A stretch of 37,608 nucleotides of DNA from positions 16,744-54,351 of the forward strand of contig JAKVAQ010000027.1 in NCBI GenBank assembly GCA_022447665.1, given 5' to 3'. This stretch comes from Crocinitomicaceae bacterium. GTDB lineage: Bacteria > Bacteroidota > Bacteroidia > Flavobacteriales_D > Crocinitomicaceae. Below the pieces are notes generated by a model. That model had not been told where the DNA came from, ran no database searches, and was given only the letters and a program-made list of their open reading frames with translations. The position numbers were made by a program, and so were the translations under genes. Shown here piece after piece: positions 1 through 37,608 of the stretch (within the stretch, counting starts at the first letter, position 1; each line of letters starts with the position of its first letter).

Positions 1-586
1 TAAAGCAATATCTTTGTCGATATCTGAGATTATACCATCTTCATTAATATCTTCGATAGTTAAATCAGCGGCTGTACCTTAAATATGTTGACTGCGGCTA
101 GCGCCTCCTTTAACGTAATTGTAGAACGGATGGCGATGAGCTTCTCTAACTAGGAATCCATATTTATTGAAGCCGTTTTCCTCCAATTCCAACATGAAGT
201 CTAAAATTAGGTGTAAAAGTTCTTTGTCGAGAAGGCAAAACAAAGTTTGGTTTTTAGTTAAGTCTTCTTTATTCTTTGAGTAATAAAAATCGGTTGTAAG
301 GAAATTTTCCGACAACATAAGTGTAGATTTCATCACCCTGAACAACTAAATACTTCTTACCTTTTAGTTTGGATAAATGGTCATTGTTAGGGTCTGAGTA
401 TTTCCTGTAGGATTCTGGAATGTCTAAGTAAGCTACTTTTTCGGAAGTGTCATAAACGCTGTCCACTTTATCGTGCGTAAGCACGGGGGCTTGATCACTT
501 TTTTGATTAAATAACTCCTGAGGGTTCTTTTCAGAACAAGAGACTAGGAGGAATGCTATACTAGCAAGATTAACGCAACGAAGCAT
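1..586 (-). pseudogene. broken M15-type peptidase lipoprotein (runs off window edge)
   Basis: The start codon is an ATG inside the last codons of rnc. It opens a lipoprotein signal peptide (MLRCVNLASIAFLLVSC) with lipobox LVSC. The first frame runs to a stop at 269. The neighbouring frame then continues from about 330 with a sequence like M15 D-Ala-D-Ala carboxypeptidase / DUF882 proteins, ending in GGASRSQHI. A TAA at 79-81 interrupts it there. Directly after the stop, the same frame reads GTAADL and then an Asp-rich stretch to the window edge. Restored, this gives the family zinc site SQHxxGxAxD, with the stop where Tyr is usual. One frameshift near 315-330 plus one nonsense codon suggest a decayed peptidoglycan peptidase. 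Sequencing error is less likely because there are two separate lesions. Confidence in the family is good; the missing C-terminus lies outside the window. Confidence 0.72.
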
Positions 587-1301
587 CAATTCCCAATAAC
601 TGCAAAGTTTCTTTAGAGGCATGTTGTTCTGCCTCTTTCTTTGATTTTCCTTTCCCTTGCCCCCAATCTTTTCCATTTATAGTAGCCTTCGCCGAATAAA
701 TGAAATCGTTTTCCTTCTTAGCGTCGTCCGTAATAACGAATTTTAGCGCAATCTTATTCTTTTGCGCCCAAATAAGCAAAGTACTTTTAAAATCGATTTC
801 TTGGGTTAATACTTCGTCGAAATCAATGTACTTTTCGAGGATGTGAGAAAGAAAGCTCTTTTTACATTGATTATAACCCGCTTCTAAATACATGGCTCCA
901 ATAATGGCTTCCAACGCATTTCCCTCTAGTGTTTCAAGTCGTATTGAACGCCCTGAATCATAATTTATATGATTTCTTAATTCTAATTCACCGCCAATGT
1001 AAGCCAGCATTTTACGGTTAACGATTTTGGCTTTTACCATCGTTAAATACCCTTCATCTTTCTTTGGGAAATTGGCGTACAGATAGTCCGCTACAATAAG
1101 ATCAATAACCGTATCCCCTAAATATTCGAGGCGTTCGTTACTTTCAAGATCCTGCTTGGTATTACTAAAGGACTTATGGGTAAGTGCCGTTTCAAAAAGC
1201 GTTAAATCCTTAATATGGTATCCGAAATTCTTGTGTATGTATCCCTCAAGCCCTTTAGAAGGCTTCGAATTTTTTTTAAAGAAATCGAAAAGACGAAACA
1301 C
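570..1301 (-). CDS. rnc: ribonuclease III
   Basis: Endoribonuclease that cleaves double-stranded RNA (rRNA precursors, structured mRNAs) in the cytoplasm. The 243-residue length fits the family. The signature NERLEYLGD lies at residues 55-63, with metal-binding Glu56, Glu59 and Asp63. The second catalytic motif reads GNALEAIIGAMYLEAGY. It keeps the Glu but has Asn where E. coli has Asp114; I recall this Asn as common in Bacteroidota. A double-stranded RNA-binding domain follows from about residue 167 to 240, ending KKEAEQHASKETLQLL. The start is GTG; no better in-frame start exists after the upstream stop. It sits 5 bp after fabF and overlaps the broken lipoprotein gene by 17 bp, so acpP-fabF-rnc is probably one transcript. 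Confidence 0.97.
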   Translation of the reverse strand: MFRLFDFFKKNSKPSKGLEGYIHKNFGYHIKDLTLFETALTHKSFSNTKQDLESNERLEYLGDTVIDLIVADYLYANFPKKDEGYLTMVKAKIVNRKMLAYIGGELELRNHINYDSGRSIRLETLEGNALEAIIGAMYLEAGYNQCKKSFLSHILEKYIDFDEVLTQEIDFKSTLLIWAQKNKIALKFVITDDAKKENDFIYSAKATINGKDWGQGKGKSKKEAEQHASKETLQLLGIDASLR

Positions 1302-1306
1302 GAGGT

Positions 1307-2560
1307 TTAGTCCTTATAAGATTTAAAAATTACTGAGGTATTGTGACCACCAAAGCCGAAAGTATTACTTAGTGCGTAATTGATTTCTTTCTCTTGTGCT
1401 TTGTTAAACGTGAAGTTTAATTTATTGTCAATTTCAGGATCATCAGTGAAGTGGTTGATCGTTGGAGGAACCACACCATCTTTGATTGCCATAATACAAG
1501 CGATCGCTTCAATTGCTCCCGCCGCACCCAATAGGTGTCCTGTCATTGATTTTGTTGAAGAGATGTTCAAGTTATAAGCATCTTCTCCAAATACTTCCTT
1601 AATCGCTTTGGTCTCAGCTATATCACCAAGCGGTGTAGAAGTACCGTGAACATTAATGTAATCAATATCTGAGGTAGAAATTCCAGCTTCAGCAATGGCT
1701 TGTTTCATTACGCTAATAGCACCTAATCCATCTGGATGCGGAGCTGTCAGGTGATGTGCATCTGCAGAAAGCCCTGAACCTACGATTTCACAATAAATCT
1801 TAGCTCCACGTGCTTTCGCATGCTCTAATTCTTCAAGTATGATTGCTCCAGAACCTTCACCTAGTACGAATCCTTCACGATCAACGTCAAACGGACGAGA
1901 AGCTGTTTTTGGATCATCGTTTCTAGTAGAAAGTGCTCTTAAAGCATTAAATCCTCCAATTCCGTGCTCGTTTACACAAGCCTCAGAACCTCCAGAGACA
2001 ATTACATCAGACTTACCAAGTCTAATAAGGTTTGTTGCATCAATTAATGCGTTGTTAGAGGAAGCACATGCCGAAACCGTAACATAGTTCGGTCCTCTTA
2101 AGCCATACTTCATAGAAATATGTCCAGCGGCAATGTCCACAATCATTTTTGGAATAAAGAAAGGGTTAAAGCGTGGTGTACCATCACCTAACCAATATTC
2201 TTTAGCTTCTTCTTGAAATGTTTTTAGACCTCCAATTCCAGAACCCCAGATTACTCCGGTTCTGTCAAGGTCGATAGACTCAAGATCTAGTCCCGAGTCC
2301 ACCATAGCTTCCGCTGAGGAAACCATGGCGTACTGGGAAAATAAATCCATTGTTCTTATTTGTTTCCGATCTAAATGTTCAGAAACATCAAAGTTCTTTA
2401 ATTCGCACGCGAATTTTGTTTTAAATAACTCCGGATCAAAAGAAGTTATGGGTGCAGCACCGCTCACACCATTTTTCAAACTCTCCCAATATTCATTAAG
2501 ATTGTTTCCAATAGGTGTTAATGCGCCTAAACCAGTTACAACAACTCTTTTTAACTCCAT
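1307..2560 (-). CDS. fabF: 3-oxoacyl-ACP synthase II
   Basis: Condensing enzyme of type II fatty acid synthesis: it joins malonyl-ACP to a growing acyl-ACP and releases CO2. The 417 residues form one complete thiolase-fold protein. Catalytic Cys165 lies in VSACASSNN, His305 in NVHGTSTPLGD and His342 in SMTGHLLGAAGA, giving the full Cys-His-His triad of the KAS II type. The C-terminal NTFGFGGHN motif is present. It lies 47 bp downstream of acpP, its carrier substrate, and 5 bp upstream of rnc, the usual arrangement in Bacteroidota. Nothing in the sequence is unusual. Confidence 0.98.
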   Translation of the reverse strand: MELKRVVVTGLGALTPIGNNLNEYWESLKNGVSGAAPITSFDPELFKTKFACELKNFDVSEHLDRKQIRTMDLFSQYAMVSSAEAMVDSGLDLESIDLDRTGVIWGSGIGGLKTFQEEAKEYWLGDGTPRFNPFFIPKMIVDIAAGHISMKYGLRGPNYVTVSACASSNNALIDATNLIRLGKSDVIVSGGSEACVNEHGIGGFNALRALSTRNDDPKTASRPFDVDREGFVLGEGSGAIILEELEHAKARGAKIYCEIVGSGLSADAHHLTAPHPDGLGAISVMKQAIAEAGISTSDIDYINVHGTSTPLGDIAETKAIKEVFGEDAYNLNISSTKSMTGHLLGAAGAIEAIACIMAIKDGVVPPTINHFTDDPEIDNKLNFTFNKAQEKEINYALSNTFGFGGHNTSVIFKSYKD

Positions 2561-2607
2561 AATAAGTCGTACAAATTTAAACTAAGATTTTGTGGGTTGA
2601 AGGGGTT

Positions 2608-2844
2608 TTATTTTGCGTTTCCTTCGATGTAAGCGATAGCATCACCTACAGTTTGAATTTTTTCAGCTTGATCGTCTGGAATAGCGATGTTAAATTCTTT
2701 TTCGAATTCCATAATTAATTCTACAGTATCTAAAGAATCAGCACCTAAATCGTTAGTGAAGCTTGCTTCTGCAGTTACTTCATCTTCTGCTACTCCTAAT
2801 TTGTCTACTATGATAGACATTACTCTTGACTTTACATCAGACAT
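2608..2844 (-). CDS. acpP: acyl carrier protein
   Basis: Small acidic four-helix protein of 78 residues that carries acyl chains on a 4'-phosphopantetheine arm during fatty acid synthesis. The attachment residue is Ser37 in the motif [13 protein letters not shown]. Length and charge are standard. It is the first gene of the acpP-fabF-rnc run and has a good candidate promoter just upstream (2875-2906), fitting the high expression expected of acpP. Confidence 0.98.
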
Positions 2845-2874
2845 ATTATCTGTTTTATTGGTTTATTCAATGTG

Positions 2875-2906
2875 CAAAGAAAGTACATATACCTAGAAAA
2901 TCAAAA
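2875..2906 (-). promoter_or_regulatory. candidate acpP promoter
   Basis: On the minus strand TTTTG (2902-2906) is followed after 20 bp by TTCTTTG (2875-2881). This is one mismatch from the Bacteroidota -7 element TAnnTTTG, and the spacing is right. The implied start of transcription is about 25 nt upstream of acpP. The site sits directly before the stop codon of the flavoprotein gene. Assigned by pattern only. Confidence 0.45.
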
Positions 2907-2907
2907 T

Positions 2908-3579
2908 TTACTCAAAATAAATTGCAATTTCGTCTAAGTCCTTACGCTTAAGGTCAGGAACCTTGCAGGTTTCAGCAGCATAACCCACCGGTAAAAGTAG
3001 GAATGCTTTTTCGTTTTCAGGACGCTCTAAAACCTCAGCTAAAAAGTTCATAGGACTAGGAGTATGGGTTAATGTCACTAGTCCAGCCTGGTGAATTGCC
3101 GAGATTAAAAAACCGGCGGCAATTCCAACACTTTCATTTACGTAGTAATTATTACTTTTTTCACCGTTTTCTTCTATGTTGTAAGATTTCTTAAACATAA
3201 CTACGATCCATGGCGCAAAGTCGATGAATTCTTTAACGGCATCAGTACCTAAATGAGCAAGGTCTTTTAACCAACTGTCGCTCATTCTACCATCATAATT
3301 TTTTCTTTCTTCAATTTCTGCTTTTTCTCTGATTTTACTCTTCAAGGTAGCATTACTAATGGCACAAAAAGTCCAAGGTTGTTTATGTGCTCCGGAAGGC
3401 GCGGTAGATGCAGTTAATAAGATATTATCAATTACTTCTTTTGGTACATGTTTATCTGAAAAATCTCTTACACTTCTTCTACGATTCATGTAAGTGTAAA
3501 ATTCTTTTGACCTTTCTATCGTTTCTTCCTCGCTAAAGGACTGTTGTTTATAATCTATAAATGGATGTTCTTCATTCAT
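2908..3579 (-). CDS. iodotyrosine-deiodinase-like flavin reductase (nitroreductase superfamily)
   Basis: FMN enzyme of 223 residues in the nitroreductase fold. It matches the iodotyrosine deiodinase (IYD) subgroup, which reductively removes halide from halotyrosines, better than ordinary nitroreductases. The N-terminal block MNRRRSVRDFSDKHVP followed by TAPSGAHKQPWTF is the FMN-binding part. The substrate-lid residues that hold the amino acid zwitterion in human IYD (Glu157, Tyr161, Lys182) have counterparts here at Glu91, Tyr95 and Lys116, with the same spacing. The C-terminal LLLPVGY and VPDLKRKDLDEI also follow IYD. No signal peptide or membrane anchor is present, unlike the vertebrate enzyme. 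It lies between acpP and purN and reads toward acpP. A different small electron-acceptor substrate cannot be excluded. Confidence 0.85.
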   Translation of the reverse strand: MNEEHPFIDYKQQSFSEEETIERSKEFYTYMNRRRSVRDFSDKHVPKEVIDNILLTASTAPSGAHKQPWTFCAISNATLKSKIREKAEIEERKNYDGRMSDSWLKDLAHLGTDAVKEFIDFAPWIVVMFKKSYNIEENGEKSNNYYVNESVGIAAGFLISAIHQAGLVTLTHTPSPMNFLAEVLERPENEKAFLLLPVGYAAETCKVPDLKRKDLDEIAIYFE

Positions 3580-3583
3580 TGGG

Positions 3584-3613
3584 TTGCGGTATTTGTCGCT
3601 TGGATTACCTTTG
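3584..3613 (+). promoter_or_regulatory. purN promoter
   Basis: TTG at 3584-3586 and TACCTTTG at 3606-3613 are separated by 19 bp, a clean match to the Bacteroidota housekeeping promoter. The predicted transcript start near 3620 leaves a leader of about 35 nt before the purN ATG. Confidence 0.6.
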
Positions 3614-3616
3614 TCT

Positions 3617-3624
3617 CAAATATA
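3617..3624 (-). promoter_or_regulatory. -7 element for the deiodinase-like gene
   Basis: The minus strand reads TATATTTG here, a perfect TAnnTTTG, about 38 bp upstream of the flavoprotein start. No TTG is found at the expected distance upstream, so only half of the promoter is supported. It lies 3 bp from the -7 element of the opposing purN promoter. Confidence 0.35.
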
Positions 3625-3654
3625 GTCGTTTAAAAATAGTTTTACTTACCGCTT

Positions 3655-4221
3655 ATGGAACAGTTAGCCATATTTGCCTCGGGTGGAGGATCGAATGCTC
3701 AAGCAATAATTGATTACTTTGAAGGAAATGAGGAAATTAAGATAGCATTGATTGTAACCAATAACCAAAATGCAGGGGTTATTGATAGAGGTAGAAAACA
3801 TAAATTACCCGTATTTATTCACGCTAAAGATGATATGAACAACGGTATTTTGCTTCAAGCACTTCGAATTCATGGAGTTTCATTCGTGATTTTGGCCGGA
3901 TATTTAAAAATGATTTCACCAGATCTATCTAAGGCTTATCATAATAAAATGGTAAACATTCACCCAGCACTTCTTCCAAAATACGGAGGAAAAGGAATGT
4001 ACGGGATGAATGTGCATCGAGCGGTATTCGAAAATAAGGAAGAAGTATCAGGAATTACAATTCATTATGTGAATGAGCGATATGATGAAGGTGAAATAAT
4101 TCTTCAGGAGTCTTGCGATATACGCGATTGTTCCTCTCCAGAAGAAATTCAAAAAGCAGTGCTAAAGGTTGAGCATGAGTTTTTTGCGCCAACCATCGAA
4201 AAATTATTAATAAAAGACTAG
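3655..4221 (+). CDS. purN: phosphoribosylglycinamide formyltransferase
   Basis: Transfers a formyl group from 10-formyltetrahydrofolate to glycinamide ribonucleotide in de novo purine synthesis. The 188 residues match the family. The N-terminal loop FASGGGSN (residues 7-14) binds the substrate phosphate. Catalytic residues are Asn101 and His103 in NIHPALLPKYGG and Asp144 in YDEGEIIL. It is divergent from the acpP side and has its own promoter. The membrane protein gene 48 bp downstream has its own possible -7 element. Confidence 0.97.
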   Translation: MEQLAIFASGGGSNAQAIIDYFEGNEEIKIALIVTNNQNAGVIDRGRKHKLPVFIHAKDDMNNGILLQALRIHGVSFVILAGYLKMISPDLSKAYHNKMVNIHPALLPKYGGKGMYGMNVHRAVFENKEEVSGITIHYVNERYDEGEIILQESCDIRDCSSPEEIQKAVLKVEHEFFAPTIEKLLIKD

Positions 4222-4238
4222 ATTCTTGAAAAACAATC

Positions 4239-4246
4239 TATCTTTG
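4239..4246 (+). promoter_or_regulatory. possible -7 element before the MarC-family gene
   Basis: TATCTTTG matches TAnnTTTG and lies 24 bp before the start codon. No TTG sits at the right spacing, so this is weak. Confidence 0.25.
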
Positions 4247-4269
4247 CCGACTTTTTTAAAATTACACTT

Positions 4270-4851
4270 ATGGAATTTAACATCGTAGAAATGGGTAAAG
4301 CCTTTATGGTTTTGTTCGCCGTTATTGATATTATAGGTAATGTTCCGGTGATTATAAAATTGAAAGAAAAGGCGGGAGAGATTCAAGCTTTAAAAGCATC
4401 TTTAGTGGCACTTGGAATTATGCTGGTGTTTTTATTTGCGGGTGAAATGTTATTGGGTGTGTTAGGAGTAAACATTAAAGCCTTCGCAGTAGCTGGTTCT
4501 TTAATACTATTTGCGTTGGCTTTTGAAATGATTTTTGGAATAGAATTATTCAAGGATGATTCGTCTAACTACAAAATTGTATCTATAGTACCGCTAGCTT
4601 TTCCATTAATTGCTGGAGCAGGAACTATGACTACGTTGATTTCATTACGTGTGGAATATGCAGCAATTAATATTGCGGTCGCGGTGGTTTTGAATATCGT
4701 CCTTGTCTTTATTGTATTAAAGCTAACTAGAAGAATTGAAAGACTTCTGGGTTCGGGAGGTATAGCTATTTTGCAGAAGGTTTTTGGTATCATTCTTCTT
4801 GCTATTGCAGTGAAATTATTTGCAGATAACGCTAAAGAACTCTTTGGCTAA
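4270..4851 (+). CDS. MarC-family inner-membrane protein
   Basis: The 193-residue, very hydrophobic protein has about six membrane segments (roughly residues 8-28, 40-62, 68-90, 106-126, 132-152 and 168-188). The motif VIDIIGNVPVIIKL in the first segment and PLAFPLIAGAGTMTTL before the fourth are characteristic of the MarC/UPF0056 family. The biochemical role of this family is not settled; early links to antibiotic resistance were withdrawn for E. coli MarC. It may be read from its own promoter or through from purN. Confidence 0.88.
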   Translation: MEFNIVEMGKAFMVLFAVIDIIGNVPVIIKLKEKAGEIQALKASLVALGIMLVFLFAGEMLLGVLGVNIKAFAVAGSLILFALAFEMIFGIELFKDDSSNYKIVSIVPLAFPLIAGAGTMTTLISLRVEYAAINIAVAVVLNIVLVFIVLKLTRRIERLLGSGGIAILQKVFGIILLAIAVKLFADNAKELFG

Positions 4852-4881
4852 GAACCTGTAACATTTCCTGCTCTCTTAGTT

Positions 4882-5575
4882 ATGATAATTGAGAGGACGG
4901 GGAGATGGAAGTTTATCATATTATGTGTTCTTTTTTTACCGCTTTTTGGTAAAAGCACAACAGTTTCTAATGTTACGAACGGATATTGGTTTAATCCCAA
5001 TGTGTGGTCAACAGGAGTGCTTCCAAAAGGTTGTGATACTATCCAAGTGAATCACATTATCGGCTCCGATTCTACCATTGTTGTATTTAAAACGGTATTG
5101 GAAGTTGGTCTAGGAGGAGCGCTTTATTCAACGGAAAGAATATATAGACCGTGGGGCAACATTAATTAACCGAGGAGAAATCTTTACTGAAAAACTCGAG
5201 GTTTATGGAAAACTAGAGAGCTTAGGGCGATTAACAACTGGTTTAACGCAGATAGCTGGTTCTTTTGTCGTTAAAGGAACTTGGAATACACGCAGTGGTA
5301 ATGCAGAGGATTGGCAATAAGAGTTAAAAAAATCAAAGCGCTTCGTGCTAAATACATTTCCCAACCCGTCTAATGGCACTTTTAAGTTAAGTTTTAATGA
5401 AATTATACCTTTCGGAACACTTACTATTCATGATATGAACGGTGACCTGGTTTATAGTTATGATTTGGTCAACGAATAATTTCATGCGGTACAATTAGAA
5501 CAGCCGTCTGGTGTTTTTTTCCTAAAAGTTATTGTTGGTTACGATGTATTGTCTAAGAAGATTGTGGTGAGATAG
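4882..5575 (+). pseudogene. decayed T9SS-secreted protein
   Basis: The first frame encodes a signal-peptide-like N-terminus (WKFIILCVLFLPLFG) and then a YWFNPNVWSTGVLPKGCDTI block. This resembles the W-x-x-P-x-x-W-S-x-G-x-x-P-x-x-x-D repeat of many Bacteroidota surface proteins, and it ends at a stop at 5167. A second frame, open from about 5113, reads GATLINRGEIFTEKLEVYG, stops at 5318-5320, continues as FPNPSNGTFKLSF and IHDMNGDLVYSY, stops again at 5477-5479, and ends GVFFLKVIVGYDVLSKKIVVR at 5575. The C-terminal part is a T9SS type A sorting domain. One frameshift plus two in-frame TAA codons make a functional product unlikely. Its end lies 1 bp from the end of the convergent gene. Confidence 0.8.
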
Positions 5576-5576
5576 A

Positions 5577-6191
5577 CTATTGAATTTTACCAACGATCAG
5601 TTTAAATCGAACTCCGAAATGTTTCTCTGATGAATTTATGTTAATATTAGGTGCAATAGAAAAACCTAATGCCTTAGAAAAGGCCAATTGACCCTCGATT
5701 TCCGCAATAAATCCATAGTTCGAAATTGCTTTATTGGAATGAACATAATTAGATTCTCCATTGTAATGATTGAATTTAGGGTTTGCTTCAAAATTGTGTG
5801 CAACTGTATAATTATTCTTTGATACACCAACCTTGAAAAGAATATTTCCAAGACTATTTCGGGTACTTATACCCTTGCCGATCATTATACCTTTTCTATT
5901 CATGTAGTCAAAAGGTAATCCATGCTTTCGAGTGATACCAAAAAGAGTAGTGTATGATCTGAGATAATCATTAGGCAAATTTTTAGAGACTACTCCACTT
6001 GTTGATCTGTAGAGATCAATACAAAATCCATTTTTCACATAAAACCCTAGACTTAACGACATTGTTTGATAGTCATTATAATTTAGGCCTGAGCCAAAGT
6101 TGACTTTGTATTTATCATTCCACTTTTTTTCATCTTTAGAAAAACTGTTGATGGAAACAATGAATAATAGTGTTGTCAATAATAGTTTCAT
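5577..6191 (-). CDS. exported protein of unknown function, possible outer-membrane barrel
   Basis: I do not recognise a family. The 204 residues start with a clear signal peptide (MKLLLTTLLFIVSINSFS). Alternating short strands ending in aromatic residues follow, such as VNFGSGLNYNDYQTMSLSLG and GFIAEIEGQLAFSKALGFSI, and the C-terminus is FGVRFKLIVGKIQ. This is the pattern of a small outer-membrane beta-barrel, but without a terminal Phe. It is convergent with the decayed T9SS gene, with only 1 bp between the stops. No promoter was found. Confidence 0.75.
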   Translation of the reverse strand: MKLLLTTLLFIVSINSFSKDEKKWNDKYKVNFGSGLNYNDYQTMSLSLGFYVKNGFCIDLYRSTSGVVSKNLPNDYLRSYTTLFGITRKHGLPFDYMNRKGIMIGKGISTRNSLGNILFKVGVSKNNYTVAHNFEANPKFNHYNGESNYVHSNKAISNYGFIAEIEGQLAFSKALGFSIAPNININSSEKHFGVRFKLIVGKIQ

Positions 6192-6273
6192 ACTTCAAAG
6201 ATCATTATGAAACTGTGGAGATCACAATTGAAATAAATAAGCGATCAATTAATTTGCGTTATTCGTAAATAAA

Positions 6274-7431
6274 CTAGGCTTTCTTCTTCCATAGCTGCGC
6301 TTGTAGGACCAACCAAAACACGAGCATACAAAAGATATTTAATAGCAAGGGCTGTATATAATCAAAGCGAATGTTCTGCGGAATGATGTCTGTAGGACTC
6401 AGGCAAATAAAGACAAAGCTAATACCGAAGAGAATGTTTAGGTATAGATTCTTTTTATTGGCTACATACCAAAGGATAAAACCTGTGGTACCTATGATCA
6501 AGGTTGGTGATTCTGATTTATGATTGAATAAAATCAACCATATCAATAAGCTACAAAGTATACCTAGTCGAAAGTTTTGAATCTCGAATTTCTTGAGTTG
6601 AAGTAGTGGTAAGAGGAAGAGGATAGCACCAAATAATACCATGAGTATTTTGCTAGGTTCCACAGCAAACCAAGCATTTAGTATGCCCATTACAGAAAAA
6701 CCAAAGGAGACTGAATGGTCATTTGCTAACAAAACGCCATAGTCTTTAAGAATGTTGAAGTAGTCTTGAAAGCCTACAAAAAATCCTGGAATTAAGCCCA
6801 TTATCAATATTAATGCTGTACTATAAAGTATTGATTTACCGCGGTTCGGATATAAAAGAATGAGAACAAAAGCCACTATACCAAATAATTTTATGAAAAC
6901 TGTAAGTCCTAGGCAAAGAATGGCTAAGAACATTTTTTTTCGTTCCATTAAGGAGTAGGCGATTAGAATAAGTCCAGTAATCAAAGAGTTGGATTGCTCA
7001 TTTTGAAGGTTTACCATGAGTTGAGTAAATATGAGAACCACAATTAAACTCTTTTCTATTTTAGTAAGCCTGGGCAAACTATAGATGCCGAATACCAATA
7101 CCAGTACATTTAGAAGATTCCATATGGAGAGCCCAATGACATCAGGTGTCCAAGCAATAATTGCAAAAAGAACCGAGAAGGTGGGGGTATACTTGTAAAG
7201 ATCATAATGTTCTGCAGGATGACCAACATATAGCTTTTGATCTGAAAAAAAATGGTTCGAAGAACTCTGGAAGATCTTGTAATTGTTGTATTTCGTATAG
7301 GTCACGTTTTCAGGACTCGTATGACCGTGAGTGAAGTATCGGGTATTAATACTCACCAATAGCGTAACTAAAACAACTAGAATTACCCAAATTTTTGGCC
7401 GATCAAGAATATATTTTAGTTTATCTATCAT
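6274..7431 (-). CDS. GT87-like integral membrane glycosyltransferase
   Basis: A polytopic membrane protein of 385 residues with about ten hydrophobic helices. The first loop contains HYDLYKYTPTFSVLFAIIAW. An acidic, Tyr-rich first loop followed by K-Y-x-P is typical of glycosyltransferase family 87 (DUF2029), which use polyprenyl-phosphate sugars to modify glycans outside the membrane. The acceptor cannot be told from sequence. The ATG at 7431 is chosen. A GTG 12 bp upstream (7443) is in frame, but neither has a visible ribosome-binding site. It stands alone, divergent from the DUF72 gene. Confidence 0.75.
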   Translation of the reverse strand: MIDKLKYILDRPKIWVILVVLVTLLVSINTRYFTHGHTSPENVTYTKYNNYKIFQSSSNHFFSDQKLYVGHPAEHYDLYKYTPTFSVLFAIIAWTPDVIGLSIWNLLNVLVLVFGIYSLPRLTKIEKSLIVVLIFTQLMVNLQNEQSNSLITGLILIAYSLMERKKMFLAILCLGLTVFIKLFGIVAFVLILLYPNRGKSILYSTALILIMGLIPGFFVGFQDYFNILKDYGVLLANDHSVSFGFSVMGILNAWFAVEPSKILMVLFGAILFLLPLLQLKKFEIQNFRLGILCSLLIWLILFNHKSESPTLIIGTTGFILWYVANKKNLYLNILFGISFVFICLSPTDIIPQNIRFDYIQPLLLNIFCMLVFWLVLQAQLWKKKA

Positions 7432-7517
7432 GTGGTTATCCACAAATATGAATGAAATATATGAAACTCTAATTTGAGGTAGTAATATATTCTATAATTT
7501 GGCTATAAATTAATGCA

Positions 7518-8390
7518 ATGAAATTCGGTAAAGTAGACAATCCAGAAGAAATAGATTTTACACTATCTGAAGATCATCCAGACACCCAAAAACTTTTCGC
7601 CTCGCTTGACAAAGTAGAAACGCCAAAAATTTTTATTGGGTGCCCCAAGTGGAACAAAAAAGACCTGAGGAATTTTTATCCAAAGGGCACAAAGAATGAG
7701 TTGGAGTACTACTCAACCCAATTCAACAGTATTGAATTAAACGCGACATTCTATCAGCGATATCCAATTGAGCAATATCAAAAATGGAGATCAATAACCG
7801 AAGATGGCTTTATATTCTTCCCAAAACTTACGCAACAAATTTCTCATTACCGACAGTTAAAGAATGTAAACGAATTGGTAGATGAATATTTAATTGCAGT
7901 ATCCGGTTTGAAGGAAAAATTGGGAACAATCTTTTTACAATTAAACAACCGCTATTCACCGAAACATTTAAATAAGCTTATTGATTTCGTTGACCATTGG
8001 CCAAGTGATGTCAAGTTAGCAATTGAGGTACGCCATGAAGATTGGTTTAAAGAAGAGGCAGTTTATAATGAGTATTGTGATTTATTAGCTTCCAAAAACA
8101 TCTCAAATATATTGGTAGACACACCAGGTAGACGAGATATGCTACATATGCGAATGACTGGTCATCAGCCTTTTGTGAGATTTGTAGGAGCGCTACACGG
8201 ATTGGATTACCAAAGACTGGATGACTGGGTAAATAGAATTGAAAAATGGGTGGATGAAGGAATGAAAGACATGGCCTTTTTTATCCATCAAAATGCCGAT
8301 CATGAATCTCCGCTATTGGGAGTATATCTTACTGAAAAATTGAATGAAAGACTTGGGTTAAACATGAGGGTACCCGAGACAATTAAGTAA
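7518..8390 (+). CDS. DUF72 family protein
   Basis: A TIM-barrel-like protein of 290 residues. The family signature is clear: IGCPKWNKKDLRNFYP (residues 39-54), the YYSTQFNSIELNATFY block (about 64-79), KLAIEVRHEDWF and RFVGALHG. Most DUF72 members are about 240-300 residues and have no established reaction. The N-terminal 36 residues are an extra charged extension. It is cytoplasmic, with no signal peptide, and reads as a single gene. Confidence 0.88.
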   Translation: MKFGKVDNPEEIDFTLSEDHPDTQKLFASLDKVETPKIFIGCPKWNKKDLRNFYPKGTKNELEYYSTQFNSIELNATFYQRYPIEQYQKWRSITEDGFIFFPKLTQQISHYRQLKNVNELVDEYLIAVSGLKEKLGTIFLQLNNRYSPKHLNKLIDFVDHWPSDVKLAIEVRHEDWFKEEAVYNEYCDLLASKNISNILVDTPGRRDMLHMRMTGHQPFVRFVGALHGLDYQRLDDWVNRIEKWVDEGMKDMAFFIHQNADHESPLLGVYLTEKLNERLGLNMRVPETIK

Positions 8391-8483
8391 GAGAAAAGTT
8401 CAAACGTACAATTTTACTGAGATTCTAAGCATTTATTTGTAATTACTTTAGTGTAGGGACGACTCTTTTATAAATTCGTTTCT

Positions 8484-9683
8484 ATGAGAAAATTAACAGT
8501 ACTACCTTACTTTCTTCCACTATTTGCTTTTGGTCAAACGTGGACAACAAAAGCTGATGTCCCAACTTCTTTCTCGCGTCATCATCCTACAACCTTCACT
8601 ATTGACGGAGTAGGGTATTTAATGGGAGGAGCTAATTCTTTAGATCAATCATTTCGTGATTTCTACAGCTATGATCCTTCATCAGATACCTGGACAAAAC
8701 GATCTAGCTTTCCTGGATTATCAAGAGGTTATTCATATGCAGTAAATTCTGAGACAAAAGGTTATGTAGGTTTTGGGTTGAATTTTAATCCTTCTATGGG
8801 CACTACGACATATCTTTTTGATTGGTGGGAATATGATCCGGTAACAGATTCTTGGACTGAATTAGCACCATTTCCTGGTTCTGCAAGAATTCACCCGGCA
8901 ATGGTTTACCTCGATGGTAATATTTATATGGGATGTGGCGGAAGTTCAAGTGGTGATTTGGGAGATTGGTGGGAGTATGATATCGCAGCAGATACGTGGA
9001 CGAGTAAGGCAGATTTCCCATCTGATGATCGTCACCATCCATTTTATTTTGGAATAGGAGATTATGTTTACGTTGGCATGGGGCACTCAGGTCCCGATAT
9101 TTTTGATGACTTTTATCGCTATGATCCTACAACAGACTCATGGACCGAGATGGCGAGTTTACCGGCGCAAGGAAGAGTGGCAGGAACACAATTCTCAAAT
9201 GATGGTAAAGGCTATTTGTTAAGTGGTCAGGGTGAAACACATGATAATCTACCTACAGGAGAGTTTTGGGAATATGACCCACTAACTGATTCTTGGTCAG
9301 AACTAAATGCGCATCCTGGAGGTGGACGATGGGCTCCGGGTTCATTTGTAATTGATGGCCGGGTGTATTTAATGTGCGGGATGTCGAATGATGGTGATGA
9401 AAAGGATATGATGGCAGCCCAGATTAGTGATTTTGTGAATACTCCGGATTTAACTTTAGAGCCAATCAATATATTCCCAAATCCTACTGTGGATTGTGTT
9501 CAGTTTACAAACGTTCAAGCAAATACCAGCGTGAGTTTATATTCCTTAGATGGTCAACTATTAATCAATCAAAGTATTGAGGAGGGAGCGTATCTCAATT
9601 TAGCCGAATATGAATCTGGTGTTTATATAGCGCGATTTAATGTGAATGGTAAAATCTTAGAGGAAAGAATAGTATTGAACTAG
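8484..9683 (+). CDS. secreted Kelch-repeat protein with T9SS sorting domain
   Basis: The signal peptide (MRKLTVLPYFLPLFAFGQ) leads into an N-terminal WTTKADVP strand and five visible repeats of the form (F/W)-(W/Y)-x-YDPxTDSWTE-x-x-x-(F/L)P, consistent with a six-bladed Kelch propeller closed by the N-terminal strand. From about residue 327 a type A sorting domain (INIFPNPTVD ... VSLYSLDGQLL ... GVYIARF) directs the protein through type IX secretion to the cell surface or medium. The ligand is unknown. The stop codon overlaps the mfd stop codon on the other strand (CTAG, 9680-9683). Confidence 0.9.
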   Translation: MRKLTVLPYFLPLFAFGQTWTTKADVPTSFSRHHPTTFTIDGVGYLMGGANSLDQSFRDFYSYDPSSDTWTKRSSFPGLSRGYSYAVNSETKGYVGFGLNFNPSMGTTTYLFDWWEYDPVTDSWTELAPFPGSARIHPAMVYLDGNIYMGCGGSSSGDLGDWWEYDIAADTWTSKADFPSDDRHHPFYFGIGDYVYVGMGHSGPDIFDDFYRYDPTTDSWTEMASLPAQGRVAGTQFSNDGKGYLLSGQGETHDNLPTGEFWEYDPLTDSWSELNAHPGGGRWAPGSFVIDGRVYLMCGMSNDGDEKDMMAAQISDFVNTPDLTLEPINIFPNPTVDCVQFTNVQANTSVSLYSLDGQLLINQSIEEGAYLNLAEYESGVYIARFNVNGKILEERIVLN

Positions 9684-12600
9684 CTCTTGGTACCTTGAAT
9701 ACGATCAAGGTTTCGCAACGCTTTTTCAATTCCTTCAACATTCGTAAAAACAAGTCTTAGTTTATTATTTTTCTCATCCATTTTACAATCGGATGGATTG
9801 GTTTGAATGAACTTAAGTACTTGTGTAAATCGAGGTGATTGGAAATAAGGTGATTCTTGCTTTGTGATGAAATAGCCGATCATTTTTTTACTCTTCAAAA
9901 CAACTTTCTCAAACCCAATTTTTTTGGCTTGCCATCTGAAATGCATAGAGTCTATTAAAGCAGATGCAGATTGAGGTAGCTCTCCAAAACGATCTTCTAG
10001 ACCTTTTCTATAATCGTCGAGTCCTTCTTTTGTATCTATCCCATCCAATTCTTGATACAAGGCGAGTCGTTCATTTACGCTATTTACGTACGTATCAGGG
10101 ATCAGTAATTCAAGATCAGTTTCTAATGAACAATCAGTTACAAATTCAACTTCTTCGCCCTCCGTTTCCTGGAACAGGTCTTTAAACTCTTCTTCTTTTA
10201 ATTCTTGAATGGCTTCATTAAGTATCTTCTGATACATATCAAATCCAATATCACTAATAAATCCAGACTGTTCTCCTCCTAACAAATCTCCTGCACCTCG
10301 AATATCTAAATCACGCATAGAAATGTTAAAGCCAGAACCTAATTCAGAAAAGTGTGCAATAGCTTCTAATCGTTTTCGCGAGTCACTTGGTAATAAGTGA
10401 AGTGGTGGAGCAACTAAATAACAAAATGCTTTTTTATTCGATCTACCTACACGTCCACGCATTTGATGTAAATCACTTAAACCAAAGTTCTGAGCATTGT
10501 TTATGATAATAGAATTCGCATTAGGAACATCTATACCTGATTCAATGATTGTTGTCGCTACGAGAACGTCATATTCGTGTTCAATAAAATCACTCATTAT
10601 ACGTTCCAATTTCTCACCATCCATTTGTCCGTGACCAACTGCTATACGTGTCCCAGGACAAAGGCGAGAAATCATTCCCGCTACTTCATGAATGTTTTGT
10701 ACGCGATTGTGAACGAAGAATACTTGACCTCCCCGTTCTAGTTCATAGGAAACGGCATCACGAATAATTTCTTCATTTAATGTAATGAGTTCTGTTTCGA
10801 CCGGCTGTCGATTGGGTGGAGGAGTATTAATCACCGATAAATCTCGTGCGCCCATTAATGAAAATTGCAAGGTTCGAGGAATAGGGGTAGCGGTCAAGGT
10901 CAAGGTATCAACTGATGCTTTAAAGAGCTTTAATTTATCTTTTACACCAACGCCAAATTTTTGTTCTTCATCAATAATTATTAGTCCGAGGTCCTTAAAT
11001 TTTACCTTTTTACCGACCAATTTATGTGTTCCTATAATGATATCGATCTCACCTGCCTCTAATTTCTTTAAAGTCTCCGTAGTTTGCTTCTGTGACTTGA
11101 ATCTATTGAGGTAATCGATATTGCATGGCAACCCTTTTAAACGTTTAAAAAACGTTTTATAATGTTGTAATGAGAGAATCGTTGTGGGTACGAGTACTGC
11201 TACTTGTTTGCTGTCACATACGGCTTTAAAAGCCGCTCGAATCGCCACTTCAGTTTTACCGAAACCAACATCTCCACAGATTAATCTATCCATCGGATTA
11301 GGAGACTCCATATCTTTTTTGAAGTCTTTTGTTGCTTTTAGTTGATCGGGTGTATCTTCATAAATGAAAGAGGCCTCCAATTCATTTTGAAGGTAGTTAT
11401 CTGGTGAAAAAGCAAATCCAGGTTCTTGCTTTCGCTTGGCATATAGTTTTATTAGGTCGTAGGCAATTTGTTTTACTTTGGCTTTGGTTTTATTCTTAGT
11501 ATTCGTCCAAGCCTGTGAGCCAATCTTATTTAGTTTAGGAATTGTTCCTTCTTTGCCTGTATATTTTGCAATTCTATGCAATGAGTGTATCGATACATAG
11601 AGAACATCTTTGTCTTTGTATACTAATCTAATTGCTTCCTGCGGTTTTCCGTTTACATCAATAATTTCCAAACCTGAAAATTGGCCGATACCATGATCAA
11701 TATGCGTCACAAAATCTCCTTTTTGAAGATTATAGATTTCTTTCAGTGTGAGTGCCTGCTGATTGCTCTTAAAGCCTTCTTTTAGCCTAAATCTATGATA
11801 ACGTTCAAAGATTTGATGGTCGGTATAGCAAACTATCTTGTTCTCGTGATCAACAAATCCCTCATGGAGCGTAAATCCGAGAGTAGTGAATTTTACCTCA
11901 GCGTTAAGGTCATCAAAAATCGAGTAAAGACGCTCTATTTGTTTAGGTTGGTTAGAGATGATTATATTTTCGTACCCCTCACTTTTGCGTTTAGTAAGGT
12001 TCTCTATTAGAATCGGGAATTGCTTATTGAAGCTAGGTTGTAAGTCAACTTTGAAATCGAGATTAGTGGTTGATTTAGGATTTTGATTTCCGAAGTATAT
12101 TCGGTTAAAGCTCTTGACCTCGTTACTGAAGATCTGGCCTTGATAAAACAATTCGTTTGGTGCTGAGTATTGTACGGTTTGAGATTCAAGATTTACATAA
12201 ATCTCCTGTGCTTTTTTGTATTCCTCGTCTAACTTATTGGAAACAAAGTCCAAGTCTTTTGCCCACACAGTAGTTTGATCAGGAATAAACTTTAAGAAGG
12301 TTTCTTTGATTTCTTTCTTCTTGAGTTCTCTTATATCAGGAACTACCGTGCAACGATCATAAGTTTTAATTGAAAGCTGGTTCACCGGATGAAATGTACG
12401 TATAGAGTCGACTTCATCTCCGAAGAATTCTATGCGGTATGGTTCGTCATTTGAATAGCTATATACATCCACGATTCCACCTCGAATAGCGAACTCTCCT
12501 GGATGGTTAACAAAGTCTACCTTTTCAAATTTGTGTTCTAGAAATAGTTCATTCACAAAATCTAGCGAGTAGGAGGCACCGTTTTTAAATTCTAATATAC

Positions 12601-13021
12601 TCTGGGCAAATTTCTTCTTCGTTACTACTTTTTCGAAAATCGCTTCAGGGTATGAAACAACGATAACACGTTTATACCTATTAACCTTTTCTAATACTTC
12701 TGCCCTTGAAACAACATTTGAGTTATCTGTGCTTTCAAACTGATACGGTTTTTTATAGCTATGTGGATAGAACAGGATTACATCGTCCTCTTTGTTGAGG
12801 TCTTGTAGGTCGTTTAAAAAGAAAGCTGCTTCCTCTTTATCGTTTAGCAAGAAAAGATGCGAATTACTAGTTTTCGAAATTATTGAATTGGCAATAACCG
12901 AAGGGAAAGAGCCTACCATTCCATTCAGGGAAATGGTTTCCTCTGCAAATTGGAGTTGATTTATCACAGAGGCTACTTGGTTTGAGTTGGAATAAATGCC
13001 TCTGAACTCTTGGATATTCAT
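9680..13021 (-). CDS. mfd: transcription-repair coupling factor
   Basis: DNA translocase that removes RNA polymerase stalled at lesions and recruits UvrA. The 1113 residues span the family. A UvrB-like N-terminal module with NHPGEFAIRGGIVDVYS lies at about 172-190 and the RNA polymerase-interaction domain with GDFVTHIDHGIGQFSGLE at about 435-452. Walker A (GDVGFGKT) is at 583-590, the DEEQ box at 684-687, TATPIPRTL follows in motif III, and the second RecA lobe has TTIIESGIDVPNAN and QMRGRVGRS. The C-terminal TRCF domain occupies roughly the last 110 residues. It is complete and appears to stand alone. The hairpin upstream of its start belongs to the preceding gene. Confidence 0.98.
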   Translation of the reverse strand: MNIQEFRGIYSNSNQVASVINQLQFAEETISLNGMVGSFPSVIANSIISKTSNSHLFLLNDKEEAAFFLNDLQDLNKEDDVILFYPHSYKKPYQFESTDNSNVVSRAEVLEKVNRYKRVIVVSYPEAIFEKVVTKKKFAQSILEFKNGASYSLDFVNELFLEHKFEKVDFVNHPGEFAIRGGIVDVYSYSNDEPYRIEFFGDEVDSIRTFHPVNQLSIKTYDRCTVVPDIRELKKKEIKETFLKFIPDQTTVWAKDLDFVSNKLDEEYKKAQEIYVNLESQTVQYSAPNELFYQGQIFSNEVKSFNRIYFGNQNPKSTTNLDFKVDLQPSFNKQFPILIENLTKRKSEGYENIIISNQPKQIERLYSIFDDLNAEVKFTTLGFTLHEGFVDHENKIVCYTDHQIFERYHRFRLKEGFKSNQQALTLKEIYNLQKGDFVTHIDHGIGQFSGLEIIDVNGKPQEAIRLVYKDKDVLYVSIHSLHRIAKYTGKEGTIPKLNKIGSQAWTNTKNKTKAKVKQIAYDLIKLYAKRKQEPGFAFSPDNYLQNELEASFIYEDTPDQLKATKDFKKDMESPNPMDRLICGDVGFGKTEVAIRAAFKAVCDSKQVAVLVPTTILSLQHYKTFFKRLKGLPCNIDYLNRFKSQKQTTETLKKLEAGEIDIIIGTHKLVGKKVKFKDLGLIIIDEEQKFGVGVKDKLKLFKASVDTLTLTATPIPRTLQFSLMGARDLSVINTPPPNRQPVETELITLNEEIIRDAVSYELERGGQVFFVHNRVQNIHEVAGMISRLCPGTRIAVGHGQMDGEKLERIMSDFIEHEYDVLVATTIIESGIDVPNANSIIINNAQNFGLSDLHQMRGRVGRSNKKAFCYLVAPPLHLLPSDSRKRLEAIAHFSELGSGFNISMRDLDIRGAGDLLGGEQSGFISDIGFDMYQKILNEAIQELKEEEFKDLFQETEGEEVEFVTDCSLETDLELLIPDTYVNSVNERLALYQELDGIDTKEGLDDYRKGLEDRFGELPQSASALIDSMHFRWQAKKIGFEKVVLKSKKMIGYFITKQESPYFQSPRFTQVLKFIQTNPSDCKMDEKNNKLRLVFTNVEGIEKALRNLDRIQGTKS

Positions 13022-13074
13022 TCCTGTAAATTTACTCAGAATGAAGCTTATTTTGACGCGTAAAGAAATAAAAA

Positions 13075-13101
13075 AACCCTGGCGAAATTATCACCAGGGT
13101 T
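13075..13101 (-). terminator. Rho-independent terminator of the T9SS cargo gene
   Basis: AACCCTGG and CCAGGGTT form an 8-bp stem, extended by GA/TC beyond one mismatch, around a short A/T loop. On the minus strand a run of seven T follows. A second small hairpin (ATCCC/GGGAT, near 13106-13119) lies between it and the stop codon at 13134. Confidence 0.85.
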
Positions 13102-13133
13102 AATATCCCAAATGGGATTATATAAAAAGTTTA

Positions 13134-14948
13134 CTACTTAGTAATAACCATTCTCTTAGTAACCTTTTGAGTACCAACAGTGAAAGTGTAGAAGTAAGAT
13201 CCTTCTGCAAAATCGTTAGCATCTAAGATAATTTGGTAGTCACCTGCAGTTTGAGTTCCTTTATTGATAGTTTTAACAACTTTACCAGTGATATCAACGA
13301 TCTCGATAGAAACATCAGCTTCGTTCTCTAAAGAATAAGAAATCATTGAAGTATTATCAAACGGGTTAGGTACGTTTTGACCAATGTTGAATCCAACAAC
13401 TGGCTCATCTTCGATACCAACATAGCTTCTCATGTGTAGGTCAATTGCTACAGCTTCAGGATCGATTAAGTTAACGAAAGCACCAGCACCATCAGTTCCA
13501 ATTACAGAACCTTGTTGAGTACTTTGAGTCATTCCGATTGGAGTATCAGTTCCATAGTGACCAGCAGTTACTAATATAATGTCACCATCAACTACGTCCA
13601 TAGACTCTTCGAATCTCATTTCAACAAAAGTACCTGGTTCACCAGCACCTAAAGTGTGCTCATGCTCTAACTCTAATTGGAAATCAGTTCCATCGAATTT
13701 GTAAAGAACAACAACTACTTCGTCACCTTCATCAGCGCCAGTTCCGAAATAAACGTCAGCACCACCGACAACACCGTCAGCGAATATTACCATTTCGTTA
13801 CCAATTGCAGCTGGCTGACCAGATCCACCTGACCAGTTAGAGAAAGTTGAAGAAATTGCTCCGTTTGATCTAGAGTATAAATAATCAGTTACAGCGATAG
13901 CCGAGTAAGCTGAATCGTTTCCAGTTACATCTTCAGTTCCATCAGAACCCCAGTAGTATACGATATCGTAAGTGCCAACAGCTGAAGGAGTGAAAGTTGC
14001 AGTACAAGAAACAGAATCAGTTCCACCTACAGGAATGTCAGCAGCAGTAGAAGTACCAGTGTAAGTACCAGCCCCAGTTACGTCAGCAGTAAATACTGCG
14101 TTAGCTTGAGTAGTTCCACCGAAGTTTTCAGTTTCACCAATGAATGTAATTTCAGAGATCTGAGTAGTCGGAATTAAGAAATACTCTAATCCACCGTCCC
14201 ATCCAGCTTCTCCTAATCCCATTCTGTGGTAAGAAGCAGTAAGCTCAAGATCAGTATTATAAGGCTCTAAAACGGTGACGTCATCAACCATCCATCCGTA
14301 TCCTGAACCGAACTCGTCATCACCTGAAAGCTCTTCCCAACGGAATCTAATCATAGCGTTAGTAGCACCGCCTAAAACAGCTGCATTTAACGTAATAGTT
14401 TCATTGAAAGTAGCTCCATTTCCAGGGTGATCCTCGTTAATTTGGATAGAAGTTGGCCAAGAACTACCTCCATCAGTAGAAAACTCTACAAAACATAAGT
14501 CTGAATTAAACGCTCTATGTGCTTGCTCAAAAGTAAGAGTCGCAGCAGTGAAACTCGACATATCAAAAGGTCCTAGTTCTAAAGATACATTTTGAGGATC
14601 TACTGAACCTGCTACTAAATGCTCAATTCCGTTAAAGCATCCAAAACCGTTTGCAGCAGTTGAAGACGTTATTGCGCCGATATATCCATCCATAGATGCT
14701 GGAAGTGATGTTTCAACTGTCCACATATGTCCGTCTGTATCCGTTGGAGTAGCAACACCAGTCATTGTTGAGAAATCGTATGTTACGATAGGGTCACCAG
14801 GTGCTCTATCATATGAATCAGAATGTTTAAACGTCACATCTTTGGTGTTACGTTCATAAGGCTGATTTCCTTTTTCAGCCGTCGTTGTTTGAGCCATCGC
14901 AGTCCCTAAGAGCCCAATACTCAAAGCAGCTAAGTAAACTTTTTTCAT
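13134..14948 (-). CDS. large secreted protein with T9SS type A sorting domain
   Basis: 604 residues, acidic and rich in Gly, Thr and Asp. A signal peptide (MKKVYLAALSIGLLGTAMAQ) comes first. A MAM-like or choice-of-anchor beta-sandwich covers about residues 50-225 (VEFSTDGGSSWPTSIQ, GYGWMVDDVTV), followed by Ig-like repeats with a FTPSAVGTYDIVYYW strand pattern. The last 85 residues are a sorting domain (QNVPNPFDNTSMISYSL ... IEIVDITGKVVKTI ... GSYFYTFTV). It is therefore exported and cleaved by type IX secretion; its target is unknown. Its own promoter and a strong terminator mark it as a single-gene unit that may be well expressed. Confidence 0.9.
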   Translation of the reverse strand: MKKVYLAALSIGLLGTAMAQTTTAEKGNQPYERNTKDVTFKHSDSYDRAPGDPIVTYDFSTMTGVATPTDTDGHMWTVETSLPASMDGYIGAITSSTAANGFGCFNGIEHLVAGSVDPQNVSLELGPFDMSSFTAATLTFEQAHRAFNSDLCFVEFSTDGGSSWPTSIQINEDHPGNGATFNETITLNAAVLGGATNAMIRFRWEELSGDDEFGSGYGWMVDDVTVLEPYNTDLELTASYHRMGLGEAGWDGGLEYFLIPTTQISEITFIGETENFGGTTQANAVFTADVTGAGTYTGTSTAADIPVGGTDSVSCTATFTPSAVGTYDIVYYWGSDGTEDVTGNDSAYSAIAVTDYLYSRSNGAISSTFSNWSGGSGQPAAIGNEMVIFADGVVGGADVYFGTGADEGDEVVVVLYKFDGTDFQLELEHEHTLGAGEPGTFVEMRFEESMDVVDGDIILVTAGHYGTDTPIGMTQSTQQGSVIGTDGAGAFVNLIDPEAVAIDLHMRSYVGIEDEPVVGFNIGQNVPNPFDNTSMISYSLENEADVSIEIVDITGKVVKTINKGTQTAGDYQIILDANDFAEGSYFYTFTVGTQKVTKRMVITK

Positions 14949-14993
14949 GTGTTTTAATTTAAATTACTGTTAATTTTTCTGTTTGCAAGAACG

Positions 14994-15022
14994 TAAATAT
15001 AGTAAAAAGGGTTTGTATACAA
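14994..15022 (-). promoter_or_regulatory. candidate promoter of the T9SS cargo gene
   Basis: On the minus strand TTG (15020-15022) and TATATTTA (14994-15001) are 18 bp apart. The -7 element has A where TAnnTTTG has G. The predicted leader is about 40 nt. Confidence 0.4.
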
Positions 15023-15105
15023 GGTCTTTTTACTTAGGAATTTAGGGGTTTCATTGAGCAAACGGTATCTTTAAACGATTTAACGGAGATTTAATTTGTT
15101 TCAGT

Positions 15106-15864
15106 TTAAACTTCGTCCTTTAATGTATTAAAGTTTTCGCGAATCTTTTGAAGTTCTTTATAGTCTAGCGTAGTAGTATAGATTTCGTCTCTATTTTCCG
15201 ACTCGTGAATCGTATTTCCCCACGGATCATGTATGGCTGAACTTCCATCATATGCGTGTCCATTTCCATCTTTTCCAATACGATTGACACCTATTACAAA
15301 GCATTGGTTTTCTATGGCTCTTGCTTTGAGAAGCGTAGACCACGCATAACTTCTTTTGGCTGGCCAGTTCGCAAGATATATTGCCAAATCGTAAGGGTTG
15401 TTGAATTGGTTTCTAGAGTCCAATGGAAAACGCAAGTCATAACACACCTTCATTAAAATCTTCCAACCATTTATTTCAATTATTGAATTCTCAGTTCCCG
15501 CAGTAAATTCTTTAGTTTCACCTGCGTGAGAGAATAAATGCATTTTGCTGTATTCTGCTAGAACCCCATTACCATTAACTATTACGAAACGATTAAAAAC
15601 AGCATCATCTTCTTTAATCATAAGTGTTGCACCGAGTAGAAAGTTCCCGGCTTTCGATTGATCAATCATCCACTGTACTGAGTTACCTTGAATTTCCTCC
15701 GCAAATGAACTGTCCATACTAAAAGAGGTATTGAACATTTCTGGGAGTAATACCAGATCAGTATCACCAACATTTTTCAAAAGATCAGAAAAGTGGTTTA
15801 AATTGGCCGTTTTGTCTTGCCAATATTGGTGGGACTGAAGATATGTTACCTTTAAATCTTGCAT
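15106..15864 (-). CDS. omega-amidase (nitrilase superfamily, YafV type)
   Basis: Carbon-nitrogen hydrolase of 252 residues with the Glu-Lys-Cys triad: Glu42 in LLPEMFNTSF, Lys107 in YSKMHLFSHAGE and Cys141 in MKVCYDLRFP. The motif pattern is that of the YafV/Nit2 omega-amidases, which hydrolyse the amide of 2-oxoglutaramate or 2-oxosuccinamate. The start overlaps the end of the aminotransferase gene by 13 bp. That enzyme would produce the substrate if it uses glutamine as amino donor, so the two steps are probably coupled. It is cytoplasmic. Specificity is inferred from motifs and context. Confidence 0.9.
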   Translation of the reverse strand: MQDLKVTYLQSHQYWQDKTANLNHFSDLLKNVGDTDLVLLPEMFNTSFSMDSSFAEEIQGNSVQWMIDQSKAGNFLLGATLMIKEDDAVFNRFVIVNGNGVLAEYSKMHLFSHAGETKEFTAGTENSIIEINGWKILMKVCYDLRFPLDSRNQFNNPYDLAIYLANWPAKRSYAWSTLLKARAIENQCFVIGVNRIGKDGNGHAYDGSSAIHDPWGNTIHESENRDEIYTTTLDYKELQKIRENFNTLKDEV

Positions 15865-16988
15865 AATAATTCGGCTCCACGTGTCAATGTTTCATTATCT
15901 TTTGCAAAGCACACGCGTACTAAGTTATTGTCAGTTCCGTCGCCATAAAAAACGGAAATAGGAATTAAGGCAATCCCATTTTCTTTAACTAAGCGTTCTG
16001 TAAATGCTACATCTGATTCTTTTGAAATTGAAGAGTAATCCATCAGGCAAAAATAGGTACCATCGCATGGTAATAGGTTAAAACGTGAATCTGTAAGTGC
16101 TGCTAAAAAAAGTTCTTTTCTTCTTTTGTAGGATCGCGCAATTTCGGTCCAATCTAAATCAGATTTTAGGTATTTCGCGAGTGCATATTGCATAGTGTTA
16201 TTTACACAGAATACGTTAAACTGATGATGCTTGCGAAACTCAATGGTCATTTCTTTCGGAGCCACACAATAACCTGTTTTCCATCCCGTAACATGAAAAG
16301 TTTTACCGAAGCTATATGTTACAAAGCTTCTCGACCTAATAAGTTCACTTTTTAATACGCTTTGATGAGTTCCCTGAAATTGAATGTGTTCATAGACTTC
16401 ATCGCTCAATACATAGAGTTGAGGATGTTTTTCCAATAGATTTTCCAACGCACGAATATCTTCCTCAGTCCAAACACTTCCGCATGGGTTATGGGGATTG
16501 TTCACAATTATTAATCGTGTATTCTTGTTAACACGATCTTCTACTTCATTCCAATTAATACGAAACGACGGAACCTTTAATTTTAAGCGTACGGGGATTC
16601 CTTTATTGTAAATTACCGTGGGGGAGTAACAGTCGTAAGAGGGATCAAAAAGTATTACTTCCTCACCTTCGTTGATTAGACATGAAATAGCAGAATAGAT
16701 AGCCTGTGTTGCTCCAGCAGTTACGGTAATTTCTGATTTCGCATCTATCTTAATCCCATGCTGTGCACTTATTTTATTGCCTATTGCTGCTAATAAATCT
16801 GGCCTTCCTGCAAGGGGGGCGTATTGAACTTGCTCTAAATCAAGGCCTTCTTTTACAAATGACTTAAGCTCCTCGCTTATTGGGAAATTTGGGAAACCTT
16901 GAGAGAGATTAACGGCAGAATACTCATTTGCCAAGGCTGACATTTTTGTAAAGATTGTGGTGCCGGTATTTGGGAGTTTACTTACCAT
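15852..16988 (-). CDS. PLP aminotransferase, methionine/glutamine (YbdL/KAT) type
   Basis: Class I/II aminotransferase of 378 residues. The PLP lysine is Lys229 in SFGKTFHVTGWKTGY. NNPHNPCG (163-170) and SDEVYEH (195-201) are the other cofactor motifs, and VNLSQGFPNFP opens the domain as in YbdL and kynurenine aminotransferases. Enzymes of this group favour methionine and aromatic amino acids with glutamine as partner, so it could close methionine salvage by reaminating 4-methylthio-2-oxobutanoate. It overlaps the HerA-like gene upstream by 7 bp and the omega-amidase downstream by 13 bp. The substrate is inferred, not proven. Confidence 0.9.
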   Translation of the reverse strand: MVSKLPNTGTTIFTKMSALANEYSAVNLSQGFPNFPISEELKSFVKEGLDLEQVQYAPLAGRPDLLAAIGNKISAQHGIKIDAKSEITVTAGATQAIYSAISCLINEGEEVILFDPSYDCYSPTVIYNKGIPVRLKLKVPSFRINWNEVEDRVNKNTRLIIVNNPHNPCGSVWTEEDIRALENLLEKHPQLYVLSDEVYEHIQFQGTHQSVLKSELIRSRSFVTYSFGKTFHVTGWKTGYCVAPKEMTIEFRKHHQFNVFCVNNTMQYALAKYLKSDLDWTEIARSYKRRKELFLAALTDSRFNLLPCDGTYFCLMDYSSISKESDVAFTERLVKENGIALIPISVFYGDGTDNNLVRVCFAKDNETLTRGAELLCKI

Positions 16989-18580
16989 CTTCTTTTCCCT
17001 CCTAAAATTCCAAATAAGCCTCTCGTAATTTCTCTTACAAGTGTATCGCCCAAGCTTCCACCAGAGTTACCACCTCCATAACTTGGTGTTTTCCTTCTCT
17101 TGCGCGTTTTGCGGGGAACACTCTTTTTCCTGCTATAAGTTTTCTTTTTGCTTCTAGACTTTTCGAAAGCTTTTCTCTCCTTTTCCTCTTGCTTAAGCAT
17201 TTCGGCTAAATGTTCTTCTTTTTTAACCTTTTGAATCTTTTCGTCAAGTATTTCATAAGCAGAAACGCGATCCACTTCTTTGTTATACTTTTCAGTGAGT
17301 GTTGAGTATTCTACTATTTCATTGATTTCTTGAGGAGTAAGTACATCCATCCTGGTGGCTGGTGCCCGCAATAAAGTGGCAGCAAGCGGGGTTGGAATTC
17401 CTTTTTCATTTAATCCTGTGATTAACGCTTCGCCAATTCCTAATTGTGTAATGATCTCATCTGTTTTATAGAAATCTGAGATCGGATAATTTTCGGCCGT
17501 TTGCTTAATTGCTTTTCGGTCTTTTGCAGTGAATGCTCGAAGTGAATGCTGGATTTTTAATCCTAACTGACTTAATACATCATCTGGTATATCAGTTGGC
17601 AACTGTGTACAGAAATAAATACCTACGCCCTTAGATCGTATTAGCTTCACAATCACCTCGATTTGATCTAGCAGTTCATCGCTCGCTTCATTAAAAACTA
17701 AATGAGCCTCATCAATAAATAAACATAATTTAGGTTTGTCCATATCACCCGCTTCTGGGAGGGTTTCGTACAATTCGGCTAATAAACTCAGCATGAACGT
17801 TGAGAAAAGTTTAGGACGGTTTTGAATATCGGCTAAACGAATTACCGAAACTTGTCCTAATCCTCTTGAATTGGTGAAAAGTAGGTCATTAACATCAAAT
17901 GAAACTTCTCCAAAAAATTTTTCTGCTCCCTGTTGCTGAAGCTCAACAACTTTGCGCATTATTGTACTCACTGAAGAACTGGATATTTGACCATACTCTT
18001 CCTGTATATCTTCTTTACCTTCTCCGTTAATGTATTGGAGGGTTTTTCTAAAATCTTTAAGGTCTAATAAGGGTAAGTCATTGTCATCGCAATAAGCAAA
18101 AATGATTGCCAAAATTCCTTCTTGCGTATCATTAAGACCCAATATTTTTGCCAATAAGGTTGGGCCAAATTCAGAGACTGTTGCTTTTAGTTTAGCCCCT
18201 TTTTCATCTGATATAGTAAGAAGCTCGACAAGAAGTTTTTCTGGTTCATAAGCTTGACCCAGCATTTTATGTCGGTGTTCAACATGTTTATTGGTGGTTC
18301 CCGGCTGAGCAATTCCACTTAAATCTCCTTTCAAATCCATCAGTAGGGAAGGGATACCGTTGAGTGACATTTGTTCTGCCAAAATCTGTAAAGTCTTCGT
18401 TTTACCCGTTCCGGTAGCCCCTGCTATCAGTCCATGTCGGTTTAGAGTTTTCAGAGGAATTTTAACTTGAAGCCCCTCTATTGGTTCTCCTTCCAACATT
18501 GCAGCTCCGAGTAAAAGTGAATCACCTTCAAAATTATATCTTTCTTCGATGTTTGCCTTAAAGTCTTCTAATTTGCCCAT
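16982..18580 (-). CDS. HerA-like ATPase (DUF853 family)
   Basis: 532 residues. Walker A is GATGTGKT (54-61), an early acidic motif is LLMDLKGDLSGI (79-90), and Walker B is LCLFIDEAH (285-293). The order and spacing match the DUF853/YjgR branch of the HerA-FtsK superfamily. From about residue 440 there is a charged helix (KKEEHLAEMLKQEEKERKAFE) and then a very basic Lys/Arg tail ending GGKRRW, suggesting nucleic acid binding. The family's role is poorly known. It heads an overlapping three-gene unit with the aminotransferase and omega-amidase and is divergent from sufS. Confidence 0.88.
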   Translation of the reverse strand: MGKLEDFKANIEERYNFEGDSLLLGAAMLEGEPIEGLQVKIPLKTLNRHGLIAGATGTGKTKTLQILAEQMSLNGIPSLLMDLKGDLSGIAQPGTTNKHVEHRHKMLGQAYEPEKLLVELLTISDEKGAKLKATVSEFGPTLLAKILGLNDTQEGILAIIFAYCDDNDLPLLDLKDFRKTLQYINGEGKEDIQEEYGQISSSSVSTIMRKVVELQQQGAEKFFGEVSFDVNDLLFTNSRGLGQVSVIRLADIQNRPKLFSTFMLSLLAELYETLPEAGDMDKPKLCLFIDEAHLVFNEASDELLDQIEVIVKLIRSKGVGIYFCTQLPTDIPDDVLSQLGLKIQHSLRAFTAKDRKAIKQTAENYPISDFYKTDEIITQLGIGEALITGLNEKGIPTPLAATLLRAPATRMDVLTPQEINEIVEYSTLTEKYNKEVDRVSAYEILDEKIQKVKKEEHLAEMLKQEEKERKAFEKSRSKKKTYSRKKSVPRKTRKRRKTPSYGGGNSGGSLGDTLVREITRGLFGILGGKRRW

Positions 18581-18597
18581 TTACATGTGAAATAGAT

Positions 18598-18657
18598 GAG
18601 GTTTTGATCGCTTAAGTAGAACCATTCTAAATAAAGCTTGTTTATACGTAAAACCTC
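18598..18657. repeat. inverted repeat in the HerA-like/sufS divergent region
   Basis: GAGGTTTT (18598-18605) and AAAACCTC (18650-18657) are perfect 8-bp inverted arms 44 bp apart. The right arm lies between the two elements of the candidate sufS promoter. It could be a regulator site or chance. Confidence 0.35.
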
Positions 18658-18668
18658 ACTTAATTTTG
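18638..18668 (+). promoter_or_regulatory. candidate sufS promoter with very short leader
   Basis: TTG (18638-18640) and TAATTTTG (18661-18668) are 20 bp apart, an exact match to TTG-N-TAnnTTTG. The -7 element ends 4 bp before the sufS ATG, so the transcript would begin at or next to the start codon. Either the mRNA is leaderless or this match is coincidental. Confidence 0.45.
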
Positions 18669-18672
18669 TAGC

Positions 18673-19899
18673 ATGCAAGTTACACATTTTGATGTAGAAT
18701 CACTGCGAAAAGACTTTCCGTTGTTAAACATATCCCAGGGCAAGAATCCCTATGTTTACTTTGATAACGGTGCCACTAGCCAGAAGCCACAAGTGGTAAT
18801 AGATAGGCTTAAGCAGTATTACGACCAAGAGAATGCAAACGTACATCGAGGCGTTCACCAATTGAGTCAGATAAGTACAGATAATTTTGAAGAGTCGCGC
18901 AGAATTGTTCGGCGTTTTTTAAACGCCGAATATGATCACGAAATCATATTTACTGCTGGAACAACAAATGGAATTAACCTTGTGGCGACTTCTTTTGGAA
19001 CTATGCTAAGCGAGGGTGACGAAATTTTAATATCTGAATTAGAGCATCACTCTAATATAGTTCCTTGGCAAATGCTAGCGCATGATAAGAATTTGGTGCT
19101 GAAATACATTCCTATTAATAACAAAGGGGAGTGGATTCTTGATGATATATCTGACTTAATAACAGATAAAACTAAATTGATTGCAGTTTCACATGTTTCC
19201 AATTCTTTAGGTACAATCAATCCTGTAGAGAAGATTATAGAAGAAGGAAAAAAGTTTGGGGCAAAAATTTTGGTAGATGGTGCTCAGGCAATTCAGCACT
19301 TTAAAGTAGATGTTCAAAAATTGGATTGTGACTTTTATGTTTTCTCTGGCCATAAGGTTTTTGGGCCTACAGGGACTGGAATACTCTACGGAAAAGAATC
19401 TGTATTAAATGCTATGCCTCCCTACCAAGGTGGTGGAGATATGATTAAAACGGTTTCAATGAGTGGGACTGTATACAACGAATTACCGCATAAGTTCGAA
19501 GCTGGAACACCAAACATTGCAGGTGTAATAGGACTAGGGGTAGCAATTGAATGGTTTATGAGCATCGATACAGAGGCGGTTGCGGCGCATGAAAATGACC
19601 TCCTGGTGTACGCTCATGAAAAACTAAGCGAAATAGAAGGAATTAAGATTTACGGTACATCAGATAAAAAGTGTAGTTTGATTTCATTTTTGGTTGGAGA
19701 TTTGCACCCATATGACGTTGGCACATTATTGAATCAGCAGGGTGTTGCTGTTAGAACTGGGCATCATTGTACGCAACCCGTAATGGAGTATTATGGTATT
19801 CCAGGAACAATTAGAGCTTCGTTCAGTTTATATAACACGAAAGAAGAAGTAGATTACTTTATCAAGGCTTTAAAAAGAGCCATTAGAATGTTATCATGA
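18673..19899 (+). CDS. sufS: cysteine desulfurase, SufS type
   Basis: PLP enzyme that takes sulfur from cysteine for Fe-S cluster assembly. 408 residues. The PLP-binding Lys228 lies in FSGHKVFGPTGTGILYG and the persulfide Cys366 in RTGHHCTQPVM, the short-loop group II (SufS) form. HRGVHQLS and YQGGGDMI are also family blocks. Its stop overlaps the start of sufE by 4 bp, so sulfur donor and acceptor are translated together. sufBCD are not in this window. Confidence 0.97.
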   Translation: MQVTHFDVESLRKDFPLLNISQGKNPYVYFDNGATSQKPQVVIDRLKQYYDQENANVHRGVHQLSQISTDNFEESRRIVRRFLNAEYDHEIIFTAGTTNGINLVATSFGTMLSEGDEILISELEHHSNIVPWQMLAHDKNLVLKYIPINNKGEWILDDISDLITDKTKLIAVSHVSNSLGTINPVEKIIEEGKKFGAKILVDGAQAIQHFKVDVQKLDCDFYVFSGHKVFGPTGTGILYGKESVLNAMPPYQGGGDMIKTVSMSGTVYNELPHKFEAGTPNIAGVIGLGVAIEWFMSIDTEAVAAHENDLLVYAHEKLSEIEGIKIYGTSDKKCSLISFLVGDLHPYDVGTLLNQQGVAVRTGHHCTQPVMEYYGIPGTIRASFSLYNTKEEVDYFIKALKRAIRMLS

Positions 19900-20318
19900 G
19901 TTTGAGTGAAAAAGAGATTGAATTAGTAGATGAATTTGCCATTTATGATGATTGGATGGATAAATACGAGTACATCATTGAGTTAGGCAAAGATTTACCT
20001 TTAATTGATGAGGCCCATAAAATAGACGAAAACATAATTAAAGGGTGTCAATCTACCGTATGGTTACACGCCGTCTATAAGGATGGCAAAGTTGTTTTTA
20101 CTGGAGATGCGGATGCAATTATTGTAAAAGGACTTGTTGCAATTTTGGTCAGAGCACTTTCAGAGGAAGAACCGGATGCCATCATTAATAATGAATTAGA
20201 GTTTGTCAAAGAAATAGGATTACAGGAGCATTTATCACCCACCCGTTCAAACGGTGTTTTGGCGATGATTAAACAGATGAAAATGTATGCACTTGGTTTT
20301 AAAATGAAAAACGCATGA
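19896..20318 (+). CDS. sufE: sulfur acceptor protein SufE
   Basis: Accepts persulfide sulfur from SufS and stimulates it. 140 residues with the conserved acceptor Cys51 in IIKGCQSTVWLHA, followed by the typical GDADAIIVKGLVAILV. The start overlaps the sufS stop (ATGA). The product is cytoplasmic. Confidence 0.96.
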   Translation: MSLSEKEIELVDEFAIYDDWMDKYEYIIELGKDLPLIDEAHKIDENIIKGCQSTVWLHAVYKDGKVVFTGDADAIIVKGLVAILVRALSEEEPDAIINNELEFVKEIGLQEHLSPTRSNGVLAMIKQMKMYALGFKMKNA

Positions 20319-20338
20319 TACGCTCAGGAGATAACGGA

Positions 20339-20659
20339 ATGTATAAAGAACAACTAAGAGAATTAGAGGATACGATTATTGCGACAATCAAAACAATTTT
20401 CGATCCCGAAATTCCTGTGGATATTTATGAGCTGGGTTTAATTTACGAGGTCAAGATTAAGAAAGATGGAATCATTGATATTGAAATGACCTTGACATCA
20501 CCAAATTGTCCTGAAGCTGAAACGTTACCGGCCAATGTAAAATCGAAGGTAGAAAGCATTGACGGAGTATCAGAAACCAATGTGAATATTGTATTTGATC
20601 CTCCTTGGACGAAGGATATGATGAGTGAGGAAGCACAGCTTGAACTCGGTTTCCTTTAG
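20339..20659 (+). CDS. DUF59/MIP18-family Fe-S assembly protein
   Basis: Small Fe-S maturation factor related to the SUF-associated DUF59 proteins (SufT/PaaD/MIP18 group). The hallmark FDPEIPVDIYELGLIYEV, TLTSPNCPEAE with its conserved Cys, and FDPPWTKDMMSEEAQLELG at the end are all present. I place the start at 20339 (106 residues) because AGGAG (20326-20330) sits 8 nt upstream. An ATG at 20315 overlapping the sufE stop would add eight residues and cannot be excluded. It is third in the sufS-sufE run, consistent with a role in cluster carriage. Confidence 0.93.
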   Translation: MYKEQLRELEDTIIATIKTIFDPEIPVDIYELGLIYEVKIKKDGIIDIEMTLTSPNCPEAETLPANVKSKVESIDGVSETNVNIVFDPPWTKDMMSEEAQLELGFL

Positions 20660-20702
20660 TCGATTTCTCAACCTTTTAAGCCTAAGCACGTATTTATACT
20701 AA

Positions 20703-21143
20703 ATGCGTAGTTTATTTCTCATATTACTTCTTTCATCGCTGTTTTTTGGGTGTAAGAAAATGCAAATTGCGGGAGATAGAAAAATCGAGGCCATTGGCGA
20801 AATAATCTACAATGTCAGCACTGGTCTTGTAGATACTGAAGTATACCCTAAAAACGATCCAAGAATTTTTAAAATGAAGTTTGAGCGTGACTACGATATT
20901 AGTGGTGATATTACGGGAACTTGGCAAGAAAGTGGGGCTCAAATGCTGCTCTTTATCGAAGGGGATTTTTGGACTGATTCGCCATTTCCAATTGATCATG
21001 GCTACTATGAAACAAGAAGAAATGTACTCGTAGGTACTCAGGAGGTCGATATGTATGAGTTTACCGAAAAACAAGATTATATTGTGGTCACCAAAGGCTC
21101 TGCCGGAGGAACTTATTTTGAGAAACACTTCGTTTTTGAATAG
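20703..21143 (+). CDS. small lipoprotein of unknown function
   Basis: 146 residues with a lipoprotein signal (MRSLFLILLLSSLFFGCKK, lipobox FFGC). The remainder is a small beta-rich domain with no motif I recognise. It is 43 bp after the DUF59 gene and 5 bp before another small exported protein, so those two are likely co-transcribed. Its placement after the suf genes may be accidental. Confidence 0.72.
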   Translation: MRSLFLILLLSSLFFGCKKMQIAGDRKIEAIGEIIYNVSTGLVDTEVYPKNDPRIFKMKFERDYDISGDITGTWQESGAQMLLFIEGDFWTDSPFPIDHGYYETRRNVLVGTQEVDMYEFTEKQDYIVVTKGSAGGTYFEKHFVFE

Positions 21144-21148
21144 AACCT

Positions 21149-21628
21149 ATGAAATCCTTCTTGCTCATATACCTATTATTCTTTGTTTCGGGGCTATGTC
21201 TAGCTCAAGAAAATACTGTTTCGGGTGATACTGCATTTTATGACTTTGTGCCTGAAATGGGACCTGGTGAAACCACATTTCATCATCATGAATGGGGCTC
21301 AGAGAACATTACCTATTTAGGTCTGATGGATTGGAAAAGTCCAACTGGAAAAGACCTAAAGATAAAGGTTGTTACAACCTATCAAAAGATCACCAAAGCG
21401 AATGGGTTTAATGATCGCAGTCTTTTGGCAATTATTACGAGTACCAATAAGTTGGTGAAGATGTATGATATGGTAAAGCGCCAAAATCTCCCCAATGCTA
21501 TTGAGAACAATAAATTAATCTTTCATTCTGCTAAAGACGATCACATTGAATCTGAGCTGCCGCGAAAATTTGGTGAACGATTTTGCGTTACCGGCTTGAC
21601 CTGTTTCAATGAATATAGCGAAGATTAA
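21149..21628 (+). CDS. small exported protein of unknown function
   Basis: 159 residues with a signal peptide cleaved near MKSFLLIYLLFFVSGLCLAQ. The mature part has a His cluster (FHHHEWGS) and two cysteines (FCVTGLTCFNEYSED) close to the C-terminus that could form a disulfide. No family was recognised. It follows the lipoprotein gene by 5 bp and converges on the DUF4249 gene with adjacent stop codons. Confidence 0.7.
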   Translation: MKSFLLIYLLFFVSGLCLAQENTVSGDTAFYDFVPEMGPGETTFHHHEWGSENITYLGLMDWKSPTGKDLKIKVVTTYQKITKANGFNDRSLLAIITSTNKLVKMYDMVKRQNLPNAIENNKLIFHSAKDDHIESELPRKFGERFCVTGLTCFNEYSED

Positions 21629-22420
21629 TTAATAAGATACCTGAAAAATGGTGGAGTCCTTTACGGTTCCATATACCAATCCATAAGCTTCATTAGTAAA
21701 GTATGTAGGCGGATTGCTATATGCATTATTAGTAGAATTCAATAAAGAGAACTGTTCAAGTTCCCGCATATAACTCCCTACTTCATTGCTAAGAGTATAA
21801 GTAATAACTTTAATTAATGGGTTGGAAACCATAATAGAATACTCATCGGTCAATGTTCTTAAGAAGATATTCTGTGGACCAATAGTTGTCTTTTCTAGGT
21901 TGTTGGAGGTGACATTGATTTTGGTCCAAACGGTATCGGTATCTATTTCAGAAGTATCAGCATAATAGCACTCGTAAATTAAATATTGTGTAACCGAGCT
22001 ATTAAGAGCAAGAGAGGCGTTGGAGAAGCCTGTAGAATAACCACTATCAATGAGTATAGGTGAGGCCATTTTAATATTTCCAGAACTCAAGGTGGCGTTA
22101 TTCTCAACATTTAGGGAATAGTCATCACCTGGAATAAGACCAAAGGGTACAGTTGATTGATAAAGGCCATTTTCGATATGAGTAAACGTATAAATTTCAC
22201 TAGGACCCATTAAGTTAATTGTACCGGTTGTGCAAGATTTGCTTTCGTCTGAATTTATGGTGGTTGCATAACTTAATTCGATTTGCTGGTATTCTATATT
22301 TTCTGAAAGTATTCCATTAATCACCAAAACTTCATCTTCAAATTTATTCGGGTTAAAATCTGCTTCCTCTTGGCACGAAAACAAGAAAATTCCAAAAAGA
22401 TATATGGCCAACTTCTTCAT
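21629..22420 (-). CDS. DUF4249 lipoprotein
   Basis: 263 residues. A lipoprotein signal (MKKLAIYLFGIFLFSCQEE) precedes the DUF4249 opening EDEVLVINGILSENIEYQQIELSYATTI. This family is found next to STN-type TonB receptors in Bacteroidota, where it is thought to be a surface partner of the receptor. The gene overlaps the receptor stop by 1 bp, which supports that partnership. No catalytic motif is visible. The substrate is unknown. Confidence 0.88.
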   Translation of the reverse strand: MKKLAIYLFGIFLFSCQEEADFNPNKFEDEVLVINGILSENIEYQQIELSYATTINSDESKSCTTGTINLMGPSEIYTFTHIENGLYQSTVPFGLIPGDDYSLNVENNATLSSGNIKMASPILIDSGYSTGFSNASLALNSSVTQYLIYECYYADTSEIDTDTVWTKINVTSNNLEKTTIGPQNIFLRTLTDEYSIMVSNPLIKVITYTLSNEVGSYMRELEQFSLLNSTNNAYSNPPTYFTNEAYGLVYGTVKDSTIFQVSY

Positions 22421-24969
22421 TAAAATTTAAAATTTAAAGTGAGTGTTACCAAAGAAGGCGTGAAATCTGAGCTATTGATGGTTAATTCATTAGTTTGAGT
22501 GGTATTTGGAACTAGGAAGTAGACCGCTGGATTGTAGCGATCAAATATATTTTGCCAACTGAGTACTAACCAAAATCTATCTTTTTTCTTTTTTACTCCT
22601 AGTTTTCGAGTAATGGATAGGTCGAATCGTGAATAGTAAGGTAGTCTTAGATTATTTCGTTCTTGAGAATAAAGAGGATAAGCGACACCGTTCAGCGTAA
22701 ATTGTCCGTTTGGAAGTGTTATTGCCGTTGGCGAATGGAGAATAAAATTAGAACTGAGCACCCATTTTTTCGACAAATTTAAATGTTGGTTAAAGTTGAA
22801 ATAATGCGGGCGGCTGAACAAGGTCGGGTAGTATTCATCAAAATTTACACCTGGTGTTTTTTGTAGGGAAAGAATGTATGAGTATGAGGCGCTGGCAGAG
22901 TAATAGGCCTTGTGTTTGAATTTAGCCATGAACTCAAATCCTGCGGCTAAAATATGACCAGGTAAAAGATTATTTTCAGTATTTGAAGTTTGAAAATTAC
23001 CTGGAGAAGCATAGTCGGGTACGTTATGGACATAGCGACCAAATACAGAAGATGACAAACTGAATGGGCCCAGTTTCTTTGAATATCCTCCACTTAATTG
23101 AAAGTTATGTTCAGGTGGTAAAAATGAATTTGAATTGGTCCAAAGTTGAATAGGAACAATAAAATTGGTGAGATCTACCAAGTGGGTTTGTTGTGTGGTC
23201 ACTGTAAAGGCTGCGTCGAATTTTTCAGTAGAACTTTTGTAATAAGAAAGATGAACCCTAGGGTTCAGAAAAAATCTAAAATCGTACAATTTCCCTTTTT
23301 CGTAGACCACTGTAGTTGAGGTATAGTCCTCATTTAGGAAGGTGGTGGTATCCTGTCTGCCCACATGAAAACTCGTTGGTATCCTTAATCCAGCTTTTAA
23401 TTCTAGTTTACGATTCAATCGTTTTTCGTAGGTAAAAAAGTAGCCGGCGTTGATGGCTGTTCTATCTAAAAACACGTTGTTTTGAACTTGATCAATTTTG
23501 TTGAGCGTCGTATTTATCATAACCTCTGCCCCATAATTAACGGTGGCTCCATCATCTAAATAAGAGGTAATATCATACTTAAGTTTGGGAAAAATAACTT
23601 CTTGGGAAATACTATTATTATTGTTTTCGCTGTCTTGATAATCGAATCGAAAACTACTCACAACTACACTTAAATTAGCGAAGTTTTCCGGGTTAAAATT
23701 ATGCGTCCAGTCAATACTTGCAGCTTCATTTCCCCAGTTGTAATTGAAGTTAGTTCCACTCGTAAAGTCATTTCCAAAATAACCGGTTAGGTATATACGA
23801 TTATTGGAATTCAGCTTGAAGTTCAACTTTGCGTTAATGTCCTGATAATTTGGTAAGCTTACCTGGTTTTGGTACAAATAATTCCCAACAATAAATGGCA
23901 TAGTAGACAATCTTCCGGAAAGATAAAAAGATGCTACGTCATTCTTAATAGGTCCCTCTACATTTACTCTTGCCGAGAGAAAACTAATCCCCCCATTTAA
24001 TCCAAATTTCGTTTGATTCCCTTCATTGGTTCTAATTTGAAAAACCGAAGAATTTCTTAGGCCATAACTAGCAGGAATATAGTCCTTGTAAAGCTGGGCT
24101 GATTTAATTGCATCTGTGTTTATTATTGAGGATAATCCAAATAAATGGGTAGGGTGATAAATCGGAATTTCATCTATAAGAATTAGGTTATTGCCCGAGC
24201 CCAAACCCCTTACTCTAAAGTTAGCAGTGCCCCCCACAGCCGGACGCACACCTGGAAAAGACTGCGCGTACTTCGCAATGTCATATTCACCAACTGATGG
24301 AGGTAAATTTTTAACTTCTTCTTTGGTTAATGCGGTTCCACCAATTGCATTCAAATCTTCCTGATCAATTTCGGCGATAAATTCCTCATCATGAATTACT
24401 TCAACAACATTCAAGAGAAGCGTATCCTCGGAAAGGTATACATTCATTACAAGATCGCTGACCATGTTTACATTTACTTGCTTTTTTTGCAGCCCTACTG
24501 AAGATGCGATTAAGTTAGTTTCTCCTGCGGGTAGTTTGATGGCATAATATCCGTATGGATTAGAAACACAGCCAATTTCCAATGATGGAAAATATAATCT
24601 AGCACCAACAATTTCCTCCTTCGATACTTTATTACGAACGTATCCACTGAGGGTGTAAAACTCTCCTGCCGAATTATCTTCGTAAATTGAAACCTGCCCG
24701 CCAATCTCTTTATAGGCTAAGGATGTTCCACTAAAAATTTTGTCTAAAATCTCAGAAACTTTTGCATTCGAAAAGGATTCATTGACCTTCTTACCCGTAC
24801 TATGAAGTACTTTAGAATTGTAAGAGAAGTTAATTCCAGTTGAGCTCCCGAGTTGAACTATACACGCTTGTAGAGATTTGTTTTTGAAGGCAATACTGGT
24901 TGTTCGGTCAAGGACTGTTTGACCAAAACAGGAACTAGAGAATAGGAATAAAAAAAATAGGACCCTCAT
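22420..24969 (-). CDS. TonB-dependent receptor with STN and regulatory-like domains
   Basis: 849 residues. A signal peptide (to about residue 16) is followed by an STN domain (about 24-100: SIAFKNKSLQACIVQL ... ILDKIFSGTSLAY), which in such receptors signals to a FecR protein. A carboxypeptidase-like regulatory domain follows (about 108-185), then the plug (FRVRGLGSGNNLILIDEIPIYHP, about 252-274) and a 22-strand-type barrel ending SLVTLTLNFKF with the expected terminal Phe. It probably imports or senses a surface ligand. It overlaps fecR-like and DUF4249 genes by 1 bp each. Confidence 0.93.
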   Translation of the reverse strand: MRVLFFLFLFSSSCFGQTVLDRTTSIAFKNKSLQACIVQLGSSTGINFSYNSKVLHSTGKKVNESFSNAKVSEILDKIFSGTSLAYKEIGGQVSIYEDNSAGEFYTLSGYVRNKVSKEEIVGARLYFPSLEIGCVSNPYGYYAIKLPAGETNLIASSVGLQKKQVNVNMVSDLVMNVYLSEDTLLLNVVEVIHDEEFIAEIDQEDLNAIGGTALTKEEVKNLPPSVGEYDIAKYAQSFPGVRPAVGGTANFRVRGLGSGNNLILIDEIPIYHPTHLFGLSSIINTDAIKSAQLYKDYIPASYGLRNSSVFQIRTNEGNQTKFGLNGGISFLSARVNVEGPIKNDVASFYLSGRLSTMPFIVGNYLYQNQVSLPNYQDINAKLNFKLNSNNRIYLTGYFGNDFTSGTNFNYNWGNEAASIDWTHNFNPENFANLSVVVSSFRFDYQDSENNNNSISQEVIFPKLKYDITSYLDDGATVNYGAEVMINTTLNKIDQVQNNVFLDRTAINAGYFFTYEKRLNRKLELKAGLRIPTSFHVGRQDTTTFLNEDYTSTTVVYEKGKLYDFRFFLNPRVHLSYYKSSTEKFDAAFTVTTQQTHLVDLTNFIVPIQLWTNSNSFLPPEHNFQLSGGYSKKLGPFSLSSSVFGRYVHNVPDYASPGNFQTSNTENNLLPGHILAAGFEFMAKFKHKAYYSASASYSYILSLQKTPGVNFDEYYPTLFSRPHYFNFNQHLNLSKKWVLSSNFILHSPTAITLPNGQFTLNGVAYPLYSQERNNLRLPYYSRFDLSITRKLGVKKKKDRFWLVLSWQNIFDRYNPAVYFLVPNTTQTNELTINSSDFTPSLVTLTLNFKF

Positions 24970-25895
24970 TAATTGCTTAGCACGATCATTTCTTCTTGAT
25001 AATCAACCTTTAAACGACAAGTTACCACAATTATTTCTACCACATCCTCTAATTTTTGGTTTTCAAAAGTTGCCGTCAATCGAGGAATAGAATCGTAATA
25101 AGTACCTGATGCAAGTGTAATTTCTTTCTCGTAGTATGAGTTTAAATCTTCTAATACATTTTGTATGTACTCATCTTCAAAAACAAAGCTTCCTGTTTTC
25201 CATGAGTTTACATTTTTTTCAGCAGAAATAGGACCCAATACTCCGTTTTCCCCAGCTGTGGTAGATTCACCCTTATTCAATATAACTTCTTCTTCATTTT
25301 TGTCTCTCACCGCCACTCTACCGTGATCAACAGATACTGTGGTGTAATCTGCCTCCACTTCTACGGTAAATCCGGTACCAAGCACTTCAACTTCACCAAA
25401 GGTGTGTCCCACTACAAATGGATGGTTTTCATCTCTATCGACCTCAAAATAAGCGGTGCCTTTCAATTCAAGATTTCGTTCTTCTTCAAAATTATCGAGG
25501 TAAGCAATTTCTGATCCTGCTGACAACCACACTTGAGAACCATCTGGCATAGTATGCTCCATTGCCTCGTTTGATGTATTAGCAATAAGAACTTCACTCG
25601 GATTATTGTTCAATAATAGGAAAGTGGTAACGATTAAAGCAATACTTGCAGCCGCTCCTATCCAATAGAATCGTGAACTAAGCTTCTTAACAGGAGACTC
25701 TAATTGGGCATCAACTTTATTCCATGCATTTTTTGCGCTAAAAGATGGAATATCTATTAAAGGAGTATCCCAAGACTTCTTAAGCAACTCATATTCCGTT
25801 GGATTTTCATCAATCCATTGGCTTAAAGTAGCTTTTTCATCTTCAGAAATATCTCCTGAAAAATGCCTTGCTAGTATGTCATTAATATCTGCCAT
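24969..25895 (-). CDS. FecR-type anti-sigma factor
   Basis: 308 residues. The cytoplasmic N-terminal part (1-75) would bind the sigma factor, one membrane segment lies at about 76-96 (FYWIGAAASIALIVTTFLLL), and a periplasmic FecR domain (MPDGSQVWLSAGSEIAYLDNF ... LKGTAYFEV ... GEVEVLGTGFTVE) is followed by a DUF4974-type C-terminal domain that contacts the receptor STN domain. It lies 32 bp after the sigma gene and overlaps the receptor start. This is the classic transmembrane relay: receptor, FecR, sigma. Confidence 0.94.
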   Translation of the reverse strand: MADINDILARHFSGDISEDEKATLSQWIDENPTEYELLKKSWDTPLIDIPSFSAKNAWNKVDAQLESPVKKLSSRFYWIGAAASIALIVTTFLLLNNNPSEVLIANTSNEAMEHTMPDGSQVWLSAGSEIAYLDNFEEERNLELKGTAYFEVDRDENHPFVVGHTFGEVEVLGTGFTVEVEADYTTVSVDHGRVAVRDKNEEEVILNKGESTTAGENGVLGPISAEKNVNSWKTGSFVFEDEYIQNVLEDLNSYYEKEITLASGTYYDSIPRLTATFENQKLEDVVEIIVVTCRLKVDYQEEMIVLSN

Positions 25896-25927
25896 TTCTT
25901 TTTGGTCGTCAATTCAAATCAATCCCC

Positions 25928-26455
25928 CTACCCGAATGTTAAAAAAATTAAAAAACTATATAAATGCTTGTACTTCCCAAGGGACTCTCTTAAATGTTTA
26001 AAGGCACGTCCCATTTGGTTTTCTACAGTTTTGGGAGAGATGTCAAGTTCGCCGGCAATTTGCTTATAACTTTTTCCGTCACGCTTGGCCATTTTAAAAA
26101 CCTGCTGTGTTTTTTCAGGTAATTTTTCAATTGCCTCCTGCATCAAACTGATTAAATACTCCTCGTTATTTTCTTCTTCTTCGTCGTGCGTAACATTTAA
26201 ATGAATAACCTCAGCTTCATGTTTTCGCTTTACAATGGCCTTGCGCTGGTAATCGATGCATTTAAACTTTATAGATCGTAGCACGTAGTGTTCAGGCTTT
26301 TCGGTTTCATGAATTTTTCCTGAGTTCCAAATATTTACCATTACACTCTGTACAATGTCCTCTACTTCATCCTTATCACGAATAATAGTAAAGGCATAAC
26401 GACAATAATTTTCGTAGTGTTTTTCAAAAAATATGTTGAACTCAGTCCGCGTCAT
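25928..26455 (-). CDS. ECF RNA polymerase sigma factor (FecI-like, Bacteroidota type)
   Basis: 175 residues from the ATG at 26455; a TTG at 26467 would add four residues and is less likely. Region 2 contains FEKHYENYCRYAFTIIRDKDEVEDIVQSVM and region 4 the helix-turn-helix SYKQIAGELDISPKTVENQM. The hydrophobic tail YSFLIFLTFG is common in Bacteroidota members of this group. It is first in a sigma-FecR-receptor-DUF4249 operon, and its targets probably include that operon. A TAGCTTTG at 26465-26472 could be its -7 element, with a leader of only about 5 nt. Confidence 0.94.
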   Translation of the reverse strand: MTRTEFNIFFEKHYENYCRYAFTIIRDKDEVEDIVQSVMVNIWNSGKIHETEKPEHYVLRSIKFKCIDYQRKAIVKRKHEAEVIHLNVTHDEEEENNEEYLISLMQEAIEKLPEKTQQVFKMAKRDGKSYKQIAGELDISPKTVENQMGRAFKHLRESLGKYKHLYSFLIFLTFG

Positions 26456-26563
26456 TCTTGAGAACAAAGCTAAAAAATAAAAACTGCCGGGAAAAAAAAT
26501 TTAAAAAGAGTAGGGCAAGCTATTTAAACCTCGACTCCTATATGAACGCAAAAATTATTTACA

Positions 26564-27082
26564 ATGAAACGAAACTTTAAAATCATTCTCTTCTGTTTGC
26601 CGATTCTGGGAATGATGGCATGTGGAAAGAAGAAAGACAAAGTTGTAGATGGTTATAAACCAATCTATGCTGAAGAATCGAATCTTCGATCGGTAGAATT
26701 CACTCAAGGTGAAGCTTTAGTTAATCCAGGTAGAATTTATCTATATCAAGATCTGCTTTTAGTAAACGAGAAAAACGCAGGTGTTCATATTTATGACAAT
26801 TCCGACAACACGAGTCCTATTCAGGTATCTTTTATAAGTATCCCTGGCAACATGGATTTCTCTGTTCGTCAAGGTGTTTTATATGCGGATAATATTACGG
26901 ATATGGTTGCGGTTGATATTTCGAACCCAGCATCTCCTGTATTTCTATCGAGAATAGATAATGTTTTTCCATCGCAGGAATTTCCTGATGAGCGCGGAGC
27001 ATTTGAATGTGTTGATCCCTCGAAAGGACCGGTTATCGGCTGGGAGAAAGCAAGACTAACAAACCCTAAGTGTCACAGATAA
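26564..27082 (+). CDS. LVIVD-repeat lipoprotein, N-terminal propeller half
   Basis: 172 residues. The lipoprotein signal is MKRNFKIILFCLPILGMMAC. Then come LVIVD-type blades: GRIYLYQDLLLVNEKNAGVHIYD, VLYADNITDMVAVDISNPASP. The end (VIGWEKARLTNPKCHR) corresponds to the middle of longer LVIVD lipoproteins of about 400 residues that I know from other Bacteroidota. The next gene, 10 bp later, supplies the remainder with its own lipoprotein signal. It is divergent from the ECF sigma gene. Function is unknown; these propellers are surface or periplasmic binding modules. Confidence 0.82.
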   Translation: MKRNFKIILFCLPILGMMACGKKKDKVVDGYKPIYAEESNLRSVEFTQGEALVNPGRIYLYQDLLLVNEKNAGVHIYDNSDNTSPIQVSFISIPGNMDFSVRQGVLYADNITDMVAVDISNPASPVFLSRIDNVFPSQEFPDERGAFECVDPSKGPVIGWEKARLTNPKCHR

Positions 27083-27092
27083 AATTTGAATT

Positions 27093-27878
27093 ATGAAAAT
27101 GTTTAAAAAATATATAGCTGTCGCGGCAATTGTGCCACTCATGTTTGCCTGCGAAAAAGAAGAGATTACTACTGAGACAGAGGAAAATCCTGTGGTAACT
27201 AAGAGTCAAATTACTACGGGTATCGGAGGTTCAATGGCGCAGTTTACCATATTAGGAGATTACTTATACACTGTAGATTATAAAACGTTGAATGTGTTTC
27301 ACATTGTTAATCCAGATCAACCAACACTGTTAGAAAAGATTGATTTAGGAATTGGAATTGAAACCATTTACCCAGAGAATGATCATTTATTCATTGGTAC
27401 TCAAGATGGTGTAAAAATCTATGATGTAACGAATCCTAGAAGTCCAATGCCAGTATCCGAATTTGATCATGTTACAGCATGTGATCCTGTTATTGCAAAT
27501 GACGAATATGCACTTGCTACTTTAAGAGGAGGAACTGAATGTGGAGGAAATTTAAGTGAGTTAATGGTCTTAGATATAACTGATCTAGCAAATCCATTTG
27601 AAGTAACTGCAACGGCTCTTGAAAACCCTTATGGTTTAGGCTTTGTAGGGGCAAATGAAGATTTAGTGTACATCTGCGATGGATGGGATGGATTGAAAAT
27701 CTATGATATCTCGGAAATAGAAAATCCAGAAATGGTAATGCAATTTTCAGACTTAGAGTCGATAGATGTAATTGAAGAAAATGGAGTATTGGTAGTGCTT
27801 ACGACAATGGGAGTTTATCAGTTCAATGCTGAAAACCCACTAGCACTGGAAGAAATCTCCGTAATACCAACATTATAA
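27093..27878 (+). CDS. LVIVD-repeat lipoprotein, C-terminal propeller half
   Basis: 261 residues. A lipoprotein signal (MKMFKKYIAVAAIVPLMFAC) and an acidic linker (to about residue 42) precede GIGGSMAQFTILGDYLYTVD and four to five LVIVD blades (LNVFHIVNPDQP, VKIYDVTNPRSP, LMVLDITDLANP, LKIYDISEIENP). It starts 10 bp after the first half. GIGGSMAQF is the block that normally follows the linker in single-gene homologues. Confidence 0.85.
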   Translation: MKMFKKYIAVAAIVPLMFACEKEEITTETEENPVVTKSQITTGIGGSMAQFTILGDYLYTVDYKTLNVFHIVNPDQPTLLEKIDLGIGIETIYPENDHLFIGTQDGVKIYDVTNPRSPMPVSEFDHVTACDPVIANDEYALATLRGGTECGGNLSELMVLDITDLANPFEVTATALENPYGLGFVGANEDLVYICDGWDGLKIYDISEIENPEMVMQFSDLESIDVIEENGVLVVLTTMGVYQFNAENPLALEEISVIPTL

Positions 27879-27889
27879 AATTAAATACT

Positions 27890-28594
27890 ATGAAAAAGGG
27901 TCTTTTTATAGGGTGGTTGTTATTCTCTTTCGTGGCTTTCGCTGCGGAAGGGGACTCAACCCAAACGAATCAAGAAGTGGAGCCATGGAGCTTCGCAACA
28001 GCACAAAAAAGAATTAAGTTTTCTCCGTTCGAAGTGTTTTCGGCCGTTCCAACCTTGGGAGTTGATTTAGATGTAGACTTAAAAGAAGGAATTCGATTAC
28101 AAGGTGGCATTGGATTTATTCCTTCGGCAATCCAGCCGACTTCTGGTGGTCTTTCAGACCAGCAATTCAATTGGATGGGAGGTTACAAATTACGTGCAGA
28201 AAGCAAGTTCTTTGTCCTTAAGAAGCCAAATCGCTATATCTCAACTGAGCTTACAATGCGTCATTTAGTTATTCGCGATGATGTGGCGGTTGGAATGGAA
28301 GGTGATGGAAATGGAAACTTCTCATACTTCATGGATGAGCGTATGACCTTTAACCGATTCAATACGCAGTTCGCATTTAAATGGGGATTCGAAAAGGAAT
28401 GGGATTCAGGATTTCTAATTGACTTTTATACTGGATTTGCGGCACGACAAGTATTTGTTCAATCGGGTCAGCCAGAATCTGGAGGAGTTGTTCAAGGTGA
28501 TTGGAATGTTCTTGGATGGAACTTAGTAGACAATCACAAAATGTCTTACGTAACACCAGTTTTTGGATTAAGACTTGGATTCAAAGTAAAATAG
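27890..28594 (+). CDS. putative outer-membrane beta-barrel protein
   Basis: 234 residues with a signal peptide (MKKGLFIGWLLFSFVAFA). The mature part alternates amphipathic strands (TLGVDLDVDLKEGIRLQGGIG, STELTMRHLVIRDDVAV, FNTQFAFKWGFEKEW, FLIDFYTGFAARQVFV) and ends FGLRLGFKVK. That is a small 8-10-stranded barrel, perhaps DUF3575-like; I am not sure of the family. It lies 11 bp after the second LVIVD gene, so a barrel-plus-two-lipoprotein assembly is plausible. Confidence 0.75.
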   Translation: MKKGLFIGWLLFSFVAFAAEGDSTQTNQEVEPWSFATAQKRIKFSPFEVFSAVPTLGVDLDVDLKEGIRLQGGIGFIPSAIQPTSGGLSDQQFNWMGGYKLRAESKFFVLKKPNRYISTELTMRHLVIRDDVAVGMEGDGNGNFSYFMDERMTFNRFNTQFAFKWGFEKEWDSGFLIDFYTGFAARQVFVQSGQPESGGVVQGDWNVLGWNLVDNHKMSYVTPVFGLRLGFKVK

Positions 28595-28625
28595 ATTACT
28601 TTTAGAACGCATTGTTTTAGAAGTT

Positions 28626-29093
28626 ATGACCAAAAGTTTTTGGACCCTTTTTATACTATTTATTTTATTGAATTTTGGAGCCCTTGCATTGGGCTCCTTT
28701 TTTATGGGCGAAGGTCCTATCAGCGAATGGTATCAACAACTTAACAAAGCTCCTTGGACACCCCCTGGCTGGGTTTTTGGTGTTTCTTGGTTCACGATAA
28801 TGGTATGTTTAAGTATCGCCCTAGCCTGTCATTTTTCTCATAAATCGGACAAGTCTTTGATCATTATTTATGGGATTCATCTAGCTTTAAATATTGCTTG
28901 GAATTATCTCTTCTTTAACCAGCGATGGCTGCTATTTGGGTTTATGGAAATAATATTGCTTACAGGTATTGTCTTCTATATGCTAGTTCACATTGGTAGG
29001 TCAAATAAACTAAACGCAATCTTACTTAGTCCCTATGTTGTTTGGCTATGTATTGCTAGTTCATTGAACTGGTATGCCTTGATGTACAATTAA
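28626..29093 (+). CDS. tspO: TspO/MBR family protein
   Basis: 155 residues with five membrane helices. Family motifs are KAPWTPPGWVFGVSWF (41-56), LALNIAWNYLFF (86-97) and SPYVVWLCIASSLNWY near the C-terminus. TspO proteins bind and help break down porphyrins and respond to stress. It is 31 bp after the barrel gene and could be read through from it, but there is no functional reason to tie them together. Confidence 0.93.
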   Translation: MTKSFWTLFILFILLNFGALALGSFFMGEGPISEWYQQLNKAPWTPPGWVFGVSWFTIMVCLSIALACHFSHKSDKSLIIIYGIHLALNIAWNYLFFNQRWLLFGFMEIILLTGIVFYMLVHIGRSNKLNAILLSPYVVWLCIASSLNWYALMYN

Positions 29094-29233
29094 ATGGATT
29101 TAATTTTCTCAAGGAGTAATTTCCTACTCGGTTCACTTAACGGTATTGTACAAGAACTTGGCGAATAAGGTGTTTTTTTAAGTGAAATCACCTTAAGAAC
29201 TTTTATTTCCGAAGTAGATGAACTAAAAGGCAC

Positions 29234-29241
29234 TACATTTG
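29234..29241 (+). promoter_or_regulatory. possible -7 element of the caspase gene
   Basis: TACATTTG matches TAnnTTTG and lies 28 bp upstream of the ATG. No TTG is present at the expected distance. The rest of the 176-bp gap holds an inverted repeat TAAGGTG/CACCTTA (about 29166-29195) with a long loop, and no gene. Confidence 0.3.
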
Positions 29242-29269
29242 TATTGAAAATTAGGCAATTGTATATCAT

Positions 29270-32200
29270 ATGAGACTTAGTTCATTCATTCTGTTCATTT
29301 TAACCTTATTTACGTTTCAGGCAAAATCTCAAGAGATTGAAGTAATCACCCAAGAAAGAATTCTAGGTGTAATTACTATTATTTCCTACAGTCCTGATGG
29401 TTCTCTAATCGCCTCTGGTTCTGGTAAGGAGAACTCTGTTAAAATTTGGGATGTAAACTCAGGTAAAATCATAGGTAAATTGGAAGGACATGAAGGTGCA
29501 ACCACCGCTCTATGCTTTAATCATGATGGCACTAAACTATATTCTTCTGCAAAAGATGAGCGTTTAATTCGTTGGGACTTGGTGAACTGGGAATTGGAAG
29601 ATTCGGCAAATGTAGGAACCGCTTTAACCTCTATGGTGGCCTTTGACAATGCTTTTTATGCAGGAGGAAAGAATGGTCATGTCTTAAAATTTGATCCGAA
29701 TAACTTAGCCACTTCGGAGAAGCTTTATTCGCAAGAATTACCTATTACAAAGGTTGATGTTTTTGAAAACACGTTGGTTTCGGGTACATCTGGAGGTCGC
29801 GTTACGGTATTTAATCTTGAAACAAAAGAAGAAGAGCGATCGAAAAAGCTTCATTTCTCCAGAATTAGAGGATTAAGATTTATTGATAACGGAACGCGAT
29901 TAATTACTACAGGTGGAGCGGGTACGGTGCATTTATGGGATGTTAAAGATTTTGATAATAACAAGCATATTCAAGCAAGCGCTCATCCTATAGTAGCATT
30001 TGATGCGAATGATAAGAAGCGATTTTTCGTTGTTGCTTCGGAAAACAAAGAAATCAAGGTTTATGATTTTGATGGAAATCTATTACATGATTATAAAACT
30101 AAAAAAGACGGGTATGATGAGACACGACCAATTGACGCAATTTCAATAAGTCCTGATGGTAGTACGGTGGCAAGTACTGGGTTCAGAAGATTCAAGAGTC
30201 GCAAAAAACAGATGAATGACAATGTTATTCGTGTTTGGGATGTGAATAGAGGGGCTTTGATGCACACCCTTCAAGGAACAGTAAATCCAATTTTTACGTT
30301 CGCTTTTCACCCTACAGAGAATAAATTGGCCACACTAGGAGAAGATAGAGTTGTGACCTTATGGGACTTAGATGTAGCCGAAAAATCTGCCCAGTTCACA
30401 CTAGTAGTTCCTCAAAGAGAAAAGGCGCCAAAGCGAAAAACCAATAAAGGTAAAAAAGCCATGAACGTTGCTAATAAATGGTTGAATGGAGGGAATGTAG
30501 TTGGAGATGCTATCGAAAACACTAAAAAGAGAACAAAAGATGCCGCAGTAGAAAAGATGAAAAGATCGTTCAAGGAAAGAACATTAATTCAGTACTCACA
30601 TAGCGGGAAATATTTAGTCACAAAACTTCCAAAAGATGAGATTAGAAAATACGATTTAACAGGTCTGGAGCCTGAGCATAAGGGACCAGTATGGTCCTAT
30701 CAACGTATTGTGAACGAAGTAGCTTTTTCTCCAGACGATCAATTTATGATGGTATTAGGAGCGGGAGATTCTGCCGTTTCCGTAATTGATATGCAGAAAG
30801 AGGAGTTTGTTCAAAAACTTTCAACCCCTCTGCCGCAAGGGAATCTACAGTACCTGTATGAAGCAAGGTCAGGAGCTTTTTCTCCTGATGGGCAGTATTT
30901 CGCGGTATGTTTTAATAACAGCAAAACGTATGTTTATGAAACAACCAATTGGAGAATGGTTTTCGAAAGCAAATTAGACGGCGACATTAGTTATGCTAGA
31001 GGAACCTTCGTGAATTTTACGGAAGATGGAAAATATATGGTAGTGAACACTCCGATCGGTGCTATGAAATATGAAACAGGATCATTTAGTACCTACAATT
31101 CAAAACCACTTAATGTTAAAGGTTTTTCAGTTCCAATCGATCGCCCATTTGATTACGCCATTACCGTGAGCAAAAAGAAGTTGTATTTCGAAGAAATTAT
31201 ATCAGGGACTGTAGTTGAAAGTATAAATGTTCGCCCTAATGAAATCACTCACATTTCAGTTTCCAAAAATGGTAAAGTGGGAATGACTTTGAAAACGGGA
31301 CAGTTCTTCTTGTTCAATCCAAAAACGGGTGAAGAAGAGGTGCAATTCGTAGGAGAAGGAGAGAATTATATTTTCAAAACATCCGATAATTATTACAAGG
31401 TTTCGAAGGAAGGCTTTGATTTAGTAACCTTCCGAATAGGAAATAAAGCCTACCCTTTTGAGCAGTTTGATGCCGTTTACAATAGACCAGATATAGTTCT
31501 TGAGCGTTTAGGTTGCGAAGATCAAGATTTAATTTCTGCATATAAACGCGCTTATGAAAAGCGGATAAAGAAGCTTGGTTTAACACCGACTAATTCCGTT
31601 AGTTTACGAGATATTCCAACAGCAAAGGTTGAGAATCTTGCCGAGATTCCAGCAGTAACAGAAAAGGAATCAGTACTTGCCAATGTGAAGTTTTCTGATA
31701 ACGTCGGACTTTCTTCGTACAACATCTACATCAACAACGTGCCGCTTTATGGTAAAAAAGGAAAGAGTTTAGAAGGGAAAAAGTCGGCGGAATTTTCTGA
31801 AGAGATTTTCTTGATTTATGGAACAAATAAAATTCAAGTATCGGCACGAAATAACAACGGATTAGAAAGTTTGATGCAAACCTTTTACATTGATAAAACA
31901 GGGGAGGAGCCTAAGCCAAACTTATTGCTTGTAACTATAGGGACGTCTAAATATAAAGATCAAAATTATAACCTGGCTTATGCCGTGAAGGATGCAGAAG
32001 ATCTTACAAAAATTCTGTCTACAAATACAAAAGGGGTTTATAATGAAGTGAAATCTAAGTCACTTTACAATGAAGAAGTTACGGTAGAAAACATTGCTGA
32101 GCTAAAGTCGTTTTTAGAAACTTCAAAACCAGATGATATTGTGATGCTCTTTGTTGCAGGTCATGGTGTGTTGGATGCAGATTTTGACTATTACTTTGGA

Positions 32201-32737
32201 ACGCATGATATTGATTTCTTAAATCCTAAGGCGCGTGGATTGGCGTATGAAAAATTAGAAGGATTATTAGACGGTATTAAGGCGAATAAGAAGATCTTAA
32301 TTATGGACACGTGTCATAGTGGTGAGGTAGATAAAGATGAGGTGATTGAGGCCGAAGTGATTGAAGAGGATGATGGAGATATTGATTTTAGAGCTGCAGG
32401 AATTAATATTGCGAGTAAAAAAGGAAGTGGAGCATCCGCAAGTAAATTGGCTGAGGAGTTATTCAATGACTTAAGAAGAGGTACTGGTAGTACCGTTATT
32501 TCTTCGGCAGGGGGTGCAGAATTTGCCATGGAATCCGACGAATGGAAAAACGGATTGTTTACCTATTGCTTACTGAACGGTCTAAAAAATTACACGGCGG
32601 ATTTAGATAAAGACGGACAAATCATGCTTTCTGAATTACAGGAATACGTGGTGATTAAGGTAGCGGGGCTATCACATGGTCGTCAGGTACCAAATACACG
32701 AATGCAGAACATAGAGCTCGACTTTAGAATTTGGTAG
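29270..32737 (+). CDS. exported WD40-repeat protein with C-terminal caspase-like (C14) protease domain
   Basis: 1155 residues. A signal peptide (MRLSSFILFILTLFTFQAKSQ) sends it across the inner membrane. A first WD40 propeller covers about 30-370 (VKIWDVNSGK, LIRWDL, VHLWDV, VIRVWDV, VVTLWDL). A Lys-rich linker follows at 380-440, then a second, more divergent propeller at about 440-725. An Ig-like domain (about 785-875) leads into a caspase/metacaspase domain (about 883-1155). Catalytic His965 is in FVAGHG and Cys1015 in MDTCHSGE, both intact. An EF-hand-like loop DLDKDGQIMLSE (1111-1122) lies near the C-terminus. The caspase domain has an acidic insert after the Cys (about 1020-1042). A membrane protein gene starts 3 bp later. 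Substrate unknown. Confidence 0.92.
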   Translation: MRLSSFILFILTLFTFQAKSQEIEVITQERILGVITIISYSPDGSLIASGSGKENSVKIWDVNSGKIIGKLEGHEGATTALCFNHDGTKLYSSAKDERLIRWDLVNWELEDSANVGTALTSMVAFDNAFYAGGKNGHVLKFDPNNLATSEKLYSQELPITKVDVFENTLVSGTSGGRVTVFNLETKEEERSKKLHFSRIRGLRFIDNGTRLITTGGAGTVHLWDVKDFDNNKHIQASAHPIVAFDANDKKRFFVVASENKEIKVYDFDGNLLHDYKTKKDGYDETRPIDAISISPDGSTVASTGFRRFKSRKKQMNDNVIRVWDVNRGALMHTLQGTVNPIFTFAFHPTENKLATLGEDRVVTLWDLDVAEKSAQFTLVVPQREKAPKRKTNKGKKAMNVANKWLNGGNVVGDAIENTKKRTKDAAVEKMKRSFKERTLIQYSHSGKYLVTKLPKDEIRKYDLTGLEPEHKGPVWSYQRIVNEVAFSPDDQFMMVLGAGDSAVSVIDMQKEEFVQKLSTPLPQGNLQYLYEARSGAFSPDGQYFAVCFNNSKTYVYETTNWRMVFESKLDGDISYARGTFVNFTEDGKYMVVNTPIGAMKYETGSFSTYNSKPLNVKGFSVPIDRPFDYAITVSKKKLYFEEIISGTVVESINVRPNEITHISVSKNGKVGMTLKTGQFFLFNPKTGEEEVQFVGEGENYIFKTSDNYYKVSKEGFDLVTFRIGNKAYPFEQFDAVYNRPDIVLERLGCEDQDLISAYKRAYEKRIKKLGLTPTNSVSLRDIPTAKVENLAEIPAVTEKESVLANVKFSDNVGLSSYNIYINNVPLYGKKGKSLEGKKSAEFSEEIFLIYGTNKIQVSARNNNGLESLMQTFYIDKTGEEPKPNLLLVTIGTSKYKDQNYNLAYAVKDAEDLTKILSTNTKGVYNEVKSKSLYNEEVTVENIAELKSFLETSKPDDIVMLFVAGHGVLDADFDYYFGTHDIDFLNPKARGLAYEKLEGLLDGIKANKKILIMDTCHSGEVDKDEVIEAEVIEEDDGDIDFRAAGINIASKKGSGASASKLAEELFNDLRRGTGSTVISSAGGAEFAMESDEWKNGLFTYCLLNGLKNYTADLDKDGQIMLSELQEYVVIKVAGLSHGRQVPNTRMQNIELDFRIW

Positions 32738-32740
32738 TTC

Positions 32741-33277
32741 ATGGAGTTAGAAGAAATTCAAACTTACCCTGCTAAAAGAAAGGTCTATTACACATTGGTT
32801 ATATCTCTTTTCGGAATTAGTATTGCTATTGCGCTCTTTGTAGATGGATTATTGAATGATAAGATCATTTACCTAGTTCTTTCAACTCTTATGTTTTTAA
32901 TTAGTTTGATGCCTTTGGTAGGTGCTTTGCGTCGTATAATTCATAAGGGACCCACTTTAATCATTAACAGTGAGGGGATTAGTGGAGGCGCTTTTCACAA
33001 AAACATACCACTTACCAGGTGGGAGCTAATCGAAGAATTTCAAATTTTCAAGCGACGAAGAACCCAAATGATAATGATTATGTTGAAAGATCCTGAAAGT
33101 TATATTGAGGGATTTGACAAGCCTTTATACAAAAAGCTGCTTCAAACATCTTATAAAAATTATGGTACTCCTATTGGGATCTCTACCTACTATTATGAGA
33201 AAGAAGTGGAAGAAATAGCAAAAATGATCGTAGAGAGAGCAGCTGAATATGGTTACGAATTCAACGACGTATTCTAA
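32741..33277 (+). CDS. STM3941-like membrane protein
   Basis: 178 residues with two N-terminal membrane helices (about 17-35 and 42-64) and a cytosolic PH-like beta domain (TLIINSEGISGGAFH ... LTRWELIEEFQIF). This layout and the INxEGI block fit the STM3941-like family of small membrane proteins of unknown role. Only 3 bp separate it from the caspase gene, so the two are very likely co-transcribed. Confidence 0.75.
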   Translation: MELEEIQTYPAKRKVYYTLVISLFGISIAIALFVDGLLNDKIIYLVLSTLMFLISLMPLVGALRRIIHKGPTLIINSEGISGGAFHKNIPLTRWELIEEFQIFKRRRTQMIMIMLKDPESYIEGFDKPLYKKLLQTSYKNYGTPIGISTYYYEKEVEEIAKMIVERAAEYGYEFNDVF

Positions 33278-33284
33278 ATAATTT

Positions 33285-33344
33285 TCCCCCTTACGCTTGC
33301 GCTGAAGCTTCAGCGTAGGAGCATGGAGGGGGATTCAAGGGGGA
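33285..33344. repeat. nested inverted-repeat element
   Basis: A perfect 16-bp palindrome, CGCTGAAGCTTCAGCG (33300-33315), is flanked by outer arms TCCCCCTT (33285-33292) and AAGGGGGA (33337-33344). TTACGC before the palindrome can also pair with GCGTA after it. It lies in the 160-bp gap after the STM3941-like gene. It could be an intergenic dispersed repeat or a structured 3' end; there is no T-run, so it is not a standard terminator. Confidence 0.6.
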
Positions 33345-33438
33345 GGACCCTAATAATAAATGTCACCTCGACTCCGCTCTGCGTCCAATTCTTTCTCAAC
33401 ACAGACAACATTCTAAATTACTTTGGTGTACTCCTAAT

Positions 33439-34008
33439 GTGCGAGTATTCTGTACCTTTTTCATATTCCTAACACTTAACGCCTTTGGTCAAAAGGGCTA
33501 TCCGAATGATACCCTGTGGTATGATGAAGATGGACGATTAAAGGATGAGTTTGTGGTACAAGGAATTTGGTTCAAATTAGGAAGAGGAGATTTAGTTACT
33601 TATGACGATACGTCAAAGTACTTTTCGGTTGAGGATGTAGATATAATTTATGCCAGATTGGATAGTCTAGTTGATTTGATTAAGGATGATTCATGTGTCT
33701 GGGAAATTCAAGTACATACGGATTGTCGAGGAAGTAAAACTATGAGTAGAAGACCGTCTCATAGTAGAGCCGAGTCGATTTTTAACTACTTTGTCTCACA
33801 AGGCGTATCATCTCACAAATTGGTACCAAAAGGATACGGAGAAAATGTTCCTAGAAGGGTTTCCGAAGCTGGTAAGACAGTCGTTCTATCTTGTGAATAC
33901 ATCACATCATTTCGAGAAAAAGATTTGGAAAAATATGAACGACTTCATCAGCTAAACCGAAGGGTTGTATTCAAAAGATTGAGTAATTTCTACGTCCCAA
34001 AAAACTAG
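33439..34008 (+). CDS. OmpA-like peptidoglycan-binding protein
   Basis: 189 residues from a GTG start; the nearby ATG is in another frame. Signal peptide to about residue 17 (FIFLTLNAFGQ). A single OmpA C-terminal domain covers about 60-182. Asp95 in HTDCRGS and Arg110 in SHSRAES have the 15-residue spacing of the diaminopimelate-binding pair in OmpA. KLVPKGYGENVP and LNRRVVF complete the fold. No barrel or lipobox is present, so it would be a soluble periplasmic protein resting on peptidoglycan. Confidence 0.85.
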   Translation: MRVFCTFFIFLTLNAFGQKGYPNDTLWYDEDGRLKDEFVVQGIWFKLGRGDLVTYDDTSKYFSVEDVDIIYARLDSLVDLIKDDSCVWEIQVHTDCRGSKTMSRRPSHSRAESIFNYFVSQGVSSHKLVPKGYGENVPRRVSEAGKTVVLSCEYITSFREKDLEKYERLHQLNRRVVFKRLSNFYVPKN

Positions 34009-34029
34009 AATAATTCGTACTTTTCGCTC

Positions 34030-35193
34030 ATGCGAAATACAATTCTTTTTCTGGCACTTTTAATTGGGGTTTCAGCTTCTGCTCAAAAGCTTGGTAAACT
34101 CATTGAAAAAAATGACCCTGATAAACTCCAGGCCTTTATTGATAAGGGGGGAGACCTAAATCAAGAAATTCAAACAGAGTATAGAGATGACGATTCTATA
34201 TATTACACGCATCCCATAATTTTTGCCACAGTCTCAGAAGCTACCGAGTCCCTAAAAACGTTGATTAAGAATAAGGATAAAATTGACAACTATTCAGAGT
34301 ATATCTCTAAAGCATTTGTACTATCCTTATCTAGAAAAGACCCTGAAATTGCAGATATATTATTTGCTGAAGGTCCGGATGTTAACGTTGAATGCGAACC
34401 CTGTCATCATGCCAGCGCAATAATGATTGCAGCAAGCACGGGAAAACAAGATTGGTATTTTAAGTTAAAACCAATGAGTAATCTTCAACACGTTACCCCT
34501 GGAAACCAAAACTTATTACACTACGCTGCTTCGTCACCAAATGAAAACATCACCAAAGACGTAATCAAAATAGAAGGGCTGGACATTAACATGGAAAACA
34601 CAGAGGAAGTCACTCCTTTGGCGTTTGCAATGATGAATATATACCAACCAAACCTGTTCAATGAAATGATTGGTCATGGAGCTGACCCAATGGCTACGAA
34701 GGACCTAGTCGAGTTTGCTATTGAAGGCAATAATTTAGATGCCCTTATATATGCTGATACCAATGATTTGCCTATTCCACTTTGGGATTGGAATGATTAC
34801 AGTTCATCATACTTACTTCAATATTGTGTCTTTATGCATGATGGACCTGATGGAGGATTGATTTACAGTTCAGAACAAGATGAATTTGTAGATTATCTCA
34901 TGTGGATGTATATTAATTCAGCGAAGGAGCTTGAGAATACCGAAGAAATGTGGGACCCAGTCTACAACGCGAATACTTTTTATAACCTTATTGATCTATC
35001 ATTAGAGTTTGACAACTTACCTTTATTAGATACTTATTTTAGACTTGTAGCTGAGGTTCAAGAAGTAGAGAATGCCGTGTTAGTATTTCCTAAGAAGTAC
35101 TTCAAATATGCAGTTAAAGCGTGGGGAGATATGGAAATAGGCTCACTCTTAGAGAAATACAGCATCAATACAGATTACTCCTATTGGTACTAA
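34030..35193 (+). CDS. exported ankyrin-repeat protein
   Basis: 387 residues with a signal peptide (MRNTILFLALLIGVSASAQ). Degenerate ankyrin repeats follow: KLIEKNDPDKLQAFIDKGGDLN, ILFAEGPDVNVE, NLLHYAASSPNENITKDVI, VTPLAFAMMNIY, EMIGHGADPMA. The C-terminal 150 residues are helical and unrecognised. It begins 21 bp after the OmpA-like gene and may share its transcript. Ankyrin repeats mediate protein contacts; the partner is unknown. Confidence 0.82.
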   Translation: MRNTILFLALLIGVSASAQKLGKLIEKNDPDKLQAFIDKGGDLNQEIQTEYRDDDSIYYTHPIIFATVSEATESLKTLIKNKDKIDNYSEYISKAFVLSLSRKDPEIADILFAEGPDVNVECEPCHHASAIMIAASTGKQDWYFKLKPMSNLQHVTPGNQNLLHYAASSPNENITKDVIKIEGLDINMENTEEVTPLAFAMMNIYQPNLFNEMIGHGADPMATKDLVEFAIEGNNLDALIYADTNDLPIPLWDWNDYSSSYLLQYCVFMHDGPDGGLIYSSEQDEFVDYLMWMYINSAKELENTEEMWDPVYNANTFYNLIDLSLEFDNLPLLDTYFRLVAEVQEVENAVLVFPKKYFKYAVKAWGDMEIGSLLEKYSINTDYSYWY

Positions 35194-35268
35194 TTAATAT
35201 AAATCGATTTTTCTAGGAATAACTCTTATTTATACCGAAATTTAAAGGTCACATTTTAAATTGGAAGT

Positions 35269-36546
35269 ATGAATATTCCACAACTAGATTTACCCAGAGT
35301 GGTGATTATTGGTGGGGGATTCGCAGGGCTTAAAATGGCCCGAAAAATCAACACTAAGCACGTTCAATTGGTGCTTATTGACCAAAATAATTTCCACACT
35401 TTTCAACCTTTAATGTATCAAGTAGCCACAGCTGGCCTTGAACCTGATTCTATTGCATATCCTTTGCGGAAGATTCTTAAACGAAAAAAGAATACGCATA
35501 TCCGTATGGCACATGTTAGTCGAATCAACTCAGATAAAAAATGCCTCGAAACAAGTATTGGTGAACTGAGTTATGACTACTTAATAATTGCAACAGGTGC
35601 AGTAACTAATTACTTTGGAAACGATAAAATTCAAGAATTATCAATGCCAATGAAAACCTTGACAGAGTCGCTAAACCTAAGGAGTTTGGTTTTGCAGAAT
35701 TTTGAAAAGTCACTCACCAAGACAAATATTGAGGAACAGGATGAGCTTATGAACTTTGTTATTGTCGGTGCAGGCCCTACGGGAGTAGAACTTGCCGGCG
35801 CTTTATCAGAGTTGAAAAAACACATTTTACCAACAGATTTTCCGGATTTAGATATTCGAAGAATGCAGATTCATTTGATTGAGGCGGCCCCGAAGGTCCT
35901 GAATCCAATGAGTGAAAAATCTTCGCTTAAGGCAACTAAATTCTTAAAGGACATGGGGGTGAATGTTTGGACTTCAACAATGGTAGAAGACTATGACGGA
36001 ACAACGGTTAAAACAAGCAAAGAAAACTTCAAAACCAAAACATTGATTTGGGCAGCAGGCGTGGCTGCGGATTTTCCGAAAGGATTGGAGGATTTAGAAT
36101 TGGTAGGCGGTCGAATTCCTATTGATGAAATAGGTAGAGTTCCGGGATTTGACAATGTTTTTGCTATTGGAGATGTGGCAACACACGTTTCAGAAAAGAA
36201 CCCTCGAGGTTTACCAATGTTGGGATCAGTTGCTCAACAACAAGGAGAAGCTTTAGCTAAAAATTTAAAGGCGTTGGTTCAAGGAAAAGCAACAAAGAAC
36301 TTTAAGTATAAAGACAAAGGAACGATGGCTACAATTGGAAGAAATAAAGCAGTTGTAGATTTACCACGATACACTTTTGGAGGCTTTTTTGCTTGGATGA
36401 CCTGGATGTTTGTTCACCTTATGTTACTTGTTGACTTTAGAAGTCGACTAGTAGTACTCGTGAACTGGGTTTGGAGCTATATTAACTTTGACCGTGGAAC
36501 AAGATTAATTGTTAGGAGGTACAATAAAAAGACCTCGGCAACATAG
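35269..36546 (+). CDS. ndh: type II NADH:quinone oxidoreductase
   Basis: Single-subunit, non-proton-pumping NADH dehydrogenase of 425 residues. The FAD site GGGFAG is at 15-20, FHTFQPLMYQVATAGLEP at 42-59 is an NDH-2 signature, the NADH site is GAGPTG (167-172), and FDNVFAIGDVATH binds FAD again. The C-terminal helices (WMTWMFVHLMLLVDF, LVVLVNWVWSYINF) anchor it to the membrane face. It feeds electrons from NADH to menaquinone. It is a single gene ended by a bidirectional terminator. Confidence 0.95.
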   Translation: MNIPQLDLPRVVIIGGGFAGLKMARKINTKHVQLVLIDQNNFHTFQPLMYQVATAGLEPDSIAYPLRKILKRKKNTHIRMAHVSRINSDKKCLETSIGELSYDYLIIATGAVTNYFGNDKIQELSMPMKTLTESLNLRSLVLQNFEKSLTKTNIEEQDELMNFVIVGAGPTGVELAGALSELKKHILPTDFPDLDIRRMQIHLIEAAPKVLNPMSEKSSLKATKFLKDMGVNVWTSTMVEDYDGTTVKTSKENFKTKTLIWAAGVAADFPKGLEDLELVGGRIPIDEIGRVPGFDNVFAIGDVATHVSEKNPRGLPMLGSVAQQQGEALAKNLKALVQGKATKNFKYKDKGTMATIGRNKAVVDLPRYTFGGFFAWMTWMFVHLMLLVDFRSRLVVLVNWVWSYINFDRGTRLIVRRYNKKTSAT

Positions 36547-36553
36547 CCGAGGT
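36532..36553. terminator. bidirectional Rho-independent terminator
   Basis: ACCTCGGC (36532-36539) and GCCGAGGT (36546-36553) form a perfect 8-bp stem with a 6-nt loop. It is preceded by an A-run and followed by TTTT, so it can end both the NADH dehydrogenase transcript, whose stop codon lies at the loop, and the convergent zinc-ribbon transcript. Confidence 0.88.
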
Positions 36554-36561
36554 TTTAGCAC

Positions 36562-36900
36562 TTAATTCGCCTTCTTCACAAATTCAGATTTAAGTCCCAT
36601 ACTCCCAAATCCAGGAACTTTACAATCAATATTATGATCACTGTCTACTGTGCGAATATTTTTGACTTTAGTTCCAGCTTTTATGGGTTTTGGTGCCCCT
36701 TTTACGGGTAAATCTTTAATTACCGTTACATCATCACCATCTTTTAGAGTGTTTCCGTTGGCATCTTTAACTTCGGGACCGTTCTCTTGTTCTAATGGCT
36801 TCCATTCAAATCCACAATTCGGACAAGCATATTTATCCTCGGAAAAAAAATATCCGTAAGGGGATTCACAACTTGGACAAGGCTTTAATTCTTCTGACAT
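36562..36900 (-). CDS. PhnA/YjdM-family zinc-ribbon protein
   Basis: 112 residues. An N-terminal zinc ribbon with CPSC (Cys8, Cys11) and CPNC (Cys26, Cys29) is followed by an SH3-like domain ([25 protein letters not shown] ... [22 protein letters not shown]). This is the full architecture of YjdM/PhnA, formerly called alkylphosphonate uptake protein, but its role is not established and no phosphonate genes are nearby. It lies 41 bp after the carbonic anhydrase gene on the same strand. Confidence 0.93.
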
Positions 36901-36914
36901 ATTTTGCTTTTATT

Positions 36915-36963
36915 CTTCTAACCACGAAGCAGTTCTTCGCTTTAAGCTTCGAACCACGAAGCA
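36915..36963. repeat. direct repeat duplicating the 3' end of the carbonic anhydrase gene
   Basis: A 17-bp unit at 36915-36931 recurs at 36947-36963 with one mismatch and a 32-bp period. The second copy encodes the last residues before the carbonic anhydrase stop; the first lies in the intergenic gap. It appears to be a local tandem duplication. Confidence 0.6.
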
Positions 36964-37457
36964 TACATTCTATAATTCTTGGCAATACGTTGTACTTCCC
37001 CTTTAAACATTTCAGGACTTAAATCCTTCACCTTCTTTGCAGGTACACCGGCATAAATAGAGCCAGACTCAACACGTGTGCCTTCCAATAATACGGCTCC
37101 TGCCGCGATAATACAATTCTCTTCGATTACACAATTGTCCATGACAATCGCCCCCATCCCTACCAAAACATTTTCATGAATTTCACATCCATGTACAATG
37201 GCGTTATGTCCAATAGAGACATTTTTATGCAAAACTGTTTTGGTTTTTTCATAAGTACAATGAACTACAGCACCATCCTGAATGTTTACATTATCACCTA
37301 TAATTATGGCGTTCACATCACCGCGCAATACAGCATTGAACCAAACTGAACAGTTTTCTCCAAAACTAACGTCGCCAACAATGGTGGCATTTTCTGCAAT
37401 CCAACATGATTCAGGTATTTCAGGACTCTTGCCTCTACACGGCTTAATTAATGCCAT
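36942..37457 (-). CDS. gamma-carbonic anhydrase family protein
   Basis: Left-handed beta-helix hexapeptide-repeat protein of 171 residues from the ATG at 37457; a TTG two codons upstream is also open. Candidate zinc ligands are His66 in VVHCTYE, and His84 and His89 in SIGHNAIVHG, the three-His arrangement of the family. Hexapeptide turns repeat through residues 18-135 (ATIVGD, NVNIQDG, VLVGMGA). The acidic proton-shuttle loop of archaeal Cam is absent, as in the YrdA/PaaY subgroup, so carbonic anhydrase activity is uncertain. Confidence 0.92.
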   Translation of the reverse strand: MALIKPCRGKSPEIPESCWIAENATIVGDVSFGENCSVWFNAVLRGDVNAIIIGDNVNIQDGAVVHCTYEKTKTVLHKNVSIGHNAIVHGCEIHENVLVGMGAIVMDNCVIEENCIIAAGAVLLEGTRVESGSIYAGVPAKKVKDLSPEMFKGEVQRIAKNYRMYASWFEA

Positions 37458-37509
37458 ATTCAATGTTTTTTAGGGTAATATTTGGGTGTTCTATTCGTCA
37501 AAAATAGAA

Positions 37510-37608
37510 ATGAAAAAGATTTTTAAGGCAATATGGAAAATTCTTAAGTGGCTAGGCATAGTTATTATTGTCTTTTCTATTTCCTTTTTTCTCTACCTGA
37601 AAATTACT
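37510..37608 (+). CDS. N-terminus of a membrane-anchored or exported protein (truncated by window end)
   Basis: 33 codons from an ATG at 37510 are open to the window edge. They encode a basic start (MKKIFKAIWKILKW) and then a hydrophobic segment (LGIVIIVFSISFFLYL), i.e. a signal anchor. The family cannot be told from this piece. It is divergent from the carbonic anhydrase gene. Confidence 0.6.
   Translation, partial: MKKIFKAIWKILKWLGIVIIVFSISFFLYLKIT

Follow-up and report, generated by a model that had tools for sequence, protein, structure and literature searches.

A WD40–Ig–caspase of the Crocinitomicaceae with predicted export, an EF-hand-type loop and a candidate self-cleavage arginine

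A single gene in a Crocinitomicaceae genome encodes a 1155-residue protein in which a predicted signal peptide, two beta-propellers and an Ig-like domain precede a caspase-type (C14) protease domain with an intact catalytic dyad, a conserved arginine in an acidic linker and a conserved EF-hand-type loop. We consider it somewhat better than an even chance (roughly 0.55) that this protein is a periplasmic, Arg/Lys-specific C14 zymogen with an exchangeable recognition part, a calcium-binding loop and self-cleavage at Arg1041. The protein is not a one-off.

Domain organization, family and gene neighbourhood

The features discussed here lie in a stretch of 37,608 nucleotides (the window), to which the coordinates refer.

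29270..32737, + strand: whole gene, predicted exported WD40-Ig-caspase (1155 aa; ATG start; stop codon counted in)
29270..29329, + strand: predicted signal peptide, residues 1-20 (MRLSSFILFILTLFTFQAKS); predicted cut before Gln21 by our own rule; Cys absent
29339..30400, + strand: beta-propeller 1, residues 24-377 (Pfam WD40 families; AlphaFold2 strands)
30401..30583, + strand: inter-propeller linker, residues 378-438 (basic; low AlphaFold2 confidence; sequence unconserved)
30584..31453, + strand: beta-propeller 2, residues 439-728 (AlphaFold2 strands)
31457..31573, + strand: helical spacer with NRPD motif, residues 730-768 (AlphaFold2 helices; alignment)
31619..31897, + strand: Ig-like beta sandwich, residues 784-876 (AlphaFold2 strands; weak Pfam matches)
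31922..32734, + strand: caspase (C14) domain, residues 885-1155 (Pfam; AlphaFold2; structure comparison)
32162..32164, + strand: catalytic His965 (113/113 modules)
32312..32314, + strand: catalytic Cys1015 (113/113 modules)
32324..32389, + strand: acidic linker, residues 1019-1040 (starts with a conserved E-x-D-K-D/E-E/D block)
32390..32392, + strand: Arg1041, candidate self-cleavage site (112/113 modules; 59/62 in alignment A3)
32600..32635, + strand: EF-hand-type loop, residues 1111-1122 (DLDKDGQIMLSE; conservation; AlphaFold2 flanking helices)
34030..35193, + strand: predicted exported ankyrin-repeat protein, possible partner (relatives 3' of four other orthologues)

In Pfam searches, WD40 (PF00400) scored 109.2 bits against a cut-off of 27, further propeller models matched with E values down to 4.4e-47, and Peptidase_C14 (PF00656) matched residues 888-1145 (E 2.7e-13; 50.6 bits, above the cut-off of 21.4). 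The full-length AlphaFold2 model (mean pLDDT 86.2, pTM 0.80) has a helix at 3-15, propeller strands at 24-377, a low-confidence linker, a second set of propeller strands at 439-728, helices at 730-768, a sandwich at 784-876 and the caspase domain at 885-1155. The WD40 match and the two strand sets thus bear out the two propellers proposed in an earlier sequence-only reading. Its Ig-like domain is present as a sandwich in the model, but the label is the weakest of those applied: among 21 members scanned, the Pfam matches were to Glucodextran_B (5), Cadherin-like (3), Y_Y_Y (3) and Big_7 (2), all weak, Big_7 scored 14.8 bits on the window's own domain (below the cut-off of 24.1), and the best match to a solved structure had an E value of 0.99. 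In the spacer, N738, R739, P740 and D741 are kept in 75-77 of 77 alignment rows. The basic linker between the propellers was considered as a second cut site and rejected; it is basic in most of 20 orthologues, yet unconserved.

The source genome carries six long C14 genes, and orthologues over most of the length occur in 10 of 59 relative genomes. Culturable bacteria with an orthologue include Crocinitomix catalasitica (L116) and C. algicola (L138). Other copies in the relative genomes match mainly from about residue 660-700 onward, and in four of six such copies scanned C14 was the sole Pfam domain at E 1e-5. The Ig-caspase module is therefore conserved while the front parts differ between paralogues, an arrangement with which a sensing role for the propellers would fit. 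Residue counts below refer to a non-redundant set of 113 C-terminal modules that contains the one from the window, obtained from 138 modules (overlapping locus sets) merged at 90% identity; six members of a separate subfamily and L156, with a stop inside the matched stretch, were set apart from the column counts. A 61-member count likewise excludes the duplicate L042, two L044 fragments and the truncated L097.

The ankyrin gene is at best weakly supported as a conserved operon partner, being matched in 3 of 11 orthologue loci (the window plus ten) at a BLAST E of 1e-4. Five loci have a predicted exported ankyrin gene 3' of the orthologue: the window, L047, L048 (= L113), L107 and L114; further ORFs separate the two genes in the window and in L107. 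In L067 (= L164), a relative sits immediately upstream of a paralogue. The ankyrin model was built from the window, L047 and L048 genes; the independent matches are those in L107, L114 and L067. A CoA-transferase/amine-oxidase gene run precedes four of the 11 orthologue loci (L046-L049) and is missing from the window. Run on the protein itself, PADLOC scored its caspase model at 22.3 bits (E 1.6e-5), and the WD40 part matched a HEAT-ARM model. We set aside an anti-phage defence reading all the same: the export signal speaks against it, and no Pfam name among eight neighbours scanned points to defence.

The acidic linker and the EF-hand-type loop

The acidic insert noted earlier after the catalytic cysteine is clear, with Asp or Glu at 12 of the 22 residues from 1019 to 1040. 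Beyond its opening block, a column scan identified F1040 and Arg1041 as the most conserved linker residues. Arg1041 is kept in 112 of 113 modules, a count that depends on the alignment: in A3 it is present in 59 of 62, and the rest have an Arg adjoining. Furthermore, Ala, Ser, Asn, Gly or Thr adjoins Arg1041 in 108/113, and there is no second Arg from Gly1018 to position 1041 in 107/113. The retention of this one residue amid an otherwise variable acidic linker suggests that Arg1041 is a self-cleavage site. In the full-length model the linker around it has a pLDDT of 50-61. Passages of two earlier papers bear on self-processing in related proteins: the activity of the orthocaspase MaOC1 requires it (PMC5756287), and in CgMCA-I cleavage persisted after the basic residues at the cleavage sites were replaced (PMC9622860). 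In the separate subfamily, all six members keep an Arg in a far shorter linker and have a partial loop.

The EF-hand-like loop of the earlier reading is found at 1111-1122, and its ligand positions are conserved across the 113 modules (D1 in 108, D/N3 in 111, D/N5 in 107 and E12 in 110). As positions 2, 4, 7 and 9 vary while the ligands are kept, this conservation is more than chance. The loop is flanked by helices at 1096-1107 and 1120-1135 in the AlphaFold2 model, so that side-chain ligands at positions 1, 3, 5 and 12 lie between two helices, as in an EF-hand. The Pfam model EF-hand_1 matched the C-terminal module with an E value of 1.6e-4 (21.4 bits, under the cut-off of 25.4). The PROSITE EF-hand pattern calls for a small or polar residue at position 9, which here is Met.

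Calcium activation in the manner of metacaspases, as first proposed, did not survive comparison with their four-aspartate calcium site. The places of D189, D190 and D220 are taken by Tyr993 (Y 99, F 10 of 113), Glu994 (E 48, D 30; acidic in 78/113) and, nine past the Asp of the DxC motif, Lys1022 (K in 96/113); D173, judged only by eye, may correspond to Asp973 (D in 74 and N in 31 of 113). These places were reached through alignments to AtMC4 (E 0.0015) and Mca1 (E 0.21), TbMCA2 itself being unaligned, and the site residues were taken from passages of PMC4357240 and PMC9622860. Because the metacaspase site is not whole, calcium, if it acts, probably does so through the EF-hand-type loop. A passage of PMC6426788 records EF-hand motifs for 7 archaeal orthocaspases and Big_7 for 15.

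The loop and the linker arginine could instead be structural rather than regulatory, in a constitutive exported protease to which the propellers bring substrate and whose fold calcium, if bound, would only stabilize. We give this a lesser but real chance. Many calcium loops serve a purely structural role, and the loop motif is absent from 7/113 members that retain the dyad, so it is not strictly needed. Moreover, EF-type loops occur in an alphaproteobacterial relative and in other Bacteroidota C14 ORFs, where a motif filter found 5 among 14 readable ones from 29 loci; this figure is rough, as the 14/29 loci that the DxC pattern read may include distant members of the family, and the L206 loop lacks a placement relative to the p10 motif. 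The alignment of FR1041 with a YR pair in GSU0716 also means that Arg1041 may be structural. Against this, the linker, acidic and variable elsewhere, keeps a single Arg, which matches the predicted specificity; in addition, a passage of PMC4357240 describes zymogen or ligand control as usual in the clan.

Export and location

Residues 1-20 have Sec-type features, in agreement with the signal peptide originally proposed. By a heuristic rule of our own, used in place of SignalP, a signal peptide ending before Gln was called in 102 of 116 family members, compared with 186/682 other ORFs from the same loci; the remaining members have an A-x-A-type site (6), a hydrophobic core only (3) or nothing (5). 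The rule is loose, since 404/682 control ORFs also have some hydrophobic N-terminal core, and the 116 take in the separate subfamily but not loci L042, L044, L050, L097 and L156 or some ORFs open at the 5' end. Some members scoring nothing have truncated or misread starts. According to PMC5837995, Gln right behind the cut is a mark of most Bacteroidetes signal peptidase I substrates. As for a type IX C-terminal sorting domain, the chain ends with the caspase domain, and Por_Secre_tail was absent from the five Pfam matches to the C-terminal 456 residues at E values up to 10; two other window proteins carry Por_Secre_tail.

We infer that the protein is soluble and sits in the periplasm. It is very unlikely that it stays in the cytosol or is anchored in the inner membrane by an uncleaved N-terminal helix: the modelled helix at 3-15 and the heuristic nature of our signal call would allow this, but in those 102 members the expected cut has Gln directly behind a small residue, and the neighbouring ankyrin and OmpA genes likewise begin with signal-like segments (by eye).

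The earlier reading overstated export as a surprise, as WD40-caspases and signal-like N-terminal helices have been in print since 2012. Passages of that survey describe N-terminal helices of caspase homologues as possible signal peptides and report WD40 in 73 of 671 sequences (PMC3501461). Similarly, clostripain (in a passage of PMC4357240) and the gingipains (PMC5053529) are released or exported members of clan CD. Exported caspase homologues as such are thus already known.

The catalytic domain

An AlphaFold2 model of the C-terminal module (pLDDT 88.1, pTM 0.86) gave VIA Z scores of 22.4 to AtMC4 (rmsd 2.7, 216 aligned), 22.1 to GSU0716 (rmsd 2.6, 214 aligned) and 20.7 to MALT1 (rmsd 3.1, 210 aligned). 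Across metacaspases, MALT1 and caspases the scores were 19-22, as expected of a C14 fold, and the model aligned with complete caspase and metacaspase domains right to its final residue, so that its C-terminal part may be p10-like. The gingipain (C25) and clostripain (C11) families were absent among 50 VIA rows, which excludes nothing, and from the Pfam matches listed. The NCBIfam EACC1-associated caspase model NF047832 scored 81.9 bits, below its cut-off of 140.

The dyad had been placed correctly at His965 and Cys1015, and both residues are invariant in 113/113 modules. The same is true of D908 and D1013, which are predicted to form an acidic S1 pocket for basic P1 residues. In the alignments used above they match Asp residues of AtMC4 and Mca1 that correspond to the S1 positions given for TbMCA2 and MALT1 in a passage of PMC4357240. 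Judged by sequence, the predicted P1 preference is for Arg/Lys; of the Arg, Lys and Asp test peptides first suggested, Asp would not fit. That the domain is a conserved non-proteolytic binding scaffold, as in pseudo-orthocaspases, is hardly credible: such variants are known in prokaryotes, and one of the six separate-subfamily members, L105, carries Leu at the position of the catalytic His, but the family proper keeps all four residues throughout, and a passage of PMC6426788 counts merely 10 pseudo-variants per 1078 Bacteroidetes sequences.

Discussion

Under our preferred reading, a periplasmic zymogen with calcium and self-cleavage control, the protein would be made as an inactive, soluble C14 cysteine protease, exported by Sec and relieved of residues 1-20 by signal peptidase I. 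The two propellers would be the exchangeable recognition part, and the NRPD spacer, Ig-like domain and caspase domain the conserved output module, cleaving after Arg/Lys with D908 and D1013 lining the S1 pocket. On activation, the protein may cut its own acidic linker after Arg1041 to give p20-like and p10-like halves. The loop of the p10-like half would bind calcium, available outside the cytosol, and this could either stabilize that half or be required for activity.

Several known systems share parts of this design. Metacaspases (AtMC4, yeast Mca1, TbMCA2) have the same fold and S1 aspartates, but three of their calcium-site aspartates are replaced here by Y993, E994 and K1022, and their domain architecture is different. 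The paracaspase MALT1 shares an Ig-like domain beside the caspase (in solved chains, Ig3 follows it) and the Arg specificity predicted here, but it has no known propellers and is not known to be exported. In Apaf-1 and the apoptosome, twin propellers are also tied to caspase control, but through separate chains and an NB-ARC ATPase, whereas the protein here is a single chain; although Apaf-1 was at rank 16 in Foldseek for the full-length model, it was listed among many twin-propeller proteins and we do not regard the resemblance as specific. GSU0716 of Geobacter (3bij) has the caspase fold and the YR pair, but its 285-residue chain leaves no room for propellers.

The surveyed proteins of PMC3501461 are closer, with C14 joined to WD40 propellers, a signal-like N-terminal helix in some, and numerous copies in single genomes of some Bacteroidetes (Haliscomenobacter hydrossis has 28). 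However, its passages do not describe an export signal, Ig-like domain, NRPD spacer, linker Arg and EF-type loop together, and in searches of open-access literature no title or abstract opening among those listed named an exported family of Ig-caspases that has both an EF loop and a linker Arg. MaOC1 of Microcystis shares the basic P1 predicted here and the self-processing expected here, but orthocaspases are p20-only and activated independently of calcium in the passages of PMC5756287; here the C-terminal half carries an EF-type loop and can be aligned to the final parts of complete caspase domains, and the protein is predicted to be exported.

By 2017, according to passages of PMC5756287, one orthocaspase had been biochemically characterized; it was self-processed without added activator, and orthocaspases were called calcium-independent. 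The predicted exported branch described here suggests the reverse, a conserved calcium-type loop in the C-terminal half together with one kept candidate self-cleavage Arg. It would also put caspase-type signalling beyond the bacterial cytosol. More speculatively, and at rather long odds, there may be a repertoire of exported one-chain 'apoptosomes' in several Bacteroidota lineages and on at least one alphaproteobacterial plasmid, in which swapped propeller sensors would feed one calcium-gated, Arg-specific caspase, self-cut at one kept Arg, with each paralogue reporting another envelope event to one type of proteolytic output.

Anatomy and predicted export of the caspase

29270-32737, forward strand: WD40-Ig-caspase gene, a single long open reading frame (ORF) of 1155 residues

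The domain anatomy claimed by the sequence-only reading, together with its residue numbers for the catalytic pair, proved correct, because the ORF, its Pfam domains (WD40-type propellers and a C14 caspase domain above the cut-off) and the order of parts in the AlphaFold2 model agree. In the full-length model (77 sequences; mean pLDDT 86.2, pTM 0.80), an N-terminal helix is followed by the first propeller, a low-confidence linker, the second propeller, a helical spacer, a beta sandwich and, at the end, the caspase domain; the strand count gives estimates of about eight blades for the first propeller and about seven for the second. Modelled alone, the C-terminal 456 residues reached a pLDDT of 88.1 and a pTM of 0.86.

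The proposed export of this caspase is supported across the family. A signal-peptide rule (hydrophobic core, no acidic residue ahead of the cut, then a small residue followed by Gln) was satisfied by 102 of 116 distinct members, as against 186 of 682 other ORFs of at least 200 residues from the same loci; when only sequences with some hydrophobic core are considered, the figures are 102/111 and 186/404. In Bacteroidetes, most signal peptidase I substrates are described as carrying Gln after the cut (PMC5837995). Export alone of a caspase homologue is not surprising. We place the protein most likely in the periplasm, since its signal region has no Cys and the Pfam hits in the C-terminal 456 residues include no type IX sorting domain.

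Catalytic module

In 113 C-terminal modules (non-redundant at a 90% cut), His965, Cys1015, D1013 and D908 are all invariant (113/113 each). When the module profile is aligned to AtMC4 (E 0.0015) and to yeast Mca1 (E 0.21), D908 and D1013 fall opposite Asp, and PMC4357240 describes the equivalent positions in MALT1 and TbMCA2 as part of the S1 pocket for a basic residue. The fold of the caspase module resembles AtMC4 (Z 22.4, rmsd 2.7, 216 aligned), GSU0716 (Z 22.1, rmsd 2.6, 214 aligned), MCA9 (Z 21.8, rmsd 2.8, 220 aligned), MALT1 (Z 20.7, rmsd 3.1, 210 aligned) and caspases (Z about 19-20).

Residues 1019-1064 form a variable, acidic linker (median length 47, with medians of 11 D/E and 5 K/R) in which two elements stand out: the opening block (E1019 in 112 of the 113 modules, D1021 in 97, K1022 in 96, D/E1023 in 107 and E/D1024 in 109) and the F1040-R1041 pair. 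Arg1041 is present in 112 modules, the remaining one having Lys with an adjoining Arg, and in another alignment (A3) 59 of 62 rows have Arg in this column, the other three having an adjacent Arg. It is the first Arg past Gly1018 in 107/113 modules, and in 108/113 it is followed by A, S, N, G or T. A predicted Arg-cleaving protease that keeps one Arg in its own linker would be the picture expected of a self-processing zymogen. Two points speak against it: GSU0716 has YR at the place aligned with F1040-R1041, which makes a structural role for this Arg possible, and the basic residues at the CgMCA-I cut sites are reported to be dispensable (PMC9622860).

The EF-type loop (residues 1111-1122) is flanked by helices 1096-1107 and 1120-1135 and has a pLDDT of about 92 in the AlphaFold2 model. 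Its ligand positions are conserved (D in 108, D/N in 111, D/N in 107 and E in 110 of the 113 modules), position 8 is I/V in 108/113, and the non-ligand positions vary; the pattern D-x-[DNS]-x-[DNS]-x6-E occurs within the last 70 residues in 106/113. Comparable loops were found in one alphaproteobacterial relative and in 5 of 14 readable other Bacteroidota C14 ORFs (from 29 loci); among those loci, the C14 ORFs of about 285 residues in L187, L190 and L197 had no such loop. An EF-type loop in a caspase homologue is not unheard of, since PMC6426788 gives EF-hand and Big_7 motifs for archaeal orthocaspases.

The suggestion that calcium acts as it does on metacaspases does not hold for the four-Asp metacaspase site, which is not whole. 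By way of the AtMC4 and Mca1 alignments, the places of TbMCA2 residues D189, D190 and D220 are taken by Y993, E994 and K1022; position 994 is acidic in 78/113 modules, and D973 (D in 74, N in 31 of 113) may stand for D173. A review attributes calcium-independent activation of orthocaspases to their lack of the p10 half (PMC5756287), and the window family is a direct test case for that view.

Distribution and paralogues

The protein is a member of an exported branch of prokaryotic caspase homologues that is patchy in Bacteroidota. Among 59 relative genomes, the whole protein finds matches in 32 (E 1e-3, some through WD40 repeats only), the C-terminal module in 14 (E <=1e-20), and an orthologue across most of the length in 10, of which the copy in genome G008 is ended by the contig end and that in G037 is in two pieces. 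The module is rare across the phylum: in an even phylum draw, own genome counted, it occurs in 14/296 genomes at E 1e-30, most of these matches ending near position 320 of the 456, and any C14 domain occurs in 31/118 genomes drawn and counted likewise. Of 493 pattern stretches in a genome_contigs scan (84,980 species), 454 were confirmed; the best 80 were retained as 78 loci, titled mainly Crocinitomicaceae, Flavobacteriales and other Bacteroidetes, with some Chlorobi and other labels. The family members in loci L153 and L169 come from contigs with the labels Thermoplasmatota and Cloacimonadota; these contigs are likely mis-binned Bacteroidota, because the L153 member has a Gln-type signal peptide.

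L214 65-4480, reverse strand: alphaproteobacterial relative on a Sulfitobacter plasmid, with a similar order of parts

This best plasmid match, a 1472-residue 'caspase family protein', shares 31.6% identity over 97% of the caspase-domain query. By eye, its N-terminus is signal-like, the spacer HRNRPDIV precedes the Ig-like and caspase parts, an Arg lies in the linker, and the EF-type loop is present.

Alignments with orthologues start close to the N-terminus and run to residue 1155. Those with most non-orthologous copies begin at about residue 660-700 (end of propeller 2, NRPD spacer, Ig-like domain, caspase) and have only short WD40 matches upstream, and a Pfam scan of six other copies showed no domain beyond C14 at E 1e-5 in four of them. 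This modularity of conserved back and variable front is the one line of evidence here that would suggest a sensing role for the front part.

The own genome contains six long C14 ORFs, besides a broken copy. The window protein and its ten orthologues group as a single clade (11 tips, support 0.997) in a FastTree tree of 67 modules, for which a separate WD40-caspase subfamily served as outgroup. Four of the remaining own-genome copies sit in other clades beside copies from other genomes (support 0.69 to 1.0 at the nodes shown), and L039, the sixth, is a member of the outgroup; thus the paralogues are old.

L040 5889-9158 (contig C20): second caspase paralogue of this contig, about 37 kb ahead of the one in the window
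L044 8851-9455 (contig C34, own genome): decayed caspase copy made up of two short ORFs, each in its own frame
L105 2461-4770, reverse strand: possible pseudo-enzyme of the separate subfamily

One ORF of the decayed copy is 58% identical to residues 1060-1155 of the window's protein, the other 64% identical to its residues 957-1051. The L105 member, with Leu in place of the catalytic His and an altered motif after the Cys, is perhaps a pseudo-enzyme. A small ORF near the L040 paralogue (L003 782-1336, reverse strand) has, by eye, the appearance of a Y1-type transposase.

Gene neighbourhood

22420-25895: adjacent FecR and TonB-plug receptor genes
26564-27878: two adjacent ORFs (172 and 261 residues) with tandem LVIVD propeller repeats, possibly one split gene
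33439-34008: OmpA-domain protein, short and exported, with a GTG start; its gene separates those of the caspase and the ankyrin protein
34030-35193: ankyrin-repeat protein, exported, encoded downstream of the caspase

Directly downstream of the caspase are genes for a 178-residue protein without a Pfam hit, the OmpA-domain protein and the ankyrin protein. Relatives of the latter are encoded downstream of four other orthologues (L047, L048, L107 and L114) and, in L067, upstream of a paralogue; the ankyrin gene is present in 3/11 orthologue loci, and because most lack it, its link with the caspase is treated as a lead. Weak relatives of the TonB-plug receptor near orthologues in L046 and L053 are probably there by chance. 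The orthologues in L120, L121, L123, L124 and L131 (Fluviicola, Brumimicrobium and Flavobacteriales records) have common genes directly downstream, for a membrane-type protein of 179-190 residues and a protein of 800-829 residues that looks, by eye, like a TonB receptor.

Significance

The finding of an exported caspase is real, and every functional step is one that we infer. The useful additions are the linker Arg and the EF-type loop, both seen across the family, because with them the question of what activates bacterial caspases becomes a short list of bench tests.
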